Shown one piece after another: positions 1 to 64,000 of a stretch of 64,000 nucleotides of DNA. Origin of the DNA: Bacteroidota bacterium (GTDB taxonomy: Bacteria > Bacteroidota > Bacteroidia > Bacteroidales > UBA12481); assembly GCA_018669475.1 (NCBI GenBank), contig JABHCC010000095.1, forward strand, positions 1-64,000. Reading direction: 5' to 3'. Both the position numbers and the translations under genes were made by a program. Within the stretch, counting starts at the first letter, position 1. Every line of letters begins with the position of its first letter. The notes below the pieces were generated by a model. That model did no database searches. It had not been told where the DNA came from and was given only the letters and a program-made list of their open reading frames with translations.

Positions 1-318
1 CCTCTTGCCCGAACATCAACATGGTTTTTGATAACGGTAGGATTGGCTCTGTTTATTCTACTTCTCACCTACTATATCTGCTTCTGGCGTACTGGTTTGT
101 GGAAGTACACCCATGAGAAAGTCGACAAACTCGATGAAAGGGAGCTGGCTGAAAACAACAGGGCTCTCAGATTCTCCTATTCTGTTTTTTCAATACTGGT
201 ACTGACTATGATGCTAATTTATGTTTTGGCCGAAGTTACCATCTCCATTATACCAGTTGTGTTACTGATATATTTAGCTCATGTGCTGCCCGGGGTTTAT
301 TTGGGGTTTAGGAAATAG
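1..318 (+). CDS. Hypothetical membrane protein, 5' end cut by window edge
   Basis: The reading frame is open from the first base, so the true start lies outside the window; a TTG at 28 is only the first alternative start codon. The visible part has a hydrophobic N-terminal segment, a charged stretch (about residues 27-47 from the TTG) and two more hydrophobic segments near the C-terminus, so it is an inner-membrane protein with about three spans. It ends at TAG 316-318 and is convergent with the lipoprotein gene at 322. No family is recognised. Confidence 0.6.
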   Translation, partial: PLARTSTWFLITVGLALFILLLTYYICFWRTGLWKYTHEKVDKLDERELAENNRALRFSYSVFSILVLTMMLIYVLAEVTISIIPVVLLIYLAHVLPGVYLGFRK

Positions 319-321
319 GGC

Positions 322-1263
322 TTACTCTATCCATTCAACAAACTTCAATCTCTCGGTCTTCGCCGAATGAGCCAGTGTATCGATGAATTCCTGATCCGGC
401 AGGTAGTTGTACAGACCTCCGCTGGCACGACTGGCCAGGATACCGTGTGCATTTATGAGATTTGAATAGGGTTTGTCAATAAGGTCAATCACCCAGTCTT
501 TATAGACAAGGTAATCAGCCCATTGCTCATTGCCACCAGATGCGAGAATGTCAATACCCAGTATGCGTCGGACTAAGACATGGCGGTCTTCCTTAATCAT
601 ATATAACATGAAATCAATCCATTCTTCTCCAAGGAGTACAAAATTATAGCTATAGCGTGTCCAGTCGAGATGACATGTATCCATACCGTTTTCTGTAATC
701 TCCAGATACTTCAGGCGCACTGTTGTCTCGCACACTTTTGGAAATCCGTTCCATTCAATTCTTACGTGCTCTTCTTCATAAAAATCCAGTACTTTTTTAT
801 ACTCAGGATTTGGGTATTTAAACCGCGGTTGACTCCTTACCCATACAGTACCTTTTACATACCAGTTGATTTCAGGTAGTTCGATTCTGACAGCTATTCC
901 TCTTCCGTGAGGTATGGGGTAGTTAGTTTTATATAGTCGATGTGGACTGGCCGGAAAAATCCCTGGTGCCCTTTCCAATTCTTCAGTGGGCTCCAGTTGA
1001 ACACTTAAAAGTCCACCTCCTGTTCCAAAGAAATCAAAGAAAACCAGGGCATCAGAATAGTACAATGTATCTGGATCTTGCAGAACCTCATTAAGCCCCA
1101 TTCCTGAAAATGTTTTTCCCAGACGTAAGTAATGCACGCTGTCATCTGCATCCAACAGACAATGGACCACAGGCCAGCTTTGCTCTGCAAGCGGATGTTC
1201 AATATCTTCCTCACAACTTAGTAGCAGAAGTGCCAAAATGCATATGTATAAGAGCTTTTCCAT
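322..1263 (-). CDS. DUF4249-like outer-membrane-associated lipoprotein
   Basis: 313 residues. The N-terminus is a lipoprotein signal peptide: a hydrophobic core, then LLLLSC with Cys17 as the predicted lipidation site, followed by EED. The region after it (VVHCLLDADDSVHYLRLGKTF) resembles the start of the DUF4249 family, which in Bacteroidota usually accompanies TonB receptors with a carboxypeptidase-regulatory N-terminus. Such a receptor-like gene lies two genes upstream. Start ATG is 3 nt after the stop of the FISUMP lipoprotein gene, so the two are co-transcribed. The DUF4249 assignment is by resemblance only; function is unknown. Confidence 0.7.
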   Translation of the reverse strand: MEKLLYICILALLLLSCEEDIEHPLAEQSWPVVHCLLDADDSVHYLRLGKTFSGMGLNEVLQDPDTLYYSDALVFFDFFGTGGGLLSVQLEPTEELERAPGIFPASPHRLYKTNYPIPHGRGIAVRIELPEINWYVKGTVWVRSQPRFKYPNPEYKKVLDFYEEEHVRIEWNGFPKVCETTVRLKYLEITENGMDTCHLDWTRYSYNFVLLGEEWIDFMLYMIKEDRHVLVRRILGIDILASGGNEQWADYLVYKDWVIDLIDKPYSNLINAHGILASRASGGLYNYLPDQEFIDTLAHSAKTERLKFVEWIE

Positions 1264-1266
1264 TAG

Positions 1267-2259
1267 TTAATCTCTTTTAACACAGCGAATTGGTGCAAGC
1301 CCCATGTACTTCTTGATACTAGCACCCGAATATCTCATAGAGTAAATATTATTACTATACTGAGGAGGATGAGAACTAGCCACAAAGGGTACTATTTGCT
1401 CTCTGCCATTATAGAAGTCATTGTTAAATTCACTAGTCAGATATACCCAATATGAAGAGAGTGGATCGCTATCAATTGTTTGCCAATTAAGCATGCGTGG
1501 CTGGATTCCGATACGAGTAAGGTTGAGGTTTGAAAAGCCCCCTTCAGCATAAAATTTCACTAATCCTTTATTAGTACCAATAATCGTCTGCCAATCATCT
1601 CGAGTGGGTAATTCCCAACCATCAGGACAAATACCCTGAACAGAAGATGTATCATGGTTTTTCGCCTCCATCCAATCATAGAAGGTCAGGGCTCCTCCTA
1701 ATACTCTTCTGACAGATTCATCGTTCTGATAACAATATTTATGCACTATATCGTCATCTAAAACCGTGTCGGCGATGGCAAGAAGTTCTCCATAATTCAG
1801 ATTCTCGGCCATCCACACCAGATGACCAAGCCTGACTGTTTTGTACACCTGTCCGTCACGCATATCCCTGAATGATGAAGTATCTGTTTCGGCTCCCCAG
1901 GTTTCTATAGTCTTGCTTTTTGAATTGGTTTGACCGTAGCGATCCTTGACCTCTACTGTGATATCATATAAACCAGGCTCCATAAACAATTCTATCCTGT
2001 AGGGATAATCACTATATTCAGTATCCCATATGCTGTCACTATTGAAATCCCATCGATATTCCAGCAATTGTTCGATATTGTCTGCATCACTACTACCAGC
2101 AGCATTTAAGACAAAAAGCGTAGTAGAATCCCCTCTTCCCGGGGCAATATTGAATCGCACTTTCGGTGGGAGAAAATCATCCGGCGGTACATCGCTTAAA
2201 GGTTCACATGAGCAAATCGTAAGCAGTAATAATCCCGATAAAATGCGGTACATATACAT
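1267..2259 (-). CDS. Lipoprotein with PKD-like and FISUMP domains
   Basis: 330 residues. A short lipoprotein signal peptide ends at LLTICSC. Residues about 30-120 look like a PKD/Ig-like domain (AAGSSDADN, YRWDFNSDS, GLYDITVEVKD). Residues about 130-330 are a FISUMP domain (Fibrobacter succinogenes major paralogous domain): DGQVYKTVRLGHLVWMAENLNYG, CPDGWELPTRDDW and a C-terminal PIRCVKRD are typical. FISUMP proteins are surface-exposed with poorly known function. It is first of a two-gene unit with the DUF4249-like gene; a TAnnTTTG element lies 47 nt upstream of the start. Confidence 0.85.
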   Translation of the reverse strand: MYMYRILSGLLLLTICSCEPLSDVPPDDFLPPKVRFNIAPGRGDSTTLFVLNAAGSSDADNIEQLLEYRWDFNSDSIWDTEYSDYPYRIELFMEPGLYDITVEVKDRYGQTNSKSKTIETWGAETDTSSFRDMRDGQVYKTVRLGHLVWMAENLNYGELLAIADTVLDDDIVHKYCYQNDESVRRVLGGALTFYDWMEAKNHDTSSVQGICPDGWELPTRDDWQTIIGTNKGLVKFYAEGGFSNLNLTRIGIQPRMLNWQTIDSDPLSSYWVYLTSEFNNDFYNGREQIVPFVASSHPPQYSNNIYSMRYSGASIKKYMGLAPIRCVKRD

Positions 2260-2305
2260 TGCTAAAGATGAAAGTTTATTTTATTCTTCAAGGGGACAGA
2301 CAATA

Positions 2306-2313
2306 CAAATATA
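2306..2313 (-). promoter_or_regulatory. Bacteroidota -7 promoter element for the lipoprotein pair
   Basis: Read on the minus strand this is TATATTTG, matching the phylum's TAnnTTTG -7 consensus, 47 nt before the start at 2259. No clear TTTG -33 box was seen. This is a motif match only. Confidence 0.4.
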
Positions 2314-2367
2314 CGAAGAAACCATTCAGGAATCAAAGAGCTCTGAAGCATGCAAAACCAACAACCC

Positions 2368-2428
2368 CGTTACTCCGTTACTCGGTGACTCTGTTACTCT
2401 GTGACTCTGTTACTCTGTTACTCTGTGG
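2368..2428. repeat. Tandem array A1, period 8
   Basis: Seven consecutive 8-mers related to CGTTACTC/TGTTACTC/TGTGACTC, ending directly at the stop codon (2429-2431) of the minus-strand gene to the right. It fills the distal half of the 169-bp gap between the FISUMP lipoprotein start and that stop. It is the only array here with period 8. Confidence 0.85.
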
Positions 2429-3745
2429 CTAAAAAAACTTTTTTAGGCTTTCTATTAGTATTGATGCCTTGTTCATTTCTTGTTGCAGGTCATAAAGATC
2501 ATCATTTATTTGCCAAAAATTTTGATAGTCCTGTAACCACCAATTGCCTGAATTTGCAATGTATTGCTCCTGTAAGTTTTTTTCCAGACTTCCGAGTTGT
2601 TCTTCAATTTTGTCATAATCTTCATCAGGTCTGATATGATAAGTTATCCAACTCTCTGGTTTATATTCTACAAATGGTAACATACTATAATGGATCATTG
2701 ACCAAATCTCTCCATGATCCAGTTTAAAATCATCAAAACGTTGCGCAAGTACTTTATACTCATTCCAGTATTCTATCCCAGGCCCTGATTGATAAACATG
2801 AACAGAATGTATAAAAGGTTCATGATTGAAATAGTTAAAGCGGATAATGATCTGCTGATTAAGCTCCATCTGGAAACGATTGCTACGAATAGCTTTTGAG
2901 CTCAAATTCAATATTTTGATCTCATAGTCATCGGCATAAATATGGATATCACCCATCTGATTTTTTTTCTCAAAATGTATGCTATACAACTTTTGATTGT
3001 TTTCAAAATATATCGAATCAAGTCGAAATGTATAACTTCGATAATACTTCTTTGACAGCGGTCCATATTGCTCCAGTCTGCGTAATCGTGAAAGACTGAA
3101 ACTATTACCCGAGGAAACATCAGACATCTGTTTTCCATCCAAATGATATCTGGCAAGGTTTAACCATTTCTCTTGCCTGTCACTTCTTCTTGTATTCTCA
3201 CAAAAAAAGGAATATCCAGCTTGTGGATGATCATTCCCATTATAAACAGCATAGCCTATGCTTTCAGTATACATAACATACGAACCATCAATTTTTGCTT
3301 TCTCACGGTAATGCCCCATTGCAATATGAGGATCTTTTCGTCTCTCTTTTTGGTAGACTTGCACGGCTCGTTTCATTAGCTTAAGAGGATCCGGTCTCCG
3401 GGCCGAAATAACCACTTCATTCAGCTCATACTTTTTAGGTGTGAGACTGATAAGTCTTTCTCCATTATCAATAAAGTCGGATATATCACAAGTGATCTTT
3501 TCGTATCCAAGACATGAGAACAAAATTGAATCGCCTTGAATCGGATCGAATACCTGTGAATTGAATTGGCCCACACTATCTGATAAAATCGCTATCTGCT
3601 TATTTAGCAATATAATTTGCACATTGGACAAGCTTTGTTTAGTCTCTTTATCAGTAATCCTACCGGATATTATAATACTCTCCTGAGCAGAAAGATGTAC
3701 ACTAAATAATAAAGCTAAGCAAAGGGGGATAAGTATTCTTTTCAT
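2429..3745 (-). CDS. Secreted protein with carboxypeptidase-regulatory-like N-terminal domain
   Basis: 438 residues from the preferred ATG at 3745. A start seven codons further up exists, but the signal peptide MKRILIPLCLALLFSVHLSAQ begins here. After cleavage comes a carboxypeptidase-regulatory-like beta-sandwich (about 25-110: ISGRITDKETKQSLSNVQI, then ELNEVVISAR), followed by about 320 residues typical of Bacteroidota cell-surface proteins that have lost the TonB barrel. No plug or barrel is visible. Its signal peptide and upstream leader are near copies of those of the TonB receptor at 6870. Function unknown; envelope location inferred. Confidence 0.8.
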   Translation of the reverse strand: MKRILIPLCLALLFSVHLSAQESIIISGRITDKETKQSLSNVQIILLNKQIAILSDSVGQFNSQVFDPIQGDSILFSCLGYEKITCDISDFIDNGERLISLTPKKYELNEVVISARRPDPLKLMKRAVQVYQKERRKDPHIAMGHYREKAKIDGSYVMYTESIGYAVYNGNDHPQAGYSFFCENTRRSDRQEKWLNLARYHLDGKQMSDVSSGNSFSLSRLRRLEQYGPLSKKYYRSYTFRLDSIYFENNQKLYSIHFEKKNQMGDIHIYADDYEIKILNLSSKAIRSNRFQMELNQQIIIRFNYFNHEPFIHSVHVYQSGPGIEYWNEYKVLAQRFDDFKLDHGEIWSMIHYSMLPFVEYKPESWITYHIRPDEDYDKIEEQLGSLEKNLQEQYIANSGNWWLQDYQNFWQINDDLYDLQQEMNKASILIESLKKFF

Positions 3746-3763
3746 GCAATAATGGAGTTTATT

Positions 3764-3771
3764 CAAAGATA
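3764..3771 (-). promoter_or_regulatory. -7 element TATCTTTG, abutting array A2
   Basis: TATCTTTG on the minus strand, 18 nt before the preferred start at 3745. The sequence where a -33 box would sit is already part of array A2. The same element and spacing occur at 6889-6896 before the TonB receptor. Confidence 0.5.
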
Positions 3772-3782
3772 GCTAAGAAAAC

Positions 3783-4020
3783 GGGAGATCGGGAGTCGGG
3801 AGTCGGGAGTCGGGGGATCGGAAAACGTGACGCCATGGTGACGCCGACGTGACGCCGAGGTGACGCCATTGGACTTCGGACTTTTCGGACACTTCACTGA
3901 CCAACGACCATGGACCAACGACCATGGACCAACGACCAAGGACAGTCCCTTGTCCCTTGTCCCCTGTCCCTTGTCCCCAGTCCCCAGTCCCCCGTTCCCC
4001 AGTCCCCCGGATCGTTCGGA
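3783..4020. repeat. Tandem array A2, modular short-period blocks
   Basis: Fills the gap between the start at 3745 and the TonB receptor stop at 4021. Block order on the plus strand: GGGAGTC units (period 7); four GTGACGCC cores (period 11); a GGACTTC-like spacer; GGACCAACGACCAT units (period 14, two heptamers); then CCCTTGT and CCCAGTC units (period 7) up to the stop codon. Array A3 has the same blocks in the same order. Open frames inside are low-complexity and not taken as genes. Confidence 0.9.
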
Positions 4021-4034
4021 CTAAAGTCCGAACG
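4013..4034. repeat. Perfect 10-bp hairpin spanning the TonB receptor stop codon
   Basis: CGTTCGGACT and AGTCCGAACG are exact inverted repeats with a 2-nt loop (AA). The stop codon (4021-4023) lies in the left arm and loop and the last codons in the right arm. There is no T-run, so it is not a standard terminator; it could block 3' exonucleases or pause RNA polymerase. Confidence 0.7.
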
Positions 4035-6870
4035 TCGCTCTTGCGAACAAAAACCTTCCCGCAAATCCGAACTGAGTTGATCTGCGAGAATACGGAAATC
4101 TTCCTGAGCTGTAATCGGCATTATCCGGCAGGATCATATCGGGATATGTATCCAACAGGTTATTCGCACCGATACATAGTGTGAGATTATCTTTTATGGT
4201 ATAGGCGAGGGACAAATCAACCAGAAATTTTGCCGGCAACACCTGCTGGTCGGCAACAATTCTGCTTGCATGAGTAACTTTACCAAAATACGATTCACGT
4301 AATAACACGGTGAAACCTTTTAAGCTATAACTGTAGCTCAGGCTCATTTTTGTTTTCGGTGAGGCTGACTCAAGAAGCACCCTGTCAAACTCATTGAAAT
4401 AAGTATCGAGTTTATTAGCAAGCAAATCAGAGGCATGTATATCGCCAATCTGATGAGTCTCAGACAGAGTAGCTGAGAAATCACTGCGAATTTTTCCCTG
4501 TCCGAGTTTGCTGTGATAACTGAATACTACGTCAATTCCTCGTGAGCGGGCATCAATTGTGTTTGAAAAAAATGTGGCTGAAGAGGCGCCAACCTGAGTA
4601 AGGATTGCTGCCAACTCTGCATCTTCAATACTATTGCCTGCACTGAATGAACCCGTGTAGGTGATACGGTCGTAGATGCTGATTTGAAAAGCATCAATGC
4701 TCATGCTAACATTCCAGGCCGGAATTCGCATGGAAAAACCGCCACTATAATTCTGTGACCTTTCATGTTTGAGCTCCGGAATACCTAATAGTCGGGCGAG
4801 CTTGCTGTCGTTGGCAAAGGTGCCGATTTCAAAAGGTTGTCCGCCGACAAATTGTGTATTCACCCTGTTAAAATAGAGCTGATGCAGAGAAGGGGCCCTG
4901 AAACCTGTACTATGGGCCGCCCTGACCATAAAATTCTTTGCGATCTTATATCGGCTGGCAATTTTATAATTCATTGTTCCCCCAAAATCACTGTAGTTTT
5001 CATAGCGGATTGCTGCATTAAGCATAAACTTTTTGCTTAGGTCCAGCTCAAGGTCGGCATATGCAGCCAGATTATTGCGGTATCTGTTTAGTTCATTTGC
5101 AGGCCTGAAGCCAGGAAAAACCTGGACTCCACCCGGACGACTACTACCGAAAAAATCAGTCACAGTTAAATTCGGATCAGGGTGTGAACTCGTCACATCA
5201 CCATTTATATTATAAAGGGCGTATGAACTCTCCTCACCAGCATAAATCTGGTAATTCTCAAGTCGATGCTCTAATCCCCAGGCAATATTTAATCCGGAGA
5301 ATACATCTTTCCAGAAACGCGACACATCCAGATTGGTAGTATTCTGCATAAATGAATGTCCGCCAGCATCAATCATAATTGGTGAATTCGATTCCATCGA
5401 AGCATTTACGGTATTTCCAATCACATGCATGAAGCTATTGGATCCATAGGTATTACTGAAATCCACTGTCCAGTTTTTGACAAGACCTTTTATTCCAATT
5501 GATAGAGATTTATCTACTATCTGCGAGTTTATTTCAGGTATAAATCCGTTTATAAATATCGGAGTGTACGTTCTTGACTGATAGGGTAAACGATAAAAGC
5601 CTCCTGAATTTCCGGTGCGATAAGATATCCCACTGAATGAATAGATCTTTGCTGTTTCACCAAGAGGCAAGCTGAAATTTGCAAAGAATTTTCCCTCACG
5701 CAAACGTGATTGACCGGTACGCATATTAAAATCGCTACGATTAAAACCTCTTGCCATGAGCTCATCATCAGTAACATCATCATTAAGATAGCTTTGCAAG
5801 GCAGTCATGCCAGGATCAATGTCCTGTGAAGTCTCATCAAAACCTAAGCCAATAGCATAATCTGATATCACATCCAGAGACAAGCCTGACAGGTCGTAAC
5901 CATCACTGAAGGCAAGTCTTTCAACTGTATTATAGCGGCTGAAAATCTGTCCTTCAAAATCTCCTGTTCTGTCAGTTGGCTCTCTGAGATTCACCTCCCC
6001 TGAAAAAACCAGGGCTCCCCCATCCTTCCCAAGAGGAACACCATAACTGGCAGATAAAGCATTCTTTTGTCCGTCAAGCTCCTCGCCCTCTGATGTAAAA
6101 TTAGCTCCTGAAGTGTAAGAAAAATTCAACTCATTAATATTCTCCTTCAGAACGATGTTAATAACCCCGGCAATGGCATCAGATCCATACTGGGCTGATG
6201 CTCCATCGCGGAGCACTTCTATTCTTTGGATTGCAACCACCGGAATTGAGTTGAGATCGGTACCTACTGAACCACGACCTACCGTACCGTTAACATTTAC
6301 CATCGATGAGGTATGCCTGCGTTTTCCATTGATCAGCACTAAAACATGATCAGGACCTAAGCCTCTCAGGGAAGCCGGATCAATATGATCGGTACCATCT
6401 GAAATGGTCTGAGGGTTTGAAGAAAACGAAGGAGCAACATAATTAAGAATCTGATTTAATGACACTTGCGGAGCATTGGCAGCAATCTCGCGGATATCAA
6501 GAATATCCATTGGCACAGCTGTTTCCGTGGTTATCCGAAGTGCATTACGTGATCCAAGTACTGCCACCTCATGAATATTTATCCCTTCGGATAAGCTAAC
6601 ATCAATGATTTGTTGATTTCCGACAAGCACTTCCCGTTTTGAAAAACCAAGCATAGAAAACTGAAGCACATCACCTGATTCAGCCTTTAACTGATAGGAT
6701 CCATTCACATCGGTACTACTTCCCCTGTAAGTGTTTTTAATCAATACAGCAACACTGGCAAGAGGATTACCATTATCATCAGTGACGGTTCCTTTAACGA
6801 TTCTCTCCTGAGCGGAAAGAGGCACACTGAATAAAAAGGCTAAGCAAAGGGGGATAAGTATTGTTTTCAT
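4021..6870 (-). CDS. TonB-dependent outer-membrane receptor with carboxypeptidase-regulatory N-terminus
   Basis: 949 residues from ATG 6870. The frame stays open further upstream, but that part translates array A3, and the signal peptide MKTILIPLCLAFLFSVPLSAQ begins here. Domains: carboxypeptidase-regulatory-like (about 24-105), plug (about 115-240, with DHVLVLINGKRRH and GASAQYGSDAIAGVINI), then a TonB-dependent beta-barrel with a late NNLLDTYP motif and final barrel strand GRFLFARATF. It imports a large ligand using TonB energy; the ligand is unknown. No SusD gene is adjacent, so it is not a standard polysaccharide-utilisation pair. The last two codons and the stop lie inside a hairpin at the array edge. 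Confidence 0.9.
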   Translation of the reverse strand: MKTILIPLCLAFLFSVPLSAQERIVKGTVTDDNGNPLASVAVLIKNTYRGSSTDVNGSYQLKAESGDVLQFSMLGFSKREVLVGNQQIIDVSLSEGINIHEVAVLGSRNALRITTETAVPMDILDIREIAANAPQVSLNQILNYVAPSFSSNPQTISDGTDHIDPASLRGLGPDHVLVLINGKRRHTSSMVNVNGTVGRGSVGTDLNSIPVVAIQRIEVLRDGASAQYGSDAIAGVINIVLKENINELNFSYTSGANFTSEGEELDGQKNALSASYGVPLGKDGGALVFSGEVNLREPTDRTGDFEGQIFSRYNTVERLAFSDGYDLSGLSLDVISDYAIGLGFDETSQDIDPGMTALQSYLNDDVTDDELMARGFNRSDFNMRTGQSRLREGKFFANFSLPLGETAKIYSFSGISYRTGNSGGFYRLPYQSRTYTPIFINGFIPEINSQIVDKSLSIGIKGLVKNWTVDFSNTYGSNSFMHVIGNTVNASMESNSPIMIDAGGHSFMQNTTNLDVSRFWKDVFSGLNIAWGLEHRLENYQIYAGEESSYALYNINGDVTSSHPDPNLTVTDFFGSSRPGGVQVFPGFRPANELNRYRNNLAAYADLELDLSKKFMLNAAIRYENYSDFGGTMNYKIASRYKIAKNFMVRAAHSTGFRAPSLHQLYFNRVNTQFVGGQPFEIGTFANDSKLARLLGIPELKHERSQNYSGGFSMRIPAWNVSMSIDAFQISIYDRITYTGSFSAGNSIEDAELAAILTQVGASSATFFSNTIDARSRGIDVVFSYHSKLGQGKIRSDFSATLSETHQIGDIHASDLLANKLDTYFNEFDRVLLESASPKTKMSLSYSYSLKGFTVLLRESYFGKVTHASRIVADQQVLPAKFLVDLSLAYTIKDNLTLCIGANNLLDTYPDMILPDNADYSSGRFPYSRRSTQFGFAGRFLFARATFGL

Positions 6871-6888
6871 GCTATGAAGGAGTTTACT

Positions 6889-6896
6889 CAAAGATA
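6889..6896 (-). promoter_or_regulatory. -7 element TATCTTTG for the TonB receptor, abutting array A3
   Basis: TATCTTTG on the minus strand, 18 nt before ATG 6870. The heptamer array starts within about 10 bp upstream, so any -33 box lies within repeat sequence. The leader from here to the signal peptide is shared with the gene at 3745. Confidence 0.5.
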
Positions 6897-6905
6897 GCAA
6901 AGATC

Positions 6906-7211
6906 GGGAATCGGGATTCGGGAATCGGGAATCGGGATTCGGGAATCGGGAATCGGGATTCGGGAATCGGGAATCGGGGGGGAAGGGAAACGTGACGCCG
7001 TGGGGACAGGAAAACGTGACGCCTTCGTGACGCCATTGGGACAGGAAAACGTGACGCCGACGTGACGCCTTCGTGACGCCGACGTGACGCCTTTGGACTT
7101 CGGACTTTGGACCAACGACTTTGGACCAACGACAAGGGACCAACGACCAAGGACATTCTCTTGTCCCTTTGTCCCTGGTCCCTTGTCCCCGGTCTTCGGA
7201 CCCCGGACCCC
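6906..7211. repeat. Tandem array A3, modular short-period blocks with a 21-bp higher-order unit
   Basis: Covers most of the 363-bp gap between the TonB receptor and the next gene. Plus-strand order: ten heptamers at 6906-6975, alternating GGGAATC and GGGATTC so that a 21-bp unit repeats three times; seven CGTGACGCC copies with 2-3 nt or longer spacers (6991-7091); GGACTTC/GGACTTT units; GGACCAACGAC units; CCCTTGT/CCCTGGT units; GGACCCC units. The block order equals that of A2. Perfect 12-bp arms (GACAAGGGACCA and TGGTCCCTTGTC) allow a long hairpin between the last blocks. Confidence 0.9.
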
Positions 7212-7233
7212 AGACTTTTTTTTCAAAAAGTCT
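7212..7233. repeat. Perfect 9-bp hairpin immediately after a stop codon
   Basis: AGACTTTTT and AAAAAGTCT form an exact 9-bp stem with loop TTTC, ending at the base before the minus-strand stop codon 7234-7236. It may act as a weak terminator or 3' stabiliser for the gene at 7234-7629. Confidence 0.5.
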
Positions 7234-7629
7234 TTACTTCTTATCTTTCTTGATAACTTTCTTCTTTGCCTTGATTGGCATATCACCCATGCTGGTCATT
7301 GCTTTTCCGACGAAGCCTTTTTCTTTATCAAAAGTACCTTTGATATATACAGTTTCATCATCAACATACACCCTGAAAGAAAGTTCATTTTTCTCATACT
7401 TCACGTTTGAAGCCTTCATTTTGTAGTACTCGTTAAATACCACCTGCACTTTATATTCTTTCTTCTCTTTTGTAATTATAAAATCTCCTGATTGATAATC
7501 ATATGGTGCATCCGGAGCTGAAAAGGTCCAGGTTCCAACAGGGTCAATATCTTTGTCCGCTGGTGTAAAAGCAGTCAGACTCATGGCAAAAAGGATGCTT
7601 AGTCCGATAAAAAAAATGTTCTTCTTCAT
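7234..7629 (-). CDS. Small secreted protein, lipocalin-like
   Basis: 131 residues. A signal peptide (MKKNIFFIGLSILFAMSLTAF) is followed by DIDPVGTWTFSAPDAPYDY and alternating beta-strand-like sequence, as in small lipocalin-like proteins of this phylum, then a Lys-rich tail (KAKKKVIKKDKK). It starts 30 nt after the GH5 gene stop and is probably co-transcribed with it. The fold assignment is inference from the GTW motif and length; function is not known. Confidence 0.7.
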   Translation of the reverse strand: MKKNIFFIGLSILFAMSLTAFTPADKDIDPVGTWTFSAPDAPYDYQSGDFIITKEKKEYKVQVVFNEYYKMKASNVKYEKNELSFRVYVDDETVYIKGTFDKEKGFVGKAMTSMGDMPIKAKKKVIKKDKK

Positions 7630-7659
7630 GGTTGCTTAATTTTGTGTTAGAAATCGGGA

Positions 7660-9258
7660 TCAATAATACTGTATTTTTAGTTTTGTGGCAAGTTTACCCG
7701 GCATAATAAGCAAGTATCCGCCCTTTCCGTTGTTCAATGGTTCAATCTCGTAATCAGTGTCAGAATTTAGTTTCAGGCTGTCGATATTTATCAATGATAA
7801 GTCAGGAATAAATATCTTGCTGACATATTTTTCTTTTCCATCGGTTTCAAGCTCAATCAGAAATCCACCATCTTCATTATTATAGGCATAGGATTTCAAA
7901 TCACCTGCAACAGCCATCGGATATACCCGGCTGAGAACAGGAAAATAACTCATTACATTGAAATTCGTTCCTGAATAATTCCAATAGCTGTGCGAACACT
8001 TCATCTCTTCAATTAATCTCATTATGTAAGATGCGGTTTCACGATATACCGGATGATTTCCTCCATATGCTCCCCACTCCCCGATAAAGAGCGGAATATC
8101 GAGTTTGACACTGGTTTCATGAATGCGATTAAAGATGAATTGAACCCTCGAATTTGCAGGTGAGCCTACCTCTTTGGTATCAGTTACCAGATCATAAGCA
8201 TGAGCAGCATATGCAAGCAGAGGATCGGGATTGCCATCTTCATCCAGCGGTAACTTTATATTACTGCCTATTCCTGTATTGGCAAAATAGTTATGCTCCA
8301 GAAATAAAATATGATTATTATCTACCTCTCGGATAGTGTCTCTGAGTTTCTGATAGAAGAGCTTAAGTTCAATCTCTTCAAAACTTTGACAAATTGGTCC
8401 TGCAGGCTCTATAACCCTGGCGTATAATTCAGGATTTTCAAGAGTTCTGAGAATATCAAGTCTGCCTGATTCATCGGCCCATCGACTTGCAAGATTCATC
8501 ATATCTTGTTCAAGCGTTCCTTCCTGCCACGCTTTTTCCATATCCATAGTTTCATGTGCGTACGCCTGGATCATCAGAGGCATGATCTTATTAGCTGCTG
8601 TACCCATGAAAGGTTCATTCATCAGGTCATAGCCAACAATTCCAGGATTATCGTGATAACGCAAAGCCAGCATCTTCCACATCGCAATATACCTGTCCTG
8701 AACACCCACACCGTCTGGAGCCTGACTATTAGCCCAGAAATTATCGAATGCAGCCTGAATGGCAGGTGAGATCAGATAAGAATCGCTCCAAATGGCTCCT
8801 GTATGATGTGGTAAATCCTGATCCAATGTAGCCCAGTCTGGAGCCCCATCACTGAATTTCTGCCCGAATAAATCCTGATGCATATCCACTAATACATACA
8901 ATCCGGCCTCTACAGCCCATTCAATAAGCTGATCAATTTGTGTCAGATATTTCTCATTATATTCTCCCGGATTGGGTTCCAGCCCACTCCATATCACACC
9001 GAGGCGCACCACATTAAATCCCCAGGATGCCAGTTGACGAAATTCATCCTGAGAAAACTGGTCGGTATATTTTTTTCGGGGATCTTTACAAATAACATTA
9101 ACTCCATTAAAAATCATTTGTCGTCCCCCGGAATCAATAAATTGAGTACCTGAGGTACGAATAAAACCAGGATCAGGTTCCTGTTGCTCAGTACATGCAC
9201 TCAGAATGACAATTATCCCCAGAATGAATATAACTTTTAGCTGAAATAATACTGACAT
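7660..9258 (-). CDS. GH5-family glycoside hydrolase lipoprotein, endoglycosylceramidase-like
   Basis: 532 residues from ATG 9258, chosen because the lipoprotein signal (SVLFQLKVIFILGIIVILSAC, then TEQQ) begins there; an upstream start would add residues encoded by a tetranucleotide repeat. A TIM-barrel GH5 (cellulase-superfamily) domain covers about 40-430: FNVVRLGVIWSGLEP, LVDMHQDLF, the acid/base Glu in GYDLMNEP and the nucleophile Glu in LFIGEWGAYGG. The DMHQD and YDLMNEP versions resemble endoglycosylceramidases, which release the glycan from glycosphingolipids, but substrate is inferred. A C-terminal beta domain follows. Predicted location: anchored to a membrane by lipid. Confidence 0.85.
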   Translation of the reverse strand: MSVLFQLKVIFILGIIVILSACTEQQEPDPGFIRTSGTQFIDSGGRQMIFNGVNVICKDPRKKYTDQFSQDEFRQLASWGFNVVRLGVIWSGLEPNPGEYNEKYLTQIDQLIEWAVEAGLYVLVDMHQDLFGQKFSDGAPDWATLDQDLPHHTGAIWSDSYLISPAIQAAFDNFWANSQAPDGVGVQDRYIAMWKMLALRYHDNPGIVGYDLMNEPFMGTAANKIMPLMIQAYAHETMDMEKAWQEGTLEQDMMNLASRWADESGRLDILRTLENPELYARVIEPAGPICQSFEEIELKLFYQKLRDTIREVDNNHILFLEHNYFANTGIGSNIKLPLDEDGNPDPLLAYAAHAYDLVTDTKEVGSPANSRVQFIFNRIHETSVKLDIPLFIGEWGAYGGNHPVYRETASYIMRLIEEMKCSHSYWNYSGTNFNVMSYFPVLSRVYPMAVAGDLKSYAYNNEDGGFLIELETDGKEKYVSKIFIPDLSLINIDSLKLNSDTDYEIEPLNNGKGGYLLIMPGKLATKLKIQYY

Positions 9259-9270
9259 AGCTGAGTGTTT

Positions 9271-9302
9271 TGAATGAATGAATGGATGAATGCATGCATG
9301 AA
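9271..9302. repeat. Tetranucleotide repeat, eight TGNA units
   Basis: Eight units in a row: TGAA, TGAA, TGAA, TGGA, TGAA, TGCA, TGCA, TGAA. It lies 13-44 nt upstream of the GH5 start, in its leader. The units are degenerate, which argues against fast slippage now. Confidence 0.8.
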
Positions 9303-9350
9303 CGTTCTTCAGATGGCTGATTTCCCTGTTTGCCAATAGGCTAATATACA

Positions 9351-9380
9351 AAAACCCCGAAGCATATACTTCGGGGTTTT
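9351..9380 (-). terminator. Intrinsic terminator after the ppiD-like gene
   Basis: A 12-bp perfect stem (AAAACCCCGAAG / CTTCGGGGTTTT) with a 6-nt loop CATATA, located 24 nt past the stop of the minus-strand gene at 9405. The A/T ends supply the T-run in both directions. Confidence 0.85.
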
Positions 9381-9404
9381 CGGTAAGATGAGAGAAAATT
9401 TATA

Positions 9405-11513
9405 TTAATAGAACTTATTTCTTTTGTCAACAACCTTAGAGGATTTTTCAAGTGCCTGAAAAGCCTGATATCCTGCTCTGGAAGTCATTCCCTGTGTTAG
9501 TCGGGTTTTTGCTTCGAGGTAATCAATTTGAATTGTTGGCTCAATAACCTGAGTCACCATTATAACATAAACCCCATTGCTACCATTAATTGCTTCACTT
9601 AATGTGTTTGGTTCCAAATCAATAAGATTTGAAGAAATAGCTGGTTCCACACCAATACCCGGAATTGAAAAGGCTCCGAATGTTACATCAGTGGCTGTTC
9701 GTACATCAGTATCAAACTTTATTGCCAGATCTTCCATTGTGGAAATACCTTTGAGAGCTTCATTAATTTCTGATGTCAGATAATCACCCTTGGCCTTGTT
9801 CAGAACCAATGTTTCAACTTCACCATATACCTGGTCGAGAGGAGCAATTCCTTCATTACGAACTTCAGCCACTTTAGCAAGCACGAAACGGTTTCCAAAT
9901 TCGTATAAATCCAGCAGGTCATTCTTTTTTGCTTCGAAAGCATCAATGATCATTCTTCTCGGATTCTCAAGACCAGTAACCATACGATCACTCTCACGTA
10001 GGTTATTAGCAATACGCTTGGTTAGGTTTTCTTCAAGAACACCTTCTTCGAATTTATCTCCATCATTATAAGTTGCAGCAAAACGGCTGGCCTGAGCATA
10101 TACATGTTGGTAGGTCTCTTGTCCGGGTGCAATTGCCCTGTCAAGTATAGCAACCTGATATTTTTCTGTCTTTTCACCCTGGTCAGTGATTCTCAATACA
10201 TGAACTCCATGCTGGGTTACAACTGTTCCCAGGTCTCCTTTTTCACCAAAGAAACAGAATTCACTAAACTCAAGAACCATATCTCCTTGTCTGAACCAAT
10301 TTAAATCACCACCGGTCTGAGTAGTTCCATCTGAGCCAAACTCAACTGCCAGAGCGGCAAAGTCTGCACCATTATTCAAAAGGTCAACCAAACTATCAGC
10401 AACTGCCTGTGCTTGATCCAAACTCAGGTTTTGATCAGGACGAATTAATATATGACTCGCTCTTACACTATCAGGTACCATTTTAATCTCTGTGAGCCTG
10501 GCCAGTTTCCATACTTCTTCATTCAAATATGGACCGTAAACACTTCCTTCTTCAGCCTCTTCGAGCCAGGCCTGTAATGGTTCTTCAAGCTCATTTACAT
10601 TCAGAAATAAAGGATTGATTCCTGTATCCCCATTGAGATTGATATACTGCTCAACATTTTCAATGCGCTCAAATTCAGGCTTTTCATTAGTAATCCAGTC
10701 TTCAACCAGATTCCGGTCTTTTTCTGAAGGCAATACTTCAAAAGTAACATAGGAGATATCACGACTCTCTTCCTGAGTGAAACCATCTTTATTCTCATTA
10801 TAGTAGGTTTCCACATCCGATTGCTCAACTGTCACTAATGAGTCAGGAACCAGACTGAAGCGCTTTGATATGAATGAGAAGTTGTATTTCCTTTGTCCGG
10901 CATAATAATCAAGCTCTATCATATCATTGGTCACATAAAGACCCTTCATGATCATGTTCTGATATTTTGTATAGACCCGATCATTCATCAGTTCTGACTC
11001 GAACTGAACCCATGAACTTTGAGTGCGACCAGTTGGATCGTTCTCCATGTTTTTCAGAAACTGGATAACCATTGCACGGTCAAATTCTCCTGTAATCTGG
11101 TTTTGAAAAGCCGGGGCAGTTAATATCTGCGGATGAATATTAGATCCCTGGATCATATCAAATAGCTCATCACCACTGCAAGCGATTCCAAGTTCTTCGA
11201 ACTGATCCATCAATATATACTCATTGAGTAGACTGTTCCATACCTGATTACGGATTGAAACCAGAGTTGATTCATCCGGATTATTATTGTTGGAGTTATT
11301 TTTATAATTTTCAACTGAACTCTCGACACGAGCTTGAAAATCCTGGTAGGAAATTGACTTACCGTCAATCTCTGCCAGTTCAAACCTTTTACGATCCATT
11401 TGTCGTGATCCTGATGATAAAAAATCTCCTAAGATGAAGGCTAACAGTGCAAAACCGATCACTACCGCGACCAGCACACCCATTTTATTACGTAGTTTTT
11501 GTAAAGTTGCCAT
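9405..11513 (-). CDS. ppiD: PpiD/SurA-like periplasmic peptidyl-prolyl isomerase
   Basis: 702 residues. One N-terminal transmembrane helix (about 11-31, VLVAVVIGFALLAFILGDF) anchors it in the inner membrane. A SurA_N-type chaperone region (about 45-330) is followed by a PpiC-type rotamase domain (about 345-445: VRASHILIRPDQ, DFAALAVEFGSDG, GGDLNWFRQGDM, GVHVLRITDQ). The length and layout match PpiD, which helps fold proteins leaving the Sec translocon on their way to the outer membrane. It is last in the series coaX-OMP-TPR-lptC-CorC-ppiD and ends at a clear terminator. Confidence 0.9.
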   Translation of the reverse strand: MATLQKLRNKMGVLVAVVIGFALLAFILGDFLSSGSRQMDRKRFELAEIDGKSISYQDFQARVESSVENYKNNSNNNNPDESTLVSIRNQVWNSLLNEYILMDQFEELGIACSGDELFDMIQGSNIHPQILTAPAFQNQITGEFDRAMVIQFLKNMENDPTGRTQSSWVQFESELMNDRVYTKYQNMIMKGLYVTNDMIELDYYAGQRKYNFSFISKRFSLVPDSLVTVEQSDVETYYNENKDGFTQEESRDISYVTFEVLPSEKDRNLVEDWITNEKPEFERIENVEQYINLNGDTGINPLFLNVNELEEPLQAWLEEAEEGSVYGPYLNEEVWKLARLTEIKMVPDSVRASHILIRPDQNLSLDQAQAVADSLVDLLNNGADFAALAVEFGSDGTTQTGGDLNWFRQGDMVLEFSEFCFFGEKGDLGTVVTQHGVHVLRITDQGEKTEKYQVAILDRAIAPGQETYQHVYAQASRFAATYNDGDKFEEGVLEENLTKRIANNLRESDRMVTGLENPRRMIIDAFEAKKNDLLDLYEFGNRFVLAKVAEVRNEGIAPLDQVYGEVETLVLNKAKGDYLTSEINEALKGISTMEDLAIKFDTDVRTATDVTFGAFSIPGIGVEPAISSNLIDLEPNTLSEAINGSNGVYVIMVTQVIEPTIQIDYLEAKTRLTQGMTSRAGYQAFQALEKSSKVVDKRNKFY

Positions 11514-11559
11514 TTATATTGTGTAGCTAAAAATTTCAGGGTACGAAGATAGTAAAATA

Positions 11560-12816
11560 TTATAAGATAATCAGGCGTATGGAATTGATGCGTGTACTGG
11601 TACTGCTAAGAATCCGAAACTCATGCTTACCTATCCGTATTACTTCACCAATTCGGGGTATAGATTCGTGATAAGTAAGTATTAGTCCGGCCAGTGTTTC
11701 ATATTCATCAGACACAGGCAGATCAAGTTGTAATTTCTCATTTAAATAGTCAATTTCATGTCTCCCGGAGAGTCTGAATTCGCCATCAGCGACCCTAACC
11801 TCCTCAAGTTCAATCGTATCGTGCTCGTCTTCAATTTCTCCAAATATTTCCTCAAGCACATCTTCTGTGGTCACCAGTCCGGCAGTACCACCAAATTCAT
11901 CTACGACAATAGCTGCATTTTTTTGTTCTCTGAGCAGTTGAGAAAGTAATTTATTCGCAGGCATCGACTCAGGGACAATAGTCATGGGGCGAACAATTTG
12001 CTTAATTGTTTCAGGCATTGTAAACAAATCACTATGATGGGCATACCCGATAATATTGTCAATGCTTTCTTCATAAACCAGAATTCTTGAAAATCCGGTT
12101 TCAACAAATAACTGTTGCAAAACACTGAGCTTCCCAGTAAGCTCGATAGAAACAATCTCTGTCCGGGGTATCATACACTCACGCAATTTCACCTTGCTAA
12201 AATCGAGAGCATTCTGAAAAAGTTTCATCTCATGATCCATCTCCTCCTCTGTACCATCTCGCTGTATATTTTGATTTACGAGATGAGTCAGGTCGATACG
12301 ATCAAACACCTGATTATCTTTCCGGGCCTCAGGCTCAGATCTGAACAACCATTTGAGCAAGCCATTAGACAATATTATTGAAACCCATGTTATGGGAAGG
12401 AGAACAACATAAAAAACGAAAAGTATGGGAGAAACAGCAGAGATCATACGATTGGGGCGCAATCTGAAAAGAGTTTTTGGAAGAAATTCAGCTGTAAAAA
12501 GAATTATGGTTGTGGCCAGAATTGTTTGAATTATCAATATCCAAAACTCTGAATTAATCCATTGAGCTATAAATGGCTCTAAAAGAATCGCCATTTGTAA
12601 ACCATATACAACCAGACTAATATTATTGCCAACCAGCATTGTTGCAATAAAGTATTCAGGTCGTTTTGATAACCATCCAACCAGTTTTGAGGATGACTTC
12701 CCTTGCTTGCGGTCAAGCTCGATGCGGAGCTTATTAGAAGAAATAAATGCAATCTCCGATCCGCTGAAGAGGGCAGAGAGTATCAAACAGATTATTATGA
12801 TTATCCAGGGGGTCAA
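11560..12816 (-). CDS. CNNM/CBS/CorC-type membrane protein (hemolysin family, GldE-like)
   Basis: 418 residues. An N-terminal DUF21 (CNNM) membrane domain with about four helices (1-165, beginning IIIIICLILSALFSGSEIAFIS), a CBS pair (about 200-330: MIPRTEIVSIE, ATEDVLEEIFGEIEDEHD-like region) and a C-terminal CorC/HlyC domain (about 335-418). Members of this family are implicated in divalent-cation efflux; in gliding Bacteroidota the similar GldE supports lipoprotein function. Context with lptC and ppiD suggests an envelope role. The exact substrate is unknown. Confidence 0.85.
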   Translation of the reverse strand: MTPWIIIIICLILSALFSGSEIAFISSNKLRIELDRKQGKSSSKLVGWLSKRPEYFIATMLVGNNISLVVYGLQMAILLEPFIAQWINSEFWILIIQTILATTIILFTAEFLPKTLFRLRPNRMISAVSPILFVFYVVLLPITWVSIILSNGLLKWLFRSEPEARKDNQVFDRIDLTHLVNQNIQRDGTEEEMDHEMKLFQNALDFSKVKLRECMIPRTEIVSIELTGKLSVLQQLFVETGFSRILVYEESIDNIIGYAHHSDLFTMPETIKQIVRPMTIVPESMPANKLLSQLLREQKNAAIVVDEFGGTAGLVTTEDVLEEIFGEIEDEHDTIELEEVRVADGEFRLSGRHEIDYLNEKLQLDLPVSDEYETLAGLILTYHESIPRIGEVIRIGKHEFRILSSTSTRINSIRLIIL

Positions 12817-12829
12817 GGGGGGTTAAGAA

Positions 12830-12930
12830 GTTTTCAGTTATCAGTTTTCAGTTATCAGCAAAAAGGGAAGAAAGTCCGTAGTCCACGGTCCGGGGTGCGG
12901 GGTTCGGGGTCCGCTGTCCGAAGTCCGGGT
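12830..12930. repeat. Tandem array A4, period 7
   Basis: Two blocks inside the lptC-to-CorC intergenic gap. The first (12830-12858) alternates GTTTTCA and GTTATCA; the second (about 12873-12930) is a degenerate run of AGTCCGT-type heptamers (AGTCCAC, GGTCCGG, GGTTCGG, TGTCCGA). It ends directly at the lptC stop codon (12931-12933). It lies inside what is otherwise a compact same-strand gene series. Confidence 0.85.
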
Positions 12931-13518
12931 CTATTTTTTTTCTTCTTCTACTTCCAGGGATCCTCTGGATTTCATAATTCTGTATCTGGTGAAATTTTGA
13001 TCAGCCTCAAATCCTTCATCACCATATATGGGTAATCCATCAGGCTGGATAATTTTGACAAACTTATCAGTCCAGATTTGTTCTTTCTCTTTATTCCAGT
13101 AAAGCAGTTCAGTATATAATTCCTGCTTTTCAGCATGGTTCTTTACTACCACATTTCGTCGGGCTTCAAACTTTTCTGTTTTGTGATGAAAAATGGCGTA
13201 TTCTGCATCCATTGTCGACTCAATAACCTGAGCCTGACTATAGAAAACTGCATGAAGGCCTTTCGGAAACTCTATATAAGCTGGCCGATCCTCTTTCTCA
13301 GTAAATTCTAACAGTTCAGGAGCTGTGATCTTTAGTCTGACAATAGATGAGTCACTATAGATTGTTTCAATATTGGTTGCATGAATAGCAGGGAGGTCTT
13401 CAGCATCAGTAAGCTCCCTGACCTCTGAAATATCGTTTTCACACGAAAAAAGCATCGCCAGGCCCAATAAAACAGGGATGGAGATGCTTTTCAATAAAGT
13501 TTGACAATTGTCCTTCAT
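12931..13518 (-). CDS. lptC: LptC-like LPS export component
   Basis: 195 residues. The N-terminus carries a lipoprotein-type signal (IPVLLGLAMLFSC then END). The rest is the beta-jellyroll typical of LptC: HATNIETIYSDSSIVRLKITAPELLEF, YAIFHHKTEKFEARRNVVVKN and NKEKEQIWTDKFVKI. LptC bridges the LptBFG transporter to LptA in moving lipopolysaccharide across the periplasm. The order coaX, beta-barrel protein, TPR protein, lptC, CorC protein is common in this phylum and supports the call. The stop codon borders array A4. Confidence 0.88.
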   Translation of the reverse strand: MKDNCQTLLKSISIPVLLGLAMLFSCENDISEVRELTDAEDLPAIHATNIETIYSDSSIVRLKITAPELLEFTEKEDRPAYIEFPKGLHAVFYSQAQVIESTMDAEYAIFHHKTEKFEARRNVVVKNHAEKQELYTELLYWNKEKEQIWTDKFVKIIQPDGLPIYGDEGFEADQNFTRYRIMKSRGSLEVEEEKK

Positions 13519-13550
13519 TCGAAAATTATTCCTATGCAGGAATGTGTCTG

Positions 13551-14876
13551 CTATTTCGCAAAACGAACCTTAGTTGATTCGTTTATCCAGCCAGCAATTT
13601 TGTATGCTTCTCCTTCTTTAAGACCGTAGTAAAACGCTGTTTCACTAGTTGGAAAGTACTTGGAATACTGGCGAATCATATCATTTGCTTTATCAGCAAC
13701 TTCAGGATCAACTGCTTTTGCTCTGGCAAATTTATCAATAGCAGCCCAGAAAACAGTTGACTGATCAAAATCCTCCTCATAAATATCTTGCCGTGCTGCA
13801 ATATAAATCTGTCCGATCAGCAAGTAAGGATCTCCCCAGTTTGGACGAACTTCAATTGCACGTAATGCCAATCGCCTTGAAGTTCTGTATTCTTTATAAT
13901 TTGTAAAATTAATGTGGGCAAGTTCGTAGTACATTTTGGCCAATTCCTCAGAATCCTGACCAATCTCAATAGCTTTTTCAAGATATTCTGCAGCCTTATC
14001 AAATTCCTCCTGCCTCATAAACATGATAGCAAGGTTGTGTCCGGCCTCGGCATCAGGATTAACAGCATAAAGAGCTTCTGATGTTTCTACAAATAATTCC
14101 CCATCTGTACAACCTGCTTTTTTTAGTTGATTTAATATTTTATTGAGCCATTCTTCGTCATTTCTCTTCTCCTCCATCAGTGGCTCATACAAGGCCACCA
14201 AAGCATCGCAGTCAGCTGCTCCCGACTTGGTAAAATGAGTTTCTATCCCGGCCTTGGCAATTCCAAATAGCCGATCATTAGGCTTATCCTTCAGGTTTGC
14301 ATCAACCTGATTCATAACAAGTTCATAATCCTTTAATACTTGTCCGGCCTCAATTAAACCATCTCTGAATAATTGTCTCGATGCCTGCATACAGGTAAGC
14401 AGGACCGGTGGTTTTGAAGCTTTCTTTTGCAATTCAATAGAGCGCTTCAGGACTTCGTATCCTTCAAGCACATTTTCCTTCCGGTACTTAAGTAATGCCA
14501 CTCCTTTATTTCCTAATATATATCCTTCCGGATACCTGGGATTATCACCAAAGTACTCAATCCTCTGATCATAAATCCACATCATTGAATCAATCAGAAC
14601 TTCCTTCTGAATGAGGTCATCTGTCTTATCAATGCGATATTTAAACATTTTAATTCCGTCAGACCAGATACCAGTAGAAAATTTGGGACAGATCCTGATA
14701 GTTTGATTCCATGGACCTAAAGCATCACTATAATTCTTTTGCCTGTGAAACTCTTTGTATAAGGTATAGTTACGTACACAAGTAGCTGAATCAGAGCCAA
14801 ACTTTTGACTCTGCGCCATCACTATGCTACCAGCAAAGAAAAGTACTATTACGATGGCAACAAATTTCGTTTTCAT
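13551..14876 (-). CDS. Periplasmic TPR-repeat protein
   Basis: 441 residues from ATG 14876, where a signal peptide begins (MKTKFVAIVIVLFFAGSIVMAQ); a longer frame overlapping the upstream gene is not needed. The mature protein is alpha-helical with TPR-like pairs, clearest at about 285-400 (AGHNLAIMFMRQEEFDKAAEYLEKAIEIG, YYELAHINF, GDPYLLIGQIYI). It is likely a periplasmic scaffold. It lies between the beta-barrel protein gene and lptC and is 23 nt from the former, so a shared transcript is likely. No specific partner is known. Confidence 0.85.
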   Translation of the reverse strand: MKTKFVAIVIVLFFAGSIVMAQSQKFGSDSATCVRNYTLYKEFHRQKNYSDALGPWNQTIRICPKFSTGIWSDGIKMFKYRIDKTDDLIQKEVLIDSMMWIYDQRIEYFGDNPRYPEGYILGNKGVALLKYRKENVLEGYEVLKRSIELQKKASKPPVLLTCMQASRQLFRDGLIEAGQVLKDYELVMNQVDANLKDKPNDRLFGIAKAGIETHFTKSGAADCDALVALYEPLMEEKRNDEEWLNKILNQLKKAGCTDGELFVETSEALYAVNPDAEAGHNLAIMFMRQEEFDKAAEYLEKAIEIGQDSEELAKMYYELAHINFTNYKEYRTSRRLALRAIEVRPNWGDPYLLIGQIYIAARQDIYEEDFDQSTVFWAAIDKFARAKAVDPEVADKANDMIRQYSKYFPTSETAFYYGLKEGEAYKIAGWINESTKVRFAK

Positions 14877-14898
14877 ATCGTCAAAAATTATTTTGGTT

Positions 14899-16206
14899 TT
14901 AATCGTATTTAATCTTAAAGAACCACCGATCACGAAGAGTTAACTGAATGCTAATCAATCCATAAAACTCACTGATCAGATTATTATTGATAGTCCCGCG
15001 TTTCCCAATTTCTGCAGAAATGTTCAGCGACGAAGCTCGTCCTAATCTCTGAGCCCGTATTGGTAATCCAACTCCAAAATTAATGCCAATTTCCTGAAGC
15101 TGTGTATTATTAAGTTGTAACTGTGTCTTTCCAAGTTTTATCCCTGCACGATATTGTATTCTTTTAGCATACGACATGGGTGAAAAAGCATCCGGAATGT
15201 ACTCCATCCCAACAATAACTACCTGGCTGTTTGCCATAGAATCAGCCTGACCAAGGAAGCTTGCATCCTTCCAATTCTGAACTTTGTAATCAGCACCAAC
15301 AGTAAATTTGTTTTTCTTTCCAAAAGAAAATCCGCCACCATATCCCATTGGTAAGACAATACTATTATCTACATCCTCATGATAATATAATGTATCAATC
15401 AAACCTTGTCCGGTGGCATATACCAATTGTCTTGATTCGGCTTTAATATTAGATTGATGCTCATATGTTCCTCCGAGGGTAAAAAAGAAATCATTCTTGA
15501 TTGGAATATTGACCTGCGCACCATAATTCATACGAATATCGCCTACTATAGCACTGCTGATTGATGTTGTACTAAAATAGCTCGAGTCAGCCGGGAAAGC
15601 AAGACTCTTTATGTGTGATAGTGGACCGAAAAGGTATGAGAAGTTCACTCCAAGAGTTAAATACTTCATGGGTCTGAATGACTGGGTGATTGAAAACTGG
15701 CTCAATCCTCCCTCTCCGTCAAATTGTGATCTCACTTCCCCTATGCTGGGATCAATTTTAGTATCAAACATTGAATAGCCCACCCCACTATATGGTAGAA
15801 CACCAATACTTCCTTTCCACCATTTGGTAATAGGGAAACCCAATCCCAAATAGGAGAAATTCAGATTATTGCTTGTCTTTCCTAAATCTGTTGTACTGAA
15901 TCGTGTCAAGCGATCAGTTGCTCCAACCTCAAACAAGAATTGTTCAGCTAGCAGATCTCCAATACCTGCAGGATTCACCAGGTTAAGGTATTTATCACTA
16001 CTGATTCCTACACCCAGTCCGCCCATGGCTTCACCACGGCCATAATTTCTTAATAAAAGATCACCTACGCCAAAACGTGAATAAGGTGATGAAGTTAAAT
16101 CCTGGGCAAAAGAGCCGCTGGTGAAAAAACCAGATGTAATTAAAACCAATCCGGTTATAAAAATGCTTTGAAAAAGTCGTTTTCCGTGAGTCATAATAAG
16201 TTTCAT
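14899..16206 (-). CDS. Outer-membrane beta-barrel protein, FadL-like
   Basis: 435 residues. A signal peptide ends near GSFAQ (about residue 35). The mature start LTSSPYSRFGVGDLLLRNYGRGEAMGG is the typical opening of a Bacteroidota outer-membrane protein usually coded beside coaX. Alternating strands run to the C-terminus (LISIQLTLRDRWFFKIKYD). It resembles the FadL/PorV superfamily, but ligand and role are unknown. Its ATG overlaps the coaX stop by 4 nt (ATGA), so translation is coupled. Confidence 0.82.
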   Translation of the reverse strand: MKLIMTHGKRLFQSIFITGLVLITSGFFTSGSFAQDLTSSPYSRFGVGDLLLRNYGRGEAMGGLGVGISSDKYLNLVNPAGIGDLLAEQFLFEVGATDRLTRFSTTDLGKTSNNLNFSYLGLGFPITKWWKGSIGVLPYSGVGYSMFDTKIDPSIGEVRSQFDGEGGLSQFSITQSFRPMKYLTLGVNFSYLFGPLSHIKSLAFPADSSYFSTTSISSAIVGDIRMNYGAQVNIPIKNDFFFTLGGTYEHQSNIKAESRQLVYATGQGLIDTLYYHEDVDNSIVLPMGYGGGFSFGKKNKFTVGADYKVQNWKDASFLGQADSMANSQVVIVGMEYIPDAFSPMSYAKRIQYRAGIKLGKTQLQLNNTQLQEIGINFGVGLPIRAQRLGRASSLNISAEIGKRGTINNNLISEFYGLISIQLTLRDRWFFKIKYD

Positions 16207-16946
16207 CTCCTGCCCATGTTCTTAATTTGATGATCTAAAATGTGATTCAATCCAATAAGCACCAAATTAGGGTTTACAAAGATGGGTTTTTTTAGTTTTT
16301 TAACAAAGTACTCTGAACTCCCTCCTGTCAAAAAAACTCTCAGTCCGTTGTATTTGTTTTTCAACGCGTTGATACAATTTTCAATCTCGTATACAATCCC
16401 GTTCTGAACACCCGCCCGGATAGCACCGCTTGTTGATGTCCCAATCAGGATGTCCCGATCATCAAATTCAACCAAAGGAAGTTTATCTGTAAAACGATAT
16501 AAGCTCAAAAAGCGTATTTTCATGCCGGGAGAAATATTTCCTCCCAGAAATACTCCATCCGCTGAAACCATATTATATGTAATGGCCGTACCCATATCAA
16601 TTACCAGAACCGGATGTCCGGGACAGTCAAGCATAGCTCCAATTGATCCAGCCACACGATCAAGCCCAAGGCTCTCAGGTGTTTCATATGATATCTTAAT
16701 AGGCAGGGGGGTTTCTCCAGACAATCTGTATACTTCTACTCCATTCTTTTCTAATAAATTAAAAAAGATATTCTTGTAATCACGTGTAGAGGAAACCAGG
16801 CAATAATCTATTTCGGGGTAATTCTTAAGGATAAAGGATAAATCGAGATCATTCCAATCCTCAACTGATTGCTTCACGACAAAATCACTGTGATCAAAAA
16901 CCGCCCACTTTATCTGAGTATTCCCTGCGTCAACAATCAGGTTCAT
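16203..16946 (-). CDS. coaX: Type III pantothenate kinase
   Basis: 247 residues, the usual length. CoaX phosphorylates pantothenate in the first step of coenzyme A synthesis. Motifs of the ASKHA fold are clear: MNLIVDAGNTQIKWAVF (phosphate 1), SLGLDRVAGSIGAM, VLVIDMGTAITYNMV with FLGGNISPGMKIR, and FLTGGSSEYF near the C-terminus. It is first of the envelope series; a TATCTTTG element lies 32 nt upstream. Confidence 0.95.
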   Translation of the reverse strand: MNLIVDAGNTQIKWAVFDHSDFVVKQSVEDWNDLDLSFILKNYPEIDYCLVSSTRDYKNIFFNLLEKNGVEVYRLSGETPLPIKISYETPESLGLDRVAGSIGAMLDCPGHPVLVIDMGTAITYNMVSADGVFLGGNISPGMKIRFLSLYRFTDKLPLVEFDDRDILIGTSTSGAIRAGVQNGIVYEIENCINALKNKYNGLRVFLTGGSSEYFVKKLKKPIFVNPNLVLIGLNHILDHQIKNMGRR

Positions 16947-16977
16947 GCACCTGGCTTTAAATTATGGAGGACAAGGG

Positions 16978-16985
16978 CAAAGATA
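16978..16985 (-). promoter_or_regulatory. -7 element TATCTTTG for coaX and following genes
   Basis: TATCTTTG on the minus strand, 32 nt before the coaX ATG and just past the stop of the zinc-ribbon frame. It fits TAnnTTTG; no convincing -33 box is visible. Confidence 0.5.
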
Positions 16986-16989
16986 GTGT

Positions 16990-17208
16990 TTAAAGCTGAA
17001 CCAGCCCAGACTTTATTAGTAACTGAGAATTCGGCCCTGCTTTGCAGGCGACGGGAGATCCACAATTAGAGCAGAAAAATGCCTCCAGGCTCACCTTTGC
17101 TCCACATGAGTTACATCTTCTTTCAGTTCCGGTATTTTGACCATCAATAACTTCCTGGCTTACCCCCCCACCCCCCTTACCTTCTGCATCTCTGCACCTT
17201 ACATACAT
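16990..17208 (-). CDS. Short zinc-ribbon protein or 3' gene remnant
   Basis: 72 residues from ATG 17208. Residues about 30-52 form a double-CxxC zinc ribbon (RRCNSCGAKVSLEAFFCSNCGSPV), of the type often found at the extreme C-terminus of larger proteins. The N-terminal part is odd: it is read through G6-T-G7 (17163-17176), giving a Gly run. The frame stays open upstream into the antisense of the response-regulator gene, so the true start is uncertain. It may be a small gene, a slipping gene or the tail of a decayed one. The zinc-ribbon match is strong; gene status is not. Confidence 0.45.
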   Translation of the reverse strand: MYVRCRDAEGKGGGGVSQEVIDGQNTGTERRCNSCGAKVSLEAFFCSNCGSPVACKAGPNSQLLIKSGLVQL

Positions 17209-17299
17209 CACCGTAGAGAAAACAATAAAATACTGTTCAGTTTTTGAACAATCCTTGCTATTATCCTCCACAAGTCCACTAATTTTGAAAAAAATCAGA

Positions 17300-18661
17300 A
17301 TGCCAAAAAGAATATTAATTATTGATGATAACAGCTCACTGCTGGCTTCTCTTCGCATTTTGTTGAAAAGAGAATTCGATCAGATAGATATTGCAATTCA
17401 TCCAGACCATGTATTTTCAGCCATTGCTGAAAATCAATACCATGTAATTCTCCTCGACATGAATTTTAAAACCGGACAAACAAGCGGTAATGAGGGCTTA
17501 TTTTGGCTGGGAAAAATAAAAAAGTCAGATCCTGATGCTGTAGTAATTCTTATGACTGCATTTGGTGAAGTAGATCTGGCCATTGAGGCAATGAAGCGGG
17601 GAGCATTTGATTTCGTGCAGAAACCCTGGGAAACTGAAAAACTCACCGCAACACTGAGGGCTGGAGTGATATATAGAAAGTCAAGAGTAGAATTAACAAA
17701 GCTTAAACAAAAAAATCAGTCGAGAAATATAGACCTAAACCTGGCTGAGGATAGCTTCATTGGACAATCAGCTGAGATAACAAAGTTGCGCACAACAATA
17801 GCAAAGGTCTCAAAAACAGATGCCAGCATATTAATATGCGGTGAAAATGGAACAGGCAAAGAGCTCGTTGCCCGTGAGATCCACCGCCTTTCAAATCGGA
17901 AAAATGGCCCCTTCGTGGAGGTGGACATAGGGGCTTTACAAGAAAGCCTGTTCGAAAGCGAACTATTTGGACATGTAAAAGGGGCTTATACAGGAGCAGA
18001 AAAAGACAGAGTTGGTCGTTTTGAATATGCCGATGGAGGATCTCTTTTTCTGGATGAAATAGGAAATTTGTCCCTTAATCAACAGGTTAAACTATTGAGG
18101 GTAATACAGGAAAAGGTCATTTACCGGGTTGGCTCCAATGAAGCCCGACCAATTGATATTCGTCTTATCTGTGCCACAAATCTCCAGCTAGACAAAGCTG
18201 TGACAGAATCAATATTCAGAGAAGACCTCTATTACAGGATCAATACCATTGAAATTGAAGTACCTCCATTACGGCATCGTAAGACAGACATCTTACTTCT
18301 TTGTGAATACTATTTGCAAAAGTTTGCTTCGAAATACCAGAATACCAAATTGAAAATAGACAAACAAGCATTAGATCAATTATGCGAATACAGCTGGCCT
18401 GGCAATGTACGCGAGTTGCGCCATGCTATTGAGCGGGCCGTTATATTATCAGATCATCCTGTTCTTATGATTAACAGTTTCCAATTAAAAGATAATCAGT
18501 CATTGAAATATGCCATGGATAGCTATAATCTTGAGCAAGTGGAAAAAGCTGTTATCACAAGCGCATTGGAGAGATACCCTGGTAATATGTCAAAAGTTGC
18601 CCAGGTTTTAAGTATTAGCAGAACAACCCTTTACGCCAAAATTCGCAAATATGGTCTTTAA
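17300..18661 (+). CDS. Sigma-54-dependent response regulator (NtrC family)
   Basis: 453 residues from ATG 17300; MPKRILIIDDN is the standard start of a receiver, so the longer frame is rejected. Receiver domain 1-120 with acidic D9/D10, phospho-acceptor D53 and K108. AAA+ sigma-54 activator domain about 150-385: Walker A GENGTGKE (181-188), the sigma-54 contact loop GAYTGA (228-233, Tyr replacing the usual Phe), Walker B GGSLFLDEIG. C-terminal Fis-type helix-turn-helix (AQVLSISRTTLYAKIRKYGL). It activates RpoN promoters when phosphorylated by its partner kinase, whose gene overlaps by 11 nt. Candidate targets lie at 20081 and 22661. Confidence 0.95.
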   Translation: MPKRILIIDDNSSLLASLRILLKREFDQIDIAIHPDHVFSAIAENQYHVILLDMNFKTGQTSGNEGLFWLGKIKKSDPDAVVILMTAFGEVDLAIEAMKRGAFDFVQKPWETEKLTATLRAGVIYRKSRVELTKLKQKNQSRNIDLNLAEDSFIGQSAEITKLRTTIAKVSKTDASILICGENGTGKELVAREIHRLSNRKNGPFVEVDIGALQESLFESELFGHVKGAYTGAEKDRVGRFEYADGGSLFLDEIGNLSLNQQVKLLRVIQEKVIYRVGSNEARPIDIRLICATNLQLDKAVTESIFREDLYYRINTIEIEVPPLRHRKTDILLLCEYYLQKFASKYQNTKLKIDKQALDQLCEYSWPGNVRELRHAIERAVILSDHPVLMINSFQLKDNQSLKYAMDSYNLEQVEKAVITSALERYPGNMSKVAQVLSISRTTLYAKIRKYGL

Positions 18662-20054
18662 TCGCTTCCTCTGGCTTCTCATTCTCAGGATTAGTGTAAT
18701 TGTAGCTACAGCACTCGCTTTCTCAATTATACTTACTATCCCGGATCGACCGTTCACCAAAGCATTCTTTGTTTTGTTGATTATCACAGAAGCGGTTTGG
18801 CTATACTTACTGGTTAGCAGAACAAATCGGGAGCTCACACGCTTCCTGATCAGTCTTGAAGAGAATGATACCACAAGATCTCTTACCAAAAACAGAACTG
18901 ACCGGCTTTTCTCAGGATTGCATGAGTCTTTTGAGCGGATAATGACTAAACTATTTGATCTCAGAGAACTTAAGGAGAAACAAAGTCAATTATATCAAAG
19001 TATTCTAAAACAAACAGGATCAGGGTATTTGCTAATAAATCCGGCAGGTGAAATAGAAATCTCTAACCAAACTGCGACCCATCTTCTTGGAACAGGACAT
19101 TTGAAAACAATTGATGAACTGGAACAAATTCAAGCAGGTTCAAAAGAGTTTATTGATAAGCTTGTTCCCGGACAATCGAAAGTCTGGAATTTTTTTCGTC
19201 ATGGTAAGCAATATGAACTACTTATTCATGCGGCAAGGCTAAAAAGTGGTGATACGGATTTTAAACTTATTTCAATTCACAACATTCAGAAACAATTAAG
19301 CGAGTCAGCGTTCAAATCTCATCGTAATATCATACGAATCCTTACTCATGAAATCAATAATACTTTAACTCCAATAACAACCCTGACGGATGCTTTAATA
19401 AAAAACATCAATCATCCTGACCATGAAGAAGTTGATTGGAAAGACATGACTGAAGGACTTGATATTATTCGTGATCGCAGCAATAGCATTCTCATGTTCC
19501 TGAACAATTACCGCAAGCTATCTCATCTTCCTAAACCAAAGATTGAGTCAGTATCAGTTGCTGACTTACTTGAAAGCCTGATTCATGTACACCAATCAAA
19601 CTGGATGGATAAGTGCATCAGAGTTCAAACCCGTATATCAGATACTTCACCTGAATTTATTGATGCTGACCGCGAACAGCTATTTCAGGTCCTTTCTAAT
19701 ATTATCATCAATGCCGAGGAGGCTATTACCGGTGAAAAAAACAAGGAAATTGAAATAGACTATTACTGCAACAAAGAGAACCACGCCGTGATAAGTATTC
19801 AGGATTATGGCCCCGGGATAGCTCTAGAAATTCGTGAGAAGCTTTTCATCCCATTCTTCAGTACAAAACCATCGGGCAGTGGTATCGGATTAAGTCTGTC
19901 ACATCAGATCATGCAAAACCATGAAGGGAGTATTGAAGTTTTATCCGAACCAGGGAAAGGCACACAGATCTTACTTGTGTTCAAACCCTTTAATGCTTGT
20001 AAGAAAACTGAACAAATCAACAATCCATCAGACAATACAACCAATGCCAACTAA
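18651..20054 (+). CDS. Sensor histidine kinase, partner of the sigma-54 regulator
   Basis: 467 residues. Two transmembrane helices near the N-terminus (about 6-30 and 37-55) with only a few residues between them, so there is almost no periplasmic sensor; a PAS-like domain follows (about 115-210). HisKA box RILTHEINNTLTPI with H233, then HATPase motifs: NIIINAEEAI (N box), DYGPGI (G1) and SGIGLSLS (G2). This resembles NtrY-type kinases. It probably senses a cytoplasmic or membrane signal. It overlaps the regulator gene by 11 nt, which indicates coupled translation. Confidence 0.93.
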   Translation: MVFNRFLWLLILRISVIVATALAFSIILTIPDRPFTKAFFVLLIITEAVWLYLLVSRTNRELTRFLISLEENDTTRSLTKNRTDRLFSGLHESFERIMTKLFDLRELKEKQSQLYQSILKQTGSGYLLINPAGEIEISNQTATHLLGTGHLKTIDELEQIQAGSKEFIDKLVPGQSKVWNFFRHGKQYELLIHAARLKSGDTDFKLISIHNIQKQLSESAFKSHRNIIRILTHEINNTLTPITTLTDALIKNINHPDHEEVDWKDMTEGLDIIRDRSNSILMFLNNYRKLSHLPKPKIESVSVADLLESLIHVHQSNWMDKCIRVQTRISDTSPEFIDADREQLFQVLSNIIINAEEAITGEKNKEIEIDYYCNKENHAVISIQDYGPGIALEIREKLFIPFFSTKPSGSGIGLSLSHQIMQNHEGSIEVLSEPGKGTQILLVFKPFNACKKTEQINNPSDNTTNAN

Positions 20055-20080
20055 CTTGTAATGTGAAAGTTCACCTTTTC

Positions 20081-20094
20081 GGCACACGAATTGA
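20081..20094 (+). promoter_or_regulatory. Possible sigma-54 promoter before the permease gene
   Basis: GGCAC then TTGA with ten bases between the -24 GG and the position of the -12 GC, which here is GA. It matches the GGCAC and TTG parts of the RpoN consensus. The predicted start (about 20106) is 12 nt before ATG 20118. The mismatch in the -12 GC lowers confidence. Confidence 0.35.
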
Positions 20095-20117
20095 CTAAGA
20101 GAAAGAAAGATTATTTT

Positions 20118-22511
20118 ATGTTTTACAATTATCTCAAAATGACTTTGCGTGCGATTACCAGAAACCTGGCTTATTCTCTTAGCTATATTCTGGGATTATC
20201 GGTTGGCCTGGCTGCTCTGATACTGATCGCTCTGTACGTACAATTCGAGTTTAGTTATGATAAAAACCTGCCGGATTCAGATCTGATATACAGAGTAACC
20301 ACGGATATGCGATGGCCAGATGGTCAGCACCAGGAAGTTGCTGTTTGTATGGGCCCTCTACCCTATTTTTTAAACACAGAATATCCTGAAGTTGTGGGTT
20401 CAGCGCGGTTCTTTTTTGAGAATCCTATTCTGGTGCAAGCAATTAATTCTGGTGCAGGTATTATTTCTGATGGCAGCTATGAGGAAGATATAATTGTAGC
20501 TGATTCGAGTTTTTTCTCTGTTTTTGAATTCCCAATGATCTATGGTAATCCAGATGAGATTCTCAGGCAACCTGATCAACTAATTATAACTGAGAAGATA
20601 AGCCAAAAATATTTTGGTAGCGAAAATCCTATTGGGAAAGAAATGTTGCTAAATGCCCGCGAGAGGCTAACAATTTCAGGTGTGATGTGTGATCTGCCGG
20701 AGAATTCACATCTGAAGATCTCGATGATTCGCTCAGCAGGTTCTGATCCGGCATTTTCGCTGGACAACTTGAGGAACATAAGCAATTTTGGATATATCCG
20801 TTTTCAGCCAGGTATTGATATTGAGGCCTTCAAAGAGCAGATTCCCGATTTCGAATCCAAATACATGGGACCTTTCGATGATAACACTGACATTCGACTT
20901 CAAAAGATGCAAGATATCCATTTGCATAATGATCGTATTTATGACAGAGTTGTTGAATCAGATTACAAAAGCGTATTGATCATCGGAGCAATTGGTATAA
21001 TAATATTACTCATTGCCTGTATTAATTTCATTAACCTGACAACAGCAAGATCAGCATACAGAGTACGGGAAGTTGGAATCAGAAAAGTTACAGGAGCCAG
21101 CCGCAAACAGCTTATGGGCCAATTCATTGGTGAAGCCATGCTAATAACAACGATTTCATTATTTCTGGCTGTTGTTCTCGTTGAGACATTTCTTCCCGAA
21201 TTCAGAAATATCACTGAAACTAACATCGCTCTGGATTACAAGGCAAGTATTCATTATCTGATCGGGCTAGTTCTCATTGTAGGTGGGCTCTCCGGAGTGT
21301 ACCCTGCCTTTATACTGTCAGGATTTAAGCCAATAAGCCTCTTCAGAGGATTCACCGCAAATCGCAAAGGTAAAGGCGGATTTCAGAAAACTCTTGTTGT
21401 TATACAATTTAGTATCACTATAGCATTAGTCATAAGTATGGGTGTGATTCTTAAGCAAATGCATTTCATCAACTCTCAGGATTTAGGTTACAAACACCAT
21501 GATGTTGTATATATTGATCTCCCATCAGGTACTTCGGCGAATACACCCCGTGTACTCAAAGAAAAACTTAAGAGCCATTCGGATATTGAGATGGTCAGTA
21601 CAAGCAATCTGATGCCAGGAAGAGTACCATGGGGAGATCACTTTATCCCTGAAGGATCAGAAAACTGGTCACCACATAGGTATATCAATGTTGATTATGA
21701 TTACTTGCCCTTTTTCGGCATAAAACTGATTGAAGGTAGAAATTTCAGTGCAGATTTTGGTACTGACTCTACATCTCTCATCATTAATGAATCAACTGCT
21801 AAAGAATTTGGATGGTCGCTAGCAGAATCCATCGGGAAGGAAATAAAATGGAATTTCGCAAGCTCTTATGATAATCAAATCACCGGAGAGGTAATTGGAG
21901 TAATGAAGGATTTCCATGTGACCTCATTGCATGATAAGATCGAGAGTCTGATTTTTACTATGAATCAGGATTACAATCCAGTTCTGGCGGTACGCCTGGC
22001 ACCAGGCTACAACAAACAAACACTTGGTTTTATAAAAGAAATGTTCAAAGATTTACTTCCAGAGCACCCTTTCGATCCAATATTTCTAAGTGAGGAAATC
22101 AATATGCTCTATAAAAAAGATCATCAATTTCTTCAGATTATCAAATATTTCGCGCTGATTGCCATATTCATTGCCACATTGGGCCTTATTGGATTATCTA
22201 CTTTTCTAATTCAGCGAAAGTTTAAAGAATTGGGAATCCGCAAAACTTTTGGCGCCAGTTCTTTGCAAATACTGCTTTTACTAACCCTTCAATTCGAGAA
22301 ATGGGTGCTGATAGCTAATCTATTTGCCTGGCCTATAGCCTATTTTTTCATGAGAAATTGGCTCAGTCAATTTGCTTATAAGACAGATCTTTCCTTATGG
22401 ATCTTTATTCTGGGAAGTCTTTTCAGCCTGACACTTGCTTTCCTTACTGTTGGTTATCAAGCCTGGAAAGCATCCGGATTGAAGCCCATTTCAGCCATTC
22501 GCTACGAATAG
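20118..22511 (+). CDS. FtsX/MacB-type ABC transporter permease
   Basis: 797 residues from ATG 20118; MFYNYLKMTLRAITRNLAYSLSYILGLSVG is the usual start of this Bacteroidota family, so a longer frame is rejected. Layout: TM1 (about 20-42), MacB-type periplasmic domain (about 45-285), three FtsX helices (about 290-415), a second TM and periplasmic domain (about 430-680), and three C-terminal helices. FtsX motifs NLTTARSAYRVREVGIRKVTGA and IQRKFKELGIRKTFGA are clear. It is a duplicated permease of the mechanotransmission type, used for efflux or lipoprotein handling. No ATPase gene is next to it. The kinase gene ends 63 nt upstream. Confidence 0.92.
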   Translation: MFYNYLKMTLRAITRNLAYSLSYILGLSVGLAALILIALYVQFEFSYDKNLPDSDLIYRVTTDMRWPDGQHQEVAVCMGPLPYFLNTEYPEVVGSARFFFENPILVQAINSGAGIISDGSYEEDIIVADSSFFSVFEFPMIYGNPDEILRQPDQLIITEKISQKYFGSENPIGKEMLLNARERLTISGVMCDLPENSHLKISMIRSAGSDPAFSLDNLRNISNFGYIRFQPGIDIEAFKEQIPDFESKYMGPFDDNTDIRLQKMQDIHLHNDRIYDRVVESDYKSVLIIGAIGIIILLIACINFINLTTARSAYRVREVGIRKVTGASRKQLMGQFIGEAMLITTISLFLAVVLVETFLPEFRNITETNIALDYKASIHYLIGLVLIVGGLSGVYPAFILSGFKPISLFRGFTANRKGKGGFQKTLVVIQFSITIALVISMGVILKQMHFINSQDLGYKHHDVVYIDLPSGTSANTPRVLKEKLKSHSDIEMVSTSNLMPGRVPWGDHFIPEGSENWSPHRYINVDYDYLPFFGIKLIEGRNFSADFGTDSTSLIINESTAKEFGWSLAESIGKEIKWNFASSYDNQITGEVIGVMKDFHVTSLHDKIESLIFTMNQDYNPVLAVRLAPGYNKQTLGFIKEMFKDLLPEHPFDPIFLSEEINMLYKKDHQFLQIIKYFALIAIFIATLGLIGLSTFLIQRKFKELGIRKTFGASSLQILLLLTLQFEKWVLIANLFAWPIAYFFMRNWLSQFAYKTDLSLWIFILGSLFSLTLAFLTVGYQAWKASGLKPISAIRYE

Positions 22512-22588
22512 CAGAGCCTGAGTTTGTAAAATTAGTCAACTACTTCATAAGTGCGGAAACAATCCCAGCAGCAAAAACGTTATTATAA

Positions 22589-22640
22589 TAGAATCAAAGG
22601 TTTAGATAGTGAAGTTGTTTTTGTTTGTTGTTTGATTCTA
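22589..22640. promoter_or_regulatory. 10-bp inverted repeat, candidate activator binding site
   Basis: TAGAATCAAA (22589-22598) and TTTGATTCTA (22631-22640) are exact inverted repeats 32 nt apart. The centre is about 73 nt before the predicted start from the sigma-54 promoter at 22661, a plausible place for an NtrC-family activator. Function is inferred from position only. Confidence 0.45.
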
Positions 22641-22660
22641 AAAAATACTGTTGTTTTCTT

Positions 22661-22675
22661 TGGCATAGTTATTGC
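22661..22675 (+). promoter_or_regulatory. Sigma-54 (RpoN) promoter
   Basis: TGGCATAGTTATTGC contains -24 TGGCA and -12 TTGC with exactly ten bases between GG and GC, the RpoN consensus. No protein gene follows on this strand before the dnaG 3' end; what follows is a short stretch ending in a strong terminator. Predicted start is near 22687. Confidence 0.65.
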
Positions 22676-22686
22676 GTGGTAGTTTA

Positions 22687-22762
22687 CGGTTTAGGTTAAT
22701 AAAGTTAGCAGCAGTGTTCCGCCCAGGTGACTTCCCAAGTCCCCGGGCGGAACTTTTTTTTT
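22687..22762 (+). ncRNA. Candidate sigma-54-dependent small RNA (~76 nt)
   Basis: Bounded by the RpoN promoter at 22661 and the terminator at 22716-22762. It contains a 5' unstructured part of about 29 nt (from ACGGTTTAGGTTAATAAAG) and a double hairpin with T-tail. No start codon with a useful frame is present, so it is unlikely to be a peptide gene. It lies just past a two-component system whose regulator needs sigma-54, which suggests that regulator controls it. Existence is predicted from signals only. Alternative: it is just the terminator region of the permease transcript. Confidence 0.5.
22716..22762 (+). terminator. Intrinsic terminator with nested stem
   Basis: Outer perfect 9-bp stem GTTCCGCCC / GGGCGGAAC (22716-22724 and 22745-22753), an inner 5-bp stem GACTT-CCC-AAGTC in the loop, then nine T. 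Works for plus-strand transcripts. Confidence 0.85.
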
Positions 22763-22765
22763 GCC

Positions 22766-22836
22766 GAAGACTGAAGACTGATGACTTTCTTGCTGAAGAC
22801 TGAAGACTGAAAACTGAAAACTGAAAACTGAAAACT
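22766..22836. repeat. Tandem array A5, period 7
   Basis: Heptamers GAAGACT and GAAAACT (with GATGACT and one 8-mer interruption), ending five bases from the dnaG stop codon (22842-22844). Its reverse complement TTTTCAG/TCTTCAG is the same heptamer as in the first block of A4. Confidence 0.9.
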
Positions 22837-22841
22837 TCTTC

Positions 22842-24785
22842 TTAAAGTATAATCCGATTCAGATCCTGCGAAATTTGCTTTCTAAGCTCATCGAGATTTT
22901 TCTTCTGCTTGAGTAATTCCATTATCCCGTCAATATCACCCGCTTTTTGAAGACGCTCAATTTCTTCATCAATTTCAGCAACCAGGCGTTTTACCTGTCG
23001 GCTTCTAAATGAGATAATACTTTCGGGGACTACTTCCTTAAGCATACTACTTTCAGTTCTGATGTAAGCACCTCCCTTTTCATGGATTTTACTGAGTTCA
23101 TAGCCCGGACTAAAAATATCGACCGCAAGGCTGCTGATTTCAGGATCCTCATGATTGATAAAAGTGTTTTGAAAATGAAAACCAGGTTGATTCCATTTTT
23201 CCCGGATGATCCCAAATACCTTCTTATATACAGACACATGAAAATCCATCGGATCGCTCTCAAACTCTTGCAATATAAAGTCAATAACTGTCACTTTTAT
23301 CGGATCATCTTTGGGTGTGGGCTGAACCTCGGTAATTACCCTGTCTCCATGCATAAGCATAATCCTTATTATCTCCTTTTCCTCGGCATTAAACAGGATC
23401 TCCTTTCCCGGGCTATACTGTTTGGGAGCGACTTTCTTGGGTTCAGGGGGTAGATACTCTCCTCTGCGCCTTCTTTGTTCGTATTGCCGACGTTTTATCT
23501 TGGCTACCTCTTCAAACAAAATATTTTCCTCAACTTTGAAGATCTTGCTACATTCTGCCAGATACAAACTTCTTTCAAGTCTGTCAGGAATGGCGGCAAC
23601 TGACCTGACAACTTCAGAAATCAGATTGGCCTTTCTTACCGGATCATCACCTACTCCTGATGATAACAGCTTGGCTTTAAAACTGATAAAATCCTGCTCA
23701 TTCTGATCAATAAATTCCAGCAATTCAGATGAACTACGGGCATGAGCGAATGAATCGGGATCTTCACCATCCGGCAGGGGAACAACACGAACATGCATGC
23801 CCTGTTCAAGTATAATATCTATACCTCTCAGGGAAGCTTTTACGCCGGCTTCATCACCATCATATATAATGGTGACATTGCGTGTGAAGCGACGAATAAG
23901 CCGAACCTGATCCTCGGTGAGTGAGGTGCCTGATGAAGCCACAACATTCTCAATACCCGACTGATGCATAGACAATACATCAGTGTAACCCTCAACCAGA
24001 TAGCATTTATCAGCCTTTGCCATTGCATTACGGGCATAATATATGCCGTATAAACTCCGAGACTTGTGGTAAATATCTGATTCAGGACTGTTGAGATACT
24101 TGGCCATCTTGGTATCTGTACGTAACGTACGTCCGCCAAAGCCAATCACCCGGCCAGACAGAGAGTGAATAGGAAAAATCACTCGTCCGGCAAAGCGATC
24201 GAAATGCCTGTCGTTTTTCTCGATAGTCAGCCCTGTTTTTACAAGGTAATTTATTTTGTAGCCATTTTTCTGAGCCTCCTCGGTAAATGCATTTCTTTTG
24301 TCAAGGGAATATCCAAGCTGAAACTTATCCAATACTTCTCGTCTGAATCCCCGTTCCTTGAAATAGCTAAGTCCGACAGCCTGTCCTTCTTCAGATTCAA
24401 GAAGCGTTCGGGTGAAATATTTTTGTCCGTAGGCTGTAACTACCATCATTGATTCCCGCTCATTCTTCTGCTGTATCTCTTCGGCCGTTTCCTCCGTTTC
24501 TTCCACCTCAATATGATACTTCTTTGCCAGTGTTTTCAGAGCCTCCGGATAAGTGATATGTTCATGCTCCATCAAAAAATTGACAACATTTCCACCTTTT
24601 CCACAGCCAAAGCATTTGAAAATTCCTTTCGAGGGAGAAACAGTAAATGATGGGGTTTTCTCGTTATGGAAAGGACACAAACCCAGCATATTAACCCCAC
24701 GTTTTTTGAGGCTCACGAAATCACCTACAACCTCAGTAATTTCGGCCGCATTCATTATTCTGTCTATGGTGGCATGGTCAATCAT
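22842..24785 (-). CDS. dnaG: DNA primase
   Basis: 647 residues. DnaG makes RNA primers for DNA replication at the fork with DnaB. N-terminal CHC2 zinc finger with C37, H40, C58 and C61 (LCPFHNEKTPS, KCFGCGKGG); central TOPRIM core (about 200-370, with FGGRTL, YLVEGYTDVLSMHQSG and TIIYDGDEAGVKASLRG); C-terminal helicase-binding region ending in a coiled coil (EIDEEIERLQKAGDIDG, LLKQKKNLDELRKQ). Full length. It is convergent with the sigma-54 region, and array A5 sits at its 3' end. Confidence 0.97.
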   Translation of the reverse strand: MIDHATIDRIMNAAEITEVVGDFVSLKKRGVNMLGLCPFHNEKTPSFTVSPSKGIFKCFGCGKGGNVVNFLMEHEHITYPEALKTLAKKYHIEVEETEETAEEIQQKNERESMMVVTAYGQKYFTRTLLESEEGQAVGLSYFKERGFRREVLDKFQLGYSLDKRNAFTEEAQKNGYKINYLVKTGLTIEKNDRHFDRFAGRVIFPIHSLSGRVIGFGGRTLRTDTKMAKYLNSPESDIYHKSRSLYGIYYARNAMAKADKCYLVEGYTDVLSMHQSGIENVVASSGTSLTEDQVRLIRRFTRNVTIIYDGDEAGVKASLRGIDIILEQGMHVRVVPLPDGEDPDSFAHARSSSELLEFIDQNEQDFISFKAKLLSSGVGDDPVRKANLISEVVRSVAAIPDRLERSLYLAECSKIFKVEENILFEEVAKIKRRQYEQRRRRGEYLPPEPKKVAPKQYSPGKEILFNAEEKEIIRIMLMHGDRVITEVQPTPKDDPIKVTVIDFILQEFESDPMDFHVSVYKKVFGIIREKWNQPGFHFQNTFINHEDPEISSLAVDIFSPGYELSKIHEKGGAYIRTESSMLKEVVPESIISFRSRQVKRLVAEIDEEIERLQKAGDIDGIMELLKQKKNLDELRKQISQDLNRIIL

Positions 24786-24877
24786 CGGGAAGCGAATTTA
24801 CGAAAATTTAATAGCTTGTCGAGTCAGAATTGTCTCAGTGTATTGCAATGTAGACTATGTTGTTTAACTTTAGGGAA

Positions 24878-25582
24878 ATGGAAAAGAATAAAAAACGACT
24901 TGTTGTCTTAAGTGGAGCTGGGATGAGTGCCGAGAGCGGGATTCGTACCTTTCGTGAAATGGGTGGACTTTGGGAAGAATACGATGTGATGGAAGTAGCC
25001 AGTCCTGAAGCCTGGGAAAGAGATCCTGAATTAGTGTTACGGTTTTATAATGAGAGGAGAAAGGCCTTGTTAAATTGCCAACCTAACCCCGGGCATCTTG
25101 CATTGGCTGAGATGGAACACGATTTTGATGTTCATATTGTAACACAAAATGTTGACGACTTGCATGAAAGGGCAGGCAGCTCCAAAATCATGCATTTGCA
25201 TGGTGAACTAAAAAAGGTGAGGAGTTCAAGGGATGAATCCCTGGTTCACGAGCTCGACGGTTGGGAGCTAAAGATGGGTGATCTCTGTGAGAAAGGCAGT
25301 CAGCTCCGTCCGCATATTGTGTGGTTTGGTGAAGCTGTCCCAATGATTCCCAGAGCCGTCCGGATTGTTGAAAAAGCCGATATACTGTTGATTATTGGAA
25401 CTAGTCTACAGGTTTATCCTGCTGCCAGTTTGATACATTATGTTAAGGGTGGAACTCCGGTATATGTTATCGATCCTAATGAAGTGTTGGAAAGTGGTCC
25501 TTATCGGACAATAATTAAAAAAGGGGCATCAGAGGGAATGAAGGAAATGAAAGGTTTACTAAAATCATTTATCACAACCTAG
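24878..25582 (+). CDS. cobB: NAD-dependent protein deacylase (sirtuin) without zinc cysteines
   Basis: 234 residues from ATG 24878 (MEKNKKRLVVLSGAGMSAESGIRTFR). It removes acyl groups from lysines using NAD. Seen: NAD-binding GAGMSAESGIRTF, TQNVDDLHERAG, catalytic His in HLHGEL, HIVWFGE and GTSLQVYPAA. A YxxR pair in FYNERR is the SIRT5/CobB feature linked to desuccinylation and demalonylation. The zinc module lacks its two CxxC pairs; only one Cys remains there (GDLCEKGSQLRP), as in other Bacteroidota sirtuins. Divergent from dnaG. Confidence 0.9.
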   Translation: MEKNKKRLVVLSGAGMSAESGIRTFREMGGLWEEYDVMEVASPEAWERDPELVLRFYNERRKALLNCQPNPGHLALAEMEHDFDVHIVTQNVDDLHERAGSSKIMHLHGELKKVRSSRDESLVHELDGWELKMGDLCEKGSQLRPHIVWFGEAVPMIPRAVRIVEKADILLIIGTSLQVYPAASLIHYVKGGTPVYVIDPNEVLESGPYRTIIKKGASEGMKEMKGLLKSFITT

Positions 25583-25747
25583 CAAGTGAACAGCAGCAGG
25601 AGCGATTTTCAGACTACCCTGATTTGCATAATCTGCTTTTTTTAATTCAGGCATAGTTGGGTTATAGACTTTGCAAAACCAGGCCAGGCATATGGCGGCA
25701 AAAATCAGGGGAATGAAGTAGGTAGTATATTGGATTATTTTCTTCAT
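25565..25747 (-). CDS. Small hypothetical membrane protein
   Basis: 60 residues from ATG 25747 (MKKIIQYTTYFIPLIFAAICLAWFCKVY), with one transmembrane helix and a short outside tail with a Cys near the end. Its last 18 bases overlap the sirtuin 3' end on the other strand. It resembles small single-span proteins but has no recognised family; it could be a chance frame. Confidence 0.4.
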   Translation of the reverse strand: MKKIIQYTTYFIPLIFAAICLAWFCKVYNPTMPELKKADYANQGSLKIAPAAVHLLGCDK

Positions 25748-25848
25748 GGTCAAACGGCTTTATAATTTCTACAAAACAAAGCTACGATGACCTAATGTTA
25801 AACCACGTTAATGATTGGTTAAGCTGAGTTATTATTTGTGAAAATCTG

Positions 25849-26649
25849 TTAATCGGATGAGGATATAATTTTCAGACGCCCCATCCAGACGATCTCGCTA
25901 TTACGCAATATTTTCCAGTAATATAGACCTGGCTCCCATTCCAAATCAACAGTTAGCTTCTGATCTTCAAGCAGTTTCCCGAATTTCTCCTCGCCCGTAT
26001 TTGATAGAATAATAATTTCAGTCTTACTTTCTGTAATAGTTCCAATTTGCAATCCCAGTTCAGGCTCCCATTTTGCACTCCTGGTCATAACAGTATCTTT
26101 TGGCCATGATTCTGTTGTGAATCCATCATCTGACCTGAAGCGAGCATTAACCAATACTTCCAGGGCCTGGTTTGGAACAAAGTTATCTGCATACTTAATT
26201 GTATCATGCTGAATCACAATCGAATTCTCAATTACCATCTCTTCCTGCAGATCTTTAGAATTATTTTCCTCGTCGGGTTTGAGTGTATCGGTACTGGCTG
26301 GCTGTTCTTCATCAGGCAAAATTGCCATTTCGGTTTGATCATTTTCAGGTCGCAGAAACTGAATCAATAAGGCAGTGATTACCACAGCGGCTATAGCAGC
26401 AGCAGACCGCAAAACAAGAAGTCTTGTGTGTCTTATACGGCTTTTTTCCTCCTTCTCAACATCATCAAGCAGCTCAGCAGTTTCCAGAATATCAGACTTG
26501 CATAACTCGCATGTTGATACATGATCCAGTAAATCAGAATCTGGCTGATCGGCTTTACCCCTCACCCAATCCACGTAACGGGCCTTAGCATTTTCATCCG
26601 GGTGGATTACCATTTTCTTTGATTTGATATCGTTCTTTCTATTGCTCAT
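25849..26649 (-). CDS. Putative zinc-finger anti-sigma factor
   Basis: 266 residues. Residues about 25-60 contain HVSTCELCKSD, the HxxxCxxC signature of zinc-binding anti-sigma domains. One transmembrane helix at about 83-100 separates this cytoplasmic part from a Glu/Pro-rich linker (about 105-150) and an extracytoplasmic domain ending in YYWKILRNSEIVWMGRL. It should sequester the sigma-like protein encoded 41 nt upstream. The pairing is inferred from order and motif. Confidence 0.75.
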   Translation of the reverse strand: MSNRKNDIKSKKMVIHPDENAKARYVDWVRGKADQPDSDLLDHVSTCELCKSDILETAELLDDVEKEEKSRIRHTRLLVLRSAAAIAAVVITALLIQFLRPENDQTEMAILPDEEQPASTDTLKPDEENNSKDLQEEMVIENSIVIQHDTIKYADNFVPNQALEVLVNARFRSDDGFTTESWPKDTVMTRSAKWEPELGLQIGTITESKTEIIILSNTGEEKFGKLLEDQKLTVDLEWEPGLYYWKILRNSEIVWMGRLKIISSSD

Positions 26650-26690
26650 CCATTAGTATAGAGTCATTTTTTAGCTGCCAATGGAAAAAA

Positions 26691-27440
26691 TCATTCACTT
26701 TTATTATTCAAATTTCCTCTTTCAACCAAAAATATCAGTGTTTCTGCGCCATATGAAGATTTTGGAGGCTTTCCATTCAGCAGTCTTAAGCACTCTTCCT
26801 GACGGCTGGCATACCATTTCCTCAAAGATTCGGGAGGGATTCTCCGTCCTTCAAGCTTATCGATAATGTCGCTCAGGATTTGGTATTGATCTTTCCTTTG
26901 CTCATCTATTGAGCTTTCTAACTGATCCAGGATTTGGAATCTAAGCTCGGAACTCAATACAACAGGAAACTTACTCAAATCTTTATCTCCAATATTTACA
27001 TTCGCGAAACATTTCATTATCAAACACAATCTGGGGTAATATTTACCAAATGTTTGCAGTACCCGTTGCAATCTCTCGTACTCCTGCCTGACTAAAAACA
27101 GGTCGACTGGTTCCTCGCTAAGTTGGTTAGATTCATAAGGTGGCTGATCAGGTTCACTCAACATAAATGGTTTTCGCAATTCTTCCAGACACATATTGCG
27201 GACAATGACTGAAAAATAGGTCCTTAGCTGACTGCTTCCATTATACTGTTTTTGTATTTTTGGCAAGCGCTCAATTAACTTCCGGTTAATCTCCTGAATC
27301 ATATCCTGTTGATCCCTTTGGCTGATCATTCCGCGTTGTATATAAACACGCACAATTATCCTGATCATCCTTTGGTATTTCACTAAGAGTTTACCAGGAC
27401 TGTTTTTCAACAATCGTATTTCGACCTGGTTTCGGTCCAT
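26691..27440 (-). CDS. Sigma-70-like (ECF-type) factor with atypical C-terminus
   Basis: 249 residues. Residues about 18-90 read as sigma region 2 (YQRMIRIIVRVYIQRGMISQRDQQDMIQEINRKLIE, then LRTYFSVIVRNMCLEELRK). The linker is Pro/Glu-rich. A region 4 helix-turn-helix for the -35 box is not clear: about 115-155 has helices (YERLQRVLQTFGKYYPRLCLIMKCF) but the usual GxSxxEIA-type sequence is missing, and a ~90-residue extension follows. It starts 4 nt after the ftsZ2 stop, so it is probably on the division-cluster transcript, and it pairs with the anti-sigma gene. Confidence 0.75.
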   Translation of the reverse strand: MDRNQVEIRLLKNSPGKLLVKYQRMIRIIVRVYIQRGMISQRDQQDMIQEINRKLIERLPKIQKQYNGSSQLRTYFSVIVRNMCLEELRKPFMLSEPDQPPYESNQLSEEPVDLFLVRQEYERLQRVLQTFGKYYPRLCLIMKCFANVNIGDKDLSKFPVVLSSELRFQILDQLESSIDEQRKDQYQILSDIIDKLEGRRIPPESLRKWYASRQEECLRLLNGKPPKSSYGAETLIFLVERGNLNNKSE

Positions 27441-27444
27441 TCAA

Positions 27445-29097
27445 TCAATCTACTACATCGTGGAGATAGTCATTTTTGGTACGCAACTTACTATCCTTTC
27501 CTCCAACTGAATACCTTGATTTCTCATGTTCGTCGGGAAAGATTTCTGTTTGAATAGGTATTGGCTTTCTTTTATATGCAGGTTCACGTTCCAATTCATC
27601 AACTTTTTGAGGATCTGTAATATTATTGTAATTAAGAGCTTTCAGCCTTTCAGCCTTTATTCTTAAACGTTCTTTTTCTTCAGAATAAGGATCAAATTCA
27701 GGCTCTTTATTTGCAGCTTTTTCTCGCTCAACATATTTATCGGCCTCAGATTCTGCTTCCAGCTCAAATACTGGCCCAGATTCATATTTTTGGTCATCAG
27801 GCTTTCCATCTACCTCTTCATCAATACTTTTCTCCTCCCTATCCTCAACTTTACCCTCAACTTTATCCTCAGCCCTATCCTCAATGATGAATTTCATCAG
27901 CTCGGGGGATTCCTCAGGTTCTTTCAGATTAGGGGATTCACCAGATACCTTCGTTGTCATCTTCTCAATACTCCCTGATTCATCTTTTACGGCATCATCA
28001 TCATTCGGGATATTCTCATTTTGCCTTACTGGCATTATTTCATCCAGTGGGATGACATCATTCTTTTCACTAAGTGTTACAGTCTTTTTCTCGGGTGGAT
28101 TACGGGTAATAATCTCCTCAATATTCTCTGTTGAGAATCCTGTTGCTACCAGTGTTATACGAATGCGATCGCCTAAAGTTTCATCATAGCAAGTTCCCCA
28201 TATCGTATTGACGCTACCACCAACTTTATCAATTATCTTATCGGTAATCGTTCCGATTTCATCAACTGTAATTTCTTCCAATCCATATGCAATATTCAGC
28301 AGTACTTTACGCGCACCAATTATGTCGTTATTATTCAGCAGGGGTGAATTAATAGTATCATCTATAACATTTCGCGCCCTATCATGTCCGGTAGCTTCAG
28401 CTGAGCCCATGAAGGCGATACCTCCACCTGACATTACAGAAAGAACATCGGCAAAATCAACATTTATATAACCATGCACTGTGATAATCTCTGCAATACC
28501 TTTCACTGCCAGCATTAGTACATTATCGGCATTTCCAAAAGCATTAGACAAGGTTAGATTACCAAATATTTCACGAAGTTTCTCATTGTGGATAATCAGC
28601 AAGGCATCTACGGTATCTTTCAGTCGATCAATTCCCTGCACGGCCTGCTTCATACGTAAAGGACCCTCAAATCTGAATGGCAGAGTTACAACAGCTACAG
28701 TGAGGAGTCCCATTTCCCTGCATGCTTTCGCAATTACGGGGGTTGCTCCTGTACCAGTGCCTCCTCCCATACCTGCCACGAGAAACACCATTTTTGTGTT
28801 ATCAGACATGTTTTCCATCACATCCTCAATATTCTCAATAGCAGCCTGTTCGCCTATATCAGGACGATTACCGGCACCTCTTCCTTCAGTCAGTGTTTCA
28901 CCAATTCGAACTTTTAGCGGCACATTACTCAGGAGCAAAGCCTGTGCATCAGTGTTGGCCACCAGGAAATCAACATCCTGAATACCTTGCTCAAACATTC
29001 GATTTACAGCATTATTGCCACCACCACCAAGTCCGACGACGGTAATTATCGCATTATCGTTTACAGGTAAGCTAAAATCAATTAAATCTTCTAACAT
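27445..29097 (-). CDS. ftsZ: FtsZ paralogue 2 with long acidic linker
   Basis: 550 residues. The tubulin-like core (1-325) keeps GTP-binding GGGTGTG at 111-117 and the catalytic T7 loop NVDFAD at 212-217, in exact register with FtsZ1, so it should polymerise and hydrolyse GTP. A ~200-residue charged linker with short repeats (EDKVEGKVEDRE) leads to a C-terminal peptide KNDYLHDVVD, which looks like the conserved FtsZ tail that binds FtsA and other partners. It lies 32 nt after ftsZ1. Two full copies in tandem are unusual; the roles of the two cannot be told from sequence. Confidence 0.93.
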   Translation of the reverse strand: MLEDLIDFSLPVNDNAIITVVGLGGGGNNAVNRMFEQGIQDVDFLVANTDAQALLLSNVPLKVRIGETLTEGRGAGNRPDIGEQAAIENIEDVMENMSDNTKMVFLVAGMGGGTGTGATPVIAKACREMGLLTVAVVTLPFRFEGPLRMKQAVQGIDRLKDTVDALLIIHNEKLREIFGNLTLSNAFGNADNVLMLAVKGIAEIITVHGYINVDFADVLSVMSGGGIAFMGSAEATGHDRARNVIDDTINSPLLNNNDIIGARKVLLNIAYGLEEITVDEIGTITDKIIDKVGGSVNTIWGTCYDETLGDRIRITLVATGFSTENIEEIITRNPPEKKTVTLSEKNDVIPLDEIMPVRQNENIPNDDDAVKDESGSIEKMTTKVSGESPNLKEPEESPELMKFIIEDRAEDKVEGKVEDREEKSIDEEVDGKPDDQKYESGPVFELEAESEADKYVEREKAANKEPEFDPYSEEKERLRIKAERLKALNYNNITDPQKVDELEREPAYKRKPIPIQTEIFPDEHEKSRYSVGGKDSKLRTKNDYLHDVVD

Positions 29098-29129
29098 AAA
29101 AATACTCTTGCCGTATATTGTTATTCTAA

Positions 29130-30413
29130 CTATTCAGGATCATCAAATAAGGTTCCCATACCCTGGATCCATCCAGACTTTTTCCTTTTTTTCTCCGCTT
29201 TCTTATCCTTTTTCTTAACAGGGGGTGCATGCTGTTGTTCCTCTGGCTCCTTCAACTCAATTTTTTCTTTTGACTCATCCGGCAGGGGATCAATGGCTTT
29301 ATCATCCTTACCTTTAATTTCGAAAGGAATTTCATCTTTCTCAACTTTCATGTCACCATTTTCTTCATCATTTCCTTCCGGATTTTCGACCAGTCGATAA
29401 TTCACTGCAACTTTTTCAGGCTCAAGATCACCCAGACTGGTTTCTGATGTAAGGCCGGTTGCAACGATAGTCACACTGATGGCATCTCCCAATGATTTAT
29501 TATAGCCATTACCCCAGATAATATCTGTTTCAAGGCCCGTTCCTCTTTGTATAAAATCCATAATCTCAGTCACCTCATCCATGAGAATTTCCTTTTCACC
29601 TGAATTAATATTCAGGAGAATATTGTGTGCTCCTCTGAGATTATTATTATTCAACAATGGGGAAATAAGTGCATTTTTTATCGCCTGATGGGCCCGATCC
29701 TCACCTTCAGCAATCCCTGTACCCATAATTGCCACACCACTGTTTTTCATTACTGTTTTAACATCGGCAAAGTCAACGTTAACATAGCCATGAACAGTAA
29801 TTATCTCAGCAATTCCTTTAGCCCCTGCAGCAAGTACATCATCGGCATTTGCAAAGGCAACGGATAATTTCTGATCACCGTATATTTCGCGCAGTCGATC
29901 ATTATGAATAATTAGCAGAGCATCAACATGATCTTTCAGTGTACGAACACCTTCATATGCCTGAATCTTTCTCTTTTCCCCTTCGAATGAGAAAGGCAGG
30001 GTTACAATAGCGACTGTGAGGATATCCATTTCACGACACAGTTGGGCTATGACTGGTGCTGCTCCGGTGCCGGTACCTCCTCCCATTCCTGCGGTAAGAA
30101 ATACCATCTTGGCTTTACTTTGAAGAAGACCTCTGATCTCATCCATATCTTCAACTGCTGCGTCCCTGCCTCTGCTGGGCTCATTTCCGGCTCCCCGCCC
30201 CAGGGTTAATTCTTTGCCTAATTGTACGCGTGAAGGAATGGGGCTATTTTGCAAAGCCTGACCGTCAGTATTGCACACGATGAAGTCCACTCCACTTATA
30301 CCCTTGTTGTACATGTGATTTACTGCATTACTGCCTCCACCTCCCACACCTATCACCTTGATAATTGAATCTTCTTTTTGCGGCTCGTCGAGTTGTATGA
30401 TTTCCTCATTCAT
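29130..30413 (-). CDS. ftsZ: Cell division protein FtsZ 1
   Basis: 427 residues. FtsZ is the GTP-driven tubulin homologue that forms the division ring. GGGTGTG 111-117, T7 loop NVDFAD 212-217, ends of the core near 325. The linker is Lys/Glu-rich and the C-terminus is KKSGWIQGMGTLFDDPE, which differs from the YLHD-type tail of the second copy. It starts 2 nt after the ftsA stop, the normal place for ftsZ. Core identity with copy 2 is high by eye (same length to residue 220, no gaps). Confidence 0.96.
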   Translation of the reverse strand: MNEEIIQLDEPQKEDSIIKVIGVGGGGSNAVNHMYNKGISGVDFIVCNTDGQALQNSPIPSRVQLGKELTLGRGAGNEPSRGRDAAVEDMDEIRGLLQSKAKMVFLTAGMGGGTGTGAAPVIAQLCREMDILTVAIVTLPFSFEGEKRKIQAYEGVRTLKDHVDALLIIHNDRLREIYGDQKLSVAFANADDVLAAGAKGIAEIITVHGYVNVDFADVKTVMKNSGVAIMGTGIAEGEDRAHQAIKNALISPLLNNNNLRGAHNILLNINSGEKEILMDEVTEIMDFIQRGTGLETDIIWGNGYNKSLGDAISVTIVATGLTSETSLGDLEPEKVAVNYRLVENPEGNDEENGDMKVEKDEIPFEIKGKDDKAIDPLPDESKEKIELKEPEEQQHAPPVKKKDKKAEKKRKKSGWIQGMGTLFDDPE

Positions 30414-30415
30414 AA

Positions 30416-31690
30416 TCAGACAGTTTTATTAAACGTATCACCTTCCTCGCTAAAAAATTTTGTCCAAGTTGCTTTGACTTTTTTTCCTAATCCCAGACTT
30501 GCTCCAATGTTTGTTGTACCAAAGAATGTTTTTGCCTGTGTAGTCCCTGTCTCTACCCCTTTGATTGACAGCCCAATACTTGTAGCATATTTGGGATGAT
30601 TCACCTCATCTGCAATATCAGGAACCATCATCCTGTTTGGATGACCTATACGAACATCATATCCGGTTTTAAACTTGATCAATTGCTTCAGATCTTTAAG
30701 CATGGATCCACCACCTGTAATCACCAGACCAGCGCTAAGTTTGTCCTGATATCCTGAGTTTTCAATCTCAAACATTACTGCATCAAGAATCTCATCCATA
30801 CGAGCCTGAATTATGTAAGCCAGATTTTTAAAGGAAATCTCCCTCGGATCTCTTCCGCTTATGCCTGGGATCGTAACCACCTTTTCTGCCGGAGCAGTAT
30901 CACCCATGGTTGATCCAAACTGAGTTTTAAGTGCTTCTGCATGACGCTGTAAAATTGAACAACCTTCCTTTATATCATTCGTAATAACATTACCTCCAAA
31001 AGGTATGACTGCTGTATGCCACACCACTTTATCATGAAAAACAGCCACATCCGTAGTTCCGCCACCGATATCCACCAATGCTACTCCTGCCTCAATTTCA
31101 TCAGGAGTTAAAACGGCAGCTGATGAGGCAAGTGGCTCAAGAATCAGCTTTTTTATCTCCAGACCAGCCCTCGTGACACATTTCTTGATATTATTAGCTG
31201 AGGCAACTTTCCCAATTACCAGATGAAAATTTGACTCTAACATCCGGCCTGACATACCCACTGGTCTGGGTACATCCTCTTCCTGATCAACAATATAACT
31301 CTGCGGTATAACATGAAGAATCTCTTCTCCCGGATCCACCGGAGTTTTATGCATCTGATCGGTCAGATAATCAACATCAGCCTGAGAAATCTCTCCGGAA
31401 TCAATGTACTTATGATTCCTGTTCTTCATACTTTTGATATGCTGACCAGCCACTCCGACATACACCTCCTGCATCTTAACATTTGCCTGGGTTTCAGCCT
31501 GTTTACGAGCTGTCTCAATGGCCTTGGTAGTGTCATCAATATGGACTACTACCCCTCTTTTTACACCACTTGACGGTGCCTGTCCCAATCCTAGAACATC
31601 AAACTTTCCATCTTCATTTTGTCTGCAAATAATAGCCACAATTTTTGTGGTTCCTATATCTATTGCTGAGATGATTTGCTCTTTACTCAT
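30416..31690 (-). CDS. ftsA: Cell division protein FtsA
   Basis: 424 residues. An actin-family ATPase that tethers FtsZ to the membrane and recruits the divisome. Motifs: SAIDIGTTKIVAI (phosphate 1), ALVDIGGGTTDVAVF (phosphate 2), GLVITGGGSMLKDL (adenosine). The SHS2-type subdomain 1C lies at about 85-165. The C-terminus (TTNIGASLGLGKKVKATWTKFFSEEGDTF) may form the membrane-targeting amphipathic helix. Directly upstream of ftsZ1 and 22 nt after ftsQ. Confidence 0.96.
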   Translation of the reverse strand: MSKEQIISAIDIGTTKIVAIICRQNEDGKFDVLGLGQAPSSGVKRGVVVHIDDTTKAIETARKQAETQANVKMQEVYVGVAGQHIKSMKNRNHKYIDSGEISQADVDYLTDQMHKTPVDPGEEILHVIPQSYIVDQEEDVPRPVGMSGRMLESNFHLVIGKVASANNIKKCVTRAGLEIKKLILEPLASSAAVLTPDEIEAGVALVDIGGGTTDVAVFHDKVVWHTAVIPFGGNVITNDIKEGCSILQRHAEALKTQFGSTMGDTAPAEKVVTIPGISGRDPREISFKNLAYIIQARMDEILDAVMFEIENSGYQDKLSAGLVITGGGSMLKDLKQLIKFKTGYDVRIGHPNRMMVPDIADEVNHPKYATSIGLSIKGVETGTTQAKTFFGTTNIGASLGLGKKVKATWTKFFSEEGDTFNKTV

Positions 31691-31711
31691 TCTGAATCAA
31701 TATTATCTGTT

Positions 31712-32458
31712 CTACAATCCGGGTTTCTTTTTACACACAATCTGATTTTGGTATCTGAGGTCGATACTTTCATAAATATCCCAGCCCACATTAGGTAATC
31801 CTTTCTCATATAGTGCCTTCAACTTTTCAAGTTTCCAGCGAAAATCGATTGACGGCCCCATCATTATCCTGTGTTCTCCTAATTTTGGGACTAACTCGAT
31901 TTCACTCTCCGACCAAACCTGGATCTGTTCAATCTGAGCATTCCAAAACGGATCTGTATGAATAAAACCAGCAAGATCGGCCAGTTTCTCACTCACAAAA
32001 TCCACATTTGTTACTCCGGTAATGACAGGTACTCTGGGAGTATGTCCTGCCACCAAACCCAGAACCTGGTTTTCCTCATCCAGATAATAGGTACCATTAC
32101 CTGTAAGCACCCTGAGGATAGGAACTCTTTGCTCCACCTTAATATGAAAAATCCCATCCGGAGTGAAAAAAACCTGGGTATTCTTCACCTCAGCAATATC
32201 GTCCACTAATTCTTTGACATGGGCTTTATTAATACTATCAATTGGTTCATTGGTAATCCTTACATAATTATTTTTAAGTACCTGAATCACCTCTTTTTCA
32301 CCAATAAATTGCACCTCATCAAGATTGGTTATATCCACAGCTATCCGTACAACTTTCTGACCATTCATCCGGGAGGAGGTAAACCCCAAAGCAAAAGCCA
32401 TATAGACCAGGATACCAGCCCATACAATAATCATTAGTATTTTTCTATACCAAGTCAT
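31712..32458 (-). CDS. ftsQ: Cell division protein FtsQ
   Basis: 248 residues. One N-terminal transmembrane helix (about 6-26), then a POTRA-like region (about 35-110, with VQFIGEKEVIQVL) and the beta domain (VEQRVPILRVLTGNGTYYLDEENQVLGL). FtsQ connects early and late divisome parts in the periplasm. It overlaps the murC 3' end by 14 nt and precedes ftsA, the standard order. Confidence 0.92.
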   Translation of the reverse strand: MTWYRKILMIIVWAGILVYMAFALGFTSSRMNGQKVVRIAVDITNLDEVQFIGEKEVIQVLKNNYVRITNEPIDSINKAHVKELVDDIAEVKNTQVFFTPDGIFHIKVEQRVPILRVLTGNGTYYLDEENQVLGLVAGHTPRVPVITGVTNVDFVSEKLADLAGFIHTDPFWNAQIEQIQVWSESEIELVPKLGEHRIMMGPSIDFRWKLEKLKALYEKGLPNVGWDIYESIDLRYQNQIVCKKKPGL

Positions 32459-33833
32459 TCAGTACTTCAACAATTGGTTCAACTAATCGGTCAATATCAC
32501 CGGCGCCAATGGTCAGAAAAATATCCCAATCGGCCTCAGCAGCAAAAGCTTTTACCTCATCACCAGTAAGTATTCCTTTATTTTTAATACTCAGTTTATC
32601 CAGAATCATTTCTGCATTTACACCTGGAATGGGTTCTTCTCTGGCAGGATAAACCGGCATAAGGGCCACATCATCCAAAACACTTAATTCGTTTGCAAAA
32701 TCTGAGGCAAAGTCTCTTGTTCTTGAAAAAAGATGAGGCTGAAACACTCCAACAACTTTCTTTCCAGGGAATAACTTCCTTATCGACTGGCACAAAGCCT
32801 TTATCTCTTTCGGATGATGGGCGTAATCATCAATATATATTTTACCTGCCTTATTGTATCTTACATCAAAGCGACGTTTCACTCCTTTGAAATTCCACAG
32901 GCCCCTCCTTACTACATCGGCGCTTAAACCGGCTTCAAGACAAAGAGCTGCAGCACCTACAGCGTTTTCTACGTTTATCCAGCCCGGAATTTGAATAGCT
33001 ATATCTTTTAATATTGCACTGGGAATTACCAGATCAAAGCTGTAACCCAGCATCATCTGCTCAAGGTTTTTAGCATAATAATCTGCTCTGTTGTTCAAAC
33101 CGTAACGTAACACTTTTGACTGTTTCTCCGGAGGAGGCATGAGATCCAATCCTTCTTTTATAATGATGGTACCAGCCTCCTTTAGTTTTCCCAGAAAATC
33201 CACAAAACTTTCCTTAAGCTTATCACCTGCCCCGTAAATGTCGAGATGATCAGGATCCATACTCGTGACAAGAGCCATTGAAGGTTTCAGATGCAGGAAT
33301 GAGCGGTCGAATTCATCAGCTTCCATGACAGCCCATGTGCTATTCTCAGATAAAGAAAGATTTGAATCCAGATTTTTACTAATTGCTCCGAGAAAGGCAG
33401 AGCATCCGGCAGCTGATTCATTAAAAATCGCTGCAAGCATTGAAGAAATGGTGCTTTTGCCATGAGATCCTGCAACTGCAATAGTGTCATAGTTTTGACT
33501 GATCAGTCCTAATACTTCAGCTCTTTTCATCAGGGTGTATCCCGAATTCCTGAAATGAGACATCTCTTTATGACTATCTGGTACTGCCGGAGTATAAATT
33601 ATCAGAGTTTTGATCATCTCATCAGCCGACATTATACGAAGTGGAATCAGGCTCAGATCATCACTATAGTGGATTTTCATCCCCTCATTTTCCAATTTCC
33701 GTGTTAAATTACCGGGGGTACGGTCATATCCAGCCACAAAAGTGCCATAATGGGCAAAGAAACGTGCCAGAGCACTCATTCCAATGCCTCCAATACCTAT
33801 AAAATACACCTGTTTAATACTGTTCAGATCCAT
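32445..33833 (-). CDS. murC: UDP-N-acetylmuramate-L-alanine ligase
   Basis: 462 residues. It adds L-Ala to UDP-MurNAc in peptidoglycan precursor synthesis. N-terminal Rossmann-like domain (VYFIGIGGIGMSALARFF), ATP loop AGSHGKSTISS, central Mur ligase domain (TSMDPDHLDIYG) and C-terminal domain (YIDDYAHHPKEIKAL, VFQPHLFSRT). Adjacent to murG (its ATG directly follows the murG stop at 33834). Confidence 0.97.
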   Translation of the reverse strand: MDLNSIKQVYFIGIGGIGMSALARFFAHYGTFVAGYDRTPGNLTRKLENEGMKIHYSDDLSLIPLRIMSADEMIKTLIIYTPAVPDSHKEMSHFRNSGYTLMKRAEVLGLISQNYDTIAVAGSHGKSTISSMLAAIFNESAAGCSAFLGAISKNLDSNLSLSENSTWAVMEADEFDRSFLHLKPSMALVTSMDPDHLDIYGAGDKLKESFVDFLGKLKEAGTIIIKEGLDLMPPPEKQSKVLRYGLNNRADYYAKNLEQMMLGYSFDLVIPSAILKDIAIQIPGWINVENAVGAAALCLEAGLSADVVRRGLWNFKGVKRRFDVRYNKAGKIYIDDYAHHPKEIKALCQSIRKLFPGKKVVGVFQPHLFSRTRDFASDFANELSVLDDVALMPVYPAREEPIPGVNAEMILDKLSIKNKGILTGDEVKAFAAEADWDIFLTIGAGDIDRLVEPIVEVLNDLV

Positions 33834-34949
33834 TTATTTATCCTCCAATAATTCAATTGCCACGCTTGCTATTGCTTTACCAGCATCTGGTCGTCCAAGG
33901 CCTGCTACTGCCCTGGCTATATCATTTTGCTCCTGTTTATTCTGTAATAATTCCTTTATCAAAGTGATTAGTTCGTCTTTTATATATTTGTTTTCCAGCA
34001 CTCTGGCAGCACCTTGCTGCTCAAATGACCGGGCGTTTTTCAACTGGTGATCTCCTGCAGCTGCCGGATAAGGAACAAGTATGGCTGGCTTTTTAACAAG
34101 AGACAATTCAGACAGAGATATTGCACCGGCCCGGCATACCACCAAATCAGCCGCCGCATACGCGAGATCCATTTGTTGCAGGAAAGCATGTGCCTGAATA
34201 GATTCTGACTTCATTGATTCAATAGCTGCACTGGCTTTCTGGTAATAGTTTTCTCCTGTTTGCCATATCAAATCAAGATCCATTTTATCTATTTTATGCA
34301 AGCCCTCATAAATCGCTTCATTTAAAGCCAGTGCCCCAAGACTACCTCCAAACAGAAGTACAACCTGACGTTTGTCGGATAAACCAAATGTTTTCAGAGC
34401 CTCAGCTCGTTTGTTTTCTATGCTGAGCAGGTCTTTTCGAACAGGGTTTCCTGTCACAACAAGTTTCTCAGACGGGAACCATGTATCCATACCCTCATGG
34501 GCTACGCATATGCGTGCAACTTGCTTTGACAGTAAGCGATTGGTCACTCCCGGAAATGCATTTTGCTCCTGAATCATTGTAGGTATCTTGCGTCGATGGG
34601 CCACTTTCAGCAGCGGTCCACTAGCAAATCCTCCGGTACCAATAACAAGACCAGGCCTGTACTTTCTTAAAATACGTCCGGCCATAATTAAACTAAGCAC
34701 TAATTTTATCGGAAACAGAATGTTTTTCCATGTCAGGCGACGGTGGAAAGCGGAAATAGGTAATCCTACAATTTCAAATCCTGCCGCAGGAACCTTTTTC
34801 ATTTCCATTTTTCCGACAGCGCCAACAAACAATATTCTGAGATCTCTGCGTTGAGCCAACAATTCCTGAGCCACAGCGATTGCAGGAAAAACATGTCCAC
34901 CTGTTCCCCCACCTGATAGGATTATATCTATTTTATGCTGCTGCTTCAT
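33834..34949 (-). CDS. murG: Lipid II synthase MurG
   Basis: 371 residues from ATG 34949 (MKQQHKIDIILSGGGTGGHVFPAIAVA); an earlier start lies inside ftsW and is rejected. It transfers GlcNAc from UDP-GlcNAc to lipid I on the inner face of the membrane. Motifs: GGGTGGHVFPA (N-domain glycine loop), GTGGFASGP, and VVCRAGAISLSELSLVKKPAILVPYP with HQLKNA in the C-domain. Overlaps the ftsW 3' end by 17 nt. Confidence 0.97.
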   Translation of the reverse strand: MKQQHKIDIILSGGGTGGHVFPAIAVAQELLAQRRDLRILFVGAVGKMEMKKVPAAGFEIVGLPISAFHRRLTWKNILFPIKLVLSLIMAGRILRKYRPGLVIGTGGFASGPLLKVAHRRKIPTMIQEQNAFPGVTNRLLSKQVARICVAHEGMDTWFPSEKLVVTGNPVRKDLLSIENKRAEALKTFGLSDKRQVVLLFGGSLGALALNEAIYEGLHKIDKMDLDLIWQTGENYYQKASAAIESMKSESIQAHAFLQQMDLAYAAADLVVCRAGAISLSELSLVKKPAILVPYPAAAGDHQLKNARSFEQQGAARVLENKYIKDELITLIKELLQNKQEQNDIARAVAGLGRPDAGKAIASVAIELLEDK

Positions 34950-36072
34950 CTTGCTTTTTTTCAACACTCCGACTGATTCCCAGAAGAATACCAAAGGCCA
35001 AACTTGTAAATAATAAGGATGTTCCACCCCTGGAGATCCATGGCAGTGGCTGTCCGGTAACCGGAATTAGACCAACGGCTACACTCATATTCACGAAGGC
35101 CTGAATTACCACACCAATCACAAGGCCGATGGCCAGAAATGCTGGGAAAGTGCGGTCACATTTTCTTACGATCACTCCAGCCCGGTAAAGTAAAGTCAGG
35201 TATATAAACACAAGGGGGAATGCCCCAAATAAAAATCCATATTCTTCAATTATGATGGCAAAAATAAAGTCGGAATAGGCTTGTGGTAAAGTATGGCGCT
35301 GAGTACTATGTCCGGCAAACTTCCCCAATACACCACCATTTGCTATTGCAATTTTGGCCTTATCACTTTGAAAATTATCTCCTTCTTCAGGATTCACATA
35401 AGTCATCACTCTATTTTGCCAGGTACCTGTTCTATTTTGTTGTTCAGATTTGCTGGCGAGAACAAAAAAGATCATAACAAAGCTGATCCCAATAGCAATC
35501 AGGGCCAGCAGATACAATATCCTTACTCTGCCTACCATCAATAAAACCATACATGACAAAAACAGAATGGCTGCGGTTGACAGGTTAGCGGGTAAAATCA
35601 AACCACAGATCAACATAATCCATATCAGCACTGGCAGAAAGCCTTTTTTAAAGTTACGGATCTCGTCCTGATTCCTGCTTAGATACCTGGCAACGAATAT
35701 GATCAGTGCCAATTTAGCAAAATCAGAGGTTTGAAATGACACAGAGGTTCCGGGTACGGTAAGCCACCGGGCAGCTTGATTCACTTGCTCTCCTGTCATC
35801 AGGGTTATAGCCAGTAAGGCGGCAGCTATGATCACCATAAGGTGGGCAAAAACGCTAAACCATTTATAAGGAATCAGGTGGGTTACATAAATTATGAACC
35901 AGCCGATCAAGAGAAAGGATGAATGGCGAATAATGTGCACGGCAACATTCCCGTCATGATTAGCCAGCGAAACAACAGAGCTGGCTACGGCTAGACCGGA
36001 ATAAAAGGTCAGGATCACTATCAGGAACCAAATGACCTTATCTCCACCGAATAATTTTAACACATTCTTCAT
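34933..36072 (-). CDS. ftsW: SEDS peptidoglycan glycosyltransferase FtsW
   Basis: 379 residues with about ten membrane helices. FtsW polymerises lipid II at the septum together with a class B PBP. Typical segments: AARWLTVPGTSVSFQTSDFAKLALI, and the C-terminal VNMSVAVGLIPVTGQPLPWISRGGTSLLF. Sits between murD and murG, as expected in this phylum. Confidence 0.95.
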   Translation of the reverse strand: MKNVLKLFGGDKVIWFLIVILTFYSGLAVASSVVSLANHDGNVAVHIIRHSSFLLIGWFIIYVTHLIPYKWFSVFAHLMVIIAAALLAITLMTGEQVNQAARWLTVPGTSVSFQTSDFAKLALIIFVARYLSRNQDEIRNFKKGFLPVLIWIMLICGLILPANLSTAAILFLSCMVLLMVGRVRILYLLALIAIGISFVMIFFVLASKSEQQNRTGTWQNRVMTYVNPEEGDNFQSDKAKIAIANGGVLGKFAGHSTQRHTLPQAYSDFIFAIIIEEYGFLFGAFPLVFIYLTLLYRAGVIVRKCDRTFPAFLAIGLVIGVVIQAFVNMSVAVGLIPVTGQPLPWISRGGTSLLFTSLAFGILLGISRSVEKKQDEAAA

Positions 36073-36093
36073 CCTTTTTCCTTTTCCTGAGTC

Positions 36094-37431
36094 TTATAAA
36101 TTTCTCACAAATTCTTTGAACTGGCGACCACGATCTTCGTAATTATCAAACAGATCAAAGCTTGCACATGCCGGCGATAACAGAACCTGAGAGCCCTTCT
36201 CAGACAGGTAATAAGCTGTTCTGACAGCCTCATTCATATTATCTGCATCCACCACAGTTTCTACAATATCATCAAAAACGTCATGAAGCTTGGTATTATC
36301 CTTTCCAAGGCATACAATTGCTTTGACTTTATCTTTAACCAGTGGGAATAACATGGTGTAGTCATTTCCTTTATCTACACCTCCGACAACCCAGACAACC
36401 TGATTCTTCATTGTTTCTAAAGCATACCAGGTTGAGTTTACATTTGTGGCTTTAGAATCATTGATGAACTCAATTCCGTGGACTTTAACTACTGGCTCGA
36501 GGCGGTGCTCAACACCTTGAAAATCAGAAAGACTTTCTCTGATAGTCTCTTTCCTGATTTCCAGTACCCGTGAAGCAATACTTGCGGCCATAGAATTTTG
36601 CGCATTGTGTTTCCCTTGAAGGGATAGATCGAATATGGACATATTGAATTCTTTAGAGTGAACAACAATTTTCATGATATCATCATCAATCCAGGCGCCC
36701 TGTTCGTAGGGGCCTGAAAATCCGAAAGGGTATAATTGCATATCTGGCTTACGCCGTGCAAGTTCGTTTGTAATCTCTTTATCATCAGCATAATAGACCA
36801 GGTGATCTGCCGATTTCATATTTTGAAGGAGTCTGAATTTCGACTCTCTGTACTTGGTAAAACTATTATCGTAACGATCTAAATGATCAGGGGTAATATT
36901 CAATAATATGGCAACATCAGCTTTAAAGCCAAACATGCCATCCAATTGAAAACTACTAATCTCCAGAACGTAGTAATCTTTCTCATTCTCAGCAACCTGT
37001 CTGGCAAAACTATCACCAATATTACCGGCCATACCTACGTTCAAGCCAGCATTCTTAAGAATGAAGTAAACCATCATAGTAGTAGTGGTTTTGCCATTAC
37101 TACCAGTTATGCAGATCTTTTTTGCTTTAGTATACTGTCCGGCAAATTCTATTTCTGAAATAACGCTAATCCCCGCCTCACGAAGATCCCTGACCATGGG
37201 AGCTGAATCGGGTATTCCGGGACTTTTAACAACAAGATCACTTCTAAGAAGATAGTCTTTGTCATGTTGGCCTTCTTCCCAGGTAAGTGGCATGGCTTTC
37301 AATTGATCGCGGTACTGATCCTTAATGGTACCAGCATCAGAGACAAAAACTGAGAAGCCCTGTTTAACTCCCAGCAGAGCTGCCCCTGTTCCACTTTCGC
37401 CTGCGCCTAATATGCCTAGTCTCTTATTCAA
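36094..37431 (-). CDS. murD: UDP-N-acetylmuramoylalanine-D-glutamate ligase
   Basis: 445 residues. It adds D-Glu to UDP-MurNAc-L-Ala. N-terminal GAGESGTGAALL, ATP loop ITGSNGKTTTTMMV, central LNITPDHLDRYD, and C-terminal FINDSKATNVNSTWYAL with LLSPACASFDLFDNYEDRGRQF, all standard MurD landmarks. Separated by 21 nt from ftsW and by 4 nt from mraY. Confidence 0.97.
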   Translation of the reverse strand: MNKRLGILGAGESGTGAALLGVKQGFSVFVSDAGTIKDQYRDQLKAMPLTWEEGQHDKDYLLRSDLVVKSPGIPDSAPMVRDLREAGISVISEIEFAGQYTKAKKICITGSNGKTTTTMMVYFILKNAGLNVGMAGNIGDSFARQVAENEKDYYVLEISSFQLDGMFGFKADVAILLNITPDHLDRYDNSFTKYRESKFRLLQNMKSADHLVYYADDKEITNELARRKPDMQLYPFGFSGPYEQGAWIDDDIMKIVVHSKEFNMSIFDLSLQGKHNAQNSMAASIASRVLEIRKETIRESLSDFQGVEHRLEPVVKVHGIEFINDSKATNVNSTWYALETMKNQVVWVVGGVDKGNDYTMLFPLVKDKVKAIVCLGKDNTKLHDVFDDIVETVVDADNMNEAVRTAYYLSEKGSQVLLSPACASFDLFDNYEDRGRQFKEFVRNL

Positions 37432-37435
37432 TTAA

Positions 37436-38683
37436 CTATCTGATTTTCAATGTGGCTATTGTTATTACTGCGAGAATAATTCCTATAATCCAGAACCTGG
37501 TAACAATCTTAGGTTCAGAATATCCTTTTTTCTGATAATGATGATGGAGAGGAGCCATTAGAAATACTCTTCTTCCCTCCCCGAATTTATTTTTTGTGTA
37601 TTTAAACCAACCAACCTGGATCATTACTGAGAGTGTCTGCATCAGGAAAATCCCGCAGAGTATAGGAATCAACAACTCCTTTCTGATCATCACAGCTAAA
37701 ACTGCTATAATGCCTCCAAGGGCCAGGCTACCTGTGTCTCCCATAAAGACCTGTGCCGGATAGGAATTGAACCATAAAAAGCCAACGGTTGCTCCGATAA
37801 ATGCAGCTATAAAAACGGCCAATTCTCCTGTATTTGGAATGTACATCACATTCAAATAGTCTGAGAGATTGTAATTACCTGATACAAAAGCTAATACACC
37901 GAGTGTTGCTCCAATGATTGCCGAAGTGCCGGTGGCCAGTCCATCCAATCCATCTGTAATATTGGCCCCGTTGCTCACGGCAGTAATAATTAGTATTACC
38001 AGAAGAGTAAATACTAACCACGTCCATTTATCTGCTGCCGGCCCCATCCATGAAATCAGCCAGGAATAATTGAATTCATGATCTTTTACGAATGGGATGG
38101 TTGTAGTGGTAGCTTTCTCCTCATTGTAAAGTAAACCGGCATCTCCATTGAAGGCTGATTCCTGGAATTCTGTAATGACGGCAGGACCTTCAGCTGTTGG
38201 CACTTTTTCTCCAATAACAATATCCGGATGGAAAAACATGATCAGGCCAACAGTTAGCCCAAGCATTACCTGACCAATAATTTTGAATTTGCCTGCCAGG
38301 CCCTTTTTATTTTTTTTGAAAACTTTGATATAATCATCTACAAAACCAATCATCCCCAACCAGATGGTCGTAATCAATAGGATAATGACATAAATGTTAT
38401 TTAATTTGGCCAGCAGTAAAGTGGGTACAAGAATTGAGGCAAGAATAATAATTCCACCCATTGTCGGAGTTCCTGCTTTTTGCATTTGACCTTCTAATCC
38501 AAGGTCTCTCACCAGCTCACCAACTTGCCTTTTCTGTAAGTATTTAATAATACGTTTCCCAATCAGAGTTGAGAGTATCAGTGCAATGATCACCGATACG
38601 GCTGCTCTGAAAGAGATATATTGAAACATCCCTGCTCCGGGAACATCCATTTTATCAAGCCATTCGAATAGATAATAGAGCAT
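37436..38683 (-). CDS. mraY: Phospho-N-acetylmuramoyl-pentapeptide transferase
   Basis: 415 residues with about ten helices. MraY makes lipid I from UDP-MurNAc-pentapeptide and undecaprenyl phosphate. Motifs: [10 protein letters not shown], the acidic [23 protein letters not shown], and [12 protein letters not shown]. An insertion of about 60 residues after helix four ([15 protein letters not shown] onward) is common in Bacteroidota and makes it longer than the E. coli protein. Confidence 0.97.
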
Positions 38684-38692
38684 TATTTTTCT

Positions 38693-40144
38693 TTATGATC
38701 TCAAATTTTTTAATTCTTCAACGTCATCGAATGGGTGTTTTACTCCCTTTACTTCCTGATAGCTCTCATGACCTTTTCCTGCTATGAGGATAAGATCACC
38801 TGATTGTGCCAAGGCAATAGCTGTTCTGATTGCTTCGCGTCTGTTAACAATTCTCAATACTTTCTTTTGATCATTATCTGTCAGGCCAGCTGCCATATCC
38901 TCAATAATTTTTTCAGGATCTTCTGACCGGGGATTATCCGAGGTTAATATTACCTGGTGGCTGAAAGCACATGCAGCCTGCGCCATTTTGGGCCGTTTGC
39001 CCGGATCACGATCACCACCAGCTCCTATTGCTGTGATAATCTTGCATCCTTCAGTTTTTGTTTCATTGAGTGCCTGAAGCACATTCTCCAGAGCATCGGG
39101 TGTATGTGCATAATCCACTACTGCGGTAACAGATCTACCCATGTCAACCATTTCAAGCCTTCCTTCAACCGGCTCCAGCTTACTAAGAGATTCCAAAATC
39201 TCATCCTCAGGCAGATTCAGTTCACAGGCTGCAGCAAATACTGCAAGCATGTTCAGTGCATTGTATCTGCCCATTATCCTGACCCAGAGCTCCCGGCCAT
39301 TAATCTGTAATGACATGCCCTGCGGATGCTGCTCCATGATTTTAAGGCTGTAATCTGCCATAACACGAGAGGCATATGTTAACTTTCGTGCTACACTGTT
39401 CTGAATCATGATACTTGCATGTTTGTCATCTGAATTCACAAGAGCGAAGGCCTCAGATGGTAAAGCATCAAACAGCATTTTTTTTGCGGCGATATAGGAT
39501 GCAAAATCAGGATGATAATCCAGGTGGTCACGTGTCAGATTAGTGAAAATTCCTCCTCTAAATCTGATTCCGGATATGCGCTTTTGTTCCAGAGCATGAG
39601 AGCTCACCTCCATCACCGCATATTGACAGCCAGCATCCACCATCTTAGCCAGGTAAGAATTAAGACTTATCACATCCGGAGTTGTGTGCGTAGCAGGATA
39701 TTCCCTTCCTTCAATAAGAATCCTGATAGTAGATAATATACCTGCCGGATATCCCATATCCCGTAGCATATAGTATAGCCAGGTAGCTATTGTTGTTTTA
39801 CCATTTGTACCAGTAATCCCTATCAATTCAAGTGATTGACTTGGATTCCCAAAGTAGCTGGCTGCTATTTGCCCAAGAGTTTCCTGACTGTCCTGACATA
39901 TAATAAAACAAACATCCTCCGGAGGAGATTCAGGCATTTTTTCACACAGAATTGCGACGGCACCAAGCTCAATTGCTTTTTCTATATAATCATGCCCATT
40001 GGTCTGAGTGCCAGTCATAGCTGCAAACAAACTAGCTTCTGAAACCAATCTGGAATCCAGACAGAGCTTGTGAATCTGTTTGTCAGTAGATCCGACAATG
40101 GAGATTCCTTTAACATCAGCTATTATGTCATGAAGATTCCTCAT
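38693..40144 (-). CDS. murE: UDP-MurNAc-tripeptide synthetase, meso-DAP type
   Basis: 483 residues. It adds the third amino acid of the stem peptide. ATP loop GITGTNGKTTIATW, TNLTRDHLDYHPDF, and DYAHTPDALEN. The DNPRSEDP motif in the C-terminal domain is the DNPR signature for meso-diaminopimelate, so the cell wall is predicted to be DAP-type. The ATG overlaps the PBP stop by 4 nt. Confidence 0.97.
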   Translation of the reverse strand: MRNLHDIIADVKGISIVGSTDKQIHKLCLDSRLVSEASLFAAMTGTQTNGHDYIEKAIELGAVAILCEKMPESPPEDVCFIICQDSQETLGQIAASYFGNPSQSLELIGITGTNGKTTIATWLYYMLRDMGYPAGILSTIRILIEGREYPATHTTPDVISLNSYLAKMVDAGCQYAVMEVSSHALEQKRISGIRFRGGIFTNLTRDHLDYHPDFASYIAAKKMLFDALPSEAFALVNSDDKHASIMIQNSVARKLTYASRVMADYSLKIMEQHPQGMSLQINGRELWVRIMGRYNALNMLAVFAAACELNLPEDEILESLSKLEPVEGRLEMVDMGRSVTAVVDYAHTPDALENVLQALNETKTEGCKIITAIGAGGDRDPGKRPKMAQAACAFSHQVILTSDNPRSEDPEKIIEDMAAGLTDNDQKKVLRIVNRREAIRTAIALAQSGDLILIAGKGHESYQEVKGVKHPFDDVEELKNLRS

Positions 40145-42264
40145 GTAACAGTTAGTTTTAGGTGAATAACTGTTCCCAGAGGCATCTCTGATCCTGGATC
40201 TATTGACTGATTTATCACTTTGCCATAGCCTGAAATCTTAATTCGAAAGCCAGCATTTTCAATGAGGGGAAGAGCATCAACAAGACCCATTCCGGTCGCG
40301 TCAGGAACTATTCCCCGGCTTGATTCCAGATTCTCAATAACAAACTGATCCTGATTTGTAAAAACACGAGCATAAGCACCCATCCTGCCATTTTCGACGG
40401 CTGGTAATTTCAATTCATCAATCAGGACTTCAACTGCCGGCCAATAACCTGATTTCATGACGGGAAGCTTTTCGATTTTATGGTTCCTGGTAACTTCTAA
40501 TCCTTTGTGCAAGGGCAGATTGGTAGCATAAACTTTATCCGCAATCTCCCTGAATACTTTTCCGGCAACTTTATTACCATAGTATACTCCCATATTGGGA
40601 CGAGTAATAACCACGATACAGCTATAGGCCGGTTCTTCTGCCGGAAAGTATCCAACAAAAGATGCCCGATACTCCTTGTTCCCATTGCTGGCAACATAAC
40701 CCTGATCCCCCTGTGCAATTACAGCTGTACCTGTTTTGCCTGCAAAACGATATTGATCACTGATAAGATTTGTAGCGGTGCCATGCTCAACTGCTCCTTC
40801 AAGCAGCATTCTGGCTTTCTTCAAAGTTTCATTTGAGCATATTGAGTGCTTTAAAACTTCTGGCTTAAACTCCTTAACAACCTGAGAATGATCCTTTAAA
40901 GCTTGCACCAGGCGTGGCCGTACATATTTCCCACCATTAGCAACTGCATTGTAAAATCCGAGTACCTGTAAGGGAGTCATCAACAATTCGTAGCCATGGG
41001 CCATGTAGCCAAGACTTACTTTGCTCCAGTTATCATTTGTATTTTTTATGTATGGATCTTGCTCACCAGAGATCTCAATCCCCATGGGATTTTTTAGTCC
41101 CATTGCATAAAGCCGGTCAACAAATCGCTTTGGTTTGTCTTTATAGTGGCGATCAATTATGCGGGCCATACCAATATTTGATGACTTTTCTAATACTTCC
41201 GCCACCGTCAATATGCCAAATCCACCGGTATGAGCATCTACAATTTCCCGATCATAATAATCGAATTTGCCATTGAATGTATTCACAGTATCCTCAAGAT
41301 CCACGTAACCATCCTCAAGAGCGGCCATCAAAGCTGGTAACTTGAAAGTTGACCCGGGCTCGGTAATCTCCCAAATGGCATAATTCTTTAATTCATAATA
41401 CTCCCCATCTGCTGCCTGACCAAGGTTAGCGATTGCCTTAATCGCTCCGGTTTTCACTTCCATTAAAACTGCACAGCCATGATGGGCATTATGAATCTTA
41501 AGAAGGTCATACAGAGCCTTTTCAGCCACATCCTGAAAGTCAATATCCAGAGTTGTGACAACATCATATCCATCCTGTGGATCTACCTCATTATTTACAC
41601 TGGTGGGTATCCAGGTTCCTCCACCCAAACGTTGTTCATGCCTTAAGCCATCTCTACCCTTAAGATAAGAATCATAGGCTCCTTCAATTCCAACTGTAGT
41701 GCCCTCATCTCCCTGATTAAGATAGCCAATAGTTCTGCTGGCCAACAATTTATAGCTTTTAACCCTGTCATTAGTCTGCACAAGTATCAGCCCACCCTGG
41801 TAACGCCCCTTAATGAATAGTGGCAATTTCTCAACTTCTAATACATCCTGGTAACTAACCTTATTTTGCAAAACGATGTATCGTAAGCCCCGCTCTCTCG
41901 CTTTTTGGATTTTGTTTTTGAAAGACCAGGCTGTCTGATTTCCAAACAAAGCAGATAATCCACTAGCCAAAGCGGAAATATCAGCCCCGTAAACAGAATC
42001 AGACATTCCGGTACTGTTCGGATCCATAGCAACAGTGAATGTTGGAACCGAACTGGCGAGAGGCCTGCCGTCAGCTGCCAGAATATCGCCCCGGTTGGCG
42101 GGTATGACTCTCTTATGCTGACTCACCATTTCAGCTTCGGCACGCCATTTCTCCCCTTCAACAAACTGGAGGAACAATACCTTAGCAAGTATTGCCAGTC
42201 CTCCCAGCAAAGCCAGAATATAAATCCATCCGATTCTTGATAATATGCTGCGTTTAATTTCCAA
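40141..42264 (-). CDS. ftsI: Class B penicillin-binding protein (FtsI/PBP3) with PASTA domain
   Basis: 707 residues. Transpeptidase that cross-links septal peptidoglycan. N-terminal membrane helix (about 10-30), dimerisation domain with RGDILAADGRPLASS, transpeptidase with catalytic STFK (EPGSTFKLPAL), SSN (EKSSNIGMAR) and KTGT (FAGKTGTAV). A single C-terminal PASTA domain (about 645-707: IVPDATGMGLVDALPLIENAGF) is present, as in many Bacteroidota homologues. Confidence 0.95.
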   Translation of the reverse strand: MEIKRSILSRIGWIYILALLGGLAILAKVLFLQFVEGEKWRAEAEMVSQHKRVIPANRGDILAADGRPLASSVPTFTVAMDPNSTGMSDSVYGADISALASGLSALFGNQTAWSFKNKIQKARERGLRYIVLQNKVSYQDVLEVEKLPLFIKGRYQGGLILVQTNDRVKSYKLLASRTIGYLNQGDEGTTVGIEGAYDSYLKGRDGLRHEQRLGGGTWIPTSVNNEVDPQDGYDVVTTLDIDFQDVAEKALYDLLKIHNAHHGCAVLMEVKTGAIKAIANLGQAADGEYYELKNYAIWEITEPGSTFKLPALMAALEDGYVDLEDTVNTFNGKFDYYDREIVDAHTGGFGILTVAEVLEKSSNIGMARIIDRHYKDKPKRFVDRLYAMGLKNPMGIEISGEQDPYIKNTNDNWSKVSLGYMAHGYELLMTPLQVLGFYNAVANGGKYVRPRLVQALKDHSQVVKEFKPEVLKHSICSNETLKKARMLLEGAVEHGTATNLISDQYRFAGKTGTAVIAQGDQGYVASNGNKEYRASFVGYFPAEEPAYSCIVVITRPNMGVYYGNKVAGKVFREIADKVYATNLPLHKGLEVTRNHKIEKLPVMKSGYWPAVEVLIDELKLPAVENGRMGAYARVFTNQDQFVIENLESSRGIVPDATGMGLVDALPLIENAGFRIKISGYGKVINQSIDPGSEMPLGTVIHLKLTVT

Positions 42265-42269
42265 GGTTA

Positions 42270-42653
42270 TTAGTCAATTTCAATTATATAGGGTGGTGAT
42301 TTAGCTTCCTCAAGTCTTATTCCTTTTTGCTTGACCAAGTGGATCACCTGTGTTTGTTTACTCTTCTCCATTAGCTCAAAAGCTGTGGATACCGATTCTG
42401 TTCTTAACTCCTTTAAGCGCTTCTCCAGGCTTACGACATCTGTCATCACCTTATCTCCCAGGTACTGATTAGCGATGTAAAAAAGGATCAGTGCAAATAC
42501 AAACAGAACAAAAGGTATTTGCCTGATTACCACTTCACGTGACAATACGCCTCCACCCAACAGCTCCTTGGCAGTAATCCGCTTATTCTCCCTGATCTCC
42601 TGGCGGGGAGTAATAAACTCTGTTTGTTTACTATTTTCCTTTTTTCTGCTCAT
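42270..42653 (-). CDS. ftsL: FtsL-like cell division protein
   Basis: 127 residues. A cytoplasmic basic N-terminus, one membrane helix (about 45-65, IPFVLFVFALILFYIANQYL) and a periplasmic coiled coil (SLEKRLKELRTESVSTAFELM). Layout, size and place between rsmH and ftsI identify it as the FtsL-like protein of this phylum, which scaffolds FtsQ and FtsB-type partners. Its ATG overlaps the rsmH stop by 4 nt. Confidence 0.88.
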   Translation of the reverse strand: MSRKKENSKQTEFITPRQEIRENKRITAKELLGGGVLSREVVIRQIPFVLFVFALILFYIANQYLGDKVMTDVVSLEKRLKELRTESVSTAFELMEKSKQTQVIHLVKQKGIRLEEAKSPPYIIEID

Positions 42654-43558
42654 ACATTCTTTTCAGCAATTCTAAGTTTGGCACTCCTGGCTCTTGGATT
42701 CCGTGCCAGTTCTTCTTCTGAGGGTGTAATCAGTTTTCTGTTCACCAGATTAAATGGGGTTATTGGTACCCCATACAGGTCTTTAAGCACTTCACCACTA
42801 AAATTTCCTGATCTGAAAAAATTCTTCACCAATCGATCTTCAAGAGAATGGTAAGAGATGATAACCAGACGTGAACCTTTTTTCATGACATCAAGACTTT
42901 GGAGCAGCATGCTCGACAAGCCCTCGATCTCCTGATTCACCTCTAAACGTAAGGCTTGGAAAACCCTGGCCAGGTCTTTATTCTCTTTCCCTCTTTTCAG
43001 TAGTGGATTTAGACAGCTCACTAATTCGCCGGTGGTCTCAATTTTTGCCTCTTCACGATAGCGCAAAATCCGTCCGACAAATGCACCCGGACGCTCAAGC
43101 TCACCATATGTTTTAAAAATCCTGTTCAATTCCTCTTTTGAATAATTATTTACAATGTCTTTTGCCGTTTGTGACATCCCCGGATTCATCCTCATATCCA
43201 GTTCAGCATCATATCTGAAACTGAAGCCCCTCTCTGGAGAATTCAGGTGATGAGATGAAACACCCAGATCTGCTAAAATTCCATCTACTTTATCTATGCC
43301 GAGGTAGTCAAGAAAATTCTTTAGAAATCTGAAGTTGTGTGGAACAAGACTAAACCGTTTGTCCTGTATTTTATTGGCAGCTGCATCAGGATCCTGATCA
43401 AAACCGATCAAGCTGCCATCGCCCAGGAGTTTCAAAATCTCTCGTGAGTGCCCTCCTCCTCCAAAGGTCAAATCCAGATAAGTGCCTCCGGCAATAACCG
43501 ACAGGCCTGCAATGCTCTCCTCCAGCAACACGGGCGTATGATAATCTGATATTCCCAT
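42650..43558 (-). CDS. rsmH: 16S rRNA (cytosine1402-N4)-methyltransferase
   Basis: 302 residues. RsmH (MraW) methylates C1402 of 16S rRNA using S-adenosylmethionine. Seen: YHTPVLLEESIAGL at the start, the SAM motif YLDLTFGGGGHSREIL, GILADLGVSSHHLNSPERGFSF, and VIISYHSLEDRLVKNFF. It starts 2 nt before the mraZ stop side and is translated with it. Confidence 0.97.
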   Translation of the reverse strand: MGISDYHTPVLLEESIAGLSVIAGGTYLDLTFGGGGHSREILKLLGDGSLIGFDQDPDAAANKIQDKRFSLVPHNFRFLKNFLDYLGIDKVDGILADLGVSSHHLNSPERGFSFRYDAELDMRMNPGMSQTAKDIVNNYSKEELNRIFKTYGELERPGAFVGRILRYREEAKIETTGELVSCLNPLLKRGKENKDLARVFQALRLEVNQEIEGLSSMLLQSLDVMKKGSRLVIISYHSLEDRLVKNFFRSGNFSGEVLKDLYGVPITPFNLVNRKLITPSEEELARNPRARSAKLRIAEKNV

Positions 43559-43560
43559 AA

Positions 43561-44037
43561 TTATTCATCATCCCATTTAAAATCACCCATCACCTCCTCG
43601 GCTAGAGATCTCCTCTCCTCATCCGATAATTGGCCACTTTGGTATCCGGAGGCAGCCATTAATTCAACAACATTCCCCTGACCCGACAAGGCCACTTCCT
43701 GTTGTTTTCCAGGTTCAACACCTATATCATCCAAGAACCTCCTTGGTAAAAGGATTCTTCCTGAACCATCCAGCTCCATCTCCAATACATCTCTGAAAAA
43801 ATCCCTGCGAAACTGATCATGCCTTTCATTATAGGGATTCAACTTGCTTAATGTTCTGGAAACTAACTTATCCCATACATTCTCCGGATATAGAATCAGA
43901 CTCTTCTCAAAGGTGTTCATCTTACCCACAAAGGTCTCTCCTGCTTCCGATGGCATCTGCTTTTTCAGCTTCGCCGGGAAGAGGAATCTACCTTTTGAAT
44001 CAACCTTACAATAATGATCTCCTTTGAATCTGGACAT
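43561..44037 (-). CDS. mraZ: Transcriptional regulator MraZ
   Basis: 158 residues with two AbrB-like half domains: KVDSKGRFLFPAKL near the start and MELDGSGRILLPRRFLDDI in the middle. MraZ binds repeats before its own gene and tunes the division and cell-wall cluster in other bacteria. It is the first gene of the series, so the cluster promoter must lie in 44038-44187. No clear MraZ box (TGGGN repeats) was found there. Confidence 0.95.
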   Translation of the reverse strand: MSRFKGDHYCKVDSKGRFLFPAKLKKQMPSEAGETFVGKMNTFEKSLILYPENVWDKLVSRTLSKLNPYNERHDQFRRDFFRDVLEMELDGSGRILLPRRFLDDIGVEPGKQQEVALSGQGNVVELMAASGYQSGQLSDEERRSLAEEVMGDFKWDDE

Positions 44038-44125
44038 ATTTAGCCCCTTTTAGAAGTAAAATAAACACTTCTTAACACAAATTCCCAATTTTTGACACTT
44101 TATTACCAAAACTGTTAATAACTTT

Positions 44126-44163
44126 TATCTTTGAATTGCCGCGAATAAATAATTGTATCTTTG
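44126..44163 (+). promoter_or_regulatory. Promoter of glsA-glsB with doubled TATCTTTG
   Basis: TATCTTTG at 44156-44163 is a consensus -7 element, 25 nt before the glsA ATG. TTTG at 44130-44133 could be the -33 box (22-nt spacing). A second complete TATCTTTG at 44126-44133 overlaps it, so two start sites are possible. Confidence 0.55.
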
Positions 44164-44187
44164 GCAGGGACAAAAAGATGAGGAAGA

Positions 44188-45030
44188 ATGGCAGAGAAAC
44201 AAGCAACTGAAGACCTTCAGCTGATTGACATTGAGCAAGTATTTGCATCAAAGGATGAGAAGCTTTTAAAGCGTATTCCAGGATTTTTTATCCACTACCT
44301 GAAAAGGATTGTTCATCAGGATGAGATCAATAAATTCCTGACAGATATTCAAGGAAACGAAGGACAGGATTTTGTTGACCGGGCACTTGAATATATGAAT
44401 GTAAACATCATACTTAAAGGTGTTGAGAACATTCCATCAAATTCAAGAATGATTATCGTTTCTAACCACCCATTGGGGGGATTGGATGGCATGTGTCTGA
44501 TGCAAACCCTGGCTGAACGTCTTGATCCGAATATTATGGCCACATCAAACGACATATTGATGAACGTAAAGCCTTCACGATCGCTTTTTCTTGGCGTTAA
44601 CAAGCACGGAGGGAACAGCAGGGCATACATCAAAGAAATGCAGGAGACTTTTGATGGAGACAAAGCAGTTATCTTTTTTCCTGCCGGATTGGTGAGCCGC
44701 CGAAAGTGGGGTAAAATTGAAGATACTGAATGGAAAAGGACTTTTGTGAAAAAATCAGTTAGTCACAAAAGAGATGTATTGCCGGTTCACATAAGCGGAC
44801 GGGTATCGAATTTTTTCTATAACCTATCTAATATCAGAACCTTCCTGGGCATTAAATACAATATTGAGATGCTTTATCTGGTCGACGAGCTTCTAAAGCA
44901 TAAAAACCAGGATCTGACCATCACTTTCGGACCAGTGATTCCGTGGTCACACTTCACAAGAGATAAGAGTCCTGAAGAATGGGCCAAAGAGGTTAAAAAG
45001 CAGGTTTACGAATTCGGTAAAAAATTGTAA
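44188..45030 (+). CDS. glsA: GlsA-like O-acyltransferase for glycine lipids
   Basis: 280 residues, PlsC/LPLAT family. Motif NHPLGGLDG is the acceptor-binding His-Asp box of this subgroup (one residue longer than the usual HX4D) and FFPAGLVSRR replaces the FPEGTRSR box. In Bacteroides thetaiotaomicron a paired O-acyltransferase (GlsA) and N-acyltransferase (GlsB) make glycine lipids; here the two genes are adjacent (39 nt apart). It may add the second acyl chain at the membrane. Divergent from mraZ. Confidence 0.75.
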   Translation: MAEKQATEDLQLIDIEQVFASKDEKLLKRIPGFFIHYLKRIVHQDEINKFLTDIQGNEGQDFVDRALEYMNVNIILKGVENIPSNSRMIIVSNHPLGGLDGMCLMQTLAERLDPNIMATSNDILMNVKPSRSLFLGVNKHGGNSRAYIKEMQETFDGDKAVIFFPAGLVSRRKWGKIEDTEWKRTFVKKSVSHKRDVLPVHISGRVSNFFYNLSNIRTFLGIKYNIEMLYLVDELLKHKNQDLTITFGPVIPWSHFTRDKSPEEWAKEVKKQVYEFGKKL

Positions 45031-45069
45031 TTTTATCAGTGTCCAATTCAACCGGATTATTTGAAGCAG

Positions 45070-46113
45070 ATGAAAGATCCCATTGCACGTATTGATCGCA
45101 AATTATTACTCAAGGAATTAACTGAAGAACGATTTCTCAGGGAAACCAATTATTCTGGCAATGAAATTTACACTTTCACTGCTCATAATGCCCCAAATCT
45201 GATGAAAGAGGTAGGGCGACTCAGAGAAATCACTTTCAGGGAAGCTGGCGGGGGAACAAATGATGAAGTAGACATTGATCATTATGACATTTCAGACAAT
45301 CCATACTATCAACTGATCGTGTGGGATCCCAGGGAGCAGGAGATTCTGGGTGGTTACCGGTATTTTGTTTGCAATTCAGTTGACTGCACTACCAATGAGA
45401 TCGACAAGCATTTGGCTACCAGTCATTTATTTAAATTTTCTGATGAATTCAGAAAAGATTACATGCCATACGCCATTGAGCTTGGTCGCTCTTTTGTTCA
45501 GCCCTTGTACCAGTCATCACGTCTTGCACGTAAAGGGATGTTTGCTCTGGATAACTTGTGGGATGGATTAGGAGCTCTCTGTTTGCTACATGAGCATGCA
45601 AAGTATTTCCTTGGCAAGGTTACGATGTATACTCATTTTAACCGTAAGGGACGCGACATGATTCTCTGTTTTATGCACAGGCATTTTCCAGATGCCAATG
45701 AGCTTTGCACCCCCTTGAGCCCACTGGTAACAGCTGAGGATCTTGAGTATGTCAAACCAATATTTACTGGCAAAAATTACGACGAGGATTACAAAATACT
45801 TTCAAAGGAAATCCGAAATCTGGGATTAAAAATACCACCACTGATCAATTCTTACATGAGTTTGTCGCCAACCATGAAAACCTTTGGTACTTCAATAAAT
45901 GATGAATTTGGCGATGTTGAAGAAACGGGTATCTTAATCACAATCTCTGACATTTACGACAAAAAAATCAGTCGCCATGTAGTTTCCTATATACGCGACA
46001 ATCTTCGTATTCGCCCACTACATCTTCGACACATCCGTGTAAGATTCCCCAATTGGTTCCGCGAGGGCATCATTCAGGCCAGAAAAAAGAAACAAGACGA
46101 AGAGCCTCTCTAA
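45070..46113 (+). CDS. glsB: GlsB-like N-acyltransferase for glycine lipids
   Basis: 347 residues from ATG 45070; a TTG three codons earlier is possible. GNAT-type acyltransferase of the OlsB/hemolysin-like group: REITFREAGGGTNDEVDIDHYD, LIVWDPREQEILGGYRYF, and ELGRSFVQPLYQSSRLA. It would acylate the glycine amino group with a 3-hydroxy fatty acid, the first step of glycine lipid synthesis. Its last 4 nt overlap the end of the convergent PurF-like gene. Confidence 0.75.
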   Translation: MKDPIARIDRKLLLKELTEERFLRETNYSGNEIYTFTAHNAPNLMKEVGRLREITFREAGGGTNDEVDIDHYDISDNPYYQLIVWDPREQEILGGYRYFVCNSVDCTTNEIDKHLATSHLFKFSDEFRKDYMPYAIELGRSFVQPLYQSSRLARKGMFALDNLWDGLGALCLLHEHAKYFLGKVTMYTHFNRKGRDMILCFMHRHFPDANELCTPLSPLVTAEDLEYVKPIFTGKNYDEDYKILSKEIRNLGLKIPPLINSYMSLSPTMKTFGTSINDEFGDVEETGILITISDIYDKKISRHVVSYIRDNLRIRPLHLRHIRVRFPNWFREGIIQARKKKQDEEPL

Positions 46114-47999
46114 TAACCCCTTTCATGGCGTCCTTCAATGTAATTGATGAATGCCTTATTTACCACAGCATTACCTCCGGGAGTTGGATAGTCTCCGGTA
46201 AAATACCAATCTCCTGAATGATCAGGACAGGCCAGATGGAGACTTTCAACTGATTGATAAACAACCTTTATCTCTGCATTCACACCCTGGGTTTTAAGCA
46301 TCTTCGCAATATGATCTGATACATCCTGATCTGAAAACGGAGCATAAATATCCTTCACATAATTAATGATCTCTTCTTTCGGAAATTTCTGCTGAGCCTT
46401 ACATTTGTTATAAACCTGGTTAATGACCTGCTCCTGCCCTGTGATTTTTAAAAGTTCAATAGCCGCTTTGAAAGCAATAAAATCACCAAGAACAGACATG
46501 TCAATTCCGTAACAATCAGGGAAACGTATTTGAGGAGATGATGAAACAATAACAATTCGCTTTGGACCAAGTCTGTCAAGAATGCGTATTATACTCTTCT
46601 TTAGCGTAGTACCTCTCACAATAGAATCGTCAATAATCACCAGATTATCCTCATCTTTCTTTACAGTACCATAAGTTATATCGTACACATGAGTAACCAA
46701 ATCATCACGATCCTGATCTTGAGTGATAAATGTTCTCAGTTTAACATCTTTAATAGCAATTTTTTCAACTCTCAATTGCTTGGAAAGAATTTCTTCAACT
46801 CTATCAGGATCACACTTTTTAAGCAGTTCTTCCTTTTTTACCTGATTCAGATGATGCCCCAGCTCTTCAGTCATTCCATAAAAAGCCGTCTCAGCAGTAT
46901 TTGGAATAAAACTGAAAACCGAATGCTCCAGATCCTGATCAATTGATTCAAGGATTTGCGGTACGAGCAGACTCCCCAACCTTTTCCGCTCCCTGTAGAT
47001 ATCCTGGTCTGATCCCCTGCTGAAATAAATTCTTTCAAAAGAACAGGCCATTTTTTTCTCCCCCTGCCGGATGGGTGTCATGCTAACATTACCATTCTTT
47101 TTAATAATCACAGCATGCCCGGCTTGCACCTCGGCAATCTTTTCGGCAGGTACATTAAAAGCAGTTTGAATAACTGGTCTTTCAGATGCCACAACAACAA
47201 TCTCATCATCCTGATACCAAAATGCTGGTCTGATGCCATTTGGATCACGCAGAACAAATGCATCACCATGTCCGATCATACCAGCAATAGCATATCCACC
47301 ATCCCACTTATCTGAAGATTCCTTTAAAATTCCAGCCAAATCAAGCCTTTCAGCAATGATTGGTGACACTTCAGCCTTACTATAGCCCCTGGATTTCAAA
47401 TCATAATACTGTTTCTCAACTTCATCATCGAGAAAATGCCCTATGTTTTCTAACATGGTTACAGTATCATTATAATCAATTGGATGCTGCCCTATATCCA
47501 ACAAATCATTGTACAATTCGTCAACATTGGTCAGATTAAAGTTACCTGCCAACACAAGGCTTCTTGACTTCCAGTTGTTAGCCCGAATTACAGGATGTAC
47601 CGAATTAATATTATTCCGACCAAATGTTCCGTACCTCAGGTGTCCCAACAATAATTCACCCGAAAAAGGAAGATTGTCGTAAGCGAATTTCGGATCCTTA
47701 AACTGTTCGGGTTGATCCAGTATCCAATCATATTCTTTATTAATCTCCTCAAAGACCTTCCGGATGGGTTCTCTTTCATTACTACGATGCCTGAAGATAT
47801 AAGGCTTTCCTGGTGACAGGTTCAATTTCAGATTAGCAACTCCTGCTCCATCCTGGCCACGGTTATGTTGCTTTTCCATCAGGAGGTATAGTTTGTTAAG
47901 ACCATACATCCAGCTACCATATTTTACTCGGTAGTGCTCCAGCGGCTTCAGCAGACGAATCAATGCTATACCGCATTCATGCTTAATCGGATCACTCAT
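46110..47999 (-). CDS. Amidophosphoribosyltransferase-like protein (PurF paralogue)
   Basis: 629 residues, longer than PurF (about 500). N-terminal glutamine amidotransferase domain beginning KHECGIALIRL, with Cys9 as the likely nucleophile after processing, and NRGQDGAGVA. C-terminal phosphoribosyltransferase domain with the PRPP loop NLVIIDDSIVRGTTLKKSI. Bacteroidota often carry such a long second PurF-like enzyme. True PurF activity is uncertain, because the core phosphoribosyl segment is divergent. A -7 element lies 17 nt upstream. Confidence 0.8.
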   Translation of the reverse strand: MSDPIKHECGIALIRLLKPLEHYRVKYGSWMYGLNKLYLLMEKQHNRGQDGAGVANLKLNLSPGKPYIFRHRSNEREPIRKVFEEINKEYDWILDQPEQFKDPKFAYDNLPFSGELLLGHLRYGTFGRNNINSVHPVIRANNWKSRSLVLAGNFNLTNVDELYNDLLDIGQHPIDYNDTVTMLENIGHFLDDEVEKQYYDLKSRGYSKAEVSPIIAERLDLAGILKESSDKWDGGYAIAGMIGHGDAFVLRDPNGIRPAFWYQDDEIVVVASERPVIQTAFNVPAEKIAEVQAGHAVIIKKNGNVSMTPIRQGEKKMACSFERIYFSRGSDQDIYRERKRLGSLLVPQILESIDQDLEHSVFSFIPNTAETAFYGMTEELGHHLNQVKKEELLKKCDPDRVEEILSKQLRVEKIAIKDVKLRTFITQDQDRDDLVTHVYDITYGTVKKDEDNLVIIDDSIVRGTTLKKSIIRILDRLGPKRIVIVSSSPQIRFPDCYGIDMSVLGDFIAFKAAIELLKITGQEQVINQVYNKCKAQQKFPKEEIINYVKDIYAPFSDQDVSDHIAKMLKTQGVNAEIKVVYQSVESLHLACPDHSGDWYFTGDYPTPGGNAVVNKAFINYIEGRHERGY

Positions 48000-48015
48000 T
48001 AAGGCAAATTTTTCG

Positions 48016-48023
48016 CAAAAATA
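48016..48023 (-). promoter_or_regulatory. -7 element TATTTTTG for the PurF-like gene
   Basis: TATTTTTG on the minus strand, 17 nt before the start at 47999, fits TAnnTTTG. The -33 box is not clear. Confidence 0.45.
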
Positions 48024-48038
48024 GAAAAAACTCTGTTC

Positions 48039-48542
48039 TTAGTCCAGTTCTCCTTTCCCAAGGCGCACCTCAGTAAGGTAACAGAAACTAAAAACTGATT
48101 TAAGTTTTTGCTGTAGGGCAAATGCTTCCTCTTTGGTTCTGAACACTCCAATCAAGGTTCTGAAATCAGGTGGTTCAGGATAATAAACCCCATTTGGAAC
48201 ATCGAGATCAGGAAAAGCATTTAAAAAAGCAGCAAGGGCTTCATTTGCATCCTTGCGGCTTCGCCCATTATAGACAACCACTTTCCATCCGTAAATACCT
48301 ATTGAGTCATTGTAATTCACATGACGCCACAGTAGTTCTAAAATACGTGGATCATCTGGTATTACCCGTACCCGGCCAGGCTGAATAGTGGATTCAAGTT
48401 TCTTAAGTATTTGTTGCAATGAGTCAGGTTCTTCACTGACAAACTCAGATTGGGCGTGCAGCGGAAGAGCTACAAGCAATGTGAGACTTACAATGAGTAG
48501 GGAAAGTCGGGTTTTACTCAGATAGTGCTTCAGCAATTTCAT
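48039..48542 (-). CDS. Secreted SPOR-domain protein
   Basis: 167 residues. Signal peptide (about 1-31, ending PLHAQ). A linker, then a SPOR domain at about 83-160: GWKVVVYNGRSRKDANEALAAF and FRTLIGVFRTKEEAFALQQKLK are typical. SPOR domains bind peptidoglycan lacking stem peptides, at division sites. Its start is inside the yebC 3' end (29-nt overlap), so it is co-transcribed with it. Confidence 0.82.
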   Translation of the reverse strand: MKLLKHYLSKTRLSLLIVSLTLLVALPLHAQSEFVSEEPDSLQQILKKLESTIQPGRVRVIPDDPRILELLWRHVNYNDSIGIYGWKVVVYNGRSRKDANEALAAFLNAFPDLDVPNGVYYPEPPDFRTLIGVFRTKEEAFALQQKLKSVFSFCYLTEVRLGKGELD

Positions 48543-49257
48543 CAGTTAACTCCATATTATGGTATACAGCCTGCACATCATCATCATCTTCAAAAAAATC
48601 AATCATTGCCATCACTGATCTGGCGGTAGACAATTCTACTTCTTTTGTTGTGGTTGGGATACGCTGTAACTCAGCTTTTTCAGGCTCCAGATTCATCTCC
48701 TCCAATTTCTTTTGAACATTACCAAAATCCTCAAGAGCGCAGGTAATTAAGAAATGATCCTCTTCTACCTCCATTTCCTCAACACCAGCATCAATAATCT
48801 CCAGCTCAAACTCATCAGGGTCAAGTTCTCCTTTAGCTACTTCAAAAACCCCTTTACGGTCGAATAGAAAACTCAGTGATCCGTTAGTTCCTAAATTCCC
48901 CCCTCTTTTATTGAAAATTGAACGAACGCTTCCGACAGTTCTAAGATGATTGTCAGTCAAACAATCAACGAAAATAGCAACACCACCCGGGCCATGACCC
49001 TCAAAGGTAAGTTCATCCAGTTTCCCTTCATCAGAACTTCCCTTATTGATAGCCCTCTGAACATTATCTTTGGGCATGTTAACCCCTTTAGCATTCGAAA
49101 TCGCCATCCGTAATTTGGGATTCATATCCGGATCCGGACCTCCTTCACGAGCAGCAATCATTATCTCCTTCACTACTTTGGAAAACATCTTTGAGCGCTT
49201 GGCATCTGCTGCACCCTTTTTCCGCTTAATTGTCGACCATTTACTGTGTCCTGACAT
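48514..49257 (-). CDS. yebC: YebC/PmpR-family protein
   Basis: 247 residues of usual length. Start MSGHSKWSTIKRKKGAADAKRSKMFSKVVKEI is diagnostic; ARLAISNAKGVNMPKDNVQRAI-like, YEGHGPGGVAIFVDCLTDN-like and NLGTNGSLSFLFDRKG segments follow. The family was called transcriptional regulator; recent work on members links them to ribosome function at polyproline stalls. Divergent from miaB. Confidence 0.96.
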   Translation of the reverse strand: MSGHSKWSTIKRKKGAADAKRSKMFSKVVKEIMIAAREGGPDPDMNPKLRMAISNAKGVNMPKDNVQRAINKGSSDEGKLDELTFEGHGPGGVAIFVDCLTDNHLRTVGSVRSIFNKRGGNLGTNGSLSFLFDRKGVFEVAKGELDPDEFELEIIDAGVEEMEVEEDHFLITCALEDFGNVQKKLEEMNLEPEKAELQRIPTTTKEVELSTARSVMAMIDFFEDDDDVQAVYHNMELTDEIAEALSE

Positions 49258-49318
49258 ATTGAAAAAGCTATTAATTCTACATGAAAATTCGAGAGATAAA
49301 GGTACAAAATTATCTTTT

Positions 49319-49326
49319 TATCTTTG
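49319..49326 (+). promoter_or_regulatory. -7 element TATCTTTG for miaB
   Basis: TATCTTTG, 25 nt upstream of ATG 49351. Fits TAnnTTTG; the -33 box is unclear. Confidence 0.5.
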
Positions 49327-49350
49327 CAGCCAATTAAGTAGTTGGGTATC

Positions 49351-50673
49351 ATGCAAAAACTATATATAGAAACATACGGATGCCAGATGAATGTGGCGGA
49401 TAGTGAGACTGTTGCATCCATCCTGGCAGAGGAGAATTATGTTGTTTGCCAGGAGATGAAGGAGGCCGACCTGATATTGGTGAATACTTGTTCAGTACGT
49501 GAAAATGCTGAGAATAAAATTTATAGAAGACTCGAAATATTCAGACAGGCAAGGAGAGCAAAGCCCGAATTAAAAATCGGAGTGATTGGCTGTATGGCTG
49601 AAAGGGTGCAAAAAGATCTGATTGATAATCATGGTGTCAACCTGGTGGCAGGACCAGATTCGTACAGAAAATTGCCAGCCCTGGTGAATGAACTAGACTT
49701 TAATGAGAACAGTATCGACACCAAACTTTCAATTGAAGAAACTTATAGCGGTATTTGTCCGACAAGGCTTGAAAGTAACGGTATCTCAGGCTTTGTGAGC
49801 ATTACAAGGGGATGCAATAATTTCTGCACCTATTGTATAGTTCCGTACACACGCGGACGTGAAAGAAGCCGTGATCCTGAGGATATACTTCTGGAATGTG
49901 GTGATTTGGCTAAGAGAGGATATAAGGAGCTGACTCTCCTTGGGCAGAATGTCAACTCCTACATTTGGGAAGACAAAGACAGCGGACAAAAAACTACATT
50001 TTCTTCCCTTATGGGTTTAGTGGCAGAGACTGTTCCCGAAATGCGGATTCGCTTTACCACCTCACACCCGAAGGACATGTCTGACGATACTCTGAGAATC
50101 ATGGCCTCACATGAGAATATTTGCAAAAACATCCATCTCCCTGTTCAATCAGGCAGCAACAAGGTGCTGAAATCGATGAATCGCAAATACACTCGTGAAG
50201 ATTACATGAACCGGATAGAAGCCATCAGAACGATTCTGCCTGATTGCACAATAGGCACAGATATTTTTTGCGGTTTCCCGGCTGAAACTCCGGAGGATCA
50301 TGCTGAAACACTCAGTCTGATGAAGGGTGTGGGCTTTAACTCGGCTTTCATGTTCAAATATTCTGAACGTCCGGGAACTTATGCAGCTAAAAACCTGCCG
50401 GATGATATACCGGAAGAAGTTAAGGGAAAACGTTTGCAGGAGATTATTGATCTGCAGATCAAACTCTCACTAAAAAGCAACCAGGATGATATAGGACAGG
50501 TTTACGAAGTTCTGGCAGAGGGCCTTTCAAAAAAATCTGATCAGGAACTGTTTGGAAGAACATCACAAAATAAGGTAGCTGTTTTCCCAAAACTAAATTA
50601 TCAGGCAGGTGACCTGGTAAAAGTAAAAATCCGGGATTGTACTTCAGCTACTCTAAAAGGTGATGTTGTTTAG
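49351..50673 (+). CDS. miaB: tRNA-2-methylthio-N6-dimethylallyladenosine synthase
   Basis: 440 residues from ATG 49351. A radical-SAM enzyme that adds a methylthio group to i6A37 of tRNA. N-terminal MTTase domain with Cys in [16 protein letters not shown] and GCMAER; radical SAM cluster [18 protein letters not shown]-terminal TRAM domain. All six cluster cysteines are visible. It ends overlapping the aspS stop by 4 nt (convergent). Confidence 0.97.
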
Positions 50674-52418
50674 GGCTTCAAATTCAATTTCAATTCATCG
50701 AGCTGATCTGTGCTTACTGATGCGGGAGAATCAATCATTACATCCCTACCTGAATTATTTTTAGGGAAGGCAATAACATCGCGAATTGAATCTTCACCGG
50801 CAAACAGGGCTACCCAGCGGTCGAAACCGAAAGCTACTCCGCCGTGTGGAGGAGCACCATATTTAAAGGCATTCATCAAAAAGCCGAATTGTTCCTGAGC
50901 TTCTTCCTTTGTAAAACCAAGACTATCAAACATTTTTTGCTGTAGCTCATCATTATGTATCCTGATAGATCCCCCTCCTATCTCAACACCATTAATTACT
51001 AAATCATAAGCATTCGCCCGTACTTTTCCCGGATCGGTTTTGAGTAGCTCCATATCTTCTGGCTTCGGAGAAGTGAAAGGATGGTGCATTGCATGGTATC
51101 TTTTTGACTCATCGTCCCACTCGAGCAGCGGAAAGTCTACGACCCAGAGTGGGAAAAATTCACCATTATTCATCAGACCCAGTTGACGGCCCATCTCAAG
51201 ACGCAGCTCACTCAATGCTGGCAGGCATTGTTTTTCATCACCGGCCAGTACCAACAACAGATCTCCTGGCTTAGCATCAAACAATTCTGCCCATTTTCTT
51301 AGTTCCTCATCAGGATAAAACTTGTCAACCGATGATTTCATACTACCATCTTCATTCATCTTGAGGTAAACTAAGCCTTTAGAACCAATTTGAGGCCGTC
51401 TTACATAATCAGTCAGTTTATCCAGTTGTTTTCTGGAATAAGTGGAACTATTTTCTGCTTTAATGGCCCCAACATATTCGGATTGATCGAAAACAGGAAA
51501 TCCCTTACCTTTAACAAGCTCTGTCATTTCCTTGATTTTCATTCCAAACCTCAGATCGGGCTTATCATTACCATATTCAGTCATGGCCTGATCCCATGAC
51601 ATTCTGAGGAAGGGAGTTGAGATATCCAGATCAAGAATACTTTTAAATAAGGAGCTTGCCAGCCCTTCAAAAGTTGTCAGGATATCCTCTTGCTCAACAA
51701 ATGCCATTTCACAATCAATCTGAGTAAATTCAGGTTGACGATCGGCTCGCAAATCTTCATCTCTGAAACATTTTACGATTTGGAAATACCGGTCATATCC
51801 TGAAATCATCAGCAATTGCTTAAAGACCTGTGGTGATTGGGGCAAGGCATAAAATTGCCCTTCATTCATCCGGCTCGGCACAATAAAATCCCTGGCTCCT
51901 TCTGGAGTTGATTTGATTAGCACTGGTGTTTCCACCTCAACAAATTCATTGTCATCAAGATAATCACGTACCGCTTTTGCCATTTTATGACGAAGTCGGA
52001 TATTTTTCTGAAGTGGATTTCTTCTCAAATCGAGATAACGGTATTTCATCCGGAGGTCATCTCCTCCATCTGATTTATCTTCAATTGTAAAGGGTGGTAC
52101 ATCAGAGGCATTCAGAATGCTAATTTCATCAACCAGAATCTCGATATCTCCGGTAGGTAATTTTGGATTCTTATTACTCCGCTCTGCTACTGAGCCCCTA
52201 ACCCGGATCACGAACTCTCGTCCACACTTACGTGCTTCTTCACAAAGAGCGGCATTTGTCTCCATATTAAAAACCAGCTGGGTAATTCCATATCGGTCAC
52301 GCAGATCAATAAAAGTCATCCCTCCCAGATCACGGTTTTTTTGCACCCATCCCGCCAGCGTAAGATGCTGACCAACATTATCCATTCTAAGTTCACCACA
52401 AGTATGTGTACGGTACAT
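50670..52418 (-). CDS. aspS: Aspartyl-tRNA synthetase
   Basis: 582 residues from ATG 52418 ([25 protein letters not shown]); the frame continues upstream but has no synthetase sequence. Class II enzyme: OB-fold anticodon domain (1-105), catalytic domain with motif 1 [13 protein letters not shown] and STPEGARDF, motif 2 [18 protein letters not shown], a GAD-type insertion (about 285-410), and motif 3 [24 protein letters not shown] -7 element lies 26 nt upstream. Confidence 0.97.
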
Positions 52419-52443
52419 ATTTTCACCTTTAAAATTATGGCTG

Positions 52444-52451
52444 CAAAAGTA
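52444..52451 (-). promoter_or_regulatory. -7 element TACTTTTG for aspS
   Basis: Minus-strand TACTTTTG, 26 nt before ATG 52418, fits TAnnTTTG. It lies in the short divergent gap with tadA. Confidence 0.45.
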
Positions 52452-52475
52452 CGAAAAAACACCTAACTTGCGCCC

Positions 52476-52928
52476 ATGGATGATGCCTATTTCATGCGCC
52501 AGGCCTTGATAGAAGCAGAGAAGGCCTATAATCTGGGAGAAGTTCCGGTAGGAGCCCTTATTGTAGCGCATGACAGGATAATTGCCCGGGCTCATAACCT
52601 CACTGAACAACTCACTGATGTAACCGCCCATGCTGAAATGCAGGCCTTTACGGCAGCTGCAAGCGCCCTGGGAGGAAAATATCTGACAGATTGTACACTT
52701 TTTGTAAGTCTTGAGCCATGCCCAATGTGCGCTGGTGCTGCATATTGGACTCAGATAAGCCGAATTGTTTATGGAGCAGCCGACCCAAAAAGAGGATTCT
52801 CTGGTATCTCAAAGAGTCTGATCCATCCGAAAACTGAGATTAAAGGAGGGGTACTGGCAGATGAAGCAGGGGCATTAATACAAAAATTCTTCATCGAAAG
52901 ACGCAAGCATTATCAAACTAATAATTGA
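52476..52928 (+). CDS. tadA: tRNA-specific adenosine deaminase
   Basis: 150 residues. TadA deaminates A34 of tRNA-Arg(ACG) to inosine. Zinc and catalytic residues are visible: HAE (H52, E54) and PCPMC (C82, C85), with [10 protein letters not shown] before them and the C-terminal helix FFIERRKHY. Divergent from aspS. Confidence 0.95.
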
Positions 52929-52956
52929 ATTTCAACTAGTTATCACATTGATCATT

Positions 52957-54780
52957 ATGAACGTACGTTATTTCACTCTTGTTTTACTATTGGTTTTTTT
53001 CTCTTGTCAGCCGAAAGTTGATCTGAATAAGTATTTTAATGCTGATGTTCTTGTTTTGGATTTGAATAAAACCTTTATCCTTCACCCTGATGGATCTGTA
53101 GAGCAACAAATAATTAAGAAAATTACAGTCCAGCATCCGGCAGGATTTGAAAATTCTGATTGGCAAACAACAATTTTATATAACGCGGAATACGATTCTG
53201 TTATTATTAATTATGCCAGCATTGAGGAGCCCGGGAAGGAGATAGTAGAATTAAGTTCTTTTGCTGATCCGGTATCGGCAGATTATGGACAAACACCAAT
53301 TTTCGCCTCTATCATGGAGCAGAAAATATTCACTGATCAGCCTGTCGAGAAATCTGTTCTGACTTGTGAGTATAGTATAATATCTAAAGCCGGATCCAGG
53401 CCTGCTTTGATGGGATGGGAGCATTTGTCGCCCTTGCATCCGATTCTTGATTATGAAATAAATGTACAGATACCCAAAGATCTGGAGCTTAACTACAGGG
53501 CTATTAAGATGGACATTGAGCCCAGGATAAAGAAAAAATCAGGGCAAAAAATATATCGATGGAAACTCGGAGTAGTTGAACCGGATATCCATGAGGCCAA
53601 CGGCTTACATTACAATCGTGATCAGGCTCAGCTTATTTTCAGCTCAGCTGACAGCCTGTTCAGTGTTTTTAATGAATTTACCAGTCAGCGGGCTTTCACT
53701 TTTGAAACCAGTATGGAAATGAGAGATCGTTTAGGTCAGCTCATAACTGGAAATCAAAGTGATTTCGAAAAGTTTGCCATTTTGCAAAATCTCATCCGGC
53801 AGGAAATTAAAAGCATTGACATTCCCTACTATCTTACAGGATATAAGATTCGTCCGGCTATTCAAACGTGGGAATCTAAAGAGGGAACTGTTGCTGAACA
53901 AGCTGTTTTACTTGCAGCAATGATCAGAAGTTTAAGCTGGAAAGCCACACCTGTTGCTGTTGTACCCGCCTACTTGCTGAAACAGGACTCTATTCTTGTT
54001 TTGCCAGCAAATATTGATCTTCTTCGTATCGAAATGGTGGAATTTCCTACTCAGGGGAAAACCTTTTTCATCAGGCCTGATAAAAAAACTATAAAGGATG
54101 CATCATTTGATTATCCTGATCATTACCTGGTGCCCATGGAGATGGGTTATAGTAAGGTTAACCTGAGCTATGTAAATAAACAGGAGATTCAATTCAGTTG
54201 GGATGGGGAGTTGATTATACAATCAGACGGAAAGGTAAAAGGCAAAATTGATGGCAACTACCTGGGTATGTTGAATCCATACCTTGGATTGAAAATGGAT
54301 CCGGAAATCAGTAATGAATTCCAGGCTGCAAATGGAACAAGCATTGAGCTACTTCGGCCTTCAGCCTCACTGGTGAGATATTACTATGATTTTAATCTTG
54401 AAGCAGAGGAGGCCGGGACTAGGATACTGAATTTACCTTTCGGCACCACCGGCATAGAAAGTTGGGATATCGATCTAAGTATTCCGACCCGTAAAACAAG
54501 CCTTGAACTACCAGGAAAACTAAGGGAGCTTCAGCGCATTGTTATTAAATTACCTGCCAATGTTGAAGCTGTTGATGCACGGGCAGACCTGAAACTTGAG
54601 AACAATCTTGGTAGCATAACTATTCGACACAGTGTTGAGAATGACAGGATTGAACTTATGAGAAACATCACTATCAAGAAAAGCATTATCGGGCCGGCTG
54701 AATACCCTGCTCTTATCGCTCTATTGTCGAGATGGTTCGATGATGAAACTCGCGAAATCAAGTTCAGATTTGACGATTAA
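52957..54780 (+). CDS. DUF3857/transglutaminase-fold lipoprotein, likely catalytically dead
   Basis: 607 residues from ATG 52957. Lipoprotein signal ending VFFSC, Cys about 15. An N-terminal DUF3857-like beta domain (about 20-240) is followed by a transglutaminase-like region (about 255-385: FAILQNLIRQEIKSIDIPYY, then GTVAEQAVLLAAMIRSLSWKATPVAV). In active enzymes the block before AxLLAALLR holds the nucleophile Cys; here it is Val-Ala-Glu. A C-terminal beta domain follows. It probably binds peptides or sugars at the envelope. Its end overlaps aroB (convergent) by 4 nt. Confidence 0.75.
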   Translation: MNVRYFTLVLLLVFFSCQPKVDLNKYFNADVLVLDLNKTFILHPDGSVEQQIIKKITVQHPAGFENSDWQTTILYNAEYDSVIINYASIEEPGKEIVELSSFADPVSADYGQTPIFASIMEQKIFTDQPVEKSVLTCEYSIISKAGSRPALMGWEHLSPLHPILDYEINVQIPKDLELNYRAIKMDIEPRIKKKSGQKIYRWKLGVVEPDIHEANGLHYNRDQAQLIFSSADSLFSVFNEFTSQRAFTFETSMEMRDRLGQLITGNQSDFEKFAILQNLIRQEIKSIDIPYYLTGYKIRPAIQTWESKEGTVAEQAVLLAAMIRSLSWKATPVAVVPAYLLKQDSILVLPANIDLLRIEMVEFPTQGKTFFIRPDKKTIKDASFDYPDHYLVPMEMGYSKVNLSYVNKQEIQFSWDGELIIQSDGKVKGKIDGNYLGMLNPYLGLKMDPEISNEFQAANGTSIELLRPSASLVRYYYDFNLEAEEAGTRILNLPFGTTGIESWDIDLSIPTRKTSLELPGKLRELQRIVIKLPANVEAVDARADLKLENNLGSITIRHSVENDRIELMRNITIKKSIIGPAEYPALIALLSRWFDDETREIKFRFDD

Positions 54781-55838
54781 ACTGCTAATGTCTTACTGAT
54801 ATCCTCTTCGGAGATAAAATTATTCACTTCACAGGAACCAATTTTATTCAATAAGGTAAAATTGATTTGGTTCCTTTCGTTTTTCTTATCAAAACGCATG
54901 TAATCAATCAGCTCTTTTTGCTGCTGAATTTGTTCAGGTAGTTTACCATAAATTTTCCTGATCACTGCAATAATATCATCCCGATCTTCCTCCGTCAGTC
55001 CTGAAAACCTACCGGATAATCTGGCTTCAACTGACATGCCATACGCTACGGCATAGCCATGCATCATTTTTCTTCCTGTATGTAATGCCTGACTTTCAAG
55101 AGCATGTCCGACAGTATGTCCAAAATTCAGAGCTTTTCTTATTCCGTTTTCATTCGGATCAAGGTCTACAATTTCTTTTTTAATCATAACTGATCTCCAA
55201 AGCAATGGGGCCAAATCACCATATGACCTGGCATCCAGATTGAACGCTTTAAGATCATTCCATAGTTGCGGATCTTTAATCAATGCTGATTTCAACATCT
55301 CGGCAAATCCTGAACGAAGATTCTCATCATCCAGAGTCTCAAGAAAGGGAGGGTATAAAAAAACATGAAGGGCTTGCCTGATAAGGCCTACCTCATTTTT
55401 CAGCCCTCTGAAGTTGACCCCGGTCTTTCCACCAACACTTGCATCAACCATCGCCAGCAATGTTGTTGGCACATTAATAAACTGTATTCCACGCTTATAG
55501 GTTGAAGCTGCGAATCCTCCCAGATCGGTTAACATGCCACCACCCACATTGACCAGGAGAGATTTACGATCAGCCATTTGCTCTCCAAGAAACTGCCATA
55601 CAGCCTGAACCTGGTCGAGATTCTTATTGGATTCACCATCCTGAATAATAATAACATTTTGTTCAGGAACAGTTGATAGCAATTCCAGCCGTTTTCTGCA
55701 GTTTTCACTGGTATTCTGATCGAGCAGAACAAAAATCTTATCGCTGGGGAAATCACGACAAATATCATTCAGATCGGCTGTAATGTTTCCTGACAAACTG
55801 ATTCCGTCAGTTGAGTATATACTATTTTTCATTTTCAT
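54777..55838 (-). CDS. aroB: 3-dehydroquinate synthase
   Basis: 353 residues. AroB makes 3-dehydroquinate in the shikimate pathway, using NAD and a metal ion. Motifs: NVGGGMLTDLGGFAASTYKRGI, VPTTLLAMVDASVGGKTGVN, the metal ligands Glu in GFAEMLKSALI, and His in ALNFGHTVGHALES and HGYAVAYGM. A start two codons later is equally possible. Confidence 0.97.
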   Translation of the reverse strand: MKMKNSIYSTDGISLSGNITADLNDICRDFPSDKIFVLLDQNTSENCRKRLELLSTVPEQNVIIIQDGESNKNLDQVQAVWQFLGEQMADRKSLLVNVGGGMLTDLGGFAASTYKRGIQFINVPTTLLAMVDASVGGKTGVNFRGLKNEVGLIRQALHVFLYPPFLETLDDENLRSGFAEMLKSALIKDPQLWNDLKAFNLDARSYGDLAPLLWRSVMIKKEIVDLDPNENGIRKALNFGHTVGHALESQALHTGRKMMHGYAVAYGMSVEARLSGRFSGLTEEDRDDIIAVIRKIYGKLPEQIQQQKELIDYMRFDKKNERNQINFTLLNKIGSCEVNNFISEEDISKTLAV

Positions 55839-55879
55839 GGGGTCTGGATGGAATGTATAAAGATAAAGAAATAATCCGC

Positions 55880-55887
55880 TATTTTTG
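55880..55887 (+). promoter_or_regulatory. -7 element TATTTTTG for proline dehydrogenase
   Basis: TATTTTTG, 21 nt upstream of ATG 55908. Fits TAnnTTTG. Confidence 0.45.
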
Positions 55888-55907
55888 TGGTATTAATACT
55901 TTCAACC

Positions 55908-57080
55908 ATGCACGACTTTGACAACACTCAGATTGCTTTTGAATATAAAAGCAAGTATGAACTAAAAAAGGCACTCTTACTTTTTAAAATGGTGGGTTCT
56001 TCGCTACTAGTCAAAATCAGTAAGGTTTTGGTAAATATTGCTCTTGCATTAAGAATACCGGTGGCATGGGCAATTAAACCCACAATATATGCTCATTTCT
56101 GCGGAGGAGAAAGCATTGATGAATCAATGCCGGTTGTCAGAAAGCTTGAGCCTTTCAAAATTCGGGCTATTCTGGATTATTCGGTTGAGGGCAAAGAATC
56201 GGATGAGGATATCAGGGCTGCTCTGAATGAAACACTTGAAACAATCAGATCAGGAGGTACTGATACTAATATTCCATTTGCAGTTTTCAAACCTACCGCC
56301 TTCACTACAGCTGAAGTACTGGAGAAAATGAGTACCGGAGCGGAAGTCACCGATCAAAGAATTCTTGCAGAAGCTAATAAATTTCGCGAACGGGTTAATA
56401 CTTTATGTCAGGAAGCCTACAATCACAATATTCCTATTTTGATCGATGCTGAAGACTCCTGGTACCAGCTATTCATTGATCAGGTATGTGAAGACATGAT
56501 GCTCAAATACAATCATAAACAAGCCATTGTATATAATACTTTACAGATGTACAGAACTGACCGGCTTGAATACCTTGAAGAAGCACATGAAAGAGCCATT
56601 AAGGGAAATTATTTCATGGGAATAAAATTTGTACGTGGAGCTTATATGGAAAAGGAAAGGGAGCGGGCTGAGAAGATGTCATACCCCGACCCTATTAATC
56701 CCACAAAGGAAGCCACTGATAAAATGTATGACGATGGACTACGCTATACCATGGAACATCTCGACCGGATATCAGTATTTAATGGCAGTCATAATGAGGC
56801 CTCCAATCATCTCCTGACTCAACTGATTGAAGAAAAAGGACTCGAGCGTTCTGATAGCAGAATCTGGTTTTCGCAATTATTTGGCATGAGTGATAACATA
56901 AGTTTCAATCTTGCAAGCGAAGGATATAATGTTGCAAAATATTTACCTTTCGGTCCGGTGAAACATGTCCTTCCCTACCTTATCAGGCGAGCTGAAGAAA
57001 ACACAGCAGTTGCAGGGCAAACCAGTAGAGAGCTGGAATTGATTAAACAGGAATTAAATCGTCGCAAAAAAGAGAAATAA
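55908..57080 (+). CDS. putA: Proline dehydrogenase
   Basis: 390 residues from ATG 55908 (MHDFDNTQIAFEYKS). A FAD TIM-barrel enzyme that oxidises proline to pyrroline-5-carboxylate. Seen: the barrel strands LIDAEDSW, VYNTLQMYRTDRLEYL, GIKFVRGAYMEKERERA, and C-terminal FGPVKHVLPYLIRRAEEN with proline-site RRAEEN. Monofunctional, as in other Bacteroidota; no P5C dehydrogenase nearby. The next gene starts without any gap. Confidence 0.92.
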   Translation: MHDFDNTQIAFEYKSKYELKKALLLFKMVGSSLLVKISKVLVNIALALRIPVAWAIKPTIYAHFCGGESIDESMPVVRKLEPFKIRAILDYSVEGKESDEDIRAALNETLETIRSGGTDTNIPFAVFKPTAFTTAEVLEKMSTGAEVTDQRILAEANKFRERVNTLCQEAYNHNIPILIDAEDSWYQLFIDQVCEDMMLKYNHKQAIVYNTLQMYRTDRLEYLEEAHERAIKGNYFMGIKFVRGAYMEKERERAEKMSYPDPINPTKEATDKMYDDGLRYTMEHLDRISVFNGSHNEASNHLLTQLIEEKGLERSDSRIWFSQLFGMSDNISFNLASEGYNVAKYLPFGPVKHVLPYLIRRAEENTAVAGQTSRELELIKQELNRRKKEK

Positions 57081-57527
57081 ATGAAAGTAAATAATCAGAA
57101 ATTCTCGACAAGGGCAAAAATCTTTCTTATCAGACTTCCATTAATGATCACATTGGTTGTTTTGGTTCTAGTTCTGTTCCAGGTATTTACATTACCAGCT
57201 CTGCTTATTGGATCTGCAGCGGTTTTTCTGCTTTGCTTGCTGGCAACCTTAATACTCCGACTTCATTACGCAGGCATTGAAATATCAGATGAACAAATAA
57301 GTATCAAATACTATCATTTATTCCCTCTTATCCGGGAGTTCAAGAGAATAGAAATTGAACGGAAAAATCTCCGCTCAGCCTCTCTCGAAAAGCGCTTATC
57401 CGGGAGGATTATCGTATTAATTTTATCAGAAACAACAGCTGACGGGAATGCTAATTATCCTGAGATACCACTCAGTTTTTTTACTAAAGAACAAATTTCT
57501 GAAATTAAACAGGCATTATCTTTATAG
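57081..57527 (+). CDS. Small two-span membrane protein with PH-like domain
   Basis: 148 residues. Two transmembrane helices (about 18-38 and 42-62), then a ~75-residue cytoplasmic beta-rich part (IEISDEQISIKYYHLFPLIREFKRIEIERK) like a bacterial PH domain. It starts directly at the proline dehydrogenase stop and the LolA-like gene follows after 4 nt, so it belongs to that transcript. Function unknown. Confidence 0.65.
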   Translation: MKVNNQKFSTRAKIFLIRLPLMITLVVLVLVLFQVFTLPALLIGSAAVFLLCLLATLILRLHYAGIEISDEQISIKYYHLFPLIREFKRIEIERKNLRSASLEKRLSGRIIVLILSETTADGNANYPEIPLSFFTKEQISEIKQALSL

Positions 57528-57531
57528 CGTT

Positions 57532-58110
57532 ATGATCAGACAGATATTTCTCATACTTATACCTCTTTTAATTTTTGTTGGGCACACTGAGGCACAGCAG
57601 CAGAAAAGAGTCTCAACCCATTTGCTCGCTCAAACCCTTCAAAAGGGCAAAGTTATCAATGCTGAAGCAGATCTGTTTTTTGAATTTCCATCCGGACAAA
57701 TCATTATGTATAATCAGCTGCCTGAAGAGTTTGTTTTCATCAGTAATCCTTTAGGAGAGTCCAGGCTTTATCAGCCTAAACAAAAGAAAATGACAATCAA
57801 GGCAAGTGAGGTGCTTACTAGCCGAAATAACAACCTTTACTATTTCCTGCTCAATCAAACTTATGATTTGGGATTTAAAGAATTAGGTTTTACAATTGCA
57901 GGGAGCGAGAATGATGGGGATGTTTTCGTCACAACTTGGCAGGCTCCTTTACATTTGTTGCACCAGGTTGATAAGATTGAACTGGTTCATGAGAACCTTT
58001 TACCCATTTATGCTGGATACACTAACACCAATGGAGAAATCGTCCTAAAGGTATATTTTGACAATTTTGTGCAAGTATATGACAGTCAAATACCAGCTTT
58101 AATCACTTAA
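57532..58110 (+). CDS. LolA-like periplasmic carrier protein
   Basis: 192 residues from ATG 57532; signal peptide MIRQIFLILIPLLIFVGHTEA. The rest resembles the LolA fold (half-open beta-barrel): VINAEADLFFEFPSGQIIMYNQLPEEFVFISN, GESRLYQPKQKKM, KVYFDNF. It lacks a sure LolA fingerprint and may carry another lipid. It is 106 nt upstream of the YidD-domain gene and may be in the same transcript. Confidence 0.55.
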   Translation: MIRQIFLILIPLLIFVGHTEAQQQKRVSTHLLAQTLQKGKVINAEADLFFEFPSGQIIMYNQLPEEFVFISNPLGESRLYQPKQKKMTIKASEVLTSRNNNLYYFLLNQTYDLGFKELGFTIAGSENDGDVFVTTWQAPLHLLHQVDKIELVHENLLPIYAGYTNTNGEIVLKVYFDNFVQVYDSQIPALIT

Positions 58111-58216
58111 ATTGCCTTCCTTCCTGAGGGCGATTCATTGATTAAACGGATGGTTTACAGCGATTTTCGTTTTGGATCAGACTGTGATCCAGATAAATTT
58201 ATAGTAAATATTCCAG

Positions 58217-58687
58217 ATGATGTTAAAATCATTAAATAGGATTCTTTTCACCCTGGTCTGTTTGTTTGTGGTAGTATCACTATCGGGACAGTCATTGGAT
58301 GAAGATTTTGTCTTGGTTATTGAACAACTTGAAGCTGATTCTCAGGAGGAGCATAATCATCGACATTTACCTGTATTTTTACTGTCAGACCATCCATCAG
58401 CCCTGGTGCGATACAATCCATTCACACTAACTTCCGGAGGTTTGCTCTGGGCATATCAGGCATTGATTTCACCACAATTATCAGCTGGCTGCATTTATTC
58501 TCCCTCCTGTTCATCTTATAGTAAAAACCTCATACAGGAATACGGAATACTTCGGGGAATAATTTTTACTGCAGACCGGGTCAGTCGTTGTAATCGTCTG
58601 GCTCTGCATGATTATCCACCATGGGAAATTGATTTTCAAATTTCCAAAGTGCGAGAAGAAATTGACTATTATCGAATAAAACAATGA
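58217..58687 (+). CDS. Secreted YidD-domain protein
   Basis: 156 residues. It begins with a signal-peptide-like sequence (about 1-25, LFTLVCLFVVVSLSGQ), then a ~45-residue acidic segment, then the YidD domain (about 65-135): WAYQALISPQLSAGCIYSPSCSSYSKNLIQEYGILRGI and DRVSRCNRLA. Normal YidD is about 75-85 residues, cytoplasmic-face and near rpmH-rnpA-yidC. The extra N-terminus would place this one in the periplasm or membrane. The stop overlaps the next ATG (ATGA). Confidence 0.75.
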   Translation: MMLKSLNRILFTLVCLFVVVSLSGQSLDEDFVLVIEQLEADSQEEHNHRHLPVFLLSDHPSALVRYNPFTLTSGGLLWAYQALISPQLSAGCIYSPSCSSYSKNLIQEYGILRGIIFTADRVSRCNRLALHDYPPWEIDFQISKVREEIDYYRIKQ

Positions 58688-59538
58688 TACGAAAGCGCAT
58701 TACCCTTATCTACATACTTTTGCTTTGGTTCGTTGGATCACATGCTCAATATGTGCAAGCTGATTTTGCACAACACCTGTCAGACAATCGGTACTATCAG
58801 GAGATTATTGATCTAACTGATGGGATGTCATTCCAGATAAGCGGTGCTAAGGCAGACTCACTTAATTTTTATCGTGGCTGGGCATTTTTCAATCTCCAGA
58901 GAGTGCCTGAAGGTATTGTTAGTTTCAGGAAAATTCCTGCCCATTCTAAGCTATTTAACCGATTCATGTTTTTAAGTGCCTGGAGCTCTGTATATCTGGG
59001 TCATCATGATGACGCCAGGCATGATCTGTCCTTAATAGTATCACCTGATAAGATTGAAAAAGAGTTGTTAGCTATTCAGTATTCAGGGCTCCACCTCCTG
59101 AATTTGAAGGCTGATTCGGCCTTGCTATTACTTAACACAATGAGCAATCAAGCGAGTGTTTATGATGATCAGATTGATTTGCTAAAAACATATAGTCTTG
59201 AGACCCTGAATTTTAAACCCAAGTCGATGGCAATTGCCGGTTTATTGTCGGCAGTAATACCCGGGACTGGAAAGGTTTATGCTGGTGAGAAAGGAGCCGG
59301 AATAGGGAGTTTATTATTGCTGGCCGGGATGGGCGGAATGGCAGTTGAAAATATTCTGAAATCGGGTATAACAAGCTGGAATAGTATAATGTTCACAGGA
59401 TTATTCAGTCTATTTTATCTGGGTAATGTTTATGGTAGTATCATAAGTATTAAGACTTATCGTGAAAGATTTTATGAATCAAAAGAACAGGCCATTGTGG
59501 CTACTATACTTATTCCTTTGCGCGACTATTACCGTTAA
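58684..59538 (+). CDS. Helical-repeat protein with C-terminal membrane segments
   Basis: 284 residues. Signal peptide (about 1-22, LIYILLLWFVGSHAQ). Residues about 25-175 are helical, TPR-like (YYQEIIDLTDGMSFQ, FYRGWAFFNLQRVPEGIVSF). The C-terminal ~100 residues carry AVIPGTGKVYAGEKGAGIGSLLLLAGMGG and two hydrophobic segments, similar to DUF5683. The next gene has the same layout, so the two are tandem paralogues. Role unknown; coupled to the YidD-domain gene. Confidence 0.65.
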   Translation: MIRKRITLIYILLLWFVGSHAQYVQADFAQHLSDNRYYQEIIDLTDGMSFQISGAKADSLNFYRGWAFFNLQRVPEGIVSFRKIPAHSKLFNRFMFLSAWSSVYLGHHDDARHDLSLIVSPDKIEKELLAIQYSGLHLLNLKADSALLLLNTMSNQASVYDDQIDLLKTYSLETLNFKPKSMAIAGLLSAVIPGTGKVYAGEKGAGIGSLLLLAGMGGMAVENILKSGITSWNSIMFTGLFSLFYLGNVYGSIISIKTYRERFYESKEQAIVATILIPLRDYYR

Positions 59539-60349
59539 TGCACAAGATGGTTTAGGCTATGCAGAAGGATTAATGAAGCAGGGCAGGTATTCTGATGCGA
59601 ACCTCGCTTATGAATATGTTGCATTCAAATCCACTGAACAATCAGTCATTACACTAGCGAAACTCGGACGTGCACAGGTGTTGAAAAAGATGCATGCTTA
59701 TGACCGTGGACTGAAGATATTAGGAACCATCAACCTGATAAGCACTGCCGATAGTGTTCGTCCTGCCCTCGTATATGAAATGGTCTTACTCAGCTTTCTC
59801 AATAAAGATTATCAGGAATCGCTTTCAAGGGGACAGATGGGCTTATCATTAATCTCTGATACTGAGTATGAAGACCCGGTTTCCCTTCTACTAGCCCTGG
59901 CAGCGCTGGAAGAGCTTGATTTAATGAATGTTAACTATTTTGGGAGTCGCTATCTCTCGAATATTAGCAATCAGGATTTACGCGACAAATTACAAAATCA
60001 GTTTAACTCTTTAATAAGCAAGGAACTTCCTAAATTAAAGGATCCTGAGAAGGCCAGGAAATGGTCAACCATTATTCCCGGATCAGGACAGATATATGCC
60101 GGATCAATTGGGGATGGCTTATATAATTTTGGCTTACATGCTGTTGTTCTTGGAATCTCAGGCTGGGCTTTTTTGAGTGGATACTATGTATCGGGTTGGT
60201 TGAGCGGGGCAACAGTTCTTCAGAAACTACATTCTGGTGGGCAGTTAAGAGCAGTTGACATGTGTGAGAAAAAAAACCGGCTGCTCATACAAGAGTATGC
60301 ACAGCCGATTCAAGAATTTCTTATTTCTGCAAAGAATCAGACAAAGTAG
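59474..60349 (+). CDS. Paralogue of the upstream helical-repeat membrane protein
   Basis: 291 residues from ATG 59474 (GTG 59462 is a possible alternative). Signal peptide ending ITVNAQ; TPR-like region (GLMKQGRYSDANLAYEYVAF, ALAALEELDLM); then the C-terminal WSTIIPGSGQIYAGSIGDGLYNFGLHAVVLG, matching the PGxGxxYAG motif of the gene before it. It overlaps that gene by 65 nt, in a different frame. No function is known. Confidence 0.65.
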   Translation: MNQKNRPLWLLYLFLCATITVNAQDGLGYAEGLMKQGRYSDANLAYEYVAFKSTEQSVITLAKLGRAQVLKKMHAYDRGLKILGTINLISTADSVRPALVYEMVLLSFLNKDYQESLSRGQMGLSLISDTEYEDPVSLLLALAALEELDLMNVNYFGSRYLSNISNQDLRDKLQNQFNSLISKELPKLKDPEKARKWSTIIPGSGQIYAGSIGDGLYNFGLHAVVLGISGWAFLSGYYVSGWLSGATVLQKLHSGGQLRAVDMCEKKNRLLIQEYAQPIQEFLISAKNQTK

Positions 60350-60358
60350 TTTATTTTC

Positions 60359-60793
60359 CTATATCTTGTTTTTCCACATCAAAATCTCAGGATTGCCCAC
60401 ATATGGAGAAATACTCTTTTCATCATCTATTAATACCATTAGCAGCATAATAGCATCAACGGTTTGGATAATCCCACAACCTCCTAATGTCAATAGATAG
60501 ACAATGAAGGTCATCGTCTCAGTTCCAAGGTATAAACGGTGAATACCGGCTACACCCACACCAGCTGTTGCAGTTAAAAGAAATGCAATAATAGGATCTT
60601 TCTCATCCAACTGAGCGTCAGTGCCCGGAATACTGAAAAGAGAGCCCATCTCTACGGTGGAAGGTGCCAGCACTTCCTGAGCATCCGCCATCATGGCATC
60701 AATTTTGTTGTTATCTAACTTGTAATTCCCTGCAAAAGAATTCAGGGAGAAAACGATTAACATAATACCGACAAGGGTAAAAACTTTTCTCAT
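60359..60793 (-). CDS. TM2-domain membrane protein
   Basis: 144 residues. Signal peptide (about 1-22), a ~45-residue helical segment (KIDAMMADAQEV), then a TM2 domain: IAFLLTATAGVGVAGIHRLYLGTETMTFIVYLLTLGGCGIIQTVDAIML, with two helices and the GIHRLYLG turn. TM2 proteins have no defined role. Convergent with the paralogue pair (9 nt). Confidence 0.82.
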   Translation of the reverse strand: MRKVFTLVGIMLIVFSLNSFAGNYKLDNNKIDAMMADAQEVLAPSTVEMGSLFSIPGTDAQLDEKDPIIAFLLTATAGVGVAGIHRLYLGTETMTFIVYLLTLGGCGIIQTVDAIMLLMVLIDDEKSISPYVGNPEILMWKNKI

Positions 60794-60874
60794 GGTTAAT
60801 TATATTTAATGAATAATTCTTCCTGTAAAACGATGACTAAGATAAAAAAAACTTGTAACTATTTGGCAGGGTAT

Positions 60875-61069
60875 TTATTTGGTATTAAAGTTGTACCCTT
60901 TAAAGGTATCACATAATTCGGAATAGACATTCCTGTCATGCTTTCTGGCAGTTGACACAAAACCTTCTATGCGGGCATAGATGTCAGCGCCTGTGAACGT
61001 GCAAAAACAATTTGATATTTTCTGTTTGACCTTAGCCGGTCTGATATCTCTTTCAGCCAGGTTATCCAA
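60875..61069 (-). pseudogene. IS66 transposase, detached C-terminal part
   Basis: Codes about 60 residues beginning NLAERDIRPAKVKQKISNCFCTFTGADIYARIEGFVSTARKHDRNVYSELCD, a standard IS66 transposase C-terminus, ending GYNFNTK. It is the missing end of the transposase at 61424-62776, which stops after FTNNLA. The Glu of NLAERD is the likely third catalytic acid, so it is cut off from the rest. Confidence 0.85.
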
Positions 61070-61497
61070 ATGTTGTGATAACTTAGTTTATCCCAACTTT
61101 TTTATTATCCCAACTTCTGCTGTAAATAACACATTTTCAAAGGTCAGCGACCAAAATGTTAGGATAATATTGTTGGAATAGTATTAAGTGTTTGTTCTGC
61201 CCTTAGTATTGTAAAACCAAAGAGGTCTGCCAACCTTTGTTCTTTTCAAGCTGTTATTTCTTTGGTATTGCACTGGTAGCTTCATCTTCCAAAGTAGCAA
61301 GAGCCCTCATCTGCTGTTCAGTGTTCAAATAGTAATGTGTAATGTTTTTATAAATTACTTATGTCCAAAGTTATTTTGATTTAAGACACTCGGATTTTAC
61401 GGAGTTATTATCCCAACTTATTTTTAGCTACACATTCTATATCTGTCTGTTAGGGAAAAGGTTGGAATAATATTAAAGTTGGGATAAGCCAGGTTAT
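61055..61497. repeat. Direct repeat AGCCAGGTTAT flanking the insertion
   Basis: AGCCAGGTTAT occurs at 61055-61065 and 61487-61497, one copy on each side of the insert, as expected of a target duplication. The left copy is followed by 22 bp that do not belong to the transposase before the TIR-bounded part begins. Confidence 0.7.
61088..61487. mobile_element. MITE-like 400-bp element in the IS66 transposase
   Basis: Starts TTATCCCAACTTTTTT and ends AAAGTTGGGATAA; the first 29 bp at each end are inverted repeats with few mismatches. A 12-bp pair TTATCCCAACTT (61407-61418) and AAGTTGGGATAA (61476-61487) is perfect. Related motifs TTATCCCAAC or GTTGGAATA occur at 61104, 61165-61185 and 61458, so it seems composed of two diverged ~85-bp copies around a ~210-bp centre. 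No transposase is coded; only a 34-codon frame (61254-61358, minus) is open in the centre. Confidence 0.65.
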
Positions 61498-62776
61498 TGG
61501 TAAAAAGAACTTCCTCGTTGAAGGCAAATGCCAAGACTGCCTTTTCTTCCCTGATAAGGCGCTCTACCAGTTTTCTTCCTTTTGTCCGCTTGTACCGGCC
61601 TCTGCTGCCCGGTGTTTTCTTTGGAGGGGGTTCTTCCTGGTCACCAAGAGTACAGAAATACCTGTATTTCATCAAAACTTCTCTTTGACGCTTTGCCAGT
61701 TCCTGATGAGACTTATAGTGTAGATTCAGTAAGAACCCTTGAACATATTTGGCCCATTCTCTCTTGTCATTTTCTATCTGCCATTCCAGTTCTCTGATAA
61801 TATGGGCTCCGCAAATAGCATGCTTGATTTTGTCAAACCCAAAATAGCTACTCCAACAATCATGTACAAGCCAACCGGTCAGTCGGTTCAATATAGATTT
61901 GTCGCTTGTCAAGGCTACTCCACCTCGTTTTTCATGTACAAAAAGATATGTGTATAGTGAGCTGGTGGCTGTATGGAGCCAGTGTAGTTTGCCGGCTACC
62001 CTAAGTCCTGTTTCATCAGCATGAGCGACCTGACTTTCGACCACTTTTGTCTTTATTTGCTCTTCACTTTCCTCAAGTGCCTGATAACATCGCTCTGTAG
62101 CTGAGTAAACCGTTGATTCATTGATGGAGTACCCAAATAAATCACCGAATAGCAATTGTATCTTCTTGAAGGGCAGTTTAAAATGAACGTTCAGCAATAC
62201 AGCGTAGGCCTTTACTCCATGACCATATTGGGCAGGAGCATTAACGCCTTTAGGTGCAACACCTTTATGAACTATGCCACACTCCGGACATTTGGCCTTA
62301 TATATCTGATATTCCGTAATCTCTAATTTGGGTTTGGGTATGTCAAAAACCTGACGGGCTTCAGAAAAAACCAATTCATCTTCGCTAAAGGTATGTCCGC
62401 AATCACAGTAATCAGGATCACAGTAAATAGTTTCATCAGGGTTTTCTACTTGTTGCAGGGTACGACCCTTATGCCCCTTTTGGACACCTTGCTTTCCCTT
62501 TTTCAATTTGGGGAGCGCCGGTTTCTTCCTGTATCCATCACTCGAGGGGGGCTTGCTACTATTATTACTATTGCTGTTTAGGCGTGACTCAAGTTCAGCT
62601 ATTCGCTCTTTTAATGCATTATTTTCCTGACGAAGGTTTATATTATCTTCCTCGTAGGATTCCAAACGTTGAACACGTAAAGTCAATTCTCGGCTCTTTT
62701 GTTCCATTTGAACTTGACGATTTAACAGAAACTCTATTTTCCTTGTAAGCTCGGATATGATTTGATCTGTGCCCAA
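61424..62776 (-). pseudogene. IS66 transposase, N-terminal and catalytic part, truncated
   Basis: 450 codons from a TTG start; the last ~22 codons (LAYPNFNIIPTFSLTDRYRMCS) are read from the insert. The native part has a coiled coil (about 5-65), the SKPPSSDGYRKK linker, a zinc-finger-like segment with CDCGH and CPECG, and the DDE core with AHADETGLRV and VHDCWSSYFGF. After FTNNLA the frame enters the MITE-like element. Probably inactive. Confidence 0.85.
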
Positions 62777-62796
62777 CTCTTTTTTTTCAAAGTTAC

Positions 62797-63291
62797 ACCT
62801 ATCATATCCTGAATATCAAATTATTAAAGATGTATTTATGAAGAGATACAAGCTGCAATTGTCAACAACTACAGAATATTTTGTATTTTGAAATCGAGCC
62901 GACAGAAGCGGTTCACAAACTGTTGAAAACTGCAAAAATAATCGGATTTTAATTACCAGCTAAACAGGTGCGTATTCTATATGAATTATCCGCAAACAGT
63001 GGGTTAGTTCATATAGAATATTTATCCGCACTAACACCTTGACTATCAATGGCTTACTAGTACTTTTTGTCTCCATATATTTTGAAGGCAAGTACAATCA
63101 AAACGCAACATATTGACTACGTGGATTTTATGGCTTCTAGAACCAAGCAATTGTTTTAGATCAGTATTAGCATAAGAAATCTCAGTAAAAGGACTAACTG
63201 AACTGCTTACTTGTGTTTGTTATTTACGCACAGTGTGCCTTGGCTATTTTGCAATAATTTTATTGCGGAATTTAGGTCATACTTGATATTA
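62797..63291. other. Gene-free spacer
   Basis: 495 bp with no convincing gene on either strand. It holds the 12-bp inverted repeat at 62974-63019 and AT-rich sequence. No tRNA, terminator or promoter signature was recognised elsewhere in it. Confidence 0.6.
62974..63019. repeat. Perfect 12-bp inverted repeat
   Basis: ATTCTATATGAA (62974-62985) and TTCATATAGAAT (63008-63019) are exact inverted repeats separated by 22 nt. GTGCG before the left arm and CGCAC after the right arm extend it imperfectly. Without a T-run it is not a terminator; it may be a binding site or a remnant of a mobile element. Confidence 0.7.
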
Positions 63292-63777
63292 TTAGTATGA
63301 CAATGACAATACACCCAATAATATCAGGCCAAAAGCTGCTCCCGCCCCTGTGATGGTACCTACAATACAACCTGAAATGGCTTTATTTCTTTGCTGTGGA
63401 GATAGTTCATTGTTGACAATCAATATGTATAAACCTCCGGTAAGGCCTCCTGCAAGGCCTCCCCAAAGAGGTCCAATCAAACAGCCAGCAATAAATGAGG
63501 TTCCACCAGCTATTCCCAAAGCTGGGCCAAAATAGGATTTTTCTTGATTCATGAAACTGGATGCAATTAATGACACCTCTGGATTTGATAAACTGCCGTT
63601 AGTCACTAAACTATTAAAACTTGCACCTGAATTACTATTGACTAATAACTCCAATTTGTTTAAATCGGCCAGCTGCTTGTCAAGGTCGACCTTGCTATAT
63701 GAAAAGTAAGCCGCATCTTGGCTGTAAAGACTCATAATTGCAGAAAGAGCCAATGTTATTGAAAATATCTTCTTCAT
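63292..63777 (-). CDS. Hypothetical secreted membrane protein with Gly-rich helices
   Basis: 161 residues from ATG 63777; signal peptide MKKIFSITLALSAIMSLYSQ. A ~55-residue polar region (YSKVDLDKQLADLNKLELLV) is followed by two or three Gly-rich hydrophobic segments (FGPALGIAGGTSFIAGCLIGPLWGGLAGGLTGGLYILIV, AISGCIVGTITGAGAAFGLILLG). Gly-zipper-like membrane part. No family recognised; similar in layout to the TM2 protein at 60359. Confidence 0.6.
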   Translation of the reverse strand: MKKIFSITLALSAIMSLYSQDAAYFSYSKVDLDKQLADLNKLELLVNSNSGASFNSLVTNGSLSNPEVSLIASSFMNQEKSYFGPALGIAGGTSFIAGCLIGPLWGGLAGGLTGGLYILIVNNELSPQQRNKAISGCIVGTITGAGAAFGLILLGVLSLSY

Positions 63778-64000
63778 TGATAATGCTATTATTTGCAGTG
63801 TTTGAAATGAACCCAAATTACAATTAATATATATTGTTTGCAACTCGGATGAGTGTTTGCGTAGATTAAGTTAGTGGTTATTATGAAATCTTGTCTCTTT
63901 ATGTGGTTTTTAACAGCACACTCCCATGTTGAAATCTCGAATATTTGATCAAACAGATTGGCACTCTTATACGCTATCTGACATATAGCAGGACATCGTT

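Follow-up and report, generated by a model that had tools for sequence, protein, structure and literature searches.

The window analysed here, a stretch of 64,000 nt from a genome of the Bacteroidales (assembly GCA_018669475.1, contig JABHCC010000095.1), carries on its forward strand the genes of an NtrC-type response regulator (17300–18661; receiver PF00072, sigma-54 interaction PF00158 with GAYTGA, Fis-type HTH PF02954), a histidine kinase (18651–20054; PF02518) and an ABC-type permease of the MacB/FtsX family (20118–22511; PF12704, PF02687). An initial annotation had placed an NtrC-type regulator, its kinase and a permease just upstream of a predicted small RNA, and the Pfam domains bore out this part of it. 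Further downstream lies a convergent dnaG primase gene (22842–24785, reverse strand; PF08275, PF01807), so that nothing is coded on the forward strand 3' of the terminator described below. A degenerate tandem repeat (GAAGACTGAAGACTGA...) occupies positions 22757–22828, between this terminator and dnaG.

The interval between the permease and primase genes contains a sigma-54-type −24/−12 motif, TGGCATAGTTATTGC (GG-N10-GC; forward strand, 22661–22675), as a putative promoter. In TTGGCATAGTTATTGC (22660–22675) both TGGCA and TTGC are present and GG is separated from GC by exactly 10 nt; the RNA start predicted from the motif is about 22687. On the same strand follow a conserved core, TAGTTTACGGTTTAGGTTAATAAAG (22680–22704), and an intrinsic terminator, GTTCCGCCCAGG ... 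CCCGGGCGGAAC then nine T (22716–22762), the arms of which (22716–22727 and 22742–22753) are paired at 11 of 12 positions. The terminator is one-way, with no T run behind the stem on the opposite strand. Folding of 22687–22763 yielded −28.6 kcal/mol (z = −4.2, equalled by none of 200 shuffles), and 5' of the terminator stem just a weak 6-bp hairpin was seen in the fold of the RNA from 22687. No open reading frame of at least 80 aa on the forward strand, nor any plausible frame, was found in the roughly 40 nt between motif and terminator. The initial annotation had described an exactly spaced GG-N10-GC motif and a noncoding stretch ending in a strong terminator; the former was confirmed at 22660–22675 and the latter by the list of open frames, the fold and the T run. 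Upstream of the promoter, an inverted repeat (TAGAATCAAA / TTTGATTCTA, 32 nt between arms) spans 22589–22640 of the forward strand. These elements and the family similarity described below are direct observations, from which we infer transcription, promoter use and targets.

No match to Rfam was obtained in the window at the gathering threshold. FopS (RF04319) was the best named Rfam match for several relatives of the window copy, with scores of 30–36 bits (36.3 for the best relative), all below the threshold of 56, and the window itself reached 17.7 bits (E = 1.3) against the curated threshold of 56 bits; because this threshold is missed, we refer to the window copy as FopS-like and not as FopS. 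In B. thetaiotaomicron, FopS is a 14-member family of RbpB-bound RNAs transcribed from primary-sigma promoters, which repress SusC-type transporters via pairing near the start codon (PMC11697453).

A sequence-only model, R1, was built from seven sequences with the window left out, three of them from Cytophagales loci that had been reached via the kinase and not via the RNA. Its sole match within the window was at 22680–22704 (22.8 bits, E = 5.8e-6), an E-value somewhat flattered by the fact that four of the seven sequences were first found by similarity to the window. A second model (R2), also made without the window, matched it with 20 bits (E = 3.5e-5). These matches bear on the explanation that a random sigma-54-like motif happens to precede an ordinary operon terminator, with no small RNA at all. 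The exact TGGCA-N6-TTGC motif is expected 0.76 times per window by chance, so that alone it proves nothing, and the Rfam score is sub-threshold; against this, the independent model R1 recognises a core of 25 nt with the E-value given above, and this core is correctly ordered and spaced relative to the terminator; we judge pure chance to be very improbable.

The family itself emerged when the DNA of the whole unit was compared with 393 genomes from the order; this returned short partial matches only, several of which had TAGTTT..GGTTTAGGTTAATAAAG right before a terminator, as did the three Cytophagales loci. Aligned members share the consensus TTTTTTCATAGTTAAGGTTTAGGTTAA, followed by a hairpin and a T-run, and across the order the family consists of a common 5' block, the core and a terminator; taking the core GGTTTAGGTTAA followed by a terminator as the mark of membership under R1 and R2, the window copy belongs to it. 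R1 had a match at E ≤ 0.01 in 130 of the 393 genomes, and a terminator lay downstream in 69 of 83 members, compared with 56 of 256 random control positions under the same loose rule. Order-wide members carry a T-run and CAT block, neither of which is present in the window copy; since they do so together with the Cytophagales sequences, the family exists independently of the window. Copies detected by R2 were also located in named Cytophagales loci and elsewhere in the window's own genome, where, in the roughly 1.77 Mb scanned (about a third), L340, L350 and the window copy were found at E < 0.001 in addition to weaker ones. RNAalifold on alignment A4 gave no consensus pair, a result with no bearing either way, as the terminators do not align. 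Taken by homology, the presence of a small RNA gene at 22661–22762 is well supported. In seven Cytophagales loci (L136, L137, L143, L146, L148, L150 and L152), a FopS-like core and terminator sit directly 3' of the gene for an ABC ATPase; the transporter operons that contain them are linked to NtrC-type regulators.

Alternatively, the RNA might lack a separate promoter and be processed from the 3' end of the regulator–kinase–permease mRNA. Some 170 nt separate the permease stop codon from the element, with no other good terminator in this interval; the own-genome copy L350 lies directly behind a stop codon, as L136 and L146 do in Cytophagales ABC operons, and among the 14 FopS RNAs of Bacteroides one is derived from a 3'-UTR (PMC11697453). 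In the window, however, the core follows a lengthy spacer and two motifs that resemble promoters, and we consider a 3'-UTR origin improbable.

The clearest indication of sigma-54 promoters came from f9, one family of the order (G019, G136, G233, G313 and G375). Here, TTGGCACR-N4-TTGC preceded CAT by 21–31 nt in 10 of the 12 copies counted, compared with 0 of 74 elsewhere and a shuffled mean of 0.0065; the 10 copies represent nine distinct promoters, one being common to tandem CATA blocks. Near-perfect sigma-54-type promoters in front of FopS-like small RNA genes were seen at L215, L217, L252, L258, L280, L282, L283 and L284, the last of these with a tandem pair of putative small RNAs behind sigma-54-like promoters. 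Judged by sequence, the f9 copies are the strongest candidates for sigma-54-driven small RNAs in this dataset, stronger than the window copy. Separately, two other sites were noted in the order: TTGGCATAGTTATTGC upstream of a small gene (L113) in another genome, and TTGGCATAGTTTTTGC between two genes (L124), likewise in another genome. The small gene is presumably related to ribosome-silencing factor, and the genes flanking L124 we take to resemble rplL and rpoB.

When the 90 nt that precede the window's core were shuffled, 2 of 100,000 base shuffles contained the exact motif (p about 2e-5). Its position is less regular: the gap to the aligned CAT position is ~2 nt, against 21–31 nt in f9, which places it ~20 nt nearer to the core, and a sigma-54 start near 22687 would leave the conserved TAGTTTA outside the RNA. 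TAGTTTA would stay within the RNA if the same FopS-like gene were instead under a primary-sigma promoter, for which TTTG (22624–22627), N18 and TACTGTTG (22646–22653) form a candidate at 22624–22653 of the forward strand, with an RNA start near 22659. The supposed sigma-54 site would then be the 5' pairing region UUUGGCAUAGUUAUUG, which contains CAUAGUUA like the family seed. Within it, CATAGTTA (22664–22671) lies inside the sigma-54 motif, 10 nt 3' of the primary-sigma box and 14 nt 5' of the position aligned with CAT; being transcribed only from the primary-sigma start, it would in that case be the seed. Most family members have a TAnnTTTG box 11–31 nt 5' of CAT, a range that includes the window box, the last G of which lies 23–24 nt 5' of the position aligned with CAT; promoters of this type drive the known FopS genes (PMC11697453), and tandem CATA blocks do occur, as in the f9 member L282. 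The window box nevertheless has one mismatch to TAnnTTTG, and a match as good was found in about 29% of shuffles, which makes it weak; the exact GG-N10-GC motif would moreover have to be a coincidence. Transcription by the primary sigma factor is accordingly a possibility to which we give limited credence. The exact motif, the adjoining activator genes and the nine f9 promoters on homologous small RNAs make sigma-54 control of the window RNA plausible, and the site at 22661–22675 is its most likely promoter, in which our confidence is at or barely above an even level. As a whole, we favour, with confidence slightly better than even, the explanation that the window holds a free-standing small RNA gene belonging to a FopS-like family found throughout Bacteroidota, with this sigma-54 site as the most likely promoter. 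Of the sigma-54-driven small RNA proposed in the initial annotation, the small RNA gene stood, by homology to the family, while sigma-54 drive of the window copy is plausible.

Proximity is the sole tie between the NtrC-type regulator and the small RNA. A perfect dyad, TGTTCAGTTTTTGAACA (17234–17250), upstream of the regulator gene is a candidate site to which the regulator may bind; four perfect matches to it were present in the genome and no copy was found beside 22661, which is a weak test, the dyad being a putative site. The window's own assembly (G000) lacks rpoN, and it also lacks asnS, a gene that all genomes of the group should have. The two genes are adjacent in relatives, rpoN being present in 9 of 12 genomes of the family to which the bacterium belongs, and the assembly is 95% complete with at least eight sigma-54 activator–kinase systems. 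Since its neighbour asnS is missing too, the absence of rpoN is probably an assembly gap. Treating it as a refutation of sigma-54 drive was considered and dropped, asnS having gone along with rpoN.

An orthologous locus was sought in genomes of the genus, family and order and in named genomes, and none was found; the best relatives of the kinase were 31–35% identical and had another layout. Among the regulator–kinase paralogues of the same genome, loose TGGCA-N7-TG-like sites precede most transporter genes, and no promoter–terminator unit like that of the window was found at any of them. Seven paralogous regulator–kinase pairs (L041–L047) are mostly divergent from ABC transporter genes, ahead of which lie loose TGGCAT-N5-TTG sites; perfect dyads of 17 bp (TGTATGAAATTCATACA, TGTAACAATTTGTTACA) were seen in some.

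Potential targets came into view in matches that lack a terminator: in 10 of 18 of these, CAT was the antisense of a start codon that opens a frame of 60 codons or more, compared with 4 of 70 matches followed by a terminator. The proteins behind these antisense starts typically have a signal peptide, and three of nine (L265, L279 and L298) contain the Pfam domain CarbopepD_reg_2, which SusC-like transporters usually carry N-terminally. Candidate target leaders complementary to the small RNA core over the start codon of genes for exported proteins were identified at L253, L265, L274, L277, L279, L298, L306, L307 and L331, with leaders such as TTAACCTAAACCTTAACTATGAAAAAA being complementary to the small RNA over some 20–27 nt. 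Such antisense matches, as evidence from sequence, are those expected of a small RNA that pairs over start codons, and they suggest translational repression of the FopS type. In the window copy, TGG occupies the aligned CAT position, which changes the region that would pair, and the targets predicted for this RNA scored no better than those of shuffles.

We propose that transcription from the sigma-54 site would yield a 76-nt RNA starting near 22687, comprising a single-stranded 5' part that bears UAGUUUACGGUUUAGGUUAAUAAAG and a strong terminator at its end. By analogy with Bacteroides FopS, and because of the antisense matches in relatives, members of the family would prevent translation of exported outer-membrane proteins by pairing over their start codons, perhaps with modulation by an RRM protein of the RbpB type; FopS-like family members thus probably silence outer-membrane protein genes. 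No Hfq-type partner is known here.

A broader reading is that part of a phylum-wide FopS-like family has moved under the control of sigma-54 and NtrC-type activators, clearly so in f9 with its nine promoters and independently in the genome studied here, such that an envelope signal sensed through the activator would shut off translation of outer-membrane proteins; we regard the case for this as evenly balanced. FopS is among the few Bacteroidota small RNAs with a worked-out mechanism and was originally presented as a family of the Bacteroidaceae with primary-sigma promoters. With relatives in Cytophagales and across the order, and with SusC-like candidate targets seen as antisense matches, the FopS-like RNA would be an ancient regulatory RNA, and sigma-54 promoters on nine f9 copies would provide a direct, testable link from NtrC-type signalling to post-transcriptional control of the outer membrane.

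Qrr, GlmY and CrcZ of gamma-proteobacteria are sigma-54-dependent small RNAs, each a short RNA behind a −24/−12 promoter with an NtrC-type activator nearby or in control. The window RNA would have the same arrangement in another phylum, with no sequence relation seen, and, if the proposed reading is true, would correspond in Bacteroidota to Qrr or GlmY. Sigma-54 promoters are real in Bacteroidota and envelope-related, as the regulon of Flavobacterium psychrophilum illustrates (PMC9723704), although that regulon, in the portion of the report considered here, lists protein genes and no sigma-54 small RNA. GibS of Bacteroides (PMC7366714) has, as is predicted for the FopS-like RNAs, a single-stranded 5' seed pairing over start codons and a terminator, but differs from the window RNA in its length of 145 nt, its extra hairpins and a second seed. 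The closest likeness is to Bacteroides FopS itself (RF04319; PMC11697453), with which the window RNA shares its short length, unstructured 5' part, GGUUAAUAAAaG-type core, terminator and multicopy nature, and relatives of the window copy show complementarity over start codons of SusC-like genes. Unlike FopS, the window copy has no CAU seed at the aligned position, and its promoter is possibly of the sigma-54 and not of the sigma-ABfr type. Whereas FopS was described in Bacteroidaceae, the family found here spans the order and reaches into Cytophagales.
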